From: Bacillus tequilensis KCTC 13622
GTDB taxonomy: Bacteria > Bacillota > Bacilli > Bacillales > Bacillaceae
Direction of reading: 5' to 3'
DNA: 64,000 nucleotides
Assembly: GCF_000507145.1 (NCBI RefSeq)
Contig: NZ_AYTO01000008.1
Coordinates: 62,001 to 126,000 of the forward strand
Below the pieces are notes generated by a model. The model did no database searches and had not been told where the DNA came from. It was given only the letters and a program-made list of their open reading frames with translations. The translations under genes and the position numbers were made by a program. Positions 1 through 64,000 of this stretch are shown here, in pieces (position 1 is the first letter of the stretch; every line of letters begins with the position of its first letter).

Positions 1-1
1 T

Positions 2-364
2 CAATCCTTTACGACAACGATCGGGCGCCGGGTCAGCAGAGATTCACGGGAGCAGGAGCTTGAAGCGCTGTGGACTAAGCTGCAAAGCGCAGAGGCCGTT
101 GTTACTGACAGGCTTCACGGCATGATTTTTTGCGCGCTGACAGGAACGCCGTGTGTCATCATCCGCTCTTTCGACCATAAGGTGATGGAAGGCTATCAAT
201 GGCTCAAAGACATCCCATCCATGAGGCTGATTGAACATCCGGATCCGGAGCGTGTGACATCCGCAGTAAAAGAGCTGTTAACAAAAGAAACGCCTGGTGC
301 CGGCTTTCCGAGAGATGCGTATTTTAAAGGGCTGCGTGACAAAATCAGCGGTGAAGTGCAATGA
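2..364 (+). CDS. epsI: EpsI, polysaccharide pyruvyl transferase family (3' part only)
   Basis: Only the C-terminal ~120 residues are in the window; the reading frame is open from base 2. The segment carries the family motif VVTDRLHGMIF at about bases 92-130, typical of the pyruvyl transferase (PS_pyruv_trans) C-lobe. In B. subtilis EpsI belongs to the epsA-O operon that makes the biofilm exopolysaccharide and is thought to add a pyruvyl group to a sugar residue. The stop codon overlaps the epsJ start (ATGA at 361-364), as expected inside this operon. The 5' end lies outside the window. Confidence 0.93.
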   Translation, partial: QSFTTTIGRRVSRDSREQELEALWTKLQSAEAVVTDRLHGMIFCALTGTPCVIIRSFDHKVMEGYQWLKDIPSMRLIEHPDPERVTSAVKELLTKETPGAGFPRDAYFKGLRDKISGEVQ

Positions 365-1395
365 CTCCGCTCGCCAGCGTTATAGTCCCGATGTATAATG
401 TTGAACCATTTATAGAGGAGTGCATTGATTCTCTGCAGCGTCAAACGCTTTCTGATATTGAAATCATCCTCGTGAATGACGGCTCGCCGGATCGTTCTGG
501 CGAGCTTGCAGAGAACTATGCAAAACGAGATGCGAGAATCCGGGTCATCCATCAGACAAACGGCGGGCTGAGTGCTGCGCGAAATGCGGGAATAAGAGCC
601 GCAAAGGGGACGTACATCGGCTTTGTTGACGGAGACGATTATGTATCTTCCGACATGTTCCAGAGGCTGATAGAAGAAGCAGAGCAAAATCAGCTAGACA
701 TCGCCGGGTGCGGTTTTTACAAGCAGTCAGCGGACGGGCAGACTTATGTGCCGCCGCAGCTTGACACAAACCGCGTGCTGACAAAACCGGAAATTGCCGA
801 ACGGCTCAAACATGCTCACGAAACGAGATTTATATGGTATGTATGGCGTTATGTGTATCGCCGTGAGCTTTTGGATAGAACCAATCTGATGTTTGATGAA
901 GACATCCGTTTTGCTGAAGATTCTCCCTTCAATTTGTCCGCTTTTTGCGGAGCGAAACGGGTGAAAATGCTGGATGAAGGCTTGTACATCTATCGTGAAA
1001 ACCCGAACAGCCTGACAGAAGTTCCTTATAAGCCGGCGATGGATGAACAGATTCAAAAGCAATACCAGGCGAAAATGGCATTCTACAATCATCACGGCTT
1101 AGCGGGTGCATGCAAAGAAGATTTGAATGTGTACATATGCAGGCACCAGCTTCCGATGCTTTTGGCAAACGCCTGTGCTTCTCCGAATCCGCCGAAAGAC
1201 ATCAAAAAGCAGATCAGACGGATTTTGTCCTATCACATGGTGCGCCAGGCTGTCAGACATACACCGGTTCAGCATAAGCAATTATTAAGAGGTGAGCGTT
1301 TGGTATTAGCACTGTGCAAATGGCGGCTCATATTTCTCATCAAGCTGTTTTTCGAGCAGCGGGGAACAATGAAAGGCAGTGCGAAGCAGGCATGA
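361..1395 (+). CDS. epsJ: EpsJ, family 2 glycosyltransferase of exopolysaccharide synthesis
   Basis: 344 residues. The GT-A domain is at residues ~1-230: it opens SVIVPMYNVEPFIEECIDSL, has VNDGSPD for nucleotide binding, the GGLSAARNAG motif, and the metal-binding DGDD near residue 90. A second acidic motif, FAEDSPF, lies around residue 185. The protein should transfer a sugar from a nucleotide donor to the lipid-linked EPS repeat at the inner membrane face. Its start overlaps the epsI stop by 4 bases and its stop overlaps epsK by 4, so translation is coupled along the operon. The C-terminus is basic (RGTMKGSAKQA). Donor and acceptor cannot be told from sequence. Confidence 0.94.
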   Translation: MTPLASVIVPMYNVEPFIEECIDSLQRQTLSDIEIILVNDGSPDRSGELAENYAKRDARIRVIHQTNGGLSAARNAGIRAAKGTYIGFVDGDDYVSSDMFQRLIEEAEQNQLDIAGCGFYKQSADGQTYVPPQLDTNRVLTKPEIAERLKHAHETRFIWYVWRYVYRRELLDRTNLMFDEDIRFAEDSPFNLSAFCGAKRVKMLDEGLYIYRENPNSLTEVPYKPAMDEQIQKQYQAKMAFYNHHGLAGACKEDLNVYICRHQLPMLLANACASPNPPKDIKKQIRRILSYHMVRQAVRHTPVQHKQLLRGERLVLALCKWRLIFLIKLFFEQRGTMKGSAKQA

Positions 1396-2909
1396 AATTC
1401 ACGATCAACTTCAGCGCTAATCTTGCGGCATTCCTCTTGTCCGTTTTCCTGTCGGTCTGGATGACGCCTTTCATTGTGAAAACGCTTGGTGTGGAAGCGT
1501 TCGGCTTTGTTCATTTAACACAAAACGTGATTAATTACTTTTCAATTATCACCGTAGCGCTCAGCTCAGTTGTCGTACGCTTCTTTTCTGTCGCCGCCCA
1601 CAGAGGAGAGCGGGAAAAAGCAAATGCGTATATCAGCAATTATTTGGCGGCGTCTGTTTTGATTTCATTGCTTCTTTTGCTGCCGCTTGCGGGCTCGGCT
1701 TTTTTGATTGACCGGGTGATGAACGTGCCGCCGGCGCTCTTGGCTGATGTGCGTTTGTCGATTTTGATAGGCAGTCTGCTGTTTATTTTAACGTTTTTGA
1801 TGGCGGGGTTCGGCGCTGCACCCTTTTATGCCAACCGCCTTTATATCACCAGCACCATTCAGGCGGTGCAAATGCTTGTACGCGTTTTGTCTGTGCTGCT
1901 TTTGTTTGCATGTTTTGCGCCGAAAATCTGGCAGATCCAGCTTGCGGCTTTAGCTGGCGCTGTCATAGCAGCTGTGCTGTCTTTCTATTTCTTCAAAAAA
2001 CTGATTCCGTGGTTCTCGTTTCGTATGAAGGATCTTTCTTTCCGAATAAGCAAGGAGCTGTTTCAAGCAGGCGCGTGGAACTCCGTCAATCAAATCGGCG
2101 TTCTGCTTTTTTTGCAGATTGATCTATTAACCGCCAATTTGGTGCTGGGGGCGTCTGCAGCCGGGAAGTACGCGGCGATTATCCAGTTTCCGCTGCTGCT
2201 GCGAAGCTTGGCTGGAACGGTCGCATCTCTGTTTGCGCCGCTTATGACTTCGTATTACTCAAAAGGCGATATGGACGGATTGGTGGATTACGCCAATAAG
2301 GCGGTGAGGCTGAACGGTCTTCTGCTCGCGCTTCCTGCTGCCTTATTGGGCGGATTGGCGGGGCCTTTTCTGACGATTTGGCTCGGGCCATCCTTTTTGT
2401 CTATAGCACCGCTTTTATATATTCATGCCGGATACTTGGTGGTCAGCCTCGCCTTTATGCCGCTGTTTTATATAGCGACCGCTTTTAATAAACAAAAAAC
2501 ACCGGCGATTGTGACCCTGCTGCTAGGTGCGGTGAATGTGGTGCTGGCTGTCGCGCTGAGCGGTCCGGCTCATCTCGGCCTGTACGGCATTACATTGGCA
2601 GGGGCGATTTCCCTTATTTTAAAAAATGCCATCTTTACGCCGCTTTATGTATCCCGCATTACCGGCTATAAAAAGCACGTGTTCTTCAAAGGCATCATCG
2701 GGCCTCTTTCAGCCGCTGTGTTTGCCTGGGCGGTTTGTGAGGCGATCCGGTTCGTTGTGAAGATTGACGGCTGGGCATCACTGATAGCGGCGGGAATGAC
2801 AGTCAGCTGCTGCTACGCCATTTTCGCGTTTACGCTTGTTTGTACGAAAGAGGAAAGACAGCTGGTACTGAAACGGTTGCGAAAAACGAAAGGAGCTGTG
2901 AATCTTTGA
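1392..2909 (+). CDS. epsK: EpsK, MOP-type polysaccharide flippase
   Basis: 505 residues from ATG 1392, which overlaps the epsJ stop as ATGA; an in-frame extension upstream would lie inside epsJ and is rejected. The protein is almost entirely hydrophobic, with about 12-14 membrane segments typical of the MATE/Wzx (MOP) superfamily. Family members flip lipid-linked repeat units to the outer face of the membrane, so EpsK is the likely EPS flippase. The length equals B. subtilis EpsK. The end overlaps the TTG start of epsL (TTGA, 2906-2909). Confidence 0.93.
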   Translation: MKFTINFSANLAAFLLSVFLSVWMTPFIVKTLGVEAFGFVHLTQNVINYFSIITVALSSVVVRFFSVAAHRGEREKANAYISNYLAASVLISLLLLLPLAGSAFLIDRVMNVPPALLADVRLSILIGSLLFILTFLMAGFGAAPFYANRLYITSTIQAVQMLVRVLSVLLLFACFAPKIWQIQLAALAGAVIAAVLSFYFFKKLIPWFSFRMKDLSFRISKELFQAGAWNSVNQIGVLLFLQIDLLTANLVLGASAAGKYAAIIQFPLLLRSLAGTVASLFAPLMTSYYSKGDMDGLVDYANKAVRLNGLLLALPAALLGGLAGPFLTIWLGPSFLSIAPLLYIHAGYLVVSLAFMPLFYIATAFNKQKTPAIVTLLLGAVNVVLAVALSGPAHLGLYGITLAGAISLILKNAIFTPLYVSRITGYKKHVFFKGIIGPLSAAVFAWAVCEAIRFVVKIDGWASLIAAGMTVSCCYAIFAFTLVCTKEERQLVLKRLRKTKGAVNL

Positions 2910-3514
2910 TCCTGAAACGATTTTTTGATCTGACGGCCGCCACTCTTTTATTGTGCTGCACAAGTATTATCATTTTGTTCACCATCGCCGTTATCAGGCT
3001 GAGAATAGGATCACCTGTCTTCTTTAAGCAAGTAAGGCCGGGCCAGAACGGCAAGCCGTTCACCCTTTATAAATTCCGAACGATGACGGATGAACGGGAC
3101 AGTGAAGGAAACCTGCTGCCCGATGAAGTCAGGCTGACGAAAACGGGCAGGCTGATCAGAAAGCTGAGCATTGATGAGCTTCCGCAGCTGCTGAATGTCC
3201 TAAAAGGCGATCTGAGCCTTGTCGGCCCGCGGCCGCTTTTGATGGACTATCTTCCGCTTTATACAGTAAAGCAGGCCCGGCGCCATGAGGTGAAGCCCGG
3301 TATCACAGGCTGGGCGCAAATCAATGGCAGAAACGCGATTTCCTGGGAAAAGAAATTTGAATTAGATGTTTGGTACGTTGACAATCGGTCATTTTTTCTC
3401 GATTTAAAAATTTTATGTTTGACGGTGCGAAAAGTACTCGTTTCTGAAGGGATTCAGCAAACCAATCATGTGACCGCGGAACGCTTTACCGGAAGCGGAG
3501 ATGTGTCCTCATGA
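2906..3514 (+). CDS. epsL: EpsL, undecaprenyl-phosphate sugar phosphotransferase
   Basis: 202 residues from a TTG start at 2906 that overlaps the epsK stop and follows a good Shine-Dalgarno (AAAGGAGCTG). A longer in-frame ATG at 2840 is rejected because it lies inside epsK. The protein has one N-terminal membrane anchor (residues ~7-35) and then the bacterial sugar-transferase (PglC/WbaP C-domain) signature: KFRTMTDERD, KTGRLIRKLSIDELPQLLNV, LVGPRPLLMDY and KPGITGWAQINGRN. It starts EPS repeat synthesis by placing a sugar phosphate on undecaprenyl phosphate. Confidence 0.94.
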   Translation: MILKRFFDLTAATLLLCCTSIIILFTIAVIRLRIGSPVFFKQVRPGQNGKPFTLYKFRTMTDERDSEGNLLPDEVRLTKTGRLIRKLSIDELPQLLNVLKGDLSLVGPRPLLMDYLPLYTVKQARRHEVKPGITGWAQINGRNAISWEKKFELDVWYVDNRSFFLDLKILCLTVRKVLVSEGIQQTNHVTAERFTGSGDVSS

Positions 3515-4149
3515 GAAACGTTGCCATTGTGGGTGACGGGGGACACGGAAAGGTGATTAGAGAGTTGATTAACGCCCGGCCAGACACACGCTTAGCTGCT
3601 GTGCTGGATGATAAATTCAGAACGCTTGAATCCGGAAAAGAGTGGTACACAGGTCCGCCGGAAGCCGTTATTGAATTGCGTAAGCTCATTCCCGATGTGC
3701 TCTTTCTGATCGCAATCGGAAACAACAGTGTCAGAAAAAAGCTGGCAGAGCGGCTGAGACTGAAAAAAGAAAATTTCATTACATTGATTCACCCATCAGC
3801 CATCGTCAGCGAGTCGGCTGTCATCGGGGAAGGGACCGTGATTATGGCGGGCGCGATTATTCAGGCGGACGCGCGTATCGGCGCCCACTGCATCATCAAT
3901 ACGGGCGCAGTGGCGGAGCATGATAATCAAATCAGTGATTACGTCCATCTTTCCCCGCGAGTCACGCTGTCAGGAGCAGTTGCCGTTCAGGAAGGCGCCC
4001 ACCTTGGAACCGGTGCTTCTGTCATTCCGCAGCTCACAATCGGGGCCTGGAGCACTGTGGGCGCCGGCTCCGCGGTGATCCGTTCCATACCGGACCGGGC
4101 AACGGCGGCCGGTGCCCCGGCGCGCACGATTTCTTCCATTCAAACATAA
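3511..4149 (+). CDS. epsM: EpsM, PglD-like UDP-amino-sugar acetyltransferase
   Basis: 212 residues, starting with ATGA overlap on epsL. The N-terminal ~75 residues form the PglD-type nucleotide-sugar binding domain (VAIVGDGGHGKVI). The rest is a left-handed beta-helix with hexapeptide repeats (VIGEGTVIMAGAIIQADARIG) and the catalytic-base region NTGAVAEHDNQI. With EpsC and EpsN it should make UDP-N,N'-diacetylbacillosamine: EpsM acetylates the C4 amine added by EpsN. The C-terminus stops after SSIQT, about four residues short of the 168 protein as remembered. Confidence 0.93.
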   Translation: MRNVAIVGDGGHGKVIRELINARPDTRLAAVLDDKFRTLESGKEWYTGPPEAVIELRKLIPDVLFLIAIGNNSVRKKLAERLRLKKENFITLIHPSAIVSESAVIGEGTVIMAGAIIQADARIGAHCIINTGAVAEHDNQISDYVHLSPRVTLSGAVAVQEGAHLGTGASVIPQLTIGAWSTVGAGSAVIRSIPDRATAAGAPARTISSIQT

Positions 4150-4166
4150 ACACAAAGGATGATTAT

Positions 4167-5333
4167 ATGAATAAAAAAATCTATTTATCTCCCCCTCATA
4201 TGAGCGGCAGAGAGGAGCGCTTTATTTCAGAAGCCTTTCGTTCAAACTGGATTGCGCCGCTTGGTCCGCTCGTGAATACATTTGAAGAACAACTGGCTGA
4301 ACGCGTCGGCGCAAAAGGAGCCGCTGCGGTCAGCTCAGGAACGGCGGCGATTCATCTGGCGCTGCGTTTGCTTGAGATAAAAGAAGGAGACAGCGTGTTT
4401 TGCCAGTCCTTCACATTTGTGGCAACCGCCAACCCGATTTTGTATGAAAAAGCGGTGCCCGTCTTTATTGATTCTGAGCCTGATACGTGGAATATGTCGC
4501 CGAAAGCCCTTGAAAAAGCGCTGGAGGATGCGAAAAGAAACGGAAAGCTGCCAAAAGCGGTCATTGCCGTCAATCTATATGGGCAAAGCGCGAAAATGGA
4601 TGAAATCGTCAGCCTGTGTGATGCATACGGAGTACCTGTGATTGAGGACGCAGCTGAATCTCTTGGCACAGTTTATAAAGGGAAGCAAAGCGGGACATTT
4701 GGACGCTTCGGCATTTTTTCATTTAACGGGAACAAAATCATCACCACATCAGGCGGCGGGATGCTCGTTTCAGACGATGAAGCCGCCATTGAGAAAGCAA
4801 GATTTCTCGCCTCGCAGGCCCGTGACCCGGCTGTTCATTATCAGCACAGCCAAATCGGGCACAATTACAGGCTGAGCAATATCCTCGCCGGCATAGGCAT
4901 TGCCCAGCTTGAAGTGCTGGATGAGCGGGTGGAGAAAAGAAGGGCCATTTTTACGAGATATAAACACGCACTAGGTCACATAAACGGCGTCCGCTTTATG
5001 CCGGAGCATGCAGCAGGCGTATCCAACCGCTGGCTTACCACGCTCACACTTGATAACGGACTGAACCCGTATGACGCGGTTCAGCGGCTTGCAGAAGAAA
5101 ACATTGAAGCGCGTCCGCTGTGGAAGCCGCTCCATACCCAGCCGCTATTTAAGAGCTCTTTATTTTATTCTCATGAAGATACAGGAAGCATATGCGATGA
5201 TCTTTTCAAGCGAGGGATCTGTCTTCCATCAGGGTCAAATCTGACGGAAGAAGAGCAAGACAGGGTCATTGATGTGCTCGTACACTTATTCCAAACTGGC
5301 GAGGTGAAAACATGGACAGCAAGCATTCGATGA
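4167..5333 (+). CDS. epsN: EpsN, PLP-dependent UDP-4-keto-sugar aminotransferase
   Basis: 388 residues, ATG after the Shine-Dalgarno AAAGGATG. It is a DegT/DnrJ/EryC1 fold-type I aminotransferase: SSGTAAIHLALRLL, the cofactor-binding EDAAESLG, and the PLP-lysine context FSFNGNKIITTSGGG. In B. subtilis it aminates the 4-keto sugar formed by EpsC, ahead of EpsM acetylation. It gives a useful internal comparison for the two DegT aminotransferases at 47-50 kb. Its 3' end overlaps epsO by 22 bases. Confidence 0.94.
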   Translation: MNKKIYLSPPHMSGREERFISEAFRSNWIAPLGPLVNTFEEQLAERVGAKGAAAVSSGTAAIHLALRLLEIKEGDSVFCQSFTFVATANPILYEKAVPVFIDSEPDTWNMSPKALEKALEDAKRNGKLPKAVIAVNLYGQSAKMDEIVSLCDAYGVPVIEDAAESLGTVYKGKQSGTFGRFGIFSFNGNKIITTSGGGMLVSDDEAAIEKARFLASQARDPAVHYQHSQIGHNYRLSNILAGIGIAQLEVLDERVEKRRAIFTRYKHALGHINGVRFMPEHAAGVSNRWLTTLTLDNGLNPYDAVQRLAEENIEARPLWKPLHTQPLFKSSLFYSHEDTGSICDDLFKRGICLPSGSNLTEEEQDRVIDVLVHLFQTGEVKTWTASIR

Positions 5334-6280
5334 TCGGCCTAAAACAGAAACTGTCCGGGCTGCTCGACATCATTCCGAAACAATCCGAAATCATATACGC
5401 TGACTATCCTCTATACGGAAATGTAGGGGATTTATTTATTATGAAGGGGACAGAAGCCTTTTTTAAGGAACACGGAATACGGGTCAAGAAACGCTGGAAT
5501 CCCGACAATTTCCCCGTCGGCCGAAAGCTCGACCCGAATCTCATCATCGTCTGCCAGGGAGGCGGCAACTTTGGGGATTTGTATCCGTATTATCAAAGCT
5601 TTAGAGAGAAGATCATCCAAACCTATCCGAACCATAAAATTGTGATCTTGCCGCAATCGATTTATTTCCAAAACGAAGACAATCTCAAACGGACGGCGGA
5701 GATATGTTCTAAGCATGCAAACCTCCATATCATCACAAGGGAAAACGTCTCCTATGCTACGGCACGGGCTTATTTTATAAGCAATCACATTAGGCTTCTG
5801 CCTGACATGGCTCATCAGCTGTTTCCCGTCGTTCCCACGGAGCAGCCGCTCAACCAAAAGCTGAAATTTATCAGAACAGATCATGAAGCGAATAGGGAGC
5901 TTCAGGAACACGCAAAAGCGGAAAGCTACGACTGGCGCACGGTGCTGTCAGCTTCAGACCGCAGGACGATCGCTTTTCTGCAAACATTGAACGTTCTGAA
6001 CAAAAAAGCGGGCAACCCTCTGCCCATCGCGTATATATGGGAAAAATACTCGGATTATATCGTCAAAAAAGCGATTCGTTTTTTCAGCCGTTACGAATCG
6101 GTGGAAACATCCAGACTGCACGGCCACATCCTGTCTTCTCTTCTTCAAAAAGAAAACACGGTTATTGATAATTCGTACGGGAAAAACGCCAATTACTATC
6201 ACACCTGGATGGAAGGAGTGCCAAACACCCGGCTCATCCAGAACGCCTCAAAGAAAGAAAACCTTCCTGCTCACATGTGA
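5312..6280 (+). CDS. epsO: EpsO, polysaccharide pyruvyl transferase family
   Basis: 322 residues, last gene of the eps operon. Family features are YADYPLYGNVGDLFIMKG near the N-terminus, the CQGGGNFGDLYP glycine-rich loop, the IILPQS-like ILPQSIYF strand and ETSRLHGHILSSLL near the C-terminus. It is paralogous in family to EpsI and is expected to pyruvylate a sugar in the EPS. The start lies 22 bases inside epsN. The stop codon sits within the hairpin that ends the operon. Confidence 0.93.
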   Translation: MDSKHSMIGLKQKLSGLLDIIPKQSEIIYADYPLYGNVGDLFIMKGTEAFFKEHGIRVKKRWNPDNFPVGRKLDPNLIIVCQGGGNFGDLYPYYQSFREKIIQTYPNHKIVILPQSIYFQNEDNLKRTAEICSKHANLHIITRENVSYATARAYFISNHIRLLPDMAHQLFPVVPTEQPLNQKLKFIRTDHEANRELQEHAKAESYDWRTVLSASDRRTIAFLQTLNVLNKKAGNPLPIAYIWEKYSDYIVKKAIRFFSRYESVETSRLHGHILSSLLQKENTVIDNSYGKNANYYHTWMEGVPNTRLIQNASKKENLPAHM

Positions 6281-6292
6281 GCGGAAGGTTTA
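6258..6292. terminator. eps operon / yvfG convergent terminator hairpin
   Basis: Left arm AAACCTTCC(T)GCTCACA pairs with TGTGAGCGGAAGGTTT with a single bulged T. The stem spans the epsO stop codon, touches the yvfG stop codon and is followed by TATTTTG. It can serve both strands. Confidence 0.8.
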
Positions 6293-6508
6293 TTTTGATT
6301 CTCCCCGTTTGACTTTGTTGTACGCTTCATCTAAATGCTGAATCCGTTTCAAGACGACTGCGTTTTTTGTCAGCTGGTCCTGCACAAGCGTTGAGACGAC
6401 GGAACGGTAGTAGCTGTTCATCGCGTGGATTTTATCCTCAGACTGATTCATTTCAATATGCTGTTTGAAATTCTCAATAAAATAAGGGACGGAAAAAAGT
6501 TCAGACAT
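6290..6508 (-). CDS. yvfG: YvfG, small conserved protein
   Basis: 72 residues on the minus strand, convergent with epsO and divergent from sigL. The protein is charged and probably helical (SELFSVPYFIENFKQHIEMNQ...), with no membrane segment and no cysteines. It matches the small B. subtilis YvfG in size and place; its function is unknown to me. A GGAG lies about 12 bases before the ATG. It shares its terminator hairpin with the eps operon. Confidence 0.85.
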   Translation of the reverse strand: MSELFSVPYFIENFKQHIEMNQSEDKIHAMNSYYRSVVSTLVQDQLTKNAVVLKRIQHLDEAYNKVKRGESK

Positions 6509-6586
6509 TTCTTTGGCAGCTCCTTTTTCATAAATGTATACGGTGTGATCTCAATCATGTAAAATGAAGAAAGGGGAGTGAGCAAG

Positions 6587-7897
6587 ATGGATATGAAACT
6601 TCAGCAAGTACAAGTATTAAAGCCTCAACTGACACAGGAGCTCAGGCAGGCCATCACGCTGCTAGGCTATCATTCGGCAGAACTCGCCGAATACATTGAT
6701 GAGCTCTCACTGGAAAACCCTCTTATTGAACGAAAGGAAACAGACACACCGCCACTATCTTACCATAAAACAAACAAAAACAGGATGAATGCACAGGAAG
6801 CGGGCCTTCAACTAAGTGATCCGCAAAAAACATTGCAGGATGCGTTAAAACACCAGTCACTCGATATGAATCTGACAAAGACTGAAAAAAAGATTTTCAA
6901 TTATCTGATTCATTCGCTTGATTCGAATGGGTATTTAGAAGATGAAGTGGAGGAGGCAGCGCGGCGCCTATCTGTTTCGACAGAGGAAACGGAAGCTGTT
7001 TTGGCAAAACTCCAGTTATTAGAGCCGGCTGGTATCGGCGCAAGATCTCTGCAAGAATGCATTCTGCTTCAATTAAAACGGCTGCCGAACAGAAATGAAC
7101 AAGCGGAAATGCTTGTTTCAGCTCATTTTGATGATTTTGCACAAAAAAAATGGAAAACGCTTTCAAATGAAACTGGAATTCCGCTTCATGTCATTCAGGA
7201 TATCTCTGATAGCATCAGTGCGCTTCATCCAAGACCAGGCCTTCTGTTTGCACGGCCAGAGCAAGATATGTATATCGAGCCCGACGTTTTTATCACCGTG
7301 AAAAACGGGCACATCGCAGCGGAGCTGAATACCCGCTCGTTTCCTGATATTGAACTGCAACCGCAGTACAGCGCGCTGTTATCATCCGGCTCCTGCCAGG
7401 ACACCGCCTCTTATTTATCTGCGAAATATCAGGAATGGCGCTGGCTGAGCCGTGCGCTGCGGCAGCGAAAACAGACGATTACGAGAATTGTCAATGAGCT
7501 GATCGCACGCCAAAAGGATTTCTTTCTGAAAGGGCGAAGCGCAATGAAGCCGCTGACTCTCAGGGAGATAGCGGACCGCCTAAGCCTTCATGAATCAACT
7601 GTGAGCCGGGCAATTAAAGGGAAAACGATACAAACGCCGTACGGACTGTTTGAGATGAAACTCTTTTTCTCAGCAAAAGCTGAGGCTTCAGGAGATGGAG
7701 ATGCGTCTAACTACGCAGTCAAAACGCATCTTCAAGAACTTATCAATCAAGAAGACAAAACAAAACCGCTTTCAGATCAAAAGATTGCCGATTTGCTATG
7801 TGAACAGCGCGGGATCCAAATCTCCAGACGAACCGTGGCAAAATACCGCGATCAAATGAACATTCCGTCATCAGCAGCAAGAAAACGATATAAATAA
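6587..7897 (+). CDS. sigL: SigL, RNA polymerase sigma-54 factor
   Basis: 436 residues from ATG 6587, chosen because AAGGGGAG (6571-6578) is well spaced from it; a GTG at 6578 overlaps that site. Three regions can be seen. The N-terminal activator-interacting domain is glutamine/leucine rich (KLQQVQVLKPQLTQELRQAI). The core-binding domain is at ~85-280. The C-terminal DNA-binding part has an HTH (LSLHESTVSRAIKGK) and the RpoN box (SRRTVAKYRDQ, ~416-426). Sigma-54 directs activator-dependent -24/-12 promoters, in Bacillus for levanase, arginine/ornithine and branched-chain amino acid catabolism and acetoin use. It is followed by the first copy of a duplicated terminator. Confidence 0.97.
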   Translation: MDMKLQQVQVLKPQLTQELRQAITLLGYHSAELAEYIDELSLENPLIERKETDTPPLSYHKTNKNRMNAQEAGLQLSDPQKTLQDALKHQSLDMNLTKTEKKIFNYLIHSLDSNGYLEDEVEEAARRLSVSTEETEAVLAKLQLLEPAGIGARSLQECILLQLKRLPNRNEQAEMLVSAHFDDFAQKKWKTLSNETGIPLHVIQDISDSISALHPRPGLLFARPEQDMYIEPDVFITVKNGHIAAELNTRSFPDIELQPQYSALLSSGSCQDTASYLSAKYQEWRWLSRALRQRKQTITRIVNELIARQKDFFLKGRSAMKPLTLREIADRLSLHESTVSRAIKGKTIQTPYGLFEMKLFFSAKAEASGDGDASNYAVKTHLQELINQEDKTKPLSDQKIADLLCEQRGIQISRRTVAKYRDQMNIPSSAARKRYK

Positions 7898-7923
7898 AAT
7901 CCTCCCGTGACGGGAGGATTTTA
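7896..7923. terminator. sigL terminator (copy 1 of a duplicated hairpin)
   Basis: CCTCCCG-TGA-CGGGAGG hairpin (7901-7917) preceded by AAAAT and followed by ATTTTA, so it can act on both strands. Bases 7901-7922 recur exactly at 9655-9676. Confidence 0.85.
7901..7922 (+). repeat. 22-bp direct repeat, left copy (sigL terminator)
   Basis: Identical over 22 bases to 9655-9676. The two copies bracket 1.7 kb that does not belong to the sigL-lutP junction as I know it from B. subtilis 168. Confidence 0.85.
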
Positions 7924-8084
7924 CTAATGTAAGGGGAGACGACTTACGACCAACTCTCCTGTTTGAACGCCCTCACATCCTGTAAAAATTGTGTCTAGAC
8001 ATCAAACGTGTATGAGAAAATGATTTTTTATAAGGAAGTTTTCCATGAAAAAATGGAACTTTATCTTCGGTCTAAACGATTCAG
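7924..8084. other. Intergenic stretch inside the inserted segment, with a 23-codon ORF
   Basis: No recognisable gene. It holds GGAAGTTTTCCATG, a plausible ribosome site (AAGGAAG) and an ATG at 8045 opening a 23-codon frame (MKKWNFIFGLND...) that stops at 8116. This may be the relic of a gene start, or chance. An imperfect inverted repeat AAGTTTTCCAT / ATGGAACTTT surrounds the ATG. Confidence 0.3.
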
Positions 8085-8378
8085 TTAATTGTTTTTTTGT
8101 TCATTTTGAGCAGTGAATTTATAATAAGCGACATTTTCACCAGACTTTAATTTTTTTGGAACTGAATATGGGCGGTATTCCCAATAACCGAGATATGCTG
8201 CTGTTGACATAGAATGATTACCTGTAATCTCGCTTACTGCTTTAGCAGATGGAGTGAAGGTAAAAGCAGTGAACAACATCACAGATAAAACAATGAAACT
8301 AGTAAAAGAAACATACAACTTTTTTATTATTATTATATAACCATTTTTTATTACGAACGCCCCTAGATTATATGTCAT
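8085..8378 (-). pseudogene. Truncated small secreted protein gene (YjcN-like), probably not functional
   Basis: An open frame of 97 codons reads through a signal peptide (KKLYVSFTSFIVLSVMLFTAFTFTPSAKAVS) into NHSMSTAAYLGYWEYRPYSVPKKLKSGENVAYYKFTA. This looks like the start of an extracellular beta-sandwich (pre-peptidase-type) domain. It stops abruptly in a lysine/asparagine run (NEQKNN). The usual start before KKLYVSF is missing: the codons there are four ATA, with no ATG/GTG/TTG and no ribosome site, and the only ATG is 18 codons upstream. Both ends therefore look decayed. From memory it resembles B. subtilis YjcN, which neighbours yjcM; that assignment is tentative. Confidence 0.5.
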
Positions 8379-8467
8379 ATTACATTATTTTCCTTTATAA
8401 TTGTTAAAAAATTGATTTATTTGTCGATATCAACCATAACAAAGTAAATGTGAAAAGAGGAAATGGT

Positions 8468-9637
8468 ATGCGCATAAAAGATAGTGTAAAGCTGCAACAC
8501 TTAGCACAACAAATCAATAAGCAAAGTTATTCATCTATCCGCAAAAAAGATACAGTCGCAAAACAGGAGAATCAGTTCCATGCTTACAAAAATTCATCGC
8601 CCGTACAAAGCAGCAACCTGAAACAAATCAATTATTCTAGAGAATCGGTAATGAGTGATAAGAATGAGGTCGCAAAACGATATCAATTAGCGAACGAGAA
8701 AACAGTTGTGGATACAGGTGAGGAAACGTTAATTCATAGCAGAAATCCATATGTTTCCGAAAGTGACATTGAAATTCAAATACTTAATGAAAAATATAGC
8801 CGAATCAATAGAATCAATTTATCAAAAGAGAATCCGATTGGTTATATACGCGACAAATATAAAAATGTCAATTCACCATATTTTCGTCATGATTTAACAA
8901 ACGAAGAGAGACAAGCAGCATATGACAATGAGACAGAGTGGCTTTATAAAGGAAAAGCGCAACATTACAATATGCGAGATGCGGCGTTTCGGCATGTTGA
9001 TATGTCTGGACCAAATGAGGATGATCGAGCAAAAGCATTTCAGCGAGATGTTGTGAATCAACAAATTGGCCTTCTCTTTGATCGCCAACACCTGACGATT
9101 CCAAAGAATACAAAATTAACATTTACCATTACCCCATTTGATTATGCTGCAACAGTGACAGGAACCAATGATCAAAAGGTAATTGACACGATTGAAGCCC
9201 TTTTGAATAGCGGCAGTAACAGCAAAGAATTATTTCAACATATTATCGGAAGCAGGACAGATGATTCCACACAATTTGAGAAAAAAACATACGACAAATA
9301 CCGAGTTGTTCGAGAAATATATGAAAAAACCGGTTATTATCTTGGTGATCTTCATGCCCAAAATGGAACTTACCTGACAGAGGACGGACGTGACATTTTA
9401 GATGTGTATCGTGAAGCATTAGAAAAAGATCCATTAACGAAAGACTTTACGTTAGTAGCGTTATCTCATTACGGATCTGAAGTAAAGCACCTTGCATCAG
9501 TTGGGTATGATACCGTTCCTGACTTGGTTTTATCGATTCATTATCAAAATGGATTCCTTGAGGATGCGGGCCAGAGCAAAAATTATAGTGCAAACAACCG
9601 CGCTTGGCTGCCGTCATTGCAGCTTTCGGATCGTTAA
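8468..9637 (+). CDS. YjcM/DUF4885-like protein of unknown function
   Basis: 389 residues from ATG 8468, which follows AAGAGGAA; a GTG at 8450 lies before that site. The protein is hydrophilic, lacks a signal peptide or membrane segment, and is rich in Asn, Gln, Lys and Ser at its N-terminus (RIKDSVKLQHLAQQINKQS). A more ordered C-terminal half contains FTITPFDYAATVTGTNDQKVI. From memory it resembles the YjcM/DUF4885 proteins of Bacillus; function unknown. Codon use is more A/T-rich than in sigL or lutP. It is followed directly by copy 2 of the sigL terminator, which serves as its terminator. Confidence 0.6.
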   Translation: MRIKDSVKLQHLAQQINKQSYSSIRKKDTVAKQENQFHAYKNSSPVQSSNLKQINYSRESVMSDKNEVAKRYQLANEKTVVDTGEETLIHSRNPYVSESDIEIQILNEKYSRINRINLSKENPIGYIRDKYKNVNSPYFRHDLTNEERQAAYDNETEWLYKGKAQHYNMRDAAFRHVDMSGPNEDDRAKAFQRDVVNQQIGLLFDRQHLTIPKNTKLTFTITPFDYAATVTGTNDQKVIDTIEALLNSGSNSKELFQHIIGSRTDDSTQFEKKTYDKYRVVREIYEKTGYYLGDLHAQNGTYLTEDGRDILDVYREALEKDPLTKDFTLVALSHYGSEVKHLASVGYDTVPDLVLSIHYQNGFLEDAGQSKNYSANNRAWLPSLQLSDR

Positions 9638-9650
9638 AACTGACATGATG

Positions 9651-9678
9651 ATTCCCTCCCGTGACGGGAGGATTTTTT
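9651..9678 (+). terminator. Duplicated terminator (copy 2) after the YjcM-like gene
   Basis: CCTCCCG-TGA-CGGGAGG followed by ATTTTTT. On the minus strand it lacks a T tract, unlike copy 1, so copy 1 keeps the left flank and copy 2 the right flank of what was probably one bidirectional sigL/lutP terminator. Confidence 0.8.
9655..9676 (+). repeat. 22-bp direct repeat, right copy
   Basis: Exact repeat of 7901-7922, at the right edge of the inserted segment. Confidence 0.85.
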
Positions 9679-11368
9679 AAGGAATCATCCAGCTGAACAC
9701 ATGATGCTGCAAAAAGGTAATGATGCAGACGAGCAGCAGTAAAAACAGGCTGTGCTTAATGGTAAAGCGGAAAAGATCTGACTCTTTTCCGGCGAGTCCT
9801 ACCGCTGCGCACGCCACCGCAATTGACTGCGGTGAAATCATTTTCCCTGTCACACCGCCCGAAGAGTTGGCGGCGACAGACAGAACAGGGTCCATGCCGA
9901 CCGATAACGCGGTGACTTTTTGCAGGTTGCCGAACAGCAGGTTGGCAGAAGTATCTGAGCCGGTAATGAAGACGCCGAGCCAGCCGAGAACAGGCGAAAA
10001 GAAGGTAAACATCGAACCTGTCAGTGCAAGTGTCATCCCGAGTGTCGTGCTCATTCCCGAGGAATTGGTAACATAGGCAAAACCAACGACAGAAGCGATA
10101 GTCAAAATCGGAAACTTCAACTCTTGGATCGTTTCCTTAAAAGCGGCTCCCCAGTCTTTCCACGAAATGGCCGTGATGAACTTTGACAGCACAGCGGCAA
10201 TCAATATCGCGGTGCCGGCCGAACCAAGCACCTCAAGCTTGTAAACCGCTTCAATCGGCGTACCGTCAGCATTTACAATTTGATTGTTCAAAAAAGGCAC
10301 ACCAGGTGCGAAAGTCAGTTTTTCGCCAACAGCATCCAGCCACTTCAAAAAAACAGCAGAGCCTTCATAATGCCCGGTCAGCGCGGATTTGACAGCTGGA
10401 ATACCCCATATAGAAATCATCACCGTCAGCAGCAGAAATGGCGACCAAGCTTTAAAAATCTGTCCGCCGCTATACGCAGCCGCAGCCGGATTCGTTTTCG
10501 CCATTTCAATCGCGGCGGCTGATTCCTGTTCACCGGCAAACCGGAATGTTGTTTTCGGCTTCCACACTTTCAGAAACACAGCAAGCGCAGCCATTGAAAC
10601 AAGTGCCGACAAAACATCAGGCAGCTCTGGTCCTAAGAAATTGGAACTGAGATATTGAACAACAGCAAAGGAAACACCGGAAACGAGAATCGCAGGCCAG
10701 ACCTCCAAGGCTTTCCTGAACCCGCTCATAATGATGATTAAATAAAGAGGAATAAATACAGATAAAAACGGCAGCTGGCGCCCGACCATTTGCGAAATCT
10801 CCATCGCCGGGATCCCTGTCGGCCCTTCTACGGCTGTAATCGGAATCCCAATCGCCCCAAAGGCGACCGGCGCCGTATTGGCGATCAAACAGATGCCCGC
10901 CGCGTAAAGAGGGTTAAAGCCGAGGCCGACCAGCAGCGCGGCAGAAATGGCGACCGGCGCCCCGAAGCCGGCAGCCCCTTCTAAAAAAGCCCCGAATGAG
11001 AAAGCGATCAGGAGCGCCTGAAGCCGGCGGTCATCCGTAATGGAGAGAACAGAACTGCGAATGATATCAAACTGCCCCGTTTTTACCGTGATTTTATATA
11101 AAAAAACAGACGTCACAATGATCCAGCCGATCGGTAAAATCCCGTATACAGCTCCTTGTGTCGCGGACATCAGCGCTTTTTCCGCCGGCATCCGATAAAC
11201 CAATACAGCAATGACAAGGGCGATCCCCAATGTCGCCAAGCCCGCTGTATACCCCTTCATCCTTTTAATCGCGAGCGCCCAAAAAAAGAAAATGATCGGT
11301 ACAAGTGCGGCAAGCGCTGATAAAAGCAAATTTCCCCCTATAGGCGTATATGCCTGTGTCCATTGCAT
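9677..11368 (-). CDS. lutP: LutP, L-lactate permease
   Basis: 563 residues, LctP (lactate permease) family, with about 12-14 hydrophobic segments and the family region FGAFLEGAAGFGAPVAISAALLVGLGF near residues 120-147. It imports L-lactate for oxidation by LutABC, encoded 13 kb away. The ATG (11366-11368) is preceded by a strong AAGGAGGGG. The promoter region carries a LutR operator. The length matches B. subtilis YvfH/LutP and not the shorter fermentation-associated LctP. Confidence 0.95.
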   Translation of the reverse strand: MQWTQAYTPIGGNLLLSALAALVPIIFFFWALAIKRMKGYTAGLATLGIALVIAVLVYRMPAEKALMSATQGAVYGILPIGWIIVTSVFLYKITVKTGQFDIIRSSVLSITDDRRLQALLIAFSFGAFLEGAAGFGAPVAISAALLVGLGFNPLYAAGICLIANTAPVAFGAIGIPITAVEGPTGIPAMEISQMVGRQLPFLSVFIPLYLIIIMSGFRKALEVWPAILVSGVSFAVVQYLSSNFLGPELPDVLSALVSMAALAVFLKVWKPKTTFRFAGEQESAAAIEMAKTNPAAAAYSGGQIFKAWSPFLLLTVMISIWGIPAVKSALTGHYEGSAVFLKWLDAVGEKLTFAPGVPFLNNQIVNADGTPIEAVYKLEVLGSAGTAILIAAVLSKFITAISWKDWGAAFKETIQELKFPILTIASVVGFAYVTNSSGMSTTLGMTLALTGSMFTFFSPVLGWLGVFITGSDTSANLLFGNLQKVTALSVGMDPVLSVAANSSGGVTGKMISPQSIAVACAAVGLAGKESDLFRFTIKHSLFLLLLVCIITFLQHHVFSWMIP

Positions 11369-11431
11369 CCCAAACCCCTCCTTGAAACATAAACTGGCGT
11401 TATGTGTGAGCGGTTTCTATAGATGATATGA

Positions 11432-11442
11432 TCATCTGATGA
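11432..11442. promoter_or_regulatory. LutR operator (lutP side)
   Basis: TCATC-T-GATGA matches the published LutR site TCATC-N-GATGA. It lies 64 bases upstream of the lutP start. The same motif occurs at 24825-24835 before lutA. Confidence 0.85.
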
Positions 11443-11519
11443 CTAGGTAATACGACCAGTTACCTAGCATTATATTTTGAAAAAAATCAAAGTACAAGAC
11501 TTTTTGACAAAATTGTCAA
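11443..11519. promoter_or_regulatory. Two further inverted repeats in the lutP-lutR intergenic region
   Basis: CTAGGTAA (11443-11450) pairs exactly with TTACCTAG (11460-11467) over a 9-base spacer, directly after the LutR site. TTGACAA (11504-11510) pairs with TTGTCAA (11513-11519). They may be operators for LutR or another regulator. A TATAAT (11547-11552) that could serve lutR lies further right, without a good -35. Confidence 0.5.
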
Positions 11520-11596
11520 AATCTTTTGGCGGCCCCCAAAACAGAGTATAATAGATCGTAAACAGCCAGACCTACAAGTTACGGGGTGAAATTGCA

Positions 11597-12319
11597 TTGA
11601 AATACAAACAGATTAAAACAAAGAAAATATACGAAGAAGTGGCGGATGCGCTATTAGATATGATCAAAAACGGCGATTTGAAGCCGGGAGATAAACTGGA
11701 CTCGGTTCAGGCGCTTGCTGAAAGCTTTCAAGTCAGCCGCTCAGCGGTTCGCGAAGCGCTTTCCGCGCTAAAAGCGATGGGGCTTGTTGAAATGAAACAG
11801 GGAGAAGGCACGTACCTGAAGGAATTTGAGCTCAACCAAATTTCTCAGCCGCTCTCAGCCGCCCTTCTCATGAAAAAAGAGGACGTCAAGCAGCTGCTCG
11901 AGGTCAGAAAACTGCTTGAAATCGGCGTGGCGTCATTAGCGGCTGAAAAAAGGACGGCAGCCGATCTCGAAAGAATTCATGCTGCATTAGAGGAAATGGG
12001 CAGCATTGAAGCGGACGGGGAGCTGGGCGAGAAAGCAGACTTCGCATTTCATCTTGCGCTTGCGGACGCTTCCCAAAATGAACTTCTTAAACACTTGATG
12101 AACCACGTATCATCATTGCTGCTGGAAACGATGAGAGAAACACGGAAAATCTGGCTGTTTTCCAAAAAGACCTCAGTCCAGCGGCTGTATGAGGAGCACG
12201 AACGGATTTACAATGCCGTGGCTGCACAGGATGGAGCGCAGGCGGAAGCCGCCATGCTGGCGCATTTGACGAATGTGGAAAATGTGCTTTCGGGATATTT
12301 CGAGGAAAATGTGCAATAA
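11597..12319 (+). CDS. lutR: LutR, GntR-family repressor of lactate utilisation
   Basis: 240 residues from a TTG start (11597) after GGGGTGAAA. The N-terminal winged helix is FadR/GntR type (LKPGDKLDSVQALAESFQVSRSAVREALSALKAMGLVEMKQGEGTYL). The C-terminal FCD all-helical ligand domain spans ~95-230 and holds the metal/ligand histidines (FHLALADAS, HERIYNAV). In B. subtilis it represses lutP and lutABC until L-lactate is present. It is divergent from lutP and shares its control region, so autoregulation is possible. Confidence 0.93.
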   Translation: MKYKQIKTKKIYEEVADALLDMIKNGDLKPGDKLDSVQALAESFQVSRSAVREALSALKAMGLVEMKQGEGTYLKEFELNQISQPLSAALLMKKEDVKQLLEVRKLLEIGVASLAAEKRTAADLERIHAALEEMGSIEADGELGEKADFAFHLALADASQNELLKHLMNHVSSLLLETMRETRKIWLFSKKTSVQRLYEEHERIYNAVAAQDGAQAEAAMLAHLTNVENVLSGYFEENVQ

Positions 12320-12370
12320 TCAACTCATTTCCCGGGCAATTCCGCAAGTGCCAAAATGATATAAACACTC

Positions 12371-12404
12371 GAGACTGAGCCGCAAATGGTTCAGTCTTTT
12401 TCCT
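12371..12404 (+). terminator. lutR terminator
   Basis: GACTGAGCC - GCAAAT - GGTTCAGTC hairpin followed by TTTTTCC. Confidence 0.8.
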
Positions 12405-12483
12405 TGAATGCAGCAAGGGCTATGCGCGCTTGACATTTTCAGAAAAGAAAGTAAAATATTTTACTAAAATGAACGAGAACTGA

Positions 12484-13494
<1,011 letters not shown>

Positions 13495-13495
13495 C

Positions 13496-13526
13496 AATGG
13501 CTTAGGATGCTAAGCCATTTTTTATT
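13496..13526 (+). terminator. ganR terminator
   Basis: AATGGCTTAG - GATG - CTAAGCCATT perfect 10-bp stem followed by TTTTATT. Confidence 0.85.
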
Positions 13527-13536
13527 GGATAAAAAA

Positions 13537-13609
13537 ATTTACTTGTATGGGTAAATAGTTTGTTTACACATTTTCTCAGCCGTGCTATATTGTTTTAAAA
13601 GCGCTTTCA
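13537..13609 (+). promoter_or_regulatory. gan operon promoter with candidate GanR operator and cre site
   Basis: Sigma-A promoter TTTACA (13563-13568), 17 bases, TATATT (13586-13591). Just upstream is the inverted repeat ATTTAC-N8-GTAAAT (13537-13556), a candidate GanR operator. At the expected transcription start a cre-like site TAAAAGCGCTTTCA (13596-13609) would bind CcpA. The control region is thus intact although the first genes behind it are broken. Confidence 0.7.
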
Positions 13610-13633
13610 TTCATACTGAAAGGGTGACGATCA

Positions 13634-14452
13634 ATGAAAATGGTAAAAACGTATTCCGTACTCATACTGTGTGCGGCTGTCGGTTTATCCTCTCCTTTGG
13701 ACGGCAGGCGCAAGCTTTAACCCCGGCAATAGCTTGATCAGTACATCCATCATTCCGAAGCATCCGACTTTCGACCATTACAAGGAATTATTTGCAGGCA
13801 AAGAAAGCCTTCAATATGTCCAGTGGTATATCAACTCCATGAAGATCAGCCTGTTTACGATGGCCGGGTCTTTGCTCTGCATCACGTTTACGGCCTATGC
13901 GTTTTCGCGCTTTCGGTTCAAAGGGAGGAAATACGCATTGACCCTCTTTTTATTGCTGCAAATGATTCCTCAGTTTTCGGCTTTAATCGCTTTGTTTGTA
14001 TTGGCGCAAATCTTGGGAATGATCAATAGCCATTGGCTGTTAATCCTGCTTTATATCGCGGCTTGATCCCGATGAATACGTATTTGATGAAAGGGTACAT
14101 GGACTCCATACCGATGGATTTAGACGAAAGCGCCAAGATTGACGGGGCCGGCAGCACAAAAATATGTTTCCGGATCATTCTGCCATTATCAAAACCGATG
14201 GCTGCCGTGGTCGCCATGAACGGGTTTACCGGCCCGCTTGGAGATTTTGTGCTGTCCTCAACGATATTGAGAACGCCTGAATCATATACATTGCCCGTCG
14301 GCCTATTTAATGTAGTGAATGATGTCATGGGGGCCAGCTATACGACATTTGCGGCCGGAGCCTTGCTCATCAGCATCCCGGTTGCCGTCATCTTTATCAT
14401 GCTGCAAAAGAATTTTGTGTCCGGATTAACGGCAGGCGGAACGAAAGGCTAA
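13634..14452 (+). pseudogene. ganQ: ganS'-'ganQ deletion fusion with an extra frameshift (galactan importer remnant)
   Basis: The first ~18 codons from ATG 13634 (KMVKTYSVLILCAAV) are the start of the lipoprotein signal peptide of GanS/CycB. The sequence then jumps into ganQ at VYPLLWTAGASFNPGNSL (from about 13684). Most of ganS, all of ganP and the start of ganQ are missing. The joint is out of frame: the GanS frame ends at TAA 13718. GanQ-type permease sequence (NSMKISLFTMAG...LYI) continues in another frame to 14057. There a one-base deletion (ATC GC GGC where ATC GGC GGC is expected) causes a second shift. The third piece, with the permease EAA-like loop DESAKIDGAG, runs to 14452. No functional GanQ can be made. 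The promoter and ribosome site before ATG 13634 are preserved. Confidence 0.92.
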
Positions 14453-14470
14453 GAGAATAGGGAGGAAAAT

Positions 14471-16534
14471 ATGATGTCAAAGCTTGAAAAAAAGCGCGTA
14501 ACAGAAGCGGAATTTATGCTTCACGGAGGAGACTACAATCCTGATCAGTGGCTTGATCGGCCCGATATTTTAGCCGATGATATCGAGCTGATGAAGCTTT
14601 CTCATACGAATACGTTTTCTGTTGGCATTTTTGCGTGGAGCGCGCTTGAGCCGGAGGAGGGCGTGTATCAATTTGGCTGGCTTGATGATATTTTTGAACG
14701 GATTCATAGCATAGGCGGACGTGTCATATTGGCAACGCCGAGCGGAGCCCGTCCTGCCTGGCTGTCGCAAACCTATCCCGAAGTGCTGCGTGTCAATGCT
14801 GCCCGAGTCAAACAGCTGCACGGCGGAAGGCATAATCACTGCATCACATCAGAGGCCTATCGGGAAAAAACCCGGAACATCAACCGCTTGTTAGCAGAAC
14901 GATACGGCAACCATCCGGCGCTGTTCATGTGGCATATTTCAAACGAATACGGAGGAGACTGCCATTGCGATCTATGCCAGCATGCTTTCAGGGAGTGGCT
15001 GAAATCGAAATATGACAACAGCCTCAAGACGTTGAACCACGCGTGGTGGACTTCGTTTTGGAGCCACACATTTAATGACTGGTCACAAATTGAAAGCCCT
15101 TCGCCGATCGGCGAAAATGGCTTGCATGGCCTGAATTTAGATTGGCGCCGGTTTGTCACCGATCAAACGATCTCGTTTTATGAAAATGAAATCATTCCGC
15201 TGAAAGAACTGACGCCTCATATCCCTATCACAACAAACTTTATGGCTGACACACCGGATTTGATTCCGTATCAGGGCCTCGACTACAGCAAATTTGCGAA
15301 GCATGTCGATGTCATCAGCTGGGACGCCTATCCGGTTTGGCACAATGACTGGGAAAGCACAGCTGATTTGGCGATGAAGGTCGGCTTCATCAATGACCTG
15401 TACCGAAGCTTGAAGCAGCAGCCTTTCCTATTAATGGAGTGTACGCCAAGCGCGGTCAATTGGCATGACGTGAACAAGGCGAAGCGCCCGGGCATGAATC
15501 TGCTGTCATCCATGCAGATGATCGCCCACGGTTCGGACAGCGTTCTCTATTTCCAATACCGCAAATCACGCGGATCATCAGAAAAATTGCACGGGGCGAT
15601 TGTGGGGCATGACAATAGCCCGAAGAACCGCGTCTTTCAAGAGGTAGCCAAAGTCGGCAAAACATTAGAACAGCTGTCCGGAGTTGTCGGAACGAAGAGG
15701 CCTGCTGAAACCGCTATTTTATATGACTGGGAAAATCACTGGGCGCTCGAGGATGCTCAGGGGTTTGCCAAGGAGACAAAACGTTATGCGCAAACGCTTC
15801 AGCAGCATTACCGCACGTTCTGGGAACACGATATCCCTGTCGACGTCATCACGAAAGAACAAGACTTTTCACCATATAAATTGCTGATCGTCCCGATGCT
15901 GTACTTAATCAGCGAAGACACCATTTCTCGTTTAAAAGCGTTTACAGCTAACGGCGGTACCTTAGTCATGACATATATCAGCGGGATTGTGAACGAACAT
16001 GATTTAACGTATATAGGCGGATGGCATCCGGATCTTCAAGCTATTTTCGGAATGGAGCCTCTTGAAACCGACACGCTGTATCCAAAGGATCGAAATGCTG
16101 TTAGCTACCGCAGCCAAACATATGAAATGAAGGACTATGCAACCGTGATTGAGTTAAAGACCGCGTCAGCAGAAGCGGTGTATCAAGAAGATTTTTACGC
16201 GCGTACGCCAGCGGTGACAAGCCATCAATATCAGCAGGGCAAGGCGTATTTTATCGGCGCGCGTTTGGAAGATCAATTTCATCGGGATTTCTATGAAGGG
16301 CTCATCACAGACCTGTCTCTTTCCCCTGTTTTTCCGGTTCGACACGGAAAAGGCGTCTCCGTACAAGCCAGGCAGGATCAGGACCATGATTATGTTTTTA
16401 TCATGAACTTTACGGAAGAAAAGCAGCTGGTTACGTTTGATCAGAGTGTGAAGGACATGATGACAGGAGATATATTGTCAGGCGACCTGACGATGGAACA
16501 ATATGAAGTGAGAATAGTCGTAAACACACATTAG
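14471..16534 (+). CDS. ganA: GanA, GH42 beta-galactosidase for galacto-oligosaccharides
   Basis: 687 residues, full length. It has the glycoside hydrolase family 42 layout: TIM barrel (~1-390) with the acid/base Glu in WHISNEYGG (~160) and the nucleophile Glu in LLMECTPSAVNW (~320), the zinc-cluster cysteines CHCDLCQ (~165), then the trimerisation domain and a small beta domain. It splits galactose from beta-1,4-galacto-oligosaccharides in the cytoplasm. ATG 14471 follows AGGGAGG. It stands 19 bases behind the ganQ remnant and should still be transcribed from the gan promoter. Confidence 0.96.
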   Translation: MMSKLEKKRVTEAEFMLHGGDYNPDQWLDRPDILADDIELMKLSHTNTFSVGIFAWSALEPEEGVYQFGWLDDIFERIHSIGGRVILATPSGARPAWLSQTYPEVLRVNAARVKQLHGGRHNHCITSEAYREKTRNINRLLAERYGNHPALFMWHISNEYGGDCHCDLCQHAFREWLKSKYDNSLKTLNHAWWTSFWSHTFNDWSQIESPSPIGENGLHGLNLDWRRFVTDQTISFYENEIIPLKELTPHIPITTNFMADTPDLIPYQGLDYSKFAKHVDVISWDAYPVWHNDWESTADLAMKVGFINDLYRSLKQQPFLLMECTPSAVNWHDVNKAKRPGMNLLSSMQMIAHGSDSVLYFQYRKSRGSSEKLHGAIVGHDNSPKNRVFQEVAKVGKTLEQLSGVVGTKRPAETAILYDWENHWALEDAQGFAKETKRYAQTLQQHYRTFWEHDIPVDVITKEQDFSPYKLLIVPMLYLISEDTISRLKAFTANGGTLVMTYISGIVNEHDLTYIGGWHPDLQAIFGMEPLETDTLYPKDRNAVSYRSQTYEMKDYATVIELKTASAEAVYQEDFYARTPAVTSHQYQQGKAYFIGARLEDQFHRDFYEGLITDLSLSPVFPVRHGKGVSVQARQDQDHDYVFIMNFTEEKQLVTFDQSVKDMMTGDILSGDLTMEQYEVRIVVNTH

Positions 16535-16572
16535 GCTGAGGCTCCGCTTGATGCGTGCTGGGCTTTTTTTGA

Positions 16573-17871
<1,299 letters not shown>

Positions 17872-17874
17872 AAC

Positions 17875-17917
17875 AAAAGATCCATGAGATGCAGCAAATC
17901 TCATGGATCTTTTTTAT
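17875..17917. terminator. ganB/rsbP convergent terminator
   Basis: AGATCCATGAGAT (17878-17890) pairs with ATCTCATGGATCT (17898-17910), flanked by an A run on the left and TTTTTATTT on the right. It is a bidirectional terminator. Confidence 0.85.
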
Positions 17918-19125
17918 TTCAAATCAACTAATATAAAACACTCATCATCACTTTTATGCTGGGTTTCTTTATGATGCTGCAGTGATGTAAGAATTTTCTC
18001 CTTCAGGCCAGCAATAGGCAAATCGGGATCATCCTTTAATAGATCAAATAAATAACATGAAGCCGTAGGGTCCATCACGCCATCGGTATACAGAAGGAGC
18101 CTTCCGCCCTCCGGGTATGAAAGGCTGTTTGATTGAAAGACCGTGTCTTCAAACATCCCGATCGGAGGCGCGGTTGCGTGCAGCGGATGCTGGGTTCCAT
18201 CGGCGCCCTGCCATAATACCGGCGGGTGCCCTGCGTTAACATAATCCATTCTTTTCCGAGCTGTATCAATTTCGAGATAAATTGCAGTGCAATAATGTCT
18301 TGCTTCCTCATCATTTTGAAACAAGCTGTGAAGGTGTCGGTCTAATTCCTTCATGACGTTGACGGGACTGAGGCCTTGCGTGATCTGGCGCTGGAACAAA
18401 GGATGCAGAGACATTGTAATCAAAGCCGATGAAATCCCGTGCCCCATCACATCAAGAATAATAATGCCGTAACGATGTTTATCGATTTGATAAAACCCGT
18501 ATAGGTCACCCGATAACTCACTGGAGGCTTTGTAATAAGCGTCAATTTGAATCTGATCATTTACAATCGGTTCAGTCAATGAGTTTTCCTGAATCTTTCT
18601 GGCGAGCTCAAGCTCTCTTTTGGTGCTTAATTTAAATTGCTGATTTTGTTTGTTGATTTCAAGAAGTTCTTCTTGTTTTGCCTTCAGCGTTCCCAAGGCA
18701 ACTTCTAACTCCGCATTGGCTTTCTGTTTGGCAAGCAAAGCTTCCTGAGCCGCGTTTCTGGCCATCAGCAGCTCATTTTCATATTCATTTCGCTTCCGCA
18801 TCGGAATCAGAACACAATCGAAGACAGAAGCCCCGCTATCGGCTCTCGCAATCGCATTGACAAGGACGGGGATTTCTTCCCCATTCCTTGCTTTCAGAGA
18901 CAAGTATATTTCTTCGGTGTGGTGCTCCAGTTTCAAAAGCGGAACAAAATAGAGCTGGTAAAAAAGCTGTGAGGGAACGGTTAAAATCGTATTCATATGC
19001 TTGCCGATAATCTGTTCCGGCTCTTCATTCAGAGTCTTTAGCAAGGTACGGTTGACAGCTATCATCAAACCCTCTTCTGACAAAGTGAGGAAACCGCATG
19101 GTGCATCATTCAATTGTTTGTCCAT
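17914..19125 (-). CDS. rsbP: RsbP, energy-stress PP2C phosphatase with PAS domain
   Basis: 403 residues from ATG 19125 after GAGGTG; a GTG at 19137 is an alternative. N-terminal PAS domain (1-~115: GFLTLSEEGLMIAVNRTLLK), coiled coil (~120-180: LLAKQKANAELEVALGTLKAKQEELLEINKQ), C-terminal PPM/SpoIIE-type serine phosphatase (~190-403) with the metal-binding aspartates in ELSGDLYG, ILDVMGHG and YTDGVMD. It dephosphorylates RsbV under energy stress and so releases sigma-B. It is 34 bases downstream of its activator gene rsbQ. Confidence 0.96.
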   Translation of the reverse strand: MDKQLNDAPCGFLTLSEEGLMIAVNRTLLKTLNEEPEQIIGKHMNTILTVPSQLFYQLYFVPLLKLEHHTEEIYLSLKARNGEEIPVLVNAIARADSGASVFDCVLIPMRKRNEYENELLMARNAAQEALLAKQKANAELEVALGTLKAKQEELLEINKQNQQFKLSTKRELELARKIQENSLTEPIVNDQIQIDAYYKASSELSGDLYGFYQIDKHRYGIIILDVMGHGISSALITMSLHPLFQRQITQGLSPVNVMKELDRHLHSLFQNDEEARHYCTAIYLEIDTARKRMDYVNAGHPPVLWQGADGTQHPLHATAPPIGMFEDTVFQSNSLSYPEGGRLLLYTDGVMDPTASCYLFDLLKDDPDLPIAGLKEKILTSLQHHKETQHKSDDECFILVDLK

Positions 19126-19159
19126 TAAGAGGGTCACCTCTATCCCTTTCGTTCCTCTA

Positions 19160-19969
19160 TTACACGTGCACTTTCAAATAATCGCTGATCAGCCGGATCG
19201 TCTCTTCAGGATGGCTCATGTGGGGGCAATGCCCGCGGGCCTCCATTTGTTTCAGTCTGCTATAAGGCAGATGCTTATGCACATATTCACCTACTGCTGC
19301 CGGTGCGATGATATCATCTGAGCATTGGAGAATAAGAGAGGGAACCGTTACCTTCGAAAGATCCTCCCGGTGGTCAGAAAAAAACGCGGCTTTTGCGAAT
19401 CGGCGGGCAATCACAGGATCGGTAGAACAAAAACGGCTTTCAAGCTCTTCCTTGATGTCAGGCCGATCTGACTGATTCAGAACCGTTCCCGCAAATACAG
19501 TGGCCCAGCCTATGTAATTTTTCTCCATCATCTCCAGCAAGCCAAAGAGCTGCTCCTCTTCAAATCCTCCGTAATACTCAGGCGGATCGTTCAAATAACA
19601 AGGAGAAGGGCCGACCATCACCAGATGGGAAAAAAGATCCGGGCGGCGGATGGAAGCAAGCATTCCAATCACAGCTCCGACAGAGTGCCCCACGAATACG
19701 GTTTTTTCCAGATCTAAAGCTTCACAAACATCAAGAACATCTTGGGCATAGCCATCAAGTGTCCGGTAACGATTCAGGTCATATGCGTGCAAATCTGAAT
19801 GTCCCGAACCGACATAATCAAATAAAATGACTTGATGATCTTCTTCGAAGGCCGGCGCCACGGCGCTCCACACGCTTTGATCGCATCCAAAACCAGGTGC
19901 AAACATAATAGATGATGTGCCGCTGCCCTTCACCTTCACATGATTTCGTGACAAAATCGCTTCGTTCAT
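19160..19969 (-). CDS. rsbQ: RsbQ, alpha/beta hydrolase activator of RsbP
   Basis: 269 residues with an alpha/beta hydrolase fold. Nucleophile Ser96 sits in VGHSVGA, the acid Asp in CSDDIIAP (~219) and the His in [11 protein letters not shown] (~247). RsbQ is required with RsbP for the energy branch of the sigma-B response and is thought to supply a hydrophobic signal to the RsbP PAS domain. It is the first gene of the two-gene rsbQP operon on the minus strand. The length equals that of B. subtilis RsbQ. Confidence 0.96.
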
Positions 19970-20163
19970 GATTGGCTCCTTTCAGCCGGAAAGTAAAATA
20001 AAGTCCAGTATGTCTATCATAACACTCGGACTGTTTGAAGAGTGCATCTTTCTATGAAAGTAATAGCAGTTTAAAAGAAAAAGGAACATGCGGCATAGAA
20101 AAGCGGTTGAATTGGAAGATGCAGGGGGATGGATGGCCTGGGCGCATGCGGTGAGAAAAAATA

Positions 20164-20175
20164 TGACATTTGTCA
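20164..20175. promoter_or_regulatory. Inverted repeat upstream of yvfR, candidate response-regulator site
   Basis: TGACA-TT-TGTCA is a perfect 5-bp inverted repeat about 80 bases before yvfR, followed by a half site ATGACA at 20185-20190. NarL-type regulators such as YvfU often bind sites of this kind. The link to YvfU is inference. Confidence 0.45.
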
Positions 20176-20255
20176 CTCCATTATCATGACACCCCATACT
20201 AACAACAGCTCCTCCGGCATTTTACAATCAATGTAAGCGATCAGGAGGTGCTTAT

Positions 20256-21161
20256 GTGATGAATGAGACAGTATCAGTAAGCAATGTGACAAAACAGTTC
20301 CAGCAAAAAACAGCTGTGAACAACATCAGCTTCAGCATGAAAAAAGGAGAAATTGCAGCCATTCTCGGACCGAATGGGGCAGGGAAGACGACCGTCATCT
20401 CTATGATATTAGGATTGCTGAAGCCGAGTGGGGGAGAAATCAAATTATTTAACCGGGCTCCGCATGATCAGCAGGTTCGCGAGCAAATAGGCGTGATGCT
20501 GCAGGAAGTGAGTGTCATGCCGGGTCTGAAAGTGAATGAAATTCTCGAACTCTTTCGAAGCTATTATCCGAATCCATTGTCCTTGAAAGAACTCGTTTCG
20601 TTAACAGCTCTCACAACAGAAGACTTGAAAACAAGGGCAGAAAAATTATCAGGCGGACAAAAACGCCGTTTGAGCTTTGCATTGGCTCTTGTCGGGAACC
20701 CGGAGCTGCTGATATTCGATGAACCGACAGTCGGGATGGACACATCATCAAGACATCGGTTCTGGCAGACCATTCATGGACTGGCAGACCAGGGGAAAAC
20801 AATTATTTTTTCAACTCATTATTTACAGGAAGCAGATGATGCCGCACAGCGAATCTTATTTTTCGCTGACGGACAGCTTGTGGCAGACGGCTCGCCAATG
20901 CAGCTCCGCTCAAGGATTCAGAAACAGTCTGTTTCTTTTGCGCTCCGTGCAGAGGAATCGTTGGAAAATCTGTCCCGACACCCGGAAGTAGAGCAAGTCA
21001 TCCGAGAGCATCAGAGAATCATCATCCAAACATCAAATACAGACAAAGTGTTAGCGCTGATCTTTCAAGAAAACATCCAAGCACGGGATATTCGAATTGA
21101 GCATGGAACGCTCGATGAGGCATTTCGCCGGCTGGCTGACGGAAAAAGGGAGGCGATGTGA
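20256..21161 (+). CDS. yvfR: YvfR, ABC transporter ATP-binding protein
   Basis: 301 residues if started at GTG 20256; ATG 20259 is equally well placed behind AGGAGGTG (20243-20250). ABC ATPase with Walker [10 protein letters not shown] (~37-45), Q loop [10 protein letters not shown], signature LSGGQKRR (~130), Walker [13 protein letters not shown] (~150) and switch His in STHYLQEA. The C-terminal ~80 residues resemble the drug/antibiotic export (DRA) subclass. It pairs with the permease YvfS and the two-component system YvfTU behind it; the substrate is unknown. Confidence 0.93.
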
Positions 21162-21899
21162 GTGAACATGCTGCTGAAGCAAAGTGTAGCTGAAATGAAA
21201 AGGGTGCTTAGGAATAAGTATTTTGTGCTTTGGTCGCTGATGATGCCGATCGCTTTTTATTATTTCTTTACCAATGTAGTGAATACCAACGTTCCCGACC
21301 AACGTGAATGGGAAGCCCATTACTTAATGTCGATGACAGCCTTCAGCGTGATGGGTTCTTCTATCATGACGCTTGGCATCCGCATGGTTCAAGAACGGTC
21401 ACAAGGCTGGACTGCCTTTATCCGTATTACGCCTCTTCCGGATCATATCTATTTATCAGCTCAGATGATCGGGCAAAGTGTGATTCACGTTTTATCCATT
21501 ACCGTCATTTTTCTTTTCGGCGCAATTATTAATGACATTGCCTTGTCGCCGTTTGAATGGATCATGAGCGGGCTGTGGATTTTGTTTGGCGCATTGCCGT
21601 TTTTAGCGTTAGGCACTCTAATCGGCCTCATGAGAAAAGTAGAAACAGCGGCCGGAATCAGTAATGTGCTTTACATGCTTCTGGCTTTAGGCGGGGGCAT
21701 GTGGATGCCGGTTGAGGTCATGCCTGACATGATGCAGAACATTGGCCGCTGGCTTCCGTCTTATCATTTCGGGAACGGGGCGTGGGAACTTGTTCGTGGC
21801 GGGAGTCCAACATGGAAAAATATTCTGGTTTTAATCGCTTATTTGCTGCTCTTCATGCTACTATCTAAGTATATAAGAAGAAAACAAGAAGCGGTGTAA
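21162..21899 (+). CDS. yvfS: YvfS, ABC-2 type permease
   Basis: 245 residues, start GTG 21162 directly after the yvfR stop and behind AAAAGGGAGG; ATG 21168 is possible. Six hydrophobic segments with the ABC-2 exporter pattern, including a late re-entrant region LALGGGMWMPVEVMPDMMQNIGRWLPSYHFGNG. Functions as the membrane half of the YvfRS exporter. Confidence 0.92.
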   Translation: MNMLLKQSVAEMKRVLRNKYFVLWSLMMPIAFYYFFTNVVNTNVPDQREWEAHYLMSMTAFSVMGSSIMTLGIRMVQERSQGWTAFIRITPLPDHIYLSAQMIGQSVIHVLSITVIFLFGAIINDIALSPFEWIMSGLWILFGALPFLALGTLIGLMRKVETAAGISNVLYMLLALGGGMWMPVEVMPDMMQNIGRWLPSYHFGNGAWELVRGGSPTWKNILVLIAYLLLFMLLSKYIRRKQEAV

Positions 21900-21902
21900 T
21901 AT

Positions 21903-23018
21903 ATGAAAAAAGCAATATCTATTTTCCCGAAGCAATTCGGGTTTTTCCCTTATATCTTTCTAGTGTATATCATTATGCCGTTCCTCACTTTATTGAAAGA
22001 GTCAGGCATCAAACAGCTGATTGGATATAGCATGCTGGTCCTTTTCGTTGCGGCATATCGCCAATTGTTCAGCAGCTTGGGCAGAGGTTCGTTTACATAT
22101 TGGCTCATCGTGCAAATGGCGGTTATTTTGATATACAGTCTGTTTTATGATATCAGCTATATATACTTAGGTTTTTTCCCGGCAAACTTTGTTGGTTATT
22201 ACAAAGAGAAAACGAAGTTTAACCGTGCTTTCTGCGGTTTACTCTTCATGCTGCTGCTCCCTTGTCTGTACCGATTATTTGCGGATTCGGTCTCCATTCG
22301 GGAGCTGTTCTCTATTCTTCCATTTCAGGTCATCATGCTGATTTCTCCATTCGGAATCCGTTCTATGTTTCGGAGAATAGAGCTTGAAACAAAGCTTGAC
22401 CAAGCAAACGAACAGATAAAAGAACTCTCCAAAAGGGAGGAGCGCGTTCGAATCGCCCGTGACCTTCATGATACCCTCGGTCATACCCTGTCGCTTCTTA
22501 CATTAAAAAGCCAGCTCATTCAGCGGCTGGCAGCATCTGATCCAGAGCGGACGAGGCTTGAGGCAAAAGAGATGGAAACAAGCTCGAGAGCCGCACTCAA
22601 GCAAGTTCGTGAGTTGGTTTCTGATATGAGAACGGTCACGATGACTGAGGAGCTTGCCAACATTCAGCACATATTAAGAGCGGGGAACATTACCTTTGAG
22701 TATGAAGGAGACGATGATTTTACAGCGATATCACCCGTCACGCAAAATATTATCAGCATGTGTATGCGGGAAGCCGTGACCAACATCATCAAGCATAGCA
22801 AAGCGACCCACTGCGCCATCAGCATTACTCAGTTTGTTGATAAAATGAGGATTGTGATACGGGATGACGGAAAGGGAGCTGCTAAGGAGAAAACGTTTGG
22901 CAATGGTCTGCGGGGCATGGAAGAACGGCTTATGCTTATTGAAGGCGGATTAACGCTTTCGGCTCATAAGGGAACGGCGGTGACGCTGACGATTCCGCTG
23001 ATTAAAAAAGCAGAATGA
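21903..23018 (+). CDS. yvfT: YvfT, membrane sensor histidine kinase
   Basis: 371 residues. About five N-terminal membrane helices (~15-155), then a HisKA_3-type dimerisation box with the phosphorylated His in RIARDLHDTLGHTLSLL (~195) and a GHKL ATPase domain (MCMREAVTNIIKHSKATH, IRDDGKGA, FGNGLRGMEERL). It is a NarX/DesK-class kinase that should phosphorylate YvfU. It lies three bases behind yvfS. Confidence 0.94.
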   Translation: MKKAISIFPKQFGFFPYIFLVYIIMPFLTLLKESGIKQLIGYSMLVLFVAAYRQLFSSLGRGSFTYWLIVQMAVILIYSLFYDISYIYLGFFPANFVGYYKEKTKFNRAFCGLLFMLLLPCLYRLFADSVSIRELFSILPFQVIMLISPFGIRSMFRRIELETKLDQANEQIKELSKREERVRIARDLHDTLGHTLSLLTLKSQLIQRLAASDPERTRLEAKEMETSSRAALKQVRELVSDMRTVTMTEELANIQHILRAGNITFEYEGDDDFTAISPVTQNIISMCMREAVTNIIKHSKATHCAISITQFVDKMRIVIRDDGKGAAKEKTFGNGLRGMEERLMLIEGGLTLSAHKGTAVTLTIPLIKKAE

Positions 23019-23033
23019 TGGGAGGACGAAAGA

Positions 23034-23636
23034 ATGATTCGTCTGTTGATTGCTGAGGACCAGCGAATGCTTTTAGGCGCATTGGGGTCTCTGCTTGATT
23101 TAGAAGAGGATATGACAGTCATCGGACAGGCATTAAACGGGGAAGAAGCGCTAAAAGCCATTTTGAAGCTGGAGCCGGATGTATGCATCATGGACATTGA
23201 AATGCCGGTTCGAAGCGGGCTGGACGTGGCAGAGGCATTAATGCAAAAAGGCTGCGGCAGCAAGGTCATTATTTTAACGACCTTTGCCCGCCCCGGCTAT
23301 TTTGAACGCGCCGTCAAAGCCGGCGTACACGGCTATCTGCTGAAAGACGGCGAGATTGACGATCTGGCCGCCGCCATCCGGAAGTGTGTAGAGGGAAAAC
23401 GAGTTTTCAGCCCCGAGCTGACGTTTAACATGATTCGAGACGAAAATCCCCTCACCTTAAGAGAGCGAGAAATTCTCCGGCTGGCGGCATTAGGCAAGAC
23501 AACAAAGGATATTACGCTGGAGCTCTATTTATCTCAAGGAACTGTCAGAAACTACATATCAGACATCATCCAAAAGCTCAATGCGAAAAATCGGACAGAA
23601 GCCGCAAGCATTGCTGAGGAAAAAGGGTGGATTTAA
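23034..23636 (+). CDS. yvfU: YvfU, NarL-family response regulator
   Basis: 200 residues. Receiver domain with acidic pocket (IAEDQ), phospho-Asp in VCIMDIEMP (~53) and Thr/Lys in ILTTFA / LLKDGE. The C-terminal LuxR-type HTH is at ~138-195 (LTLREREILRLAALGKTTKDITLELYLSQGTVRNYISDII). It should control the adjacent yvfRS exporter genes. Followed by a strong terminator. Confidence 0.95.
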   Translation: MIRLLIAEDQRMLLGALGSLLDLEEDMTVIGQALNGEEALKAILKLEPDVCIMDIEMPVRSGLDVAEALMQKGCGSKVIILTTFARPGYFERAVKAGVHGYLLKDGEIDDLAAAIRKCVEGKRVFSPELTFNMIRDENPLTLREREILRLAALGKTTKDITLELYLSQGTVRNYISDIIQKLNAKNRTEAASIAEEKGWI

Positions 23637-23638
23637 TG

Positions 23639-23667
23639 AAAACCTGGCGATTTAGCCAGGTTTTTTG
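23639..23667 (+). terminator. yvfU terminator
   Basis: AACCTGGC - GATTTA - GCCAGGTT hairpin followed by TTTTG. Confidence 0.85.
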
Positions 23668-23688
23668 TATTTGTCTGGTTATTTATGG

Positions 23689-23740
23689 TTGCATTACTCA
23701 GTATCACTGTATATGATAGCATTATACAGTGATACTGAGT
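23689..23740 (+). promoter_or_regulatory. Promoter embedded in an 18-bp-arm palindrome (PadR operator)
   Basis: Left arm ACTCAGTATCACTGTATA (23696-23713) and right arm 23723-23740 are exact reverse complements over 18 bases, with a 9-base spacer. A sigma-A promoter TTGCAT (23689-23694), 17 bases, TATGAT (23712-23717) places its -10 at the centre of the palindrome. A repressor bound here would block the promoter of the PadR gene that starts 15 bases further on. Confidence 0.85.
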
Positions 23741-23754
23741 ATGGAGGCCGTTAT

Positions 23755-24084
23755 ATGAATGAAAATAAGCATTTGCCGCTGACTGAGACTGTTTACTATG
23801 TTCTTTTATCTTTGTTACATCCTGCTCACGGCTACATCATTATGAAAAATATTGAAGAACTTAGCGGCGGAAGAGTGAAAATGGCGCCCGGAACTCTTTA
23901 TGGAGCAATCGAAAACTTATTGAAACATCAATTGATTGAGCCCTATCCAAGTGATGATCGCCGCAGAAAAACATATATCATCACTGAATTTGGAAGAAAT
24001 GTGTTAAGGAAGGACATGGAGAGAATGGAGCAGCTGGTCGGCATAACGAGGCGGAAATTAAATAAAAAGGGGGAGGCCATATGA
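23755..24084 (+). CDS. PadR-family transcriptional regulator
   Basis: 109 residues from ATG 23755 after ATGGAGG. It is a PadR winged helix: LTETVYYVLLSLLHPAHGYIIMKNIEELSGGRVKMAPGTLYGAIENLLKHQLIEPYPSDDRRRKTYIITEFGRNVL, and then a short C-terminal helix. Its own stop overlaps the next gene (ATGA). PadR-DUF2812 pairs are common in Firmicutes, often with PadR controlling the pair; the ligand is usually unknown. The pair separates yvfU from lutA, which I recall as neighbours in 168. Confidence 0.88.
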   Translation: MNENKHLPLTETVYYVLLSLLHPAHGYIIMKNIEELSGGRVKMAPGTLYGAIENLLKHQLIEPYPSDDRRRKTYIITEFGRNVLRKDMERMEQLVGITRRKLNKKGEAI

Positions 24085-24698
24085 AGAAATACAGATATTT
24101 TATGGACATTGACAGTGAGGAACAATGGCTCAATAAGATGGCATATAAGGGGTGTGAATTAGAAGGGAGAGGGTTGTTATCCTATCGTTTTGCAGATGAA
24201 GCATCCTCTGACAACTCTACCATCAGAATTGACTATCGCACATTTACACATCCGGAGGATTTTACTGATTATCGGACTCTTTTTGAAGACAGCGGATGGA
24301 AGCATCTTTTCAGTTCACAAGGCCTGCATTATTTTAGAAAAGAGGATGCCAATGCATCAGACGATATTTTTTCTGATACAGAATCAAGAGCCGGAAGATA
24401 TAAACGCCTGTTGCAATCATACTTTGCACTTTCTTTTCTATTTTTATCCTTCATTTTGATTCTCTATACTACCAAAGCTTTGACTATTGATTTATTTATC
24501 CGTCCTCAGAGTTTATATTATACGCCGGGTCTGTGGGATAAGACCGGAGCGGCTTTTATCAGAGCCTTTTTATTTGAAACACCTATTGCACTAATGAGAG
24601 GGGGAGCAGGCTGGATTGTTCTCTTTAGCGCTCTTAGCTTCTTTTATTTATTTATGAAAACATATAAAAAGTACAGAAAGTGCCTGTATGGCCAGTGA
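24081..24698 (+). CDS. DUF2812 membrane protein, partner of the PadR regulator
   Basis: 205 residues. The N-terminal DUF2812 domain (~1-110) begins KKYRYFMDIDSEEQWLNKMAYKGCELEGRG and includes FEDSGWKHLFSSQGLHYFRKED. Two membrane helices follow (~113-132 and ~175-195), with a basic C-terminus. Function is unknown; the family co-occurs with PadR regulators and may sense or respond to membrane stress. It is translationally coupled to the PadR gene. Confidence 0.8.
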   Translation: MKKYRYFMDIDSEEQWLNKMAYKGCELEGRGLLSYRFADEASSDNSTIRIDYRTFTHPEDFTDYRTLFEDSGWKHLFSSQGLHYFRKEDANASDDIFSDTESRAGRYKRLLQSYFALSFLFLSFILILYTTKALTIDLFIRPQSLYYTPGLWDKTGAAFIRAFLFETPIALMRGGAGWIVLFSALSFFYLFMKTYKKYRKCLYGQ

Positions 24699-24717
24699 AA
24701 AAGGGTATAGTGCTATG

Positions 24718-24750
24718 AACGTCTGTCCAGTGAAACAGGCGTTTTTTATT
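24718..24750 (+). terminator. Terminator after the PadR/DUF2812 pair
   Basis: AACGTCTGT - CCAGTGAA - ACAGGCGTT (one G-T pair) followed by TTTTTATT. Confidence 0.8.
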
Positions 24751-24820
24751 GCGGATGTTTAGAAAAACCTTCCCTTTTATTGTCAGAATAGTGTACGATA
24801 TTCATAGAGTTATTTTAAGT

Positions 24821-24839
24821 CAGGTCATCAGATGACCTG
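24821..24839. promoter_or_regulatory. LutR operator before lutABC
   Basis: CAGGTCATC-A-GATGACCTG is a perfect palindrome with 9-bp arms that contains TCATC-A-GATGA (24825-24835), the same core as the site before lutP. It lies 33 bases before the lutA start. Confidence 0.88.
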
Positions 24840-24871
24840 ATCATATATTGGGGATAAGAGAGGGGTTCATC

Positions 24872-25588
24872 ATGAAAGTCTCACTTTTTGTCACTTGTCT
24901 TGTTGATATGTTTCAAACAAATGTCGGAAAAGCAACGGTTGAGCTGCTGGAGCGGCTTGGGTGTGAGGTTGATTTTCCGGAAGGGCAAATTTGCTGCGGG
25001 CAGCCGGCTTACAACAGCGGCTATGTCCATGACGCCAAAAAAGCAATGAAACGGATGATCGAAACGTTTGAGGATTCCGAATATGTCGTCAGTCCTTCCG
25101 GCTCCTGCACGACAATGTTCAGGGAGTATCCGCACTTGTTTGCGGATGATCCGAAATGGGCAGACAAAGCGCAAAAGCTTGCCGATAAAACGTATGAACT
25201 GACGGATTTTATCGTAAATGTCCTTGGGGTCGAGGATGTCGGCGCGACCCTTCATACAAAAGCGACCTTGCATACGTCGTGCCATATGACAAGGCTGCTC
25301 GGGGTTCGGGAGGAGCCGATGAAACTTCTGAGCCATGTGAAGGGCTTAGAGTTTACAGCGCTTCCGGGCAAACATAACTGCTGCGGATTTGGAGGAACGT
25401 TCTCCGTCAAAATGGCGCAGATTTCTGAGCAGATGGTCGATGAAAAAGTCGCATGTGTTGAGGAAACGGGAGCAGAGGTGCTGATCGGCGCTGACTGCGG
25501 CTGTTTGATGAATATCGGGGGACGGCTTGACCGAAAAGACAAGAATGTCAAAGTGATGCACATCGCCGAAGTGCTCAACAGCAGATAA
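24872..25588 (+). CDS. lutA: LutA, CCG-domain subunit of L-lactate oxidation complex
   Basis: 238 residues from ATG 24872 (GAGAGGGG upstream), as in B. subtilis; an in-frame ATG at 24848 is rejected because it lies before that ribosome site. Two cysteine-rich CCG domains are visible ([10 protein letters not shown] ~39 and CCGFGGTFS ~178) together with CHMTR and GADCGC. These resemble the heterodisulfide reductase/glycolate oxidase GlcF type. With LutB and LutC it oxidises L-lactate to pyruvate. First gene of the LutR-controlled lutABC operon. Confidence 0.96.
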
Positions 25589-25615
25589 AACTGGATACAG
25601 AGGGGGAAAAGGATC

Positions 25616-27055
25616 ATGGCGATGAAAATCGGTACTGACGCTTTTAAAGAGCGGGTATCACAGGGGATTGATAATGAATTTATGAGAGGCGCTGTTTTGG
25701 GGGCGCAGGAGCGTCTGCGGACACGGCGCCTTGAAGCGGCAGAAGAGCTGGGAAACTGGGAAGAGTGGCGCTCGCTATCAGAGGAAATCAGGCAGCACGT
25801 CCTTGACAACCTCGATTTCTATCTCGGTCAGCTTGCCGAAAATGTGGCGAAAAGAGGCGGGCATGTCTACTTCGCGGAAACATCGGAGGAGGCGTCTTCT
25901 TATATTCGCGATGTCATTCAAAAGCAGAACGGGAAGAAAATCGTAAAATCAAAATCTATGGTCACAGAGGAAATCAATCTGAATGAGGTGCTGGAGCAGG
26001 AAGGCTGCGAAGTCGTTGAAACTGACCTGGGCGAATATATTTTGCAGATTGATGATCATGATCCGCCGTCACATATCGTAGCGCCCGCCCTTCATAAAAA
26101 TAAAGAGCAGATACGCGATGTGTTTACAGAAAGGCTCAACTATCAGCATACCGAAAAACCGGAAGAGCTTGTCATGCACGCGCGCGCCATCTTGCGGGAA
26201 AAGTTTCTGGAAGCGGATATCGGCATAACCGGCTGCAACTTCGCCATCGCTGACACGGGTTCTGTCAGCCTTGTGACCAATGAAGGAAATGGACGGCTTG
26301 TCAGCACCTTGCCGAAAACACAAATCACCGTCATGGGAATGGAGCGGATCGTCCCGTCATTTTCTGAATTTGAAGTGCTTGTCAGCATGCTGACAAGAAG
26401 CGCTGTCGGACAGCGGCTGACAAGTTATATTACGGCTTTGACAGGTCCAAAGCTGGAAGAGGAAGCGGACGGGCCGGAGGAATTCCATCTTGTCATTGTT
26501 GACAATGGCCGCTCCAACATTCTCGGAACGGAATTCCAATCTGTGCTGCAATGCATCCGCTGTGCCGCCTGTATCAATGTCTGCCCAGTATACCGCCATG
26601 TCGGCGGACACTCATACGGCTCCATCTATTCGGGGCCGATCGGAGCAGTTTTATCGCCGTTGCTCGGGGGTTACGACGATTTTAAGGAACTGCCGTATGC
26701 GTCTTCACTGTGCGCTGCTTGTACAGAAGCTTGTCCGGTCAAAATTCCGCTGCATGAACTGCTTCTCAAGCATCGCCAGAACATCGTCGAAAAAGAAGGC
26801 AAAGCGCCGATCAGTGAAAAGCTTGCGATGAAAGCATTCGGGCTTGGCGCATCCTCTTTGTCGCTTTACAAAATGGGCTCAAAATGGGCACCGGCCGCCA
26901 TGACGCCTTTTACAGAGGACGACAAAATTTCGAAAGGGCCCGGCCCGCTCAAAAGCTGGACGCAGATCCGCGACTTCCCGGCACCGCATAAATCGAGATT
27001 CAGAGACTGGTTTACAGATAGAGAAACAAGTGAACGCACGAAGGAGGAGAAGTGA
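25616..27055 (+). CDS. lutB: LutB, iron-sulphur/LUD subunit of L-lactate oxidation
   Basis: 479 residues. LUD domain (~70-290; [34 protein letters not shown]), then two 4Fe-4S clusters, [12 protein letters not shown] (~310) and CAACTEACP (~363), and a C-terminal basic tail. It is the electron-transfer subunit of the LutABC complex. It starts 27 bases after lutA behind GAGGGGGAAAAGG. Its stop overlaps the lutC start. Confidence 0.96.
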
Positions 27056-27780
27056 TGACGACGAAGGGAACCATTCAGAATCAGGAGAGCTTTTTAAACC
27101 GAATCGCATCACGCCTGGGCCGTGAAAGAAGAACAGGAGGCGTGGCAGTCCCTGAGTGGGCGCACCAGCCGCAGCATCAAACGCTTGCAGGATATTCAGC
27201 GGATGACTTAGTCACGGTGCTTAAAAACCATTGTGTCAAAATCCATACAGAGCTGATTGAAACGGATTCAACGGGCCTTTACGATGCCCTGCGCGAGCAA
27301 GTCAGCCGTTTTTCAGGAGGCCCTGTCATCATTCCGAAGGACCCCCGCTTTGAAGCATACGGTCTAAAAAGCCTGCTCACCAAGGACTGGCCGAACGATG
27401 GCACGCCGGTCTGGGAGTGGGATGCCGCCAAAGGGGAAGAAAATATCAAAAAAGCGGAGCAAGCCAATGTAGGGATTACATTCAGCGAGATCACACTGGC
27501 AGAGTCGGGGACAGTTGTCCTCTTTTCCTCGAAAGACATCGGCCGGTCTGTCAGCCTTCTGCCGACGACCTATATTGCGATTGTCCCGAAATCAAGCATC
27601 GTGCCGAGAATGACGCAAGCCAGTGATATCATCCGTCAAAACATTGCGGACGGCGTCACTGTTCCTTCATGCATCAACTACATTACCGGACCGAGCAACT
27701 CAGCCGACATCGAAATGGATTTAGTCGTCGGGGTGCACGGACCTGTAAAAGCCGCATATATTCTCGTCTCTGACCGCTGA
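27055..27780 (+). CDS. lutC: LutC, LUD-domain subunit of L-lactate oxidation
   Basis: 241 residues from ATG 27055, overlapping the lutB TGA and placed seven bases after AAGGAGG; a GTG at 27052 is also in frame. LUD domain with GITFSEITLAESGTVVLFSS and a C-terminal CINYITGPSNSADIEMDLVVGVHGP motif. Third member of the LutABC lactate-oxidising complex. Confidence 0.96.
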   Translation: MTTKGTIQNQESFLNRIASRLGRERRTGGVAVPEWAHQPQHQTLAGYSADDLVTVLKNHCVKIHTELIETDSTGLYDALREQVSRFSGGPVIIPKDPRFEAYGLKSLLTKDWPNDGTPVWEWDAAKGEENIKKAEQANVGITFSEITLAESGTVVLFSSKDIGRSVSLLPTTYIAIVPKSSIVPRMTQASDIIRQNIADGVTVPSCINYITGPSNSADIEMDLVVGVHGPVKAAYILVSDR

Positions 27781-27787
27781 TCTCAGA

Positions 27788-27815
27788 AAGCCCGGCAGCA
27801 TATGCCGGGTTTTTG
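27788..27815 (+). terminator. lutABC terminator
   Basis: AGCCCGGCA - GCATA - TGCCGGGTT hairpin followed by TTTGCTT. Confidence 0.85.
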
Positions 27816-27885
27816 CTTGAAAAAACTTTAATTTCTGATATTTTCGCCGATGAGAAGAGTATGGCTTGAATAAGGAGGAAATGCG

Positions 27886-28920
27886 ATGAAAAAGTGGCTG
27901 ATCGCAGCGATTTCACTGGCGATTGCGATTGTTCTGTTTATGTATTCAAACGCAGAGGCGAAGGCAGCCGGCATGACATTAGGCTACACGACTGGTGATA
28001 CGGCCTCGTACAATTCTCTTGCGAAATATCATACATACATGAATTCCATCGCCACAGATACGTTTGCGTTTGAAAAAAACGGACATATCATTGGCGATGC
28101 CCCAACTAAGCAGCTGACATATGCGAAGAAGACAAAAATCAAGACATGGGCCGTCATTTCTAACTATAATGACGCCATTTCCGATTTTGACGGAGATTTA
28201 GCGAGTCGAGTTATGAGTAATAAAACAGCGAAAAAACGTTTCACAGATCAGCTGATAGCACTGGACAAAAAGCACTCATACTACGGTATCAATATCGATT
28301 TTGAAGCAGTGAATCCAGAAGACAGATCCAAATATTCACGCTTCATTCAGGATGTTTCACAGGCTTTGAAAAAGAAACAGATCAAAACAATGGTTTCGGT
28401 TCCCGCCAAAAGCGCCGATGATCAAAAAGATGACTGGAGCTGGCCGTATGATTATGCGAAAATCGGTAAATATGCGGATTACGTACAAGTCATGACTTAC
28501 GACGAACACGGCATTTGGGGCGATCCGGGATCAGTGGCGAGCACAAGCTGGATCAAAAGCTCCCTGCAGTTTTCAGTCAAAAAAATCAAAGCCAATAAAG
28601 TCATTATGGGAATTCCCGCATACGGCTATGACTGGGATGTCAAAGACGGAAGCGGCAGCGCAGCGAGAGAATGGAATGAACTCAAATCTCTCATCAAAAA
28701 GCAGAAAGCAAAGCCGGCATTCCACAAAAAATCAGGTTCGATGACATTTTCCTACCTTGACAAAAAGAAACATAAACATGTCGTGTGGTATGAAAACGAA
28801 AAAACCGTTCAAACGAAAAGCCATTTGTCAAAGCTATATAAAATAGCAGGTGTCTCAGTCTATGCATTAGGGAACGAGTCAGAGTCCTTTTGGAAAGCCA
28901 TTCAAAAAGGGACAAAATAA
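27886..28920 (+). CDS. yvbX: YvbX, secreted GH18 glycoside hydrolase
   Basis: 344 residues. Signal peptide MKKWLIAAISLAIAIVLFMYS...AKA, then one GH18 barrel with the catalytic DxDxE motif NIDFE near residue 144 and the substrate-site MTYDEHG (~205). There are no LysM or SH3 wall-binding repeats, unlike the spore-cortex paralogues YaaH and YdhD. It probably hydrolyses N-acetylglucosamine-containing polymer outside the cell. ATG follows AAGGAGG. Confidence 0.9.
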   Translation: MKKWLIAAISLAIAIVLFMYSNAEAKAAGMTLGYTTGDTASYNSLAKYHTYMNSIATDTFAFEKNGHIIGDAPTKQLTYAKKTKIKTWAVISNYNDAISDFDGDLASRVMSNKTAKKRFTDQLIALDKKHSYYGINIDFEAVNPEDRSKYSRFIQDVSQALKKKQIKTMVSVPAKSADDQKDDWSWPYDYAKIGKYADYVQVMTYDEHGIWGDPGSVASTSWIKSSLQFSVKKIKANKVIMGIPAYGYDWDVKDGSGSAAREWNELKSLIKKQKAKPAFHKKSGSMTFSYLDKKKHKHVVWYENEKTVQTKSHLSKLYKIAGVSVYALGNESESFWKAIQKGTK

Positions 28921-28945
28921 CAGATTCTTTTTTTCTCTGAAGTTA

Positions 28946-28974
28946 TTGACAGGGAAATGAGAAGCACGTATATT
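28946..28974 (+). promoter_or_regulatory. Promoter of the yvbW T-box transcript
   Basis: Sigma-A promoter TTGACA (28946-28951), 17 bases, TATATT (28969-28974), just after the yvbX stop. Confidence 0.8.
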
Positions 28975-28980
28975 ATGTTA

Positions 28981-29293
28981 ATATATTCAGATCATAAAAT
29001 TTAAGTTTTTCAGAAAACTAAAACACATAGATTGGGAGCAGTAAAAGAAAGTGATCAGAACAGAGAGCTGCGGGGTGGTGCGACGCAGCCTGATTCTTCT
29101 TTGAACTCGCCCGGGAGTGGTAAGACGGAACGGAATAGATTGAATATTCCCTATGTTTTAACGGCTAACCTTCGTTACAGGTCAAAAGCTGGATTCTTCA
29201 TGAAGAATCAACAAGAGTGGTACCGCGGTCAGCCAAAGGCTCGTCGTCTCTTTATCTATTAGATGTAGATAGGAGACGGCGGGCTTTTTTTGT
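28981..29293 (+). ncRNA. T-box leader RNA (leucine type) controlling yvbW
   Basis: The conserved T-box AGAGTGGTACCGCGG lies at 29213-29227. Upstream is a Stem I region starting near 29035, with AGTAAAAGAAAG and a specifier loop reading GAACTCGC, giving specifier codon CTC (Leu). Downstream, GGCTCGTCGTCTC pairs with GGAGACGGCGGGC and runs into TTTTTTT as the terminator (29238-29289); the T-box bases can form the competing antiterminator. Uncharged tRNA-Leu should allow read-through into yvbW. An open frame of 76 codons over this region is a chance product. Confidence 0.92.
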
Positions 29294-29324
29294 TTTTGAA
29301 AACGAGAAGGAGAGGTAGAAGAGG

Positions 29325-30668
29325 ATGAAAAAGGACAATCAGACGTTAAAGCGCACGATGACGTCCCGCCATATTATGATGATGGCGCTGGGCGGCGCAA
29401 TCGGCGCGGGTTTATTTAAAGGGAGCAGCTCGGCGATCGATGTGGCAGGGCCATCTGTCATTATCGCTTACCTGCTTGGCGGAATAATTTTGCTGTTTAT
29501 TATGCAGGGGCTCGCGGAAATGGCTGTGCGCAACCGTAACGCCAGAACCTTCCGGGACCTTGTCCAGCAGGTGTTAGGGAATTACGCCGCTTATTTTCTG
29601 GATTGGATATATTGGAAGATGTGGGTGCTTAATATTGCGGCTGAAGCTGTTGTAGCTGCGATTTTTATTCAATATTGGCTGCCGGGCTGCCCGATTTGGG
29701 TGCTGGCATTGGGGATTTCTCTCGTCGTCACGATTGTGAACTTGCTTTCTGTTAAGATCTTCGCCGAAACCGAATATTGGCTGGCCATGATCAAGATTAC
29801 CGTTATTATTGTCTTTATTATTTTAGGATTATTGCTTTTATTCGTCTCATTCGGTGATCACACAGCTGCCGGATTTTCGAACCTGACAGAGCACGGCGGA
29901 TTTTTCCCGCACGGCGGCACAGGGCTGATTACGGCAATGCTTGTCGTCATCTACTCTTACGGCGGTACAGAAATTATCGGTGTGACACTTGCCGAAACAA
30001 AGAATCCGGAAAAGGTTGTCCCGAAAGCTGTCCGCAGCACACTGACACGGATTGTCGCGTTCTATCTGCTGCCGTTTTTCATCATCGTCAGCCTGATTCC
30101 ATGGAATCAAGTCAATTCCGTTCCGGAGAGTCCTTTCGTGATGGTCTTTAAAATGGTTGGCATTCCGGGCGCGGATCATATCATGAATGCAGTCATCCTT
30201 TTGGCGATCATTTCTTCGATGAACTCAGGTTTATACGGATCATCACGCATTTTATATACACAGGCAACCGACGGAAGACTTCCGAAGATCTTTTCGAAGC
30301 TTTCATCGAAAAACGTGCCGATGTTTGCCATTCTGATGTGCACTTCCTCTCTCTATATTGGCGTATTGATTTCTCTGTTCGCAGGGAGCCAAACGTTTAA
30401 TTACTTAATGGGATCATTGGGGTATACCGTTTTATTCATTTGGCTGATCATCGGGCTCGCCCATTTGAAATCGAGAAAACAGCAAATAGAAACACCGGCT
30501 TATTATGTAAAATGGTTCCCGTACACAACATGGTTTGCGGTACTGGCATTACTCGCCATTTTGATCGGGGTCATCATGACAACGTCAATCGTCATTACGC
30601 TCATCACTGCGGCGATCTATCTTTTGATTACAGTGGCATATCTGGTCAAAGGACGCAGGTATCAGTAA
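29325..30668 (+). CDS. yvbW: YvbW, APC-family amino acid permease (probably leucine)
   Basis: 447 residues, about 12 membrane helices, with the APC family start TSRHIMMMALGGAIGAGLFKGS and SYGGTEIIGVTLAETKNPEK at ~205. The T-box with a Leu specifier implies that it imports leucine or a related branched-chain amino acid when tRNA-Leu is undercharged. ATG follows AAGGAGAGG. Confidence 0.92.
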   Translation: MKKDNQTLKRTMTSRHIMMMALGGAIGAGLFKGSSSAIDVAGPSVIIAYLLGGIILLFIMQGLAEMAVRNRNARTFRDLVQQVLGNYAAYFLDWIYWKMWVLNIAAEAVVAAIFIQYWLPGCPIWVLALGISLVVTIVNLLSVKIFAETEYWLAMIKITVIIVFIILGLLLLFVSFGDHTAAGFSNLTEHGGFFPHGGTGLITAMLVVIYSYGGTEIIGVTLAETKNPEKVVPKAVRSTLTRIVAFYLLPFFIIVSLIPWNQVNSVPESPFVMVFKMVGIPGADHIMNAVILLAIISSMNSGLYGSSRILYTQATDGRLPKIFSKLSSKNVPMFAILMCTSSLYIGVLISLFAGSQTFNYLMGSLGYTVLFIWLIIGLAHLKSRKQQIETPAYYVKWFPYTTWFAVLALLAILIGVIMTTSIVITLITAAIYLLITVAYLVKGRRYQ

Positions 30669-30677
30669 ATAAAATAA

Positions 30678-30709
30678 AAACCCTCTTGCCGCATTCGGCA
30701 AGAGGGTTT
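30678..30709. terminator. yvbW/yvbV convergent terminator
   Basis: AAACCCTCTTGCCG - CATT - CGGCAAGAGGGTTT, a perfect 14-bp stem with A and T flanks; bidirectional. Confidence 0.9.
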
Positions 30710-30713
30710 CTTA

Positions 30714-31631
30714 TTATTGTGCGGCCTTCTCCTTTACACCGATCGCCGCGGCTTTCTGTGCTTTCGATTTCGAATTCACGAGGCAGATGCTCGTTACAAT
30801 CAGCAGCAGACCCGCCAAGAGGCTAAGGGTGAGCGGTTCATGCAGGAAAATGGAGCTGGCCATAATCGATATGAGCGGAATCAAAAAAGTGTAGGATGCA
30901 ACCTTGCTTGCTTCTCCTGAACCGACAAGCGTAAAAAAGACAAGCCAGCCGAGCGCGATAACGAATACAGAGATGAACAGCAGGCTTGTGATAAAAGGAG
31001 CTGTCCATTGGATCGCGGAAAAGCTTTCTGTCCAAAAGCCGGATATCAGCAGAAACACGCTTCCGATCGTCAGCTGCAAGGCGACCATCCAAATGGAATC
31101 GACACGGCTGCCTGTTTTTTTCATATATACCGTCCCGAGCGCCCAGCTGATTGCGGAGCCGAGAGCGAGCAGAACCCCAATGACAGAAATATGCCCGCCA
31201 AAGCCCGCGGCACTAATGACCGCTACACCCGCAAAACCGAGGATCAGCCCGATCACTTTCATCGCAAACATCGATTCGCCGAGCCACAGCCAAGAAAACA
31301 CACCCATCAGCACCGGCTGAAAGAAGACGATAGCGGAAAACAAGCCGGCTGGAAGATAATTCAGCCCGATCGTTTGCAGACCATAGAATAATGTAATATT
31401 TAAAATCGCAGAAACAAGATAAATCGGCCATGTTTCTTTTAAGCGCAATTTATGAATACGCGGCAGTGCGACAATGACTAATAAAAGTCCACCGATCAGC
31501 GTCCGGATGCCCGCGAACAACAATGGCGGCGAATAGGCGAGCGCTGCTTTCGACAGCGGCCAATTGACGCCCCACATGATGACGAGAAAGGCGAGCAGGA
31601 GCGCTGTCCGCGTTTTTGAGAGCTGGTTCAC
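30714..31631 (-). CDS. yvbV: YvbV, EamA/DMT-family transporter
   Basis: 305 residues, ten hydrophobic segments in two EamA repeats (first: LLLAFLVIMWGVNWPLSKAAL; second from ~150: ISVIGVLLALGSAISWALGTVYMK). This is the drug/metabolite exporter superfamily, RhaT/PecM-like; substrate unknown. It is divergent from the LysR gene yvbU, a typical regulator-exporter arrangement, so YvbU may regulate it. Confidence 0.9.
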   Translation of the reverse strand: MNQLSKTRTALLLAFLVIMWGVNWPLSKAALAYSPPLLFAGIRTLIGGLLLVIVALPRIHKLRLKETWPIYLVSAILNITLFYGLQTIGLNYLPAGLFSAIVFFQPVLMGVFSWLWLGESMFAMKVIGLILGFAGVAVISAAGFGGHISVIGVLLALGSAISWALGTVYMKKTGSRVDSIWMVALQLTIGSVFLLISGFWTESFSAIQWTAPFITSLLFISVFVIALGWLVFFTLVGSGEASKVASYTFLIPLISIMASSIFLHEPLTLSLLAGLLLIVTSICLVNSKSKAQKAAAIGVKEKAAQ

Positions 31632-31730
31632 TTTTCGATCACTCCTTGTAGAACGTTTCCATCATATGATACGGTAGAATATAAGATAAATAAAATGAAT
31701 CTTTTTTATAAGGAGCATAAGTAAATTGTT

Positions 31731-32609
31731 ATGACCATTACACAATTAAGGGTTTTCGTAAAAATAGCTGAAACGGGGAGCTTTACAAAAGCGGGGCAGG
31801 CGCTGAACATGACGCAGCCGGCTGTCAGCCATGCGATTTCTGCCATTGAAGCAGAGCTTGATATGAAGCTGATCATCCGTGATCGCCGCAATGGCCTGAT
31901 GCTGACCGAGACAGGAAAAAAGGTGCTAGTACACATCAGGGAAGTTTTAAAAGGCGTTGAAAAAGTTGAACAAGTCGCGGCCGCGGAAAAAGGCTTTGAA
32001 TTGGGAACGATCCATATCGGCACATTCTCAACTGCCTCGGCTTATTTTATGCCGAAGCTGATCAGTGAGTTTAAACAAAAATATCCGAAACTGGAGCTCG
32101 TACTGCATGAGGGGACCGTAAATGAAGTCAAGGAGTGGCTTCACACGCGGATGATCGATGTCGGCATTCTTCTGTATCCATCAGAGGGGATGGAGTACAT
32201 TCATCTGAAAAAAGATAAAATGGCCGTTGTGCTCAGAGACGATCACCCGCTTTGCAGCCGTTCAGCCATTACGCTGAAAGATCTCGATCATGAACCGATA
32301 ATCGTCTGTGACGGCGGCTATGAATCACCTTTTCACGATATGTTCAGGCAGGCGGGCGCTACGCTGAACGCCGCTTTTACAGTCTATAACATGAACACCT
32401 CGATCAATATGATCAGAGAAGGCTTGGGGCTGGCGATTTTATCAGAAATGTCCATGTCGGGCATGCCGCTGCCGGAGCATGTGGTGACGCGGGATCTGGA
32501 CCCGCAGGTATATCGCGATGTGCAGCTTGCTGTTCCGTCGCTGAAGGAGGCTTCTCTGGCGGCTAAGCTTTTTATTGAGATGGCGCAGGAGCTGTTTGGG
32601 GCAGAATAA
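31731..32609 (+). CDS. yvbU: YvbU, LysR-family regulator
   Basis: 292 residues. N-terminal LysR HTH (MTITQLRVFVKIAETGSFTKAGQALNMTQPAVSHAISAIEAEL), then the two-lobed effector domain (~90-290). ATG 31731 is 15 bases from AAGGAG, longer than usual; the only closer in-frame codon is ATT 31725, so ATG is kept. Divergent from yvbV. Confidence 0.92.
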   Translation: MTITQLRVFVKIAETGSFTKAGQALNMTQPAVSHAISAIEAELDMKLIIRDRRNGLMLTETGKKVLVHIREVLKGVEKVEQVAAAEKGFELGTIHIGTFSTASAYFMPKLISEFKQKYPKLELVLHEGTVNEVKEWLHTRMIDVGILLYPSEGMEYIHLKKDKMAVVLRDDHPLCSRSAITLKDLDHEPIIVCDGGYESPFHDMFRQAGATLNAAFTVYNMNTSINMIREGLGLAILSEMSMSGMPLPEHVVTRDLDPQVYRDVQLAVPSLKEASLAAKLFIEMAQELFGAE

Positions 32610-32770
32610 CGGTATGAAACTGTTCGTTTTTATATTGTTCGAATTTCATCGAATCAAATTCTTTTATTCCTGAATGCGGTTGTGTTATGGTGTGAGAGAA
32701 GTCCTTTCGATCATGACTTGACAGCTTGAGGCTGTTGTTTACTGATAACACATTTGCAAAGGAGAAAAAC

Positions 32771-33781
32771 ATGTCTACTCAACAACGCAAAGATACCTTG
32801 CTTTCTGTCTTGAATTTATCTCCTGTTGTTCAGGGAGGAACGATTGCGGAATCATTCCGAAACAGTATGGACTTGGCACGCCGTGCTGAGGAATGGGGCT
32901 ATCATCGCTACTGGCTTGCTGAGCATCATAATATAGAAGGTGTCGCAAGCTCAGCTACTGCGGTTTTGATCGGCCATATTGCCGGCGGTACAAAAAAAAT
33001 CCGCGTCGGTTCCGGCGGCATTATGCTTCCAAACCACTCTTCATTGGTGATTGCCGAGCAATTCGGCACGCTGGAAACGCTGTATCCCGGACGGATTGAT
33101 CTGGGGCTCGGACGTGCGCCGGGAACGGACCAATTGACAGCAAGAGCGCTCCGCAGAAACATTAGCAGCGGTGAAGATTTTCCGGAACAATTAGAGGAAC
33201 TGCGCCATTACTTTAAACCGTCGGGAAATGTGCGCAATCAAGTCCGCGCCATACCGGGAGAGGGCATAGATGTGCCGATTTGGCTGCTGGGCTCAAGCGG
33301 CTTCAGCGCCCGTCTGGCAGGCGAACTTGGCCTTCCGTTTGCGTTCGCGGCCCATTTCTCACCGGCGAATACGGTTCCCGCTTTGGAGCTGTACCGCAAC
33401 TCCTTTACGCCGTCAGACGTGCTCGACGAACCGTATGCGATGGTCGGCGTCACCATTATCGCGGCAGATACAAACGAGAAAGCGCAGCACCTTGCGACGT
33501 CGCATTATCAAAGATTTCTTGACCTTGTGCGCGGCACGCCGAACCAGCTTAAGCCGCCTGTTGAGGACATGGACCAAATTTGGAGCCCGTATGAAAAAGC
33601 GATGGTCAATGAGCAGCTGAGCTCCACGATCGTCGGGGGTCCTGAAGAGGTGAAGGCGAAGCTCGAAGACTTTGTCAAAACAACGCAGGCTGATGAAATT
33701 ATGGTCAACTCAGAAACCTTTGAACATGCAGACAGAATGCGTTCGTTTGAAATCATCGCTGACGTTTGGAAAAACAGATAG
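32771..33781 (+). CDS. yvbT: YvbT, luciferase-like (LLM) flavin monooxygenase
   Basis: 336 residues from ATG 32771 behind AAAGGAG; a longer in-frame start at 32726 precedes the ribosome site. Bacterial luciferase-like TIM barrel: [13 protein letters not shown] (~48), [42 protein letters not shown] (~80-120), WLLGSSG (~172). Family members use FMNH2 and oxygen; the substrate here is unknown. Confidence 0.9.
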
Positions 33782-33788
33782 CAGCTAT

Positions 33789-33829
33789 AAAAAAAGCAAT
33801 GTAACGGGGAGACCCATACATTGCTTTTT

Positions 33830-33832
<3 letters not shown>
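33789..33832. terminator. yvbT/araR convergent terminator
   Basis: AAAAAAAGCAATGTA pairs with TACATTGCTTTTTT over a GC-rich loop; bidirectional, touching the araR stop. Confidence 0.88.
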
Positions 33833-35005
<1,173 letters not shown>

Positions 35006-35014
35006 TTATTCTAT

Positions 35015-35030
35015 ATTTGTACGTACTAAT
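35015..35030. promoter_or_regulatory. AraR operator 1
   Basis: ATTTGTACGTACTAAT matches the AraR box, centred on GTACGTAC, in the araR-araE intergenic region. Confidence 0.9.
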
Positions 35031-35057
35031 TAAATGGAATTTTCGTTAAATTTTAAT

Positions 35058-35073
35058 ATAAGTACGTACAATT
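35058..35073. promoter_or_regulatory. AraR operator 2
   Basis: ATAAGTACGTACAATT, 43 bases (about four helical turns) from operator 1, which suits cooperative binding of two AraR dimers. Confidence 0.9.
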
Positions 35074-35084
35074 GAAAGGATAAA

Positions 35085-35098
35085 TGTAAACGCTTTAC
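35085..35098 (+). promoter_or_regulatory. cre-like site before araE
   Basis: TGTAAACGCTTTAC fits the CcpA cre consensus except at the last two positions, between AraR operator 2 and the araE ribosome site. Confidence 0.65.
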
Positions 35099-35121
35099 TC
35101 TACATTCGGGAGGGCAGGGAA

Positions 35122-36516
35122 ATGAAGAATACTCCAACTCAATTAGAACCAAATGTTCCTGTAACAAGAAGCCATTCGATGGGATTTGTTATTTTGATCT
35201 CATGCGCGGCGGGACTTGGCGGCTTACTGTACGGCTATGATACGGCAGTGATTTCGGGCGCCATCGGTTTTCTGAAGGATTTATACAGCCTGAGTCCGTT
35301 TATGGAAGGCCTCGTGATTTCCAGCATTATGATCGGAGGAGTAGCGGGCGTCGGGATATCCGGATTTTTAAGTGACAGGTTCGGCCGGAGAAAAATTTTA
35401 ATGACCGCCGCTTTGTTATTTGCGATATCAGCAGTCGTTTCAGCGATTTCTCAAGACGTCTCCACCTTAATCATTGCAAGGATTATCGGAGGCCTCGGGA
35501 TCGGGATGGGCTCCTCGCTCTCTGTAACGTATATTACGGAAGCGGCGCCGCCTGCCATACGGGGAAGCCTTTCATCCTTATATCAGCTTTTTACGATATT
35601 GGGCATTTCCGCAACGTACTTTATTAATCTCGCTGTGCAGCGGTCTGGAACTTACGAATGGGGTGTGCACACCGGCTGGAGATGGATGCTTGCTTATGGA
35701 ATGGTGCCGGCCGTCATCTTTTTCCTTGTCCTGCTCGTTGTTCCGGAAAGTCCGAGGTGGCTGGCGAAAGCGGGCAAAACAAAAGAAGCGCTCAAGATAC
35801 TGACACGTATTAATGGAGAAACTGTCGCAAAAGAAGAGTTAAAGAACATAGAGAACTCTTTAAAAATAGAACAAATGGGATCGCTCTCCCAGCTGTTCAA
35901 GCCGGGTCTCAGAAAGGCGCTCGTCATTGGAATCCTGCTGGCGCTGTTTAACCAAGTCATCGGCATGAACGCCATTACTTACTACGGGCCGGAAATTTTT
36001 AAAATGATGGGATACGGGCAAAATGCCGGATTTGTGACAACCTGTATCGTCGGTGTTGTAGAAGTCATTTTTACGGTCATTGCGGTTTTGCTGATTGATA
36101 AAGTCGGACGAAAAAAACTGATGTCCATCGGTTCTGCTTTTATGGCTATTTTTATGATTCTAATCGGAACGTCGTTTTATTTTCATTTAACCAGCGGGAT
36201 CATGCTGATCGTCCTTATATTAGGATTTGTCGCTGCTTTCTGTGTATCGGTCGGGCCGATCACATGGATTATGATTTCTGAAATCTTCCCGAACCATCTT
36301 CGGGCGAGAGCCGCAGGGATTGCGACCATTTTCTTATGGGGAGCAAACTGGGCGATTGGACAGTTTGTTCCAATGATGATTGATTCTTTCGGCCTTGCCT
36401 ACACATTCTGGATTTTTGCGGTGATTAACATCCTTTGCTTCCTGTTTGTCGTTACGATCTGCCCGGAAACAAAGAATAAATCGCTCGAAGAAATTGAAAA
36501 GCTTTGGATAAAATGA
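35122..36516 (+). CDS. araE: AraE, arabinose-proton symporter
   Basis: 464 residues, 12 membrane helices, sugar porter family of the MFS: GGLLYGYDTAVISGA, SDRFGRRK, PESPRWL, and the central NQVIGMNAITYYGPEIF and the C-terminal PETKNKSLEEIE. Imports L-arabinose, and in Bacillus also xylose and galactose. Controlled by AraR and probably CcpA. Confidence 0.97.
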   Translation: MKNTPTQLEPNVPVTRSHSMGFVILISCAAGLGGLLYGYDTAVISGAIGFLKDLYSLSPFMEGLVISSIMIGGVAGVGISGFLSDRFGRRKILMTAALLFAISAVVSAISQDVSTLIIARIIGGLGIGMGSSLSVTYITEAAPPAIRGSLSSLYQLFTILGISATYFINLAVQRSGTYEWGVHTGWRWMLAYGMVPAVIFFLVLLVVPESPRWLAKAGKTKEALKILTRINGETVAKEELKNIENSLKIEQMGSLSQLFKPGLRKALVIGILLALFNQVIGMNAITYYGPEIFKMMGYGQNAGFVTTCIVGVVEVIFTVIAVLLIDKVGRKKLMSIGSAFMAIFMILIGTSFYFHLTSGIMLIVLILGFVAAFCVSVGPITWIMISEIFPNHLRARAAGIATIFLWGANWAIGQFVPMMIDSFGLAYTFWIFAVINILCFLFVVTICPETKNKSLEEIEKLWIK

Positions 36517-36530
36517 AAACGCTTTAAAAT

Positions 36531-36558
36531 AACAGCCCTTCGAATAGAAAGGGCTGTT
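36531..36558 (+). terminator. Hairpin after araE
   Basis: AACAGCCCTT - CGAATAGA - AAGGGCTGTT, a 10-bp stem, but followed by AATGC and not a T run, so its strength as an intrinsic terminator is uncertain. Confidence 0.55.
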
Positions 36559-36683
36559 AATGCTGGGATGCACCTTTTGGCGTTTTCTGTATAAGATATA
36601 GATATATAGGGAAAAATAGTGCTGGATAAAACGCTGCGGTGTGAAAACTCTGCGAATATTGTCGATGAATTGGCTCTTAACAG

Positions 36684-36785
36684 TTGAATAAACAATTCCA
36701 GCCTGTTAAAATAATTAAAGAAAGCAGAAATAATTTTTTTTGGCTATGATGGGACGTTTTTTGTCATAGCGGGACATATAATGTC
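36684..36785 (+). promoter_or_regulatory. Promoter and CggR operator of the gapA operon
   Basis: Promoter TTGAAT (36684-36689), 17 bases, TAAAAT (36707-36712). Downstream is the tandem CggR operator GGGAC-N6-TGTC-N4-CGGGAC-N6-TGTC (36751-36785), which matches the direct repeats known for CggR. A bound repressor would act as a roadblock to transcription. Confidence 0.88.
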
Positions 36786-36816
36786 CAGCAAAAAAAGGAA
36801 GGAACGTTTGAGTCAG

Positions 36817-37839
36817 ATGAACCAGTTATTACAAGCTCAAAAAAAATTATTGCCTGATCTTCTGCTCGTTATGCAAAAGAGGTTTGAAATCTTGCAGTAT
36901 ATCAGACTGACAGAACCCATTGGGCGAAGAAGCCTGTCTGCCAGTCTCGAAATCAGCGAACGTGTGCTGAGAGGCGAGGTTCAGTTTTTAAAGGAACAGA
37001 ACCTGGTCGATATCAAAACAAACGGCATGACATTGACAGAAGAGGGCTATGAACTGCTTTCCGTTCTGGAAGATACGATGAAAGATGTTTTAGGTTTGAC
37101 TCTTTTGGAAAAGACATTAAAAGAACGTTTAAATCTTAAGGATGCTATTATTGTGTCCGGTGACAGCGACCAATCCCCATGGGTCAAAAAAGAAATGGGA
37201 AGAGCGGCTGTCGCGTGTATGAAAAAAAGATTTTCAGGCAAAAATATCGTCGCTGTAACAGGCGGTACGACAATCGAAGCTGTCGCCGAAATGATGACGC
37301 CGGATTCTAAAAACCGCGAGCTTTTGTTTGTGCCTGCAAGGGGCGGTTTAGGCGAAGACGTGAAGAACCAGGCGAACACCATATGCGCGCATATGGCGGA
37401 AAAGGCTTCAGGCACTTACCGGCTTTTGTTTGTTCCGGGACAGCTGTCACAAGGCGCCTATTCATCTATTATTGAAGAGCCTTCTGTCAAAGAGGTGCTG
37501 AACACCATTAAATCAGCGAGTATGCTGGTTCACGGAATCGGTGAAGCTAAAACTATGGCTGAACGGAGAAACACACCTTTAGAAGACTTAAAGAAAATAG
37601 ATGACAACGACGCGGTGACAGAAGCGTTCGGCTACTATTTTAACGCGGACGGCGAAGTGGTCCACAAAGTGCATTCTGTCGGAATGCAGCTGGATGATAT
37701 AGACGCCATCCCCGATATTATTGCGGTAGCGGGCGGATCATCAAAAGCCGATGCGATCGAGGCTTACTTTAAAAAGCCCCGCAACACGGTTCTTGTCACA
37801 GACGAAGGAGCCGCAAAGAAGTTATTAAGGGATGAATAA
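36817..37839 (+). CDS. cggR: CggR, central glycolytic genes repressor
   Basis: 340 residues from ATG 36817, as in B. subtilis. A TTG at 36808 is better spaced from AAAAAAGGAAGG (36791-36802), and an ATG at 36781 lies inside the operator. N-terminal winged helix (RFEILQYIRLTEPIGRRSLSASLEISERVLRGEVQFL), C-terminal SorC/DeoR-type sugar-phosphate domain (~90-340, VAVTGGTTIEAVAEMM) that binds fructose 1,6-bisphosphate. Represses the cggR-gapA-pgk-tpiA-pgm-eno operon in the absence of sugars. The cggR-gapA transcript is known to be processed near this 3' end. Confidence 0.96.
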   Translation: MNQLLQAQKKLLPDLLLVMQKRFEILQYIRLTEPIGRRSLSASLEISERVLRGEVQFLKEQNLVDIKTNGMTLTEEGYELLSVLEDTMKDVLGLTLLEKTLKERLNLKDAIIVSGDSDQSPWVKKEMGRAAVACMKKRFSGKNIVAVTGGTTIEAVAEMMTPDSKNRELLFVPARGGLGEDVKNQANTICAHMAEKASGTYRLLFVPGQLSQGAYSSIIEEPSVKEVLNTIKSASMLVHGIGEAKTMAERRNTPLEDLKKIDDNDAVTEAFGYYFNADGEVVHKVHSVGMQLDDIDAIPDIIAVAGGSSKADAIEAYFKKPRNTVLVTDEGAAKKLLRDE

Positions 37840-37852
37840 TCCCTCAATATAA

Positions 37853-38893
<1,041 letters not shown>

Positions 38894-38918
38894 TTCATAG
38901 CTGAAAAAAGGACCTGAC

Positions 38919-38991
38919 TTGGTTCTTTTGTATAGAAGCGCTATAATGAAAGCGGACAAGGGAAGGGGACGGACTCCCTTTCCCTTTTTCC
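38919..38991 (+). promoter_or_regulatory. Internal promoter for pgk, followed by a hairpin
   Basis: TTGGTT (38919-38924), 17 bases, TATAAT (38942-38947) forms a sigma-A promoter between gapA and pgk. It is followed by the hairpin AAGGGAAGGG - GACGGACT - CCCTTTCCCTT with T5 (38959-38989), which could end gapA transcripts or attenuate the new ones. The rest of the 317-base gap (to 39210) shows nothing recognisable apart from the pgk ribosome site. Confidence 0.7.
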
Positions 38992-39210
38992 ATGAAGACC
39001 GGCTTTCAGAAAACGTTCTGTGATAGAGAAACGACCGCTTTTTCAGCAGCTTTGCCGGCGCTTTCGACTAAGACCGCTGCCCTGGCTTTTAGACGAACTG
39101 CCCTGTGCCGAAAAAGACTGCCGATCTGCCCTGGCGGCGTTAGCGCTTGATCAGACGGTTTCACGTTTTTCGTGCTGTATGCAAACCATTTTGAAGGAGG
39201 ATCTCCTGGC

Positions 39211-40395
39211 ATGAATAAGAAAACTCTCAAAGACATCGACGTAAAAGGCAAAGTTGTATTCTGCCGCGTTGACTTTAACGTTCCAATGAAAGACGGGGAA
39301 GTAACAGACGATACACGTATCCGTGCTGCGCTTCCAACAATCAAACACCTTGCAGAACAAGGCGCGAAAGTCCTTCTTGCGAGCCACTTGGGCCGCCCGA
39401 AAGGCGAAGTGGTTGAGGAGCTTCGTTTAACTCCTGTTGCTGCACGTCTCGGCGAACTGCTTGGAAAAGAAGTGAAAAAAGCGGATGAAGCTTACGGAGA
39501 TGCTGTAAAAGCACAAATTTCTGACATGAAGGACGGAGACGTTCTTGTATTGGAAAACGTACGTTTCTACCCTGGTGAAGAGAAAAATGATCCTGAGCTT
39601 GCAAAAGCATTTGCTGAGCTTGCAGATGTATATGTAAATGACGCATTCGGTGCTGCCCACCGTGCTCACGCATCTACAGCTGGAATTGCCGAGCATCTGC
39701 CAGCAGTTGCAGGTTTCTTAATGGAAAAAGAGCTTGATGTACTCGGAAAAGCCGTTTCTAACCCTGACCGCCCGTTCACAGCGATCATCGGCGGAGCGAA
39801 AGTAAAAGACAAAATCGGTGTAATCGAAAGTCTTCTTGATAAAGTAGACAACCTGATCATCGGCGGAGGTCTTGCCTATACTTTCGTTAAAGCGCTTGGC
39901 TATGAAGTCGGTAAATCTCTTCTTGAAGAAGATAAAATCGAGCTTGCCAAATCATTTATGGACCGCGCGAAAGAAAAAGGCGTTAACTTCTATATGCCTG
40001 AAGATGTACTCGTTGCAGACGATTTCTCTAACGATGCAAACGTAAAAATGGTGCCGGTTTCTGAAATCCCTAGTGATTTAGAAGCAATCGACATCGGTAC
40101 GAAAACACGCGAAACATATGCTGACGTTATCAAAAACAGCAAACTTGTTGTGTGGAACGGACCGATGGGCGTGTTCGAAATCGACTTGTTCGCTCAAGGA
40201 ACAAAAGCGGTTGCAGAAGCATTGGCAGAGGCGAAAGATACATACTCTGTCATCGGCGGAGGAGACTCTGCGGCAGCGGTTGAAAAATTCGGCCTTGCTG
40301 ACAAAATGAGCCACATCTCAACAGGCGGCGGCGCATCCCTTGAGTTTATGGAAGGCAAAGAGCTTCCAGGGGTAGCTGCACTGAACGATAAATAA
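39211..40395 (+). CDS. pgk: Pgk, phosphoglycerate kinase
   Basis: 394 residues from ATG 39211 after AAGGAGG. N-terminal substrate domain ([29 protein letters not shown]), ASHLGRPKG, nucleotide domain with [12 protein letters not shown] and C-terminal [14 protein letters not shown] / [16 protein letters not shown]. Converts 1,3-bisphosphoglycerate and ADP to 3-phosphoglycerate and ATP. High-expression codon bias. Confidence 0.98.
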
Positions 40396-44036
<3,641 letters not shown>

Positions 44037-44043
44037 TAAATTG

Positions 44044-44073
44044 ACCGCCGAGGTTTTCTCGGCGGTTTTTTTA
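44044..44073 (+). terminator. Glycolytic operon terminator
   Basis: ACCGCCGAG - GTTTT - CTCGGCGGT hairpin followed by T7. Confidence 0.92.
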
Positions 44074-44215
44074 TGCAAACTTTCCTAGCGTCATTCTTAT
44101 TCTCCTTCTATTTCATTACCTTGATTTGGTAATTAGTATTCATTTTATTGCTTTTTAAAGGAATCAATACTGCAGAACCGAAAAGATAGGAGTGAATAAG
44201 AGGAGGAATGTGAAG

Positions 44216-45493
44216 ATGAAAATGATATTGATGTCAGCAGCACTGGCCGGAAGCGTTATATGGGGAGCTTCAGCTGCACAGCTGAACGAGTCGCAGCCTC
44301 ATTCCGTTTCAGAAAAGGCCCCGTTGTTTGATGAAGAGCATGCATATGAAACCATTCATGAGCTTAGTGAAGTCATAGGACCGAGAGAAACAGGGACAGA
44401 GAAAGAAAAAGAAACGGCATCATACATATCAAAACGGCTTCAAGATGAGGGATTAACTGTCCGCACTCAGCCATTTCATGTGAAAACATATTTTTCTGGT
44501 TCAGTCATGGCAGGCGATCACGAGTATCCAATACGCTCAGCAGATAAGACCGCTGTTGAAAAGGAAGAAAAATTAGAGGCTGGCGTCTTTGACGGTGGCT
44601 ATGGGTTAAGCCTTGATGTAAAAGAAGCAAAAGGAAAAATTGCCGTTATCAGAGAGGGAAAAATATCAGTAGCTCAAAAATTAAAAAACGCCCAAGATGC
44701 TGGCGCAAAGGCTGTCATTATTTATAACAGCAAGACAAAACCCCTCGCGATCCGTCCGATAAAACCAAAACAAATCACAATACCGGCAGCCGGGATGAAA
44801 AAAGAAGACGGAGAAGCTTTACTGAAAGAAAAGCAGGCTGTCATTCAATTTAAAAACTATCAAAACCGCACTTCACAAAATATAATAGGGACACGCAAAG
44901 CGCAGCATACAAAACACCCGGATATTCTTTATGTAACGGCCCATTATGACACAGTTAAAGGTGCACCAGGGGCTGATGATAATGCATCAGGCACATCTGC
45001 TGTTCTGGAGATGAGTAAGCAAAGCAAGGATCTTCCCAAAAACAAAGAAATCCGTTTTATCTTATTCGGAGCTGAAGAGCTGTGGTCAGCGGGTTCCTCA
45101 TATTATGTCAGTACGCTTACTTCAGATGAAATCAAACACAGCCGTGCGAACTTTAACGCTGATATGATTGCAACTGATTGGAAAGAAGCCAGCCAATTGT
45201 ATATAACCACTCCGGATGGCAAAAAGAATGCAAGTGTCAATTATGCGGTACATGCTGCCCAGAAGGCCCAGCTTGACGCACCTCGCCTTACCCAGCTTGG
45301 ATACTCTGATCATGTGTCATTTTATGAAGCGGGCATACCTTCAGCTAATTGGATTTGGCTCAGCCCGGATAAACAAGAGCCTGGGTCATGGTATCACACT
45401 GAAAATGATAATATAACACATATCAGCAAAGAAAGATTAAAGGAAGCGGGGCAGCTCTTGCTATCTGCTGTAAAAGAGGCAAATATGAAATAA
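44216..45493 (+). CDS. Secreted M28-family aminopeptidase with PA domain
   Basis: 425 residues from ATG 44216, seven bases after AGAGGAGGAA; a GTG at 44192 precedes that site. Signal peptide MKMILMSAALAGSVIWGASA. A protease-associated (PA) domain (~105-215) lies inside an M28 zinc peptidase. Metal ligands are in VTAHYDTV (His, Asp), GADDNASG (Asp), GAEELW (Glu), NADMIAT (Asp) and GYSDHVSF (His). It resembles B. subtilis aminopeptidase YwaD in architecture. I do not recall a gene here in 168, where yvbK follows eno. The intergenic region carries ATTACC-N7-GGTAAT (44115-44133), a possible operator. Confidence 0.85.
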   Translation: MKMILMSAALAGSVIWGASAAQLNESQPHSVSEKAPLFDEEHAYETIHELSEVIGPRETGTEKEKETASYISKRLQDEGLTVRTQPFHVKTYFSGSVMAGDHEYPIRSADKTAVEKEEKLEAGVFDGGYGLSLDVKEAKGKIAVIREGKISVAQKLKNAQDAGAKAVIIYNSKTKPLAIRPIKPKQITIPAAGMKKEDGEALLKEKQAVIQFKNYQNRTSQNIIGTRKAQHTKHPDILYVTAHYDTVKGAPGADDNASGTSAVLEMSKQSKDLPKNKEIRFILFGAEELWSAGSSYYVSTLTSDEIKHSRANFNADMIATDWKEASQLYITTPDGKKNASVNYAVHAAQKAQLDAPRLTQLGYSDHVSFYEAGIPSANWIWLSPDKQEPGSWYHTENDNITHISKERLKEAGQLLLSAVKEANMK

Positions 45494-45518
45494 AAAACAG
45501 GCTTCGGCCTGTTTTTTT
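45492..45518 (+). terminator. Terminator after the M28 peptidase
   Basis: AAAAACAGGC - TTCG - GCCTGTTTTTT, a strong UUCG-loop hairpin that separates the peptidase gene from the downstream operon. Confidence 0.88.
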
Positions 45519-45656
45519 ACTTTTCACTATATTCTTTCAATTAAGGGAGATTTTCTCACTATTTCCCTAATAAATACCTTATCGTAGGTATGTAAAATAT
45601 CAATTACCATCAAATGGCATCAATATGTCCTACCGAATAAAAGGATGCAAAACTCA

Positions 45657-45684
45657 TTTACCGTTTTTTTACTTTTGGTATAAT
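45657..45684 (+). promoter_or_regulatory. Promoter of the nine-gene aminosugar operon
   Basis: TTTACC (45657-45662), 16 bases, TATAAT (45679-45684) with extended -10 TGG. The leader of about 65 bases contains ATCGATCGAT (45691-45700). Further upstream (45580-45650) TCGTAGG and CCTACCGA form a loose inverted repeat. No known riboswitch was recognised. Confidence 0.7.
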
Positions 45685-45754
45685 AGCTTTATCGATCGAT
45701 AATTGTTTAATTTTGTAAAAAAATATCCTTTTCTATCTTATAGGAGGGCCAAAA

Positions 45755-47089
45755 ATGAATCCTGTCACAAAAGAAGCTCGAAACCTCGGTCATAAGCGGC
45801 TTTTAGAATTGATTGAAACAAAACAGGCTGTCGTAGGTGTATTGGGGATGGGATATGTGGGATTTCCTCTTGCATTGGAATGTGTCAATAAAGGATACAG
45901 CGTCATCGGCTTCGATAAAAACAGTGAAAAAGTTTCTTTGCTGAAAGACGGACACAGCCATATTCGGGATATAGACGATAACCAATTAAAAGAGGCGCTG
46001 CACACAGAGCGTTTTCAAGTGAGTGAAAATATGTCTCTCATTGAACACTGCGACATCGTTGTGATATGCGTTCCGACACCTTTGAACAAAAAAGACAAAA
46101 TTCCTGATCTCAGCTACATAGACAGTGCGGTTGACACCATGCTGGCTTATGGAAGGCCAAATCAGCTTTTAATTTTAGAAAGTACAACCTATCCGGGGAC
46201 AACCAAACAAAAAATTGCTGATCGAATGGCATCAGGGCGGCAGGTGAACATAGGCTCCGACTTTTTTATCGCTTATTCTCCTGAACGAATCGATCCTGGA
46301 AACAGCCAATATGAAGTCGCCGATATCCCTAAAGTGGTCGGCGGAATGACCCGGAATTGCACAAAACTTGCCTCAGCGTTTTACAACACCATCGTTACAA
46401 GCGTTCATCCAGTAACCTCACCAGAAGTAGCAGAAACAGCTAAACTCCTAGAGAATACCTACCGTTATGTAAATATAGCTCTCATCAATGAAATGGCACT
46501 CAATTGCCGAGAACTCGATATTGATATATGGGACGTGATCAATGCGGCAGACACGAAGCCGTTCGGGTTTCAAAAGTTCAGCCCCGGCCCTGGCGTAGGC
46601 GGCCATTGTATACCGATTGATCCTTTTTATTTTAAATGGATAGCCAATCAAAAGGGATTACAGACAAAGCTGATTGATCTAGCGGATGAAATTAATTCTG
46701 AAATGCCGTTTTCAGTGTCCGACTATGCCATGAAGCTGGTTGATAAAGAACAATGCAGTATTTTATTAATAGGCGCCGCTTATAAAAAAAATACCAATGA
46801 TTCTCGTGAGTCTTCTGCATTTGCAATTATCGGTGATTTAATGAAAAAGGGATGCACGATAGATTACTATGATCCATTTATCAGTGAAATCCGCTTAGAA
46901 GACGGCAGCACCAAGCATTCCGTTCCTTTCACGAAGGAGCAGGTCAATCAATATGATGTTGTCATTATCCATACTGATCATGATGATATCAATTACAGCA
47001 TCTTGCGGGATGCAGCACCTATTATTTTCGATACCAGAAATATTTGCAGAGAAAAAATGGCTGACTATGCAAACCTTGTCACACTATAG
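45755..47089 (+). CDS. UDP-HexNAc 6-dehydrogenase, WbpA type (aminosugar operon gene 1)
   Basis: 444 residues, ATG after TAGGAGGG. NAD-binding VVGVLGMGYVGFPLALE (~25-45), CVPTPLN, LESTTYPGTT, substrate-binding SPERIDPGN, catalytic Cys in GPGVGGHCIPIDPFYF (~283-298) and the C-terminal GAAYKKNTNDSRES. The TKPFGFQKFSPGPG segment resembles WbpA-class enzymes, which oxidise UDP-GlcNAc to UDP-GlcNAcA, more than UDP-glucose dehydrogenases. This would feed the pathway with a nucleotide HexNAc uronic acid. First gene of a run of nine in one direction with spacing of 12 bases or less, or overlaps. The substrate is inferred from family resemblance only. Confidence 0.85.
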   Translation: MNPVTKEARNLGHKRLLELIETKQAVVGVLGMGYVGFPLALECVNKGYSVIGFDKNSEKVSLLKDGHSHIRDIDDNQLKEALHTERFQVSENMSLIEHCDIVVICVPTPLNKKDKIPDLSYIDSAVDTMLAYGRPNQLLILESTTYPGTTKQKIADRMASGRQVNIGSDFFIAYSPERIDPGNSQYEVADIPKVVGGMTRNCTKLASAFYNTIVTSVHPVTSPEVAETAKLLENTYRYVNIALINEMALNCRELDIDIWDVINAADTKPFGFQKFSPGPGVGGHCIPIDPFYFKWIANQKGLQTKLIDLADEINSEMPFSVSDYAMKLVDKEQCSILLIGAAYKKNTNDSRESSAFAIIGDLMKKGCTIDYYDPFISEIRLEDGSTKHSVPFTKEQVNQYDVVIIHTDHDDINYSILRDAAPIIFDTRNICREKMADYANLVTL

Positions 47090-47101
47090 GAGGGAACGAT
47101 C

Positions 47102-48268
47102 ATCAGTAAACAATTTATCTCTTTTCACAGACCTGATATCACAAATGAAGAACTGGAAACTGTAGCCGAAACGATCAAGTCAGGGTGGATTTCAAAAGGT
47201 CCGAAGGTGATTGAATTTGAAAAAAAGCTGGGCGAATATTTAAGCGCAGAGCACGTCATCAGCTGTAATTCAGGAACAGCAGCCTTGCATATGGCATTGC
47301 TTGCACTCGGTGTAGGAGAAGGCGATGAAGTCATAGTTCCAAGCTTCACGTTTTGTTCAAGTGTAAACGTCATTTTGCATGTCGGAGCAACCCCGGTTTT
47401 TGCCGATATTTGCGAGGACGATTTATGTATAGATCCGGAAGATGTCAGACAAAAACTTTCTCCGCGCACAAAAGCGGTCATTGCGGTTCATTTTGCAGGT
47501 TATCCGGCAAATTTGGATGAGCTTAGCGGCATATGCAAGGAACATGGGCTGTATTTGATTGAAGATGCCGCTCACGCGTTAGGGACCAGGTATAAAGGGA
47601 AGATGATCGGCACGCATGGAGATGCCGTATGCTTCAGCTTTTATGCCACCAAAAATATAACGACGGGAGAAGGGGGAGCTCTGATTCTTCAGGATGAAGC
47701 AGCGGCCGAGAGAGCAAGACTGTATGGGTGGCACGGCATTACTAAAAATGCTTGGAACCGCTACGGTGAAAAGGGCAGCTGGCGATATGATGTTTTGCTT
47801 CCCGGCTTTAAGTACAACATGACAGACATTCAAGCTGCGCTAGGGCTCATTCAATTGAAACGAGCTGCTGAGATCCAAGAAAAACGCACAAAAATCGCAA
47901 ACTATTATGCGTCTGAGCTTATCAATCAATCAGAAAGAGCAGCACTTCCTTTGACAGACATTCCAAGCCACGTTACTCACTCTTGGCATCTGTTTATCCT
48001 TCGGGTGAAAAAACGCGGGGAAATGGAGCGAGACCAGTTTATTGAAAATATGAAAGCGAAACATATTGGCTTGAGTGTCCATTTCATTCCTGTGCATATG
48101 CATCCCTACTATAGAGAGCATTTTCCCGCAAAGCTGCCGGTAACTGAACGCATCTTTTCTGAAATTGTATCATTGCCTCTTTATAGCCAATTATCGAAGG
48201 AAAATTGTCAATATATCGTTCAATCCATTAAAGAAGTTTTATCTTTAAGCCAGGAGGTCGGACAATGA
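47102..48268 (+). CDS. DegT/DnrJ/EryC1 aminotransferase lacking a normal start codon (gene 2)
   Basis: Counting from ATC 47102, 388 residues, the normal family length. The family N-terminus is present (FHRPDITNEELETVAETIKSGWISKGPKVIEFE), followed by SCNSGTAALHMAL, cofactor-binding EDAAHALG, PLP lysine in SFYATKNITTGEGG and the C-terminal HFIPVHMHPYYR. Between the in-frame TAG of gene 1 (47087-47089) and this N-terminus there is no ATG, GTG, TTG or CTG: the codons are GAG GGA ACG ATC ATC AGT. A strong AGGAGGG (47088-47094) sits seven bases before ATC 47102. The first standard in-frame start, GTG 47207, would cut off 35 conserved residues and has no ribosome site. Either translation starts at ATC or an ATG has been lost. 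Likely role: amination of a UDP-4-keto sugar. Confidence 0.8.
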   Translation: MSKQFISFHRPDITNEELETVAETIKSGWISKGPKVIEFEKKLGEYLSAEHVISCNSGTAALHMALLALGVGEGDEVIVPSFTFCSSVNVILHVGATPVFADICEDDLCIDPEDVRQKLSPRTKAVIAVHFAGYPANLDELSGICKEHGLYLIEDAAHALGTRYKGKMIGTHGDAVCFSFYATKNITTGEGGALILQDEAAAERARLYGWHGITKNAWNRYGEKGSWRYDVLLPGFKYNMTDIQAALGLIQLKRAAEIQEKRTKIANYYASELINQSERAALPLTDIPSHVTHSWHLFILRVKKRGEMERDQFIENMKAKHIGLSVHFIPVHMHPYYREHFPAKLPVTERIFSEIVSLPLYSQLSKENCQYIVQSIKEVLSLSQEVGQ

Positions 48269-49194
48269 AACACATAGCTATCTTAGGCGGAGCGGGTTTT
48301 ATAGGAAGTGAATTAGCGAGGTTATTAGAGACTAAGGGTTATCATACGATTATCGCTGATCAAAAAAAGCCGGATTTTCAGGCGGAATTTCGGCAAACGA
48401 ATATTTTAGACCGGCAATCGCTGCGGGAATCATTGAAAGGAGCGGATGCTGTCGTTCATTTAGCGGCTATGGTCGGGGTAGACAGCTGCCGCAGCAATGA
48501 AGAAGACGTGATCAAGGTGAATTTTGAGGGAACGAAAAACGTAACCGAAGTATGCAAGGAGCTAAGGATCAAGACGCTTCTTTTCTCCTCCAGCTCAGAG
48601 GTATTCGGGGATTCACCCGATTATCCGTATACGGAATTGAGCAAGAAGCTCCCAAAATCCGCTTATGGAAAAGCAAAGCTGAAGTCGGAGGAATATTTGA
48701 AAGAGCAGGCATCAGACTCGCTGCATGTCAGGGTTGTCCGGTACTTTAATGTATACGGCCCGAAGCAGCGGGAGGACTTTGTTATTAACAAGTTCTTCAG
48801 TTTGGCTGAAGCTGGCGCGGAGCTTCCTCTTTATGGAGACGGCGGCCAAATCAGATGCTTTAGCTATATTAGCGATATCGTGAACGGAACATATCTGGCA
48901 CTTTTGCACAAAGGCAGTGCTTTTGAAGATTTCAACATAGGAAACGATCTGCCAATCAGCATAAAAGGATTGGCAGAAAAAATCAACGTGATGACAGGCA
49001 GGAAGAAAGAGAATTACACCTTTAAAAAGCTGGGTGAGGATGGCGTGCGGAGTAAAGACATTGAAATTTTCAAGCGTGCTCCCTCGATCGAGAAGGCAAA
49101 GCGCCTGCTTGGATATGCTCCTAAAGTTCACCTTGAGGAAGGCCTGAGGATGATTAAAGTTGAAAGACGAAAACAAAAACTTCCATTATCCTGA
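48265..49194 (+). CDS. Extended SDR, UDP-uronate decarboxylase/epimerase type (gene 3)
   Basis: 309 residues, ATGA overlap with gene 2, AGGAGGTC upstream. Rossmann GGAGFIGSELARLL, active-site SSSSEVFGDSP (~110-120) and YGKAK (Tyr/Lys ~135-139), RYFNVYGPKQ (~160). Ser-Glu before the V(F/Y)G motif is what UDP-glucuronate decarboxylases (UXS, ArnA C-domain) carry; C4 epimerases usually have Ser-Ala/Thr there and dehydratases Asp-Glu. After a UDP-GlcNAcA-forming enzyme, a decarboxylase would give a UDP-2-acetamido-4-keto-pentose. An epimerase cannot be excluded. Confidence 0.82.
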   Translation: MKHIAILGGAGFIGSELARLLETKGYHTIIADQKKPDFQAEFRQTNILDRQSLRESLKGADAVVHLAAMVGVDSCRSNEEDVIKVNFEGTKNVTEVCKELRIKTLLFSSSSEVFGDSPDYPYTELSKKLPKSAYGKAKLKSEEYLKEQASDSLHVRVVRYFNVYGPKQREDFVINKFFSLAEAGAELPLYGDGGQIRCFSYISDIVNGTYLALLHKGSAFEDFNIGNDLPISIKGLAEKINVMTGRKKENYTFKKLGEDGVRSKDIEIFKRAPSIEKAKRLLGYAPKVHLEEGLRMIKVERRKQKLPLS

Positions 49195-50404
49195 AAATCC
49201 GAAACAGATCAAGTTTCCCATTTATGCGGGTCAGCTTTCAGGCAGAAATCTTTTCCCGGCAGTCACACATTTCATCTCAGCTAAAAGAACAACGTTGGCA
49301 GAAAAATTGGAAAAACGCTATGGAAAGGGTATCGAATTAACTTCAAGCGGCAGTGCGGCATTAGTGCTTGCACTGGCGTTTTCCGGAGCGGGTCCTGGAA
49401 AAGAAGTGATTTTTTCATCATTCAGCTGTCCGAATGTCATTGATGCTGTGCTTCAATCCGGAGCCTCGCCGGTTTTTGCCAATCTGGATGATGATTTGTC
49501 CCTATCCTTTGAAGATGTCAAAAACAAAGTGAGCGAGAGGACATGCGCTGTCATTTTGACACATGTATACGGCCGGAAGGAAAACATGAAACTTATTGAG
49601 TGGGCGAAAGAGAAGCGCATTCGTGTCATCGACGATGCCGCTCAGGCTATGTTTACAAAACAAGCCGGAACTTTTGCAGGCGGATTGGGGGATTTCGGCA
49701 TCTTGAGCTTTGGGCCGTCAAAGCCTCTCAGCAGTATAGGGGGCGGAGCGTTAATCGCTCGAAAAGAGGTTCTGGAGAAAAACGGCAGGCTGCCGATGGA
49801 ACAGCGAAAGCAAGTCAATGCTGATTACTATGCTTATATGAGACAGCAGCGAATACAGGTTTTGATGAGATCTAGGACTCTGTCTTTCTTATTGAGAAAA
49901 ATGGGTGTTCAGACTTCTATGAAAACGAGCAAGCTTGAAGTCCTTCCGAAAACACCTGCTACTGTCCCTTTATTGCGAATGCATCCGGTGAGACAAGCTA
50001 TGATCGAATACCAGCTGTCAAAGATGGAGCGGCTGGTGAAAGACTCATCTAAAAATTTGGAGACTGCAAAATGCATTTTTGCGCAGGCAGAAGAGTTATA
50101 CGGGATCAAGATGATACAGCCGCAGGAGGGAGAAAGCCTGAACTATTTGACAATCGTCTTTCCTCATGAAGGCCAAAGGTACGACTGCTCCGCTTATTTA
50201 GCGGCAAAAGGGATTCAAACCTGCTGGAACTACCTTCCCCTTCACCTTATTCCGCTGTATCAGCCTTATTCACGGCAAGAGGATGAACATTCTCTTTGGA
50301 AAAGGGTTCTTTCACTGCCGTTCAAACCGCCTCTAGGTACAGAGCAGGTGAAGTATATTGCTGAAACTGTTTTAGCGTATGCAGAGCAAAAGAATAAGAA
50401 ATGA
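49160..50404 (+). CDS. Second DegT-family PLP aminotransferase (gene 4)
   Basis: 414 residues from TTG 49160, which lies 35 bases inside gene 3; the next in-frame Met is far downstream inside the fold. TSSGSAALVLALAFSGAG, IDDAAQAMF (PLP-binding Asp) and LSFGPSKPLSSIGGG (PLP Lys) are present, so it should be a working enzyme. It diverges strongly from gene 2 and EpsN and has an extra basic stretch (~215-260, YMRQQRIQVLMRSRTLSFLLRKMG). Its substrate is unknown. A role in a second amination, or in making a D- or unusual amino acid side chain, is conceivable but unsupported. Confidence 0.8.
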   Translation: MKDENKNFHYPENPKQIKFPIYAGQLSGRNLFPAVTHFISAKRTTLAEKLEKRYGKGIELTSSGSAALVLALAFSGAGPGKEVIFSSFSCPNVIDAVLQSGASPVFANLDDDLSLSFEDVKNKVSERTCAVILTHVYGRKENMKLIEWAKEKRIRVIDDAAQAMFTKQAGTFAGGLGDFGILSFGPSKPLSSIGGGALIARKEVLEKNGRLPMEQRKQVNADYYAYMRQQRIQVLMRSRTLSFLLRKMGVQTSMKTSKLEVLPKTPATVPLLRMHPVRQAMIEYQLSKMERLVKDSSKNLETAKCIFAQAEELYGIKMIQPQEGESLNYLTIVFPHEGQRYDCSAYLAAKGIQTCWNYLPLHLIPLYQPYSRQEDEHSLWKRVLSLPFKPPLGTEQVKYIAETVLAYAEQKNKK

Positions 50405-50420
50405 ATGTTGGTGATATATT

Positions 50421-51302
50421 GTGCAAAACACAGCGAATTTGGTAACTCGTCAAGCATGGGATCGGGCAGCTGGCATATTTCAGACTGGATTGTTTCAAAG
50501 CTATGATTGGGGGAAGCTCATGGAAGAGCTCCCCAATACCTCGTTTCATCCCATTAAGCTGATATCGGACGGCGGGCAGGTGATATATGTTCCGGTGTTT
50601 GAGCAGAATGGCTTGCTCAGCGGGAATATGATCGGTTACGGCGGTGTCATTTCAGACCGTCCGATTTCATTTGAATGGCTGCAAAGCGAAATCGAGGCTT
50701 TATTTGGACAGAAATTATCGCGGCTCCTGCTTCCGCATGGCCAAACTTCTTTTATCGAAGAAAAGGGAGAACAATGGGCGGAGAAAGCCACACATATATT
50801 GACGCTTCCCGATACATTTGAAGAGCTATGGACAAACTGTTCGGGAAAAGCTCGGACTGCCGTCAGATATGCGGAGAAGAAAAATGTGTCCGTCCGCCTA
50901 ATCGGACAGGAATTGATACCTGAATTTTACGAACTGTATAAGGCGCATACAGCAGCGATCGGCGCAGCCTATATGCTGAGTCAGGATTTTTTTCAAAAGC
51001 TGCTAGAAAGCCTTGGAAGGCAAGTCTTTTGGGTAGGGGCATTTCTTGAGAGTGAAATGATCAGCAGCAGTATTTTTCTATATGACCATTCCCATTTCTA
51101 TTATTGGCAAAATGTAAACAGCCCTGCCGGAAAAGAAACGCAGGCCTCTTATTTGTTAATGCGCAACGCTTTATCATTCGCCATCGGCAAGAAACTGCAA
51201 TGGGTTGATTTTGGATATTCTCACAGTAAAGAAATTGCCCGACCGAAACGATATTGGGGAGCTGAAGAGAAACGATGTCGACATTTCACAGAAGCGGAGT
51301 AA
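50421..51302 (+). CDS. FemAB/GNAT-like acyl or aminoacyl transferase (gene 5)
   Basis: 293 residues from GTG 50421, with only a weak ribosome site. Double-GNAT FemAB-like layout: FQSYDWGKLMEE near residue 26, GKARTAVRYAEKKNVSVRL (~140-158), a second GNAT lobe with ASYLLMRNALSFAIGK, and the C-terminal DFGYSHSKEIARPKRYWGAEEKR typical of the family. FemAB proteins move amino acids from aminoacyl-tRNA onto amines; related Acetyltransf_6 proteins act in polysaccharide loci. In this operon it is the best candidate to acylate the sugar amine with an amino acid. Confidence 0.75.
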   Translation: MQNTANLVTRQAWDRAAGIFQTGLFQSYDWGKLMEELPNTSFHPIKLISDGGQVIYVPVFEQNGLLSGNMIGYGGVISDRPISFEWLQSEIEALFGQKLSRLLLPHGQTSFIEEKGEQWAEKATHILTLPDTFEELWTNCSGKARTAVRYAEKKNVSVRLIGQELIPEFYELYKAHTAAIGAAYMLSQDFFQKLLESLGRQVFWVGAFLESEMISSSIFLYDHSHFYYWQNVNSPAGKETQASYLLMRNALSFAIGKKLQWVDFGYSHSKEIARPKRYWGAEEKRCRHFTEAE

Positions 51303-51304
51303 AG

Positions 51305-52033
51305 GTGGTAAGCGGCCATCAATCCAGTTATCTCCCATGGTATGGTTTTTTTGAAAAAATCTACAAATCAGATGTATTTGCGATTCACGATACAGCCCAG
51401 TTTGAGAAAAAGGGATTTCTCAATCGGAACAGGATTAAAACATCCCAAGGCCCGATGTGGCTGACTGTTCCTCTGCAAATGAAAAATTACAAGGATATCA
51501 GACTTCGTGATATGAAAATCGATCAAGAACAGGACTGGCGGAAGAAACACTGGATGGCGATTAAAATGAATTATGCGAAAGCTCCCTATTTCGAGGAATA
51601 TCAAATGTTTTTTAAAGATGTCTATCAGCGGGAATGGGAGTACCTTCATGATTTAAATATGTTCATCATTGATTTTTTTCTGCGGGAACTTCGTATATCG
51701 ACGCCAATTTGCTATGTGTCGGAGCTTGAATGCCAAAATGAAAAAAAGAGTGATTTTGTGCTCGCGCTTTGTAAGGAACTTGGGGCTGATCACTATTATT
51801 CAGGCAGCCAAGGATCAGACTATTTAATAGAAAGTGATTTTGATAAAAGCGGAATTACAATCGAATACCAGCAAATCAGAGCCATACAGTATCCACAGCT
51901 GTTCGGGGAGCACATTCCTCATCTCTCTATGCTTGATATGCTTATGAATTGCGGAGCGGATATTTCCGAAACGTTAATTAAAGGGGGACAATATGATGAA
52001 AGTAATGGTATTTGCGGCGCACCCGGACGATGA
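51305..52033 (+). CDS. WbqC family protein (gene 6)
   Basis: 242 residues from GTG 51305, two bases after gene 5, with GGAG six bases upstream; ATG 51275, which overlaps gene 5, is the alternative and adds ten residues. Starting at GTG the protein opens VSGHQSSYLPWYGFFEKIYKSD, which matches the WbqC family start (HQPxYLPWxGFFxKI). FEKKGFLNRNRIK and WLTVPLQ follow. WbqC proteins occur in O-antigen and aminosugar loci, often near aminotransferases; their reaction is not settled as far as I know. A role in N-acylation of the amino sugar is plausible. The 3' end overlaps gene 7 by 41 bases. Confidence 0.8.
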   Translation: MVSGHQSSYLPWYGFFEKIYKSDVFAIHDTAQFEKKGFLNRNRIKTSQGPMWLTVPLQMKNYKDIRLRDMKIDQEQDWRKKHWMAIKMNYAKAPYFEEYQMFFKDVYQREWEYLHDLNMFIIDFFLRELRISTPICYVSELECQNEKKSDFVLALCKELGADHYYSGSQGSDYLIESDFDKSGITIEYQQIRAIQYPQLFGEHIPHLSMLDMLMNCGADISETLIKGGQYDESNGICGAPGR

Positions 52034-52673
52034 AATTATCGGCGTCGGCGGAGCATTGGCGAAACATGTCCGCCAAGGAGACAGTGTGTCGGCTGTCATT
52101 ATGGCTGAAGGTAAATCGTCTAGAAAAGAAGATTATGAAAAACCTTGTGATTCGATCATGCAGCATTCCTATAGTGAGACGGAACAAGCGCTTAGCACGC
52201 TCGGCATAAGCGATTTTGTCAGGTTGAATCTTCCTGATAACAGGCTTGATTCAATGGATTTGCTAGATGTAGTAAAAGAAGCAGAAAAACAAATTGAACG
52301 GTTTCAGCCCGATATCGTATATACACAATACGGCGGTGACATTAATATTGACCATGCTGTCGTATTCAGAGCGGTGATGACAGCAACCCGCCCGCTTCCG
52401 GGTCATTCCGTAAAACAGGTTCTCGCATACGAAACGTTATCCTCGACTGAGTGGAACTACTTGAATAAGGATCAATTCCATGCAAATTTCTTCATTAATA
52501 TAGAAGAAGAGCTTGAACTGAAGCTGAAGGCCATGGCGTGCTATGATTCAGAGCTGAGGGATTTCCCGCATCCGCGATCCTTGCAAGCGATAGAAAATAA
52601 CGCGTACGTATGGGGAGCAAAATCGGGTTTTTCTGCAGCAGAAGCATTTATGCTTGTGAGAGGGACGTGGTGA
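51993..52673 (+). CDS. PIG-L/LmbE family N-deacetylase (gene 7)
   Basis: 226 residues; ATG 51993 follows AAAGGGGGACA, and ATG 51996 is equally possible. Zinc motif AHPDDEIIGVGG (~9-20) and the second ligand region YTQYGGDINIDHAVVFRA (His ~117). Family members remove N-acetyl groups from GlcNAc-type sugars (GlcNAc-PI, MshB, BshB, teicoplanin deacetylase). Here it would expose the amine at C2 after the amino group at C4 has been modified. It is not the bacillithiol deacetylase by context. Confidence 0.88.
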   Translation: MMKVMVFAAHPDDEIIGVGGALAKHVRQGDSVSAVIMAEGKSSRKEDYEKPCDSIMQHSYSETEQALSTLGISDFVRLNLPDNRLDSMDLLDVVKEAEKQIERFQPDIVYTQYGGDINIDHAVVFRAVMTATRPLPGHSVKQVLAYETLSSTEWNYLNKDQFHANFFINIEEELELKLKAMACYDSELRDFPHPRSLQAIENNAYVWGAKSGFSAAEAFMLVRGTW

Positions 52674-52676
52674 CGG

Positions 52677-53594
52677 ATGATTGCGCAAATACCGTTTTTC
52701 GGGTTAGACCCGAAGCAAATCGATAAAAAGTGGGTCGAAGCAGGATACGGTCTTGAAGCCAACATCTTCGACGGAAAATCGTTTGAAGAAACCGATTATG
52801 TGAAAACTTTTAAGCGGGCACTTGATTACACAAAACAGCTTGAGCCGTCATTATTAACGCTTCATTTTCCCACCGACAATGCGGATTATGTTCACAAAGC
52901 GCATATAAAGGACCGTCTGCTGCAATTTGCAGAGCTTGCGGATATGTACGGCGCTAAGGGCATCACTGTTCATGCCAATCAATTTATGTCCGTTGAAGAA
53001 TTCCAAGGCTATGATTTAGAAGGAAACCGTAGAAAAGTCATTGAATTTTTTGCTGCGTTTGATGATGAACTGAAGGGCACGGATATATGGATTGGAGTCG
53101 AAAATCTGCCGATTATCGGGAATTTGGGCGAAGACTTTGACCCGATATTTATTTATCCTGAGGATTTTGAGGAACTGATTCAGCTCGGATTAAAACATGT
53201 CGGCATTACATGGGATCTGTGTCATTGGGCCATTACCTATCAGACACATCTGTCATCATCACTTATGTTCAGGGATGAAAAACTGAGATACCCTGATTTT
53301 TTTCAGTTTCTTAGCTTACAGGAAAGCATAAAACATTATCATTTCAGTTCGTTTCGCCAGCTAGCCTTCCCGCATGGCGATGTCCGCTGTTTTGAAGGGC
53401 GCCATCCTGCGGAGGGAACGATTAATGAATCGTTGCTCAGACAAGCGGCGGAGATGTTAAAGGAAATACATCGCGATGACGGCACGGGTATCGTATTTGA
53501 AGTGATGGAAGAGGACTATACACAAAGAAAAGAATCATGGAGAACATTAGAATGGTTCGGCGGTGCTTCTGATGAAGATCAAAAAACGACGTGA
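52677..53594 (+). CDS. Xylose-isomerase-like TIM-barrel sugar isomerase/epimerase (gene 8)
   Basis: 305 residues, three bases after gene 7. AP-endonuclease-2/sugar-isomerase type barrel: LLTLHFPTDNADYVHKAHIKDR, KGITVHANQFM, WIGVENLPI (Glu ligand), GITWDLCHWAI (Asp/His ligands), HYHFSSFR and GIVFEVMEED (final Glu). The metal-ligand pattern is complete, so an isomerase, epimerase or lyase on a small sugar is likely; the substrate is not known. Its end overlaps gene 9 by 23 bases. Confidence 0.78.
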   Translation: MIAQIPFFGLDPKQIDKKWVEAGYGLEANIFDGKSFEETDYVKTFKRALDYTKQLEPSLLTLHFPTDNADYVHKAHIKDRLLQFAELADMYGAKGITVHANQFMSVEEFQGYDLEGNRRKVIEFFAAFDDELKGTDIWIGVENLPIIGNLGEDFDPIFIYPEDFEELIQLGLKHVGITWDLCHWAITYQTHLSSSLMFRDEKLRYPDFFQFLSLQESIKHYHFSSFRQLAFPHGDVRCFEGRHPAEGTINESLLRQAAEMLKEIHRDDGTGIVFEVMEEDYTQRKESWRTLEWFGGASDEDQKTT

Positions 53595-54804
53595 TTCGGC
53601 ATATCGAACACCAAATTATGCAAAGCTTTGGTCTGCACAAGTATTTTCTTCTGCGGCGGATGGCGTCTGGCTTATTGCGCTTCCGCTCCTTGTGCTCGAT
53701 TTGACCGGAAGCAAAATATTAGTCGGAGTGATTTCTTTTATCGAGCTTGTTCCCCTGACCTTCGGAATGTTTACAGGTCCCTTAATTGATTCTTTACGAA
53801 AAAAATCGATATTGTATTTGTGTAATACCGGAAGGGCAGTCATCATGATTCTTTTGGCAGTCCTTAGCGCGAACGGTTTGTTAACTGTATGGATCATTGG
53901 TGTATGCGCATTTTGTTTATCGCTGCAATCAATGCTCTTTTCCCCGGCGAAAGTGGCGCTTATTCCGCTGCTTGTCCCTCAGAAACATCTCGATCAAGCA
54001 ACTTCTTTAATCAATACAAGCGAGCTTATTGGCCTGATCGTTGGAAAGCTGATCAGCGGCGTTTTGATTGCGGCGATTCCGTTTGGGCTGCTGTTTTTCA
54101 TTAATGGGACCGCATTTTTTGTATCCGCTGTATTTATTGCTTTTATTCGAATTTCAGAATCTGCCGGCCTAAAAAGCAAAGGGGCAGAAGCCCTTAAGAC
54201 AGGGTACAGAATGCTGAAAAGCAACTCATCTTGGATGACTGCTGTCGGTTATTTTTTTATCGTGAATCTTGTCATTGCCGGGTTTATTTCTGTAATGGGG
54301 CCGATTCTTGCAGTGGAACGTTTTCATGAGAACTATTCCGTATGGTTCGCCATCATGTATTCAATGTTTCAGGGCGGGATGCTCTTAGGGAATCTGGCTG
54401 TATTTTTCAAGTGGAATACCAAGCGGCTAGAACGGCTCTATCCCAGAACGTTAACAGCGGTAGGACTGCTCATGATGTTTTTGTTTTTTTCGCTTAACGG
54501 GCTGGAATGCGTCATTTTTTTAGTGCTGGGCGTCATCATTTCCTATATTGATGTGCAAACGGTTCTGTATTTTCAAAAGACAGTTCCGACTGAATACTTC
54601 GGGAGGATATTCGCGCTTATTTTTTCTATCGTAAAGATGGGAGAACCTCTATCAGCAGCTGCTTATACAGTGCTTCTTGTGGTTATGGACGCTGATTATA
54701 TTTTTCTGGCTGTCGGTCTGACCCTCACGCTTACTTTTTTCATACTGTCAGTGAGACAAGGAATGCAGAGAGATGCCGGAAAAAAAGCGAATCAGTATTT
54801 TTAA
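53572..54804 (+). CDS. MFS exporter (gene 9)
   Basis: 410 residues from ATG 53572; GTG 53563 is in frame but less well placed. Twelve membrane helices, MFS_3 (enterobactin-exporter/macrolide-efflux-like) type: YRTPNYAKLWSAQVFSSAADGVWLIALPLLVLDLTGS at the N-terminus, FTGPLIDSLRKK at loop 2-3 and VPTEYFGRIFALIFSIV in the C-half. As last gene of the operon it most likely exports the product and gives self-protection. No other resistance gene is seen. Confidence 0.85.
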   Translation: MKIKKRRDSAYRTPNYAKLWSAQVFSSAADGVWLIALPLLVLDLTGSKILVGVISFIELVPLTFGMFTGPLIDSLRKKSILYLCNTGRAVIMILLAVLSANGLLTVWIIGVCAFCLSLQSMLFSPAKVALIPLLVPQKHLDQATSLINTSELIGLIVGKLISGVLIAAIPFGLLFFINGTAFFVSAVFIAFIRISESAGLKSKGAEALKTGYRMLKSNSSWMTAVGYFFIVNLVIAGFISVMGPILAVERFHENYSVWFAIMYSMFQGGMLLGNLAVFFKWNTKRLERLYPRTLTAVGLLMMFLFFSLNGLECVIFLVLGVIISYIDVQTVLYFQKTVPTEYFGRIFALIFSIVKMGEPLSAAAYTVLLVVMDADYIFLAVGLTLTLTFFILSVRQGMQRDAGKKANQYF

Positions 54805-54813
54805 TTTCAATAG

Positions 54814-54848
54814 AAAAGAGCTGCCGATGATCATACGGCAGCTCTTTT
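54814..54848. terminator. Terminator between the aminosugar operon and yvbK
   Basis: AAAAGAGCTGCCG - ATGATCATA - CGGCAGCTCTTTT, a perfect 13-bp stem, bidirectional. Confidence 0.92.
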
Positions 54849-54849
54849 A

Positions 54850-55317
54850 TTAAAGATCCAAATACAGCCTTACCATATCGCGGCATTGAATTCCGTTTTC
54901 AAAAATGTCCTCATCATAATGTCTGACAAAGAAATCGTGGTCAATCGCCTGAAGGCGGAATCCGCATTTTTGGTAGAGAGACAGCTGATGAATGCTGGAA
55001 TTCCCCGTGCCGATTTCAATCGTATCCGCACCCAGCTCCTTTGCCTTTTCGATGGCGTCTCGTACAAGCTGTTTGCCAAAGCCCTTCTTCTGAAGAGATT
55101 CTTTTACGGCAATATTTACAATTTCAACTGTTTGCGGCCTTGTTTTCAGCAATACATAAACACCTGCAAGCTCATCACCGGACCAAGCCGTGTAACATTC
55201 TCCTCTCTCAAGATATTCGTCTACAATGTCTTTGGAAGGATCGGCGAGCAGCAATAAGTCGTATAATTCGTCATTTGTTTTTTTAGCTAATTGAACCCTA
55301 AGCTTTTGCATATTCAT
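54850..55317 (-). CDS. yvbK: YvbK, GNAT N-acetyltransferase
   Basis: 155 residues. GNAT fold with acetyl-CoA loop QKKGFGKQLVRDAIEKAKELG (~74-94) and GTGNSSIHQLSLYQKCGFR. Substrate unknown. It faces the aminosugar operon across a shared terminator. In 168 it is the gene next to eno, so it marks the right border of the accessory block. Confidence 0.92.
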   Translation of the reverse strand: MNMQKLRVQLAKKTNDELYDLLLLADPSKDIVDEYLERGECYTAWSGDELAGVYVLLKTRPQTVEIVNIAVKESLQKKGFGKQLVRDAIEKAKELGADTIEIGTGNSSIHQLSLYQKCGFRLQAIDHDFFVRHYDEDIFENGIQCRDMVRLYLDL

Positions 55318-55436
55318 TCCACCTTTTTAGTCTGATAGACATTTAATTTTTTCATTCGTTCCCAATTTCACTCTGTTTTATTATAAAATATGAAAAGCAG
55401 TAAATGTCATCAAAATAGTAGAATAGGAGGAAAGTC

Positions 55437-57254
55437 ATGTTTTTTTGTAAATATTGCGGCTCTCAAAATAATGAAGGAGCCAAGTTTTGTAAAGAATGCG
55501 GCACCCCGATCGGAGGGGGCAGCAGACAGGCAAATCAAGAAACAGCAAGCACTGCTGAATCGAGGCAGGTTCCGCGAAAACCCATCCCTAAGAAAACCAT
55601 CATTTTATGGAGCAGCATTGCCGCAGCGTGCGTTATATTATTCGCTGCATATAAAACCGGGGCGTACTTTACGTCAAAGGATAGGTTAGTCAACAAATTT
55701 GAAGAGGCTGTAAAGAATGAGGATAAAGAGCAAATCGCCTCTCTCCTTACGCCGGTAAATGACAAACTTAAGCTGACTAAAAATAATGTAAAACCGTTTC
55801 TTACATATTTGAAGGATCACCCGGACAAAAAAGATGAGCTATTTGCATCGCTGCGTGCTGAAACAGCCCAAAAGGATATCGTATACGCGGAGAAAGACGG
55901 AAAAAGCTTGCTCGTATTTGATCATTATGATTTAAAGGTAGCACCTGTTTATTTTGAAGTAAGCAGCAATTATAAAAATACCGATCTATATGTCAATAAA
56001 GAGGAAGCCGGATCTATAAAGAAAGCGGATCAAGCACAAACTCTCGGACCATATATTCCCGGCGAATATACAGTCTCAGCCAAACTGAAAAACGATGTCG
56101 TCGATCTTGTGAAAAAGGAAGACATTCAAGCGGTTGGCGATAACAGCTTTCGTGTTGATCTCTCATTGGAAGCGGACAATGTCACATTCAGCTTAGCGGA
56201 TGACATTAAGAGCGGGAAGGGAGAGTTGCTGATTAATGGCAAGTCGATTCATAAAGATCCGTTCAAAACTTTTACATACGGCCCTCTTTTGACTGATGGC
56301 AGTATGACGGCGACTGTGAAAGCTGATTTTCCATGGGGAAAGCAAATGACCGATGCAATGCCAATTACAGGTAGTAACATGAAGATGAGATTAGTTCCCG
56401 ATAAAGAAACAAAAGAAAACATCATAGAAACTATTAATAAGGCGACTGAGCAATACACGGCTGCCTTCTCCAATGGGAAAACCGAACAGATGACAAAAGC
56501 TGTATCCGATGTTAAAGCTCAAACGAAAAAACAAATTTCAGAGATGAAGAGCAATCATATGTATTATAAGGATAAATATATAGAAACAGATTACGATCTT
56601 GATTCATTTGCTATTTCACAAAGTGACAAGGGACAATGGATTGTTTCAGTGAACGGAAATGAACTTCACGAATCAGCTTATTTTGATGATTATACAGAAC
56701 CTGAGATGAAACAAGAACATACAGCTTATCGTTATTATTTGTCGTATGATAAAAAACAAAAAGAATGGAAGCTTGAGAGTGCGGAGACCACTTCTGATTC
56801 CATAGGAGACCATATAAAAACTCTAAAAAATGAAAATCCTAAAATATACACCTCCGCTTGGGCGTCATCAAAGTCATCAAATGAGTCCAGAGTTAATTCC
56901 GACACACTTACAAAAGAGCAAGTGACATCATTTATGGTTAATTATCTGACAAATCAATCAAGCGCTGTGAGTTTAAATGAATTTGCAGTGATGGAAGGTA
57001 ATTTGGAAAAAGGAAGCACATTATATGCTGATCAGCAGAAACTAGTTAAGAAATTGTATAGTGAGGGGACGACTGAAGTATTTATTGATGTAGAGGTCAA
57101 AAGCTTTAGTCAAAGCGGCTCGAATATCACAATTAAAACATACGAAGAATTCGAAATCACAAAATCAGGCGGCAGTCCAAAGCTCAGAACGTATAATTGG
57201 ACCTATACCGGCGTAGTGAAAAACAAAAGAATTTACTTAACCTCAATTCAATAA
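55437..57254 (+). CDS. yvbJ: YvbJ, zinc-ribbon membrane protein (TcaA-like)
   Basis: 605 residues, ATG after AGGAGGAAAG. N-terminal zinc ribbon FCKYCGSQNNEGAKFCKECGTP (cytoplasmic), one membrane helix (~55-75), then a large extracellular part with repeated TcaA-like domains (~80-605). TcaA of Staphylococcus affects glycopeptide sensitivity; YvbJ function is unknown. Length equals the 168 protein. Confidence 0.92.
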   Translation: MFFCKYCGSQNNEGAKFCKECGTPIGGGSRQANQETASTAESRQVPRKPIPKKTIILWSSIAAACVILFAAYKTGAYFTSKDRLVNKFEEAVKNEDKEQIASLLTPVNDKLKLTKNNVKPFLTYLKDHPDKKDELFASLRAETAQKDIVYAEKDGKSLLVFDHYDLKVAPVYFEVSSNYKNTDLYVNKEEAGSIKKADQAQTLGPYIPGEYTVSAKLKNDVVDLVKKEDIQAVGDNSFRVDLSLEADNVTFSLADDIKSGKGELLINGKSIHKDPFKTFTYGPLLTDGSMTATVKADFPWGKQMTDAMPITGSNMKMRLVPDKETKENIIETINKATEQYTAAFSNGKTEQMTKAVSDVKAQTKKQISEMKSNHMYYKDKYIETDYDLDSFAISQSDKGQWIVSVNGNELHESAYFDDYTEPEMKQEHTAYRYYLSYDKKQKEWKLESAETTSDSIGDHIKTLKNENPKIYTSAWASSKSSNESRVNSDTLTKEQVTSFMVNYLTNQSSAVSLNEFAVMEGNLEKGSTLYADQQKLVKKLYSEGTTEVFIDVEVKSFSQSGSNITIKTYEEFEITKSGGSPKLRTYNWTYTGVVKNKRIYLTSIQ

Positions 57255-57297
57255 AAACAACCCCCATCACCAGCAGGTGATGGGGGTTGTTTTTTTA
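57254..57297. terminator. yvbJ/yvbI convergent terminator
   Basis: AAAACAACCCCCATCACC - AGCA - GGTGATGGGGGTTGTTTT, an 18-bp stem, bidirectional, touching the yvbI stop. Confidence 0.92.
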
Positions 57298-57993
57298 AAA
57301 GAGCATATAACGGAAAATCTCTTTGACATAGTGTTCGATAATGAGCTGAAATGTAACGCAGATGATCAAATAAATCACAATTGTTGAGTAAATGATATCA
57401 AATTTTCCTTTATATGAATGCTGGTAACTGCTCAGCATCGCAGGAGGAATGGCAAAGAATGCACCGATTAAACCAACCGCTAATATGGTAAAGCAAATGT
57501 CTGTATGTAATAAAAAGAAGAAAAGGGCAAGAATCAAAATAACCGTAAACGGTATGAGAAACGCTCCGAATCTGGAGAATGAATCCTTAAAAGAAACTTG
57601 GTTTCCCGCGATTTTTAAGGCGAAAAAGATTAATGCATGCAAACCAAATAGAAATAAAATAAAATAAATGGTTGGCTCTAAGAAGACTGCTGTAAAGCTT
57701 ACGCTTCCGGGACCATCTGAAAAAAGAATATAAAACATCAAAGGGGTCAGCAAACTGAAAAGAACCAACGTGATGATCGCGCTGATCAGCTGTTCTCCGC
57801 CTGTTGTTTTACACTCCTGATAAGGGCGTTTCAGGACGGCCAAGACAAATGAACCAAACTGCTTTGCCGCTTGCTTTGCAGCAGCTCCGGTTTGCGCTGC
57901 CTGCTGCTGGCCTGATTGACCAGGGAGCGGCGATCCGCATTTCTCACAAAACTTTCCGCCATCTGTTTGATGGCCGCATTGAGGACAATACAT
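57295..57993 (-). CDS. yvbI: YvbI, zinc-ribbon membrane protein
   Basis: 232 residues. N-terminal zinc ribbon YCPQCGHQTDGGKFCEKCGSPLPG, a glutamine/alanine-rich linker (~25-45), then five or six membrane helices (~70-230). Function unknown; it shares the zinc-ribbon-plus-membrane plan with YvbJ, and the two genes are convergent. Confidence 0.88.
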   Translation of the reverse strand: MYCPQCGHQTDGGKFCEKCGSPLPGQSGQQQAAQTGAAAKQAAKQFGSFVLAVLKRPYQECKTTGGEQLISAIITLVLFSLLTPLMFYILFSDGPGSVSFTAVFLEPTIYFILFLFGLHALIFFALKIAGNQVSFKDSFSRFGAFLIPFTVILILALFFFLLHTDICFTILAVGLIGAFFAIPPAMLSSYQHSYKGKFDIIYSTIVIYLIICVTFQLIIEHYVKEIFRYMLF

Positions 57994-58334
57994 AAAATAA
58001 CTCCTTTACCTGTGTTATAGGGAAAATAGACTAATAGTTTTATTATAAAAGAAAAAAGTTGTAAAGTAACCAATATTCATACAAAAATGCCGCATAAAAA
58101 AGACACGAGTTCCATTTCAGCCGTGTCTTTTGTTATGGTCGTCATTTTCCGATATCAGAAAAACCCGGTATATCTGCTGTCATTTTTTAAACACTTCTGT
58201 ATCCATCTTCCTGTCCAACTTATCACTCCCATTGCAGTATGGAGAGGCTATCAGCGTTTATAGAGAAATCATTTCCGGGTAAAGGGAGAAGAATATTTCT
58301 TTATCCTGTGCAAACACTAACAACAAGGAGGTTT
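57994..58334. other. Gene-free stretch with an orphan terminator-like hairpin
   Basis: AAAAAAGACACG (58096-58107) pairs with CGTGTCTTTT (58122-58131), a bidirectional terminator-like hairpin that does not follow any gene present here. From the B. subtilis naming order a yvbH gene would be expected between yvbI and yvbG; none is visible. The remainder shows only the yvbG ribosome site. An open frame extending yvbG upstream to 58239 lacks a ribosome site and is not accepted. Confidence 0.5.
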
Positions 58335-58970
58335 ATGATGTTCTCATTCATCGTTCATGTCTTCATTTCTTTATTTGCAGTATCCAATCCGATCGGAAAC
58401 GTACCGATCTTTCTGACGCTGACTGAGGGCTATTCAGCTGCGGAAAGAAAATCGATTGCCCGGAAAGCATCGATTTTATCCTTTTTTATTTTGGCGGCTT
58501 TTTTGGTTTTCGGCCATCTGATCTTTAAACTGTTTGATATCAATATTCACGCGCTTCGGGTGGCGGGCGGTATATTCATTTTCGGCATTGCCTATAATCT
58601 ATTGAATGCGAAACAGTCGCACGTGCAGTCTCTTCATCATGATGAACATAGGGAAAGCAAGGAAAAAGCGGATATTTCAGTCACACCTTTATCCATTCCG
58701 ATTATTGCCGGGCCCGGAACGATTGCAACAGTGATGAGCCTTTCCGCCGGACATGGCGGCATTGGTCATTATGCGGCTGTCTTGATTGGCATAGCTGCTG
58801 TTATTGTCCTGACCTTTCTCTTTTTCCACTATTCTTCTTTCATCAGCAGCAAACTCGGGAAAACCGAGATGAACGTGATTACCAGACTGATGGGATTAAT
58901 CTTAGCCGTAGTTGCGGTCGGAATGATCGGTGCCGGACTGAATGGCATGTTTCCGATCTTAAAATCATAA
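58335..58970 (+). CDS. yvbG: YvbG, MarC-family membrane protein
   Basis: 211 residues from ATG 58335 (AAGGAGG upstream); the next codon is also ATG (58338) and better spaced. Six membrane helices, MarC/UPF0056 signature FAVSNPIGNVPIFLTLT and PLSIPIIAGPGTIATVMSL. A His/acidic-rich loop (HVQSLHHDEHRESKEKAD) sits between the halves. Function unknown; MarC itself is no longer thought to confer multidrug resistance. Confidence 0.9.
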   Translation: MMFSFIVHVFISLFAVSNPIGNVPIFLTLTEGYSAAERKSIARKASILSFFILAAFLVFGHLIFKLFDINIHALRVAGGIFIFGIAYNLLNAKQSHVQSLHHDEHRESKEKADISVTPLSIPIIAGPGTIATVMSLSAGHGGIGHYAAVLIGIAAVIVLTFLFFHYSSFISSKLGKTEMNVITRLMGLILAVVAVGMIGAGLNGMFPILKS

Positions 58971-58973
58971 TGC

Positions 58974-59012
58974 AAAAAAGTAGCTCCCTTATTTTAGAGA
59001 GCTGCTTTCTTT
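58974..59012. terminator. yvbG/opcR convergent terminator
   Basis: AGTAGCTC - 12 bases - GAGCTGCT (one G-T pair), with A and T tracts on the two sides; it overlaps the end of opcR. Confidence 0.75.
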
Positions 59013-59546
59013 TGTTTTCGGCACATACTGAAAGATTTCCTCACTCTCAAAAAATTCAATCAGCCTGCTCAGCCAGTCATAGTAATGAAGCCATTCTTTT
59101 AATTCATTCAGCAGCTGATTGACCCGCTCTTCCGCTTCCGGGGTAAGCCCGTCCCTTTGTAAAAGATCAGTCAGCTCCCGGTTTAATTTTTTATACAGCA
59201 CTTTGTTTTTGTTCACGGCCTTTGTCCAATTCGCCGCAAATAAAGAAATGAAGGTTTGATAATAATCCTGCTCGACGTCATAAAGGTCTTTTCGTACGCC
59301 CTTTTCAAACACCTTTTCGGCAATATTGGCGTCGATCATTTCACGGACAACCTGGCTCATCCGTGTTTTACTCATCCCCGTTGCCTCAGAGAGCTCGCTT
59401 AATGTCATCGGTTTTCGATTCATATAAATAATTCCAAGCACACGCCCGACAGTCGAAGGCATTCCAAACGTATGCATATTTTCGGCAATCTTCTCAATGA
59501 GATGCTCTTCAGCATGTTCAATGATGTCGAGAGCAGTTTTTTCCAC
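58989..59546 (-). CDS. opcR: OpcR (YvbF), GbsR-type repressor of compatible-solute uptake
   Basis: 185 residues. GbsR/MarR-like winged helix: MHTFGMPSTVGRVLGIIYMNRKPMTLSELSEATGMSKTRMSQVVREMIDANIAEKVFEKGVRKDLY, followed by a helical C-domain. In B. subtilis OpcR represses the opuC and opuB genes, and its gene is divergent from opuCA, as here. It is closely similar to YvaV at the right end of the window. Confidence 0.92.
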   Translation of the reverse strand: MEKTALDIIEHAEEHLIEKIAENMHTFGMPSTVGRVLGIIYMNRKPMTLSELSEATGMSKTRMSQVVREMIDANIAEKVFEKGVRKDLYDVEQDYYQTFISLFAANWTKAVNKNKVLYKKLNRELTDLLQRDGLTPEAEERVNQLLNELKEWLHYYDWLSRLIEFFESEEIFQYVPKTKESSSLK

Positions 59547-59721
59547 ACCGGATCATCCCTTCAAATGGAAATTGATGGTGTCAATATATCATATTCCTGC
59601 CAGTTGTTGAAAATAGCAGAATGTGGAGGAAGAGGGAGGTATCCGGCGTAATTGTAAGAACACCCTTTCTGTCTTAGTCATAACAATATATAACCTGTAA
59701 ATAACATATAATTTCAACACA

Positions 59722-59758
59722 TTGTAAACTTTTTATTTTATAAAGTTCAAACTATAAT
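59722..59758 (+). promoter_or_regulatory. opuC promoter/operator region
   Basis: ATTGTAAACTTT followed by TTATTTTAT and AAAGTTCAAAC gives an inverted repeat centred on AACTTT/AAAGTT, overlapping a promoter with -10 TATAAT (59753-59758) and a poor -35. The left half recurs at 63980-63990, upstream of where opuB would begin, so it probably contains the GbsR-type operator. Confidence 0.6.
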
Positions 59759-59809
59759 AAAGATTATACTTTTCAGAAAATTTAAAGGAAACCTGCGGAG
59801 GTGCACGGA

Positions 59810-60949
59810 TTGCTGAAATTGGAGCAAGTGTCAAAAGTATATAAAGGCGGCAAAAAAGCTGTGAACAGCATTGATTTAGATATTGCCAAGGGTGAATTTA
59901 TCTGTTTTATCGGCCCGAGCGGCTGCGGAAAAACGACGACGATGAAAATGATTAACAGATTGATTGAGCCATCGTCAGGAAAGATCTTTATCGACGGAGA
60001 AAATATTATTGAACAGGACCCGGTTGAGCTGAGGAGAAAAATCGGCTATGTCATTCAGCAAATTGGTTTGTTCCCCCATATGACCATCCAGCAGAACATC
60101 TCACTCGTGCCTAAACTGCTGAAATGGCCTGAAGACAAACGGAAAGAACGGGCGCGAGAGCTGTTAAAGCTTGTGGATATGGGCCCGGAATATTTAGACC
60201 GTTATCCCCATGAGCTCAGCGGCGGACAGCAGCAAAGAATCGGCGTGCTGCGCGCACTGGCCGCGGAACCCCCTCTCATTTTAATGGATGAACCGTTCGG
60301 AGCGCTTGATCCGATTACGCGGGATTCCCTTCAGGAAGAATTCAAAAAACTGCAGAGAACCTTACACAAAACGATTGTGTTTGTAACGCACGATATGGAT
60401 GAAGCGATTAAGCTTGCGGACCGGATTGTGATTTTAAAAGCGGGAGAAATCGTTCAAGTCGGCACACCTGATGAGATTCTCAGGAATCCGGCAAATGAAT
60501 TTGTTGAAGAATTTATCGGGAAAGAGCGTCTGATCCAGTCAAGACCGGATATCGAGCGGGTTGAGCAAATGATGAACAGAACACCTGTGACGGTATCGGC
60601 GGACAAAACGCTTTCTCAGGCGATTCAGCTGATGAGAGAAAAACGTGTCGACTCGCTGCTCGTTGTGGACCGGCAAAATGTGCTGATGGGCTACGTTGAT
60701 GTGGAAATGATTGATCAAAACCGCAAAAAAGCGAGCATCGTTGGCGATGTATACCGCTCGGATATATATACCGTGCAAAAAGGAGCGCTTCTTCGCGATA
60801 CGGTCCGGAAAATCTTAAAGCAGGGAATGAAGTATGTTCCTGTGGTGGATGAGGAGAACCGTTTAGCAGGAATTGTGACGAGAGCGAGCCTTGTTGATAT
60901 CGTATACGATTCCATATGGGGCGAAGAAGACCAGCTCATGACGATCTGA
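59810..60949 (+). CDS. opuCA: OpuCA, ATPase of the OpuC compatible-solute importer
   Basis: 379 residues from TTG 59810, nine bases after GGAGG; GTG 59801 overlaps that site. ABC ATPase with Walker A GPSGCGKTT, signature LSGGQQQR, Walker B LILMDEPFGALD, followed by two CBS domains (~245-375) that sense ionic strength. Energises uptake of glycine betaine, carnitine, choline and other osmoprotectants. Confidence 0.97.
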   Translation: MLKLEQVSKVYKGGKKAVNSIDLDIAKGEFICFIGPSGCGKTTTMKMINRLIEPSSGKIFIDGENIIEQDPVELRRKIGYVIQQIGLFPHMTIQQNISLVPKLLKWPEDKRKERARELLKLVDMGPEYLDRYPHELSGGQQQRIGVLRALAAEPPLILMDEPFGALDPITRDSLQEEFKKLQRTLHKTIVFVTHDMDEAIKLADRIVILKAGEIVQVGTPDEILRNPANEFVEEFIGKERLIQSRPDIERVEQMMNRTPVTVSADKTLSQAIQLMREKRVDSLLVVDRQNVLMGYVDVEMIDQNRKKASIVGDVYRSDIYTVQKGALLRDTVRKILKQGMKYVPVVDEENRLAGIVTRASLVDIVYDSIWGEEDQLMTI

Positions 60950-60971
60950 CCAGGGGAGGGGCTCTTTTAAG

Positions 60972-62556
<1,585 letters not shown>

Positions 62557-62573
62557 GAAAAGAGGCGGATCAT

Positions 62574-63242
62574 ATGGACGTAATACAGCAGCTTGGCACT
62601 TACTATTCGCAAAACGGCGGTTACGTGCTGCAGGAGTTTTACCGTCATTTTCTGATGTCGGTGTACGGCGTTTTGTTTGCCGCCATTGTTGGGGTTCCGC
62701 TCGGCATCCTGATAGCCAGGTACAGAAGATTAAGCGGATGGATTTTTGCGGTGACGAATGTCATTCAGACCATCCCGGCTCTCGCCATGCTCGCCGTACT
62801 GATGCTCGTCATGGGGCTGGGTGCTAATACGGTGATATTGTCATTATTTCTGTATTCTCTTCTGCCGATTATCAGAAATACGTATACAGGCATTATCAGC
62901 ATTGAACACGCCTATCTGGAATCCGGAAAAGCGATGGGAATGACAAAATTTCAAGTGCTGCGGATGGTTGAGCTTCCGCTTGCGCTTTCTGTCATCATGG
63001 CGGGCCTTCGCACCGCGCTTGTCATCTCCATCGGCATTACGGCCATCGGGACATTTGTTGGCGCAGGCGGACTTGGGGATATCATCGTCAGGGGATCAAA
63101 CGCAACAAACGGCACCGCGATTATATTAGCGGGTGCCATCCCCACGGCCCTGATGGCAGTGGTTGCCGATTTGGTGATGGGCTGGCTGGAACGCGTGTTA
63201 AGCCCAATTAAAAAGAAGAAAAAATTGGCCGGCGCCGCATAA
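62574..63242 (+). CDS. opuCD: OpuCD, permease of OpuC
   Basis: 222 residues, with permease loop ESGKAMGMTKFQVLRMVELPLALSVIMAG. Ends PIKKKKKLAGAA; the C-terminal tail differs from the one I remember for 168 (229 residues), so the last residues are variable. Last gene of opuCABCD. Confidence 0.96.
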   Translation: MDVIQQLGTYYSQNGGYVLQEFYRHFLMSVYGVLFAAIVGVPLGILIARYRRLSGWIFAVTNVIQTIPALAMLAVLMLVMGLGANTVILSLFLYSLLPIIRNTYTGIISIEHAYLESGKAMGMTKFQVLRMVELPLALSVIMAGLRTALVISIGITAIGTFVGAGGLGDIIVRGSNATNGTAIILAGAIPTALMAVVADLVMGWLERVLSPIKKKKKLAGAA

Positions 63243-63243
63243 G

Positions 63244-63277
63244 AAAAAACGCCTTGTTTATGACAGGGCGTTTTTTT
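63244..63277. terminator. opuC/yvaV convergent terminator
   Basis: AAAAACGCCTTG - TTTATGA - CAGGGCGTTTTT hairpin, bidirectional, ending at the yvaV stop. Confidence 0.85.
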
Positions 63278-63818
63278 ACGGCTTCGGCACATATTTAAAA
63301 ATCTCTTCGCTCTCAAAAAACTCAATCAAACGGCTGAGCCAATGATAATAATCAAGCCACTCCTTTAGTTCCTTCAGCAGCTCATTCACTTTTTCTTCAG
63401 CTTCAGGAGTAAGCTCTTCTTCTAAGATGCTGAGCAGCTCCCGATTGAGTTTTTTATGCATCATTTTGTTTTTGCTGACGACTTTGCCCCAAGTGGCTGA
63501 AAACAGCGTGATAAACGTTTGGTAGTAATCCTGCTCAACCTCATATAAATCTTTTCGCACGCCCTTTTCGAATACTTTCTCGGCGATGTTGGCATCTAGC
63601 ATTTCCCGCACAACTTGGCTCATGCGAGTTTTGCTCATGCCGGTCGCTTCAGACAATTCAGCCAGCGTCATCGGTTTTCGATTCATATAAATAATGCCCA
63701 GCACACGTCCAACCGTAGAGGGCATTCCAAATGCATGCATGTTTTCTGCGATTCGTTCTATTAAATGGTCCTCAGCTTGTTCAATGATCGTTAACGGATC
63801 TTTCTCCAACGGTTTCAA
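63276..63818 (-). CDS. yvaV: YvaV, GbsR-type regulator (opuB-associated)
   Basis: 180 residues, highly similar along its whole length to OpcR at 58989-59546 (same HTH, MHAFGMPSTVGRVLGIIYMNRKPMTLAELSEATGMSKTRMSQVVREMLDANIAEKVFEKG). In B. subtilis yvaV precedes the opuB operon divergently; the window ends before opuBA. It lies only 33 bases from opuCD, whereas in 168 the sdp cannibalism genes lie between, as I recall. Confidence 0.9.
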   Translation of the reverse strand: MKPLEKDPLTIIEQAEDHLIERIAENMHAFGMPSTVGRVLGIIYMNRKPMTLAELSEATGMSKTRMSQVVREMLDANIAEKVFEKGVRKDLYEVEQDYYQTFITLFSATWGKVVSKNKMMHKKLNRELLSILEEELTPEAEEKVNELLKELKEWLDYYHWLSRLIEFFESEEIFKYVPKP

Positions 63819-64000
63819 TCCTTTCAGCTAACAATTCCGATGTCAATATACCACATTTTTGATGCGACGGAAATGCTGTAATATGAGAATTTGGCAGGAA
63901 ACGGGAGCAATAAGGAGATCATTACAGGTCAATGCGGGTAAATCATCGTTTATACATACTTTATAAAAAATATGAACAAATTGTAAACTTTTTAATTTAT
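63819..64000 (+). promoter_or_regulatory. Start of the presumed opuB control region
   Basis: No gene in these 182 bases. ATTGTAAACTTTTT at about 63980-63993 repeats the opuC promoter/operator half, so the next gene rightward is expected to be opuBA. The window cuts the element before its second half. Confidence 0.5.

Follow-up and report, generated by a model that had tools for sequence, protein, structure and literature searches.

A nine-gene accessory operon of Bacillus tequilensis as a candidate pathway for a prumycin-type aminoacyl-diaminopentose antibiotic

The nine-gene operon found between eno and yvbK in the window, the 64,000-nucleotide stretch of Bacillus tequilensis DNA analysed here, appears on balance to make and export a small N-aminoacyl-2,4-diamino-2,4-dideoxypentose antibiotic, either prumycin itself or a near relative of it. 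Prumycin is 4-N-D-alanyl-2,4-diamino-2,4-dideoxy-L-arabinose, and no gene cluster for it was found in the open-access literature searched. Eight of the nine gene families are found again in a single cluster in a second family of Bacilli (L040) and on a Mycobacterium branderi plasmid (L055). More tentatively, this may be the first cluster recognised as encoding antibiotics of the prumycin type, with a mobile eight-gene core common to Bacillota and Actinomycetota, which would yield a tRNA-dependently aminoacylated diaminopentose and be joined to an acetylate-export-unmask scheme that uses whichever secreted hydrolase is available.

As shown in Table 1, all nine genes lie on the plus strand, within 45755–54804, at successive distances of 12, −4, −35, 16, −28, −41, 3 and −32 bases. 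The earlier note had described tightly spaced same-strand genes with a promoter in front and a strong terminator behind, and this is confirmed by the gaps, by the extended −10, which is kept in 5/5 aligned species, and by the hairpin, whose 13 pairs are followed by a T run (−21.3 kcal/mol, z −6.7, equalled by 0/200 shuffles); the promoter scan overall gave 25 sites vs 22.4 in its shuffles, which is no excess. The palindrome next to the −10 is present in four of the five aligned species, differs by one base in the fifth (L009) and occurs only once in the 3.98 Mb genome. The domain assignments already made for all nine genes were confirmed by Pfam, as was the claim that no glycosyltransferase, flippase or polymerase is found among them.

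Table 1. Features of the operon and its surroundings in the window.
Feature	Position	Strand	Basis
M28-family aminopeptidase-like gene, PA + M28 domains, same accessory island	44192..45493	+	Pfam
Promoter-like site, TTTACC-16-TATAAT, TG before −10 (extended −10)	45657..45684	+	motif scan
Palindrome TATCGATCGATA directly 3' of −10, possible operator	45690..45701		aligned species
Gene 1, nucleotide-sugar (probably UDP-HexNAc-type) 6-dehydrogenase	45755..47089	+	NCBIfam, PDB matches
Gene 2, ArnB/PseC-like DegT aminotransferase, AUC start	47102..48268	+	NCBIfam, PDB, start-codon alignment
Gene 3, extended SDR, probable UDP-HexNAcA decarboxylase to 4-keto-pentose	48265..49194	+	alignment, motif
Gene 4, second divergent DegT aminotransferase	49160..50404	+	Pfam, alignment
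Gene 5, FemX-like aminoacyltransferase	50421..51302	+	Pfam, profile, fold search
Gene 6, WbqC family protein	51275..52033	+	Pfam
Gene 7, PIG-L/BshB-type N-deacetylase	51993..52673	+	Pfam, NCBIfam, motif
Gene 8, xylose-isomerase-like TIM barrel, rare family	52677..53594	+	Pfam, alignments
Gene 9, MFS exporter	53563..54804	+	Pfam, NCBIfam
Terminator hairpin, common to operon and convergent yvbK	54814..54848		folding vs shuffles
yvbK, GNAT acetyltransferase, core gene, convergent with operon	54850..55317	−	Pfam

The operon occurs at this site in 5/44 Bacillus genomes, while yvbK is present in 43/44. Among the 39 genomes that lack the operon, the yvbK region was taken from 14, and in 12 of these eno lies directly beside yvbK; the exceptions are a stretch with yvbK only (L053) and one in which the two genes are ~3.4 kb apart (L054). 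This supports the accessory status assigned earlier, but the accessory unit is larger than the nine genes first described, as the upstream M28 peptidase gene travels with the operon, at 71–100% identity in 5/5 operon genomes and in 0/39 others. Both this co-travelling peptidase and the recurrence of a GNAT acetyltransferase had been overlooked in the earlier note.

Gene 1 matches TIGR03026 at 406 bits, over the cut-off; the ManNAcA dehydrogenase and TviB models outscore those for UDP-glucose dehydrogenase, all of them below cut-off. Gene 2 begins with ATC, the first in-frame ATG/GTG/TTG being only at 47207, and all five species have ATC or ATT at its start. Its NCBIfam scores, obtained with the protein from 47159 and thus without the first 19 residues, are 363.5 bits for ArnB (NF008658, cut-off 631 bits) and 355 bits for PseC, both below cut-off, and its best four PDB sequences are all ArnB or putative ArnB; on sequence grounds, gene 2 is ArnB-like, yet it is not filed as ArnB. 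ArnB aminates a UDP-4-keto-pentose, and PseC acts on a 2-acetamido 4-keto sugar. The ArnB-like C4 amination proposed earlier gains support from the PDB ranking, PseC standing nearly as high in NCBIfam. Residues 2–296 of gene 3 align end to end with UDP-glucuronate decarboxylase 1, and an SSE or TSE motif is present in 7/7 aligned sequences; the Ser-Glu pair is a mark of decarboxylases, though not confined to them. PDB scores of 107.3 (8vr2), 106.3 (a decarboxylase) and 103.6 bits (an epimerase-domain protein) lie close together, and no NCBIfam model reaches its cut-off among the 25 matches listed of 32. Gene 3 combines the full-length SDR homology and the Ser-Glu pair of the UXS/ArnA type, and it probably encodes a UDP-HexNAcA decarboxylase that gives a 4-keto-pentose. 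In gene 4, the Lys of SFGxxKP is conserved in 7/7.

For gene 5, a structural search with Foldseek ranked FemX and Sbb17/Sba18 with streptothrisamine at the top, and a second look was concordant. A seven-sequence profile retrieved 13 PDB sequences: the top nine are all FemX/FemA proteins or Sbb17/Sba18 (E values of 4e-5 for FemX, 0.0095 for Sbb17 and 0.55 for Sba18), and the remaining four are weak and unrelated. The window's protein passes the Pfam FemAB cut-off, and the FemAB model matches 6/7 members at E 0.001. A FemX-like sequence profile and a FemX-like fold, as expected of the FemABX type, are therefore both present, which argues for the FemAB-type aminoacylation suggested earlier; the donor is probably aminoacyl-tRNA. 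Lys K276 in the C-terminal motif is invariant (7/7) and may correspond to the Lys of FemX/DhpH-C. Of 105 candidate stretches for gene 5 relatives in genome contigs, two were confirmed, both within the five operon genomes. The HPDDE motif of gene 7 is conserved in 5/5 aligned sequences, and the predicted PIG-L deacetylation is supported at family level by Pfam and NCBIfam. Operon proteins were also sought in Bacillus pellicle proteomics, and the sole PIG-L passage in the accessible part of that source concerns an entry annotated bshB1 (PMC12020853). The predicted structure of gene 8 is an unusable model (pLDDT 42.5). Gene 9, whose true start is probably ATG 53572, has 10 hydrophobic segments, and its match to the MFS family is in line with the proposed export.

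From these families we infer the following route. Gene 1 would oxidise UDP-GlcNAc to UDP-GlcNAcA, which gene 3 would convert by oxidative decarboxylation to a UDP-2-acetamido-4-keto-pentose; gene 2 would introduce the C4 amino group with stereochemistry like that of ArnB, which leads to the L-arabino 2,4-diamine; gene 5, perhaps with gene 6, would attach an amino acid to N4, with Ala-tRNA as the probable source of an alanine; and gene 7 would take off the N2 acetyl group. The sugar would be freed from UDP by a separate step and then exported by gene 9, while genes 4 and 8 may invert the stereochemistry of the amino acid, carry out a further amination or release UDP. Of the prumycin-type pathway as originally put forward, the accessory operon and the amino-sugar-nucleotide route stand, whereas genes 4 and 8, UDP removal and D-alanine are left unexplained by the scheme. 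FemX-type enzymes draw on aminoacyl-tRNA and D-alanine is not tRNA-borne, so the D-alanine of prumycin is not accounted for; genes 4 and 8 are conserved in the core yet the simple scheme assigns them no function, which counts against exact prumycin.

The retention of genes 4 and 8 in all three lineages, the closeness of gene 3 to several SDR functions and the PseC-like character of M. branderi aminotransferase 1 would also suit a different secreted amino-sugar metabolite, built, exported and guarded by the same logic: gene 3 would then act as an epimerase or dehydratase, or the sugar would be taken well beyond prumycin by genes 4 and 8. Such a product is considered rather unlikely: in the Bacillus version, the SSE motif and full-length decarboxylase match of gene 3, together with the ArnB-first ranking of gene 2, fit a 4-keto-pentose.

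The prumycin-type reading also draws on the recurrence of the cluster. The L040 proteins are 37–59% identical to those of the window, and those of the M. branderi plasmid 22–50%, aminotransferase 2 aligning over 168 residues only; each cluster has an MFS exporter whose alignment with that of the window is weak or absent. The same core with exchanged exporters in two further lineages supports a free, exported small molecule, and the distant plasmid copy in M. branderi makes an antibiotic-type pathway likelier than a cell-surface one. The L055 gene table, which is possibly incomplete, shows no glycosyltransferase, flippase or polymerase, and none was seen among the L040 cluster ORFs, one of which (712 aa) has no Pfam match. 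The gene 8 TIM barrel is found in 3/398 class genomes and 1/398 phylum genomes (the window's own), in overlapping genome sets; around G338 it is found in 1/18 and 1/59 genomes, again overlapping and in both cases G338 itself, and it occurs in 1/72,556 plasmid records. On viral contigs, no relatives were confirmed.

FemAB, WbqC and UDP-HexNAc dehydrogenases are common in surface-glycan loci, and WbqC has a DegT aminotransferase at most ~1.5 kb away in 9/17 other WbqC-bearing Bacilli genomes, these nine representing two genera only, so that the operon might supply nucleotide sugars for a wall, capsule, spore or flagellar glycan, with the glycosyltransferases elsewhere in the genome. This explanation is disfavoured and judged improbable, as three clusters in two phyla each carry their own MFS exporter, no glycan-assembly gene was seen among the cluster genes covered, and so few Bacillus genomes hold the operon. 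Chance grouping is rejected, given the eight families standing together in three lineages.

A puromycin-like self-protection of acetylation, export and unmasking outside the cell is newly proposed here and appears likely by analogy. A GNAT acetyltransferase, in L040 a YvbK homologue, adjoins both further clusters; that of M. branderi ends with MFS, GNAT and a TAP-like hydrolase whose N-terminus carries a hydrophobic segment, so that N-acetyltransferase, exporter and secreted-type hydrolase are all present, while Bacillus has analogues in place. The M28 peptidase is probably secreted, since it too has a hydrophobic segment at its N-terminus; no secreted hydrolase was recognised in the L040 cluster. 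The GNAT protein, proposed to be YvbK in Bacillus, would block an amine inside the cell, the MFS protein would export the blocked compound, and the secreted hydrolase, in Bacillus the M28 peptidase, would unblock it outside. The YvbK-like family is present in 129/250 Bacilli genomes. Co-transfer of the L040 YvbK-like gene with the cluster from Bacillus was considered and is not supported: 9/18 family genomes, including G338, have strong matches (E up to 1e-40), and several relatives are closer to the L040 gene, at up to 64%, than is the gene of the window, at 57%. A stretch of a Streptomyces cattleya plasmid whose hydrolase matches at 50.7% was set aside, no further cluster gene lying within 25 kb.

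With the cluster in common soil Bacillus species and a second copy in another phylum, prumycin biosynthesis becomes open to direct test. If the proposal is true, aminoacyl-tRNA-dependent amide formation would extend to pentose antibiotics, and the WbqC and TIM-barrel families would gain a pathway for study.

Several known systems resemble parts of the proposed pathway. In UDP-L-Ara4N synthesis, ArnA and ArnB carry out oxidative decarboxylation and then C4 amination; this order is shared and gene 2 matches ArnB first, but gene 1 and the likely substrate appear to be of HexNAc type and gene 2 scores below the ArnB cut-off. According to the available portion of PMC5078965, Bacillus cereus NVH 391-98 converts UDP-GlcNAc to UDP-XylNAc with a UDP-GlcNAc 6-dehydrogenase and UXNAcS, which are likened by reaction to our first two steps, although that pathway stops at UDP-N-acetylxylosamine. 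In the N-methylxylosamine genes of incednine, IdnS2, IdnS3 and IdnS1 are the proposed UDP-GlcNAc 6-dehydrogenase, XylNAc synthase and deacetylase (PMC11284099, in excerpt); there, however, the sugar undergoes no C4 amination or aminoacylation and is attached to a macrolactam by a glycosyltransferase. The b-Cool pathway of Bordetella was discarded, having the UDP-GlcNAc 6-dehydrogenase step alone in common in the part of PMC12407052 available. In the streptothricin group, Sbb17/Sba18, whose substrate is the amino sugar streptothrisamine, and BD-12 Orf11, which uses Gly-tRNA to aminoacylate an amino-sugar intermediate (PMC12945691, in excerpt), are FemX-like, aminoacyl-tRNA-dependent and directed at an amino-sugar antibiotic precursor; the acceptor differs, Sbb17/Sba18 are ~15% identical to gene 5, and Orf11 is likened by function, not sequence. 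Puromycin resistance, as outlined in part of PMC11641026, relies on an N-acetyltransferase, an exporter and a secreted hydrolase (PAC, Pur8, NapH), a logic clearest in M. branderi; Bacillus instead has the M28 peptidase and a core GNAT, and the comparison with PAC and NapH is one of logic. Prumycin itself was described in 1971, is credited with biocontrol of cucumber powdery mildew (by reference titles) and is reported, in the source portions available, from Streptomyces F-1028 and B. amyloliquefaciens SD-32. The operon departs from it in the two extra core genes and the unexplained D-alanine, but shares its expected skeleton, an amino-acid amide of a 2,4-diaminopentose, as the predicted product, and the producers come from the same two phyla as the cluster.

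The window spans bases 62001-126000 of contig 8. The earlier note had described a nine-gene operon here, and its account of the gene spacing, gene families, promoter and terminator is correct: the genes lie on one strand with a spacing of -41 to 16 bases, the promoter -10 is kept in an alignment across five species, and the 3' end is a 13-pair hairpin with a terminal T run. Shortly 3' of the -10 stands a palindrome that is a single site in the whole 3.98 Mb genome and has one changed base in one of the five species. Despite this palindrome, a regulator gene is absent from the ten genes of the island described below.

Features of the operon in the window and of its two distant counterparts
Feature	Position	Strand	Content or order
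M28 peptidase gene	44192-45493		
Palindrome	45690-45701		TATCGATCGATA
Operon, nine genes (Pfam)	45755-54804	+	nucleotide-sugar dehydrogenase, DegT aminotransferase, SDR, second DegT, FemAB/Acetyltransf_6, WbqC, PIG-L, AP_endonuc_2 TIM barrel, MFS
Gene 2, start	47102		ATC
L040 cluster (G338, another Bacilli family; one contig)			dehydrogenase, aminotransferase 1, SDR, 712-aa protein, aminotransferase 2, FemX-like, WbqC, PIG-L, TIM barrel, MFS, GNAT
712-aa protein, L040	8439-10577		
L055 cluster (Mycobacterium branderi plasmid pJCM12687), annotated			dehydrogenase, TIM barrel, DegT, epimerase/dehydratase, DegT, GNAT, WbqC, PIG-L, MFS, GNAT, alpha/beta hydrolase
Genes upstream of L055 cluster	14379-18304		RES-family NAD+ phosphorylase, helix-turn-helix protein (annotated; just upstream); AbiE-type pair (farther upstream)

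The gene 5 profile has matches in 5 of 44 Bacillus genomes, and the four other carriers, which include Bacillus sp. ISL-51 and B. atrophaeus (loci L013 and L014), hold the identical gene set and order, with eno upstream, the peptidase gene before and yvbK after; identity to the window over the nine proteins is 91-98%, 70-95%, 68-89% and 65-93%. The peptidase gene itself (71-100% identity) occurs in these five genomes and no others of the 44; the 21 further matches listed for the genus, at E up to 1e-60, represent paralogues located elsewhere and 44-50% identical. In 12 of the 14 inspected genomes among the 39 lacking the operon, eno directly adjoins yvbK. On this distribution, the Bacillus island consists of ten genes, present or missing as one unit.

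Judged from the sequence, the initiation codon of gene 2 must be ATC, because it lies 8 bases after the end of a ribosome-binding site and, in the window, its frame contains no ATG, GTG or TTG before 47207. All five Bacillus species use ATC or ATT after a good ribosome-binding site; the G338 counterpart starts with ATG. Rare start codons of the AUC/AUU type are known mainly from infC, and the conservation of one here hints at translational control of gene 2.

Blastp aligns all eight biosynthetic families of the M. branderi cluster with those of the window at 22-50% identity; for aminotransferase 2, the alignment covers just 168 of 414 residues. The MFS and last GNAT of that cluster, by contrast, give no blastp alignment with those of the window at E 0.01, and the alignment of the G338 MFS is weak, at 24% over 186 residues and E 3e-4. 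A constant biosynthetic core with swapped exporters is the pattern to be expected where a pathway makes a free compound for export. The 712-aa protein of G338 has no Pfam or NCBIfam match, and transposase-like ORFs, judged from the ORF list, flank that cluster. The plasmid genes upstream of the Mycobacterium cluster, including an AbiE-type pair farther away, are toxin-antitoxin-like.

In the proposed pathway, UDP-GlcNAc would be oxidised and decarboxylated to a 4-keto-pentose; ArnB-like C4 amination would, by stereochemical reasoning, give a 2-acetamido-4-amino sugar of L-arabino configuration, as in prumycin; N4 aminoacylation and N2 deacetylation would then complete the prumycin skeleton. 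Genes 4 and 8 belong to the conserved core, yet are idle in this scheme, and none of its genes is assigned to UDP release; amino acids from tRNA are of the L-form, whereas prumycin carries a D-alanyl group. Because of these misfits, the product is placed with only slightly more confidence than doubt in the class proposed earlier, the N-aminoacyl-2,4-diaminopentose antibiotics of prumycin type, and prumycin itself is less probable than the class; either the amino acid would be inverted or otherwise changed by gene 4 or gene 8, or the pathway would make a congener. Precedents exist for the first steps and for deacetylation (PMC5078965; PMC11284099).

According to PMC8772736, prumycin halts protein synthesis; the compound is also named in PMC10458361, PMC5405087 and PMC9929034, and comes from Streptomyces and one B. 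amyloliquefaciens strain. Searches by pathway and protein terms found no prumycin biosynthetic cluster in a library of largely open-access papers, so one may already be in print elsewhere.

As reported in PMC11641026, puromycin producers block the drug with an acetyltransferase and transport it out, and an external N-acetylhydrolase frees it. The last three genes of the M. branderi cluster encode an MFS, a GNAT and a TAP-like hydrolase that has a hydrophobic segment at its N-terminus, and the G338 cluster closes with an MFS followed by a GNAT of YvbK type. In Bacillus, the MFS ends the operon, yvbK faces it, and upstream of it lies the gene of the co-occurring M28 peptidase, which likewise has a hydrophobic segment at the N-terminus. 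Against a puromycin-like reading, yvbK is a widespread core gene (43/44 Bacillus genomes, 129/250 Bacilli), and no secreted hydrolase was recognised in the G338 locus. By analogy, we read a puromycin-like protection logic in all three lineages, which differing proteins would carry out: the acetylating, exporting and unmasking roles of puromycin producers are likened to the GNAT, the MFS and the hydrolase or peptidase.
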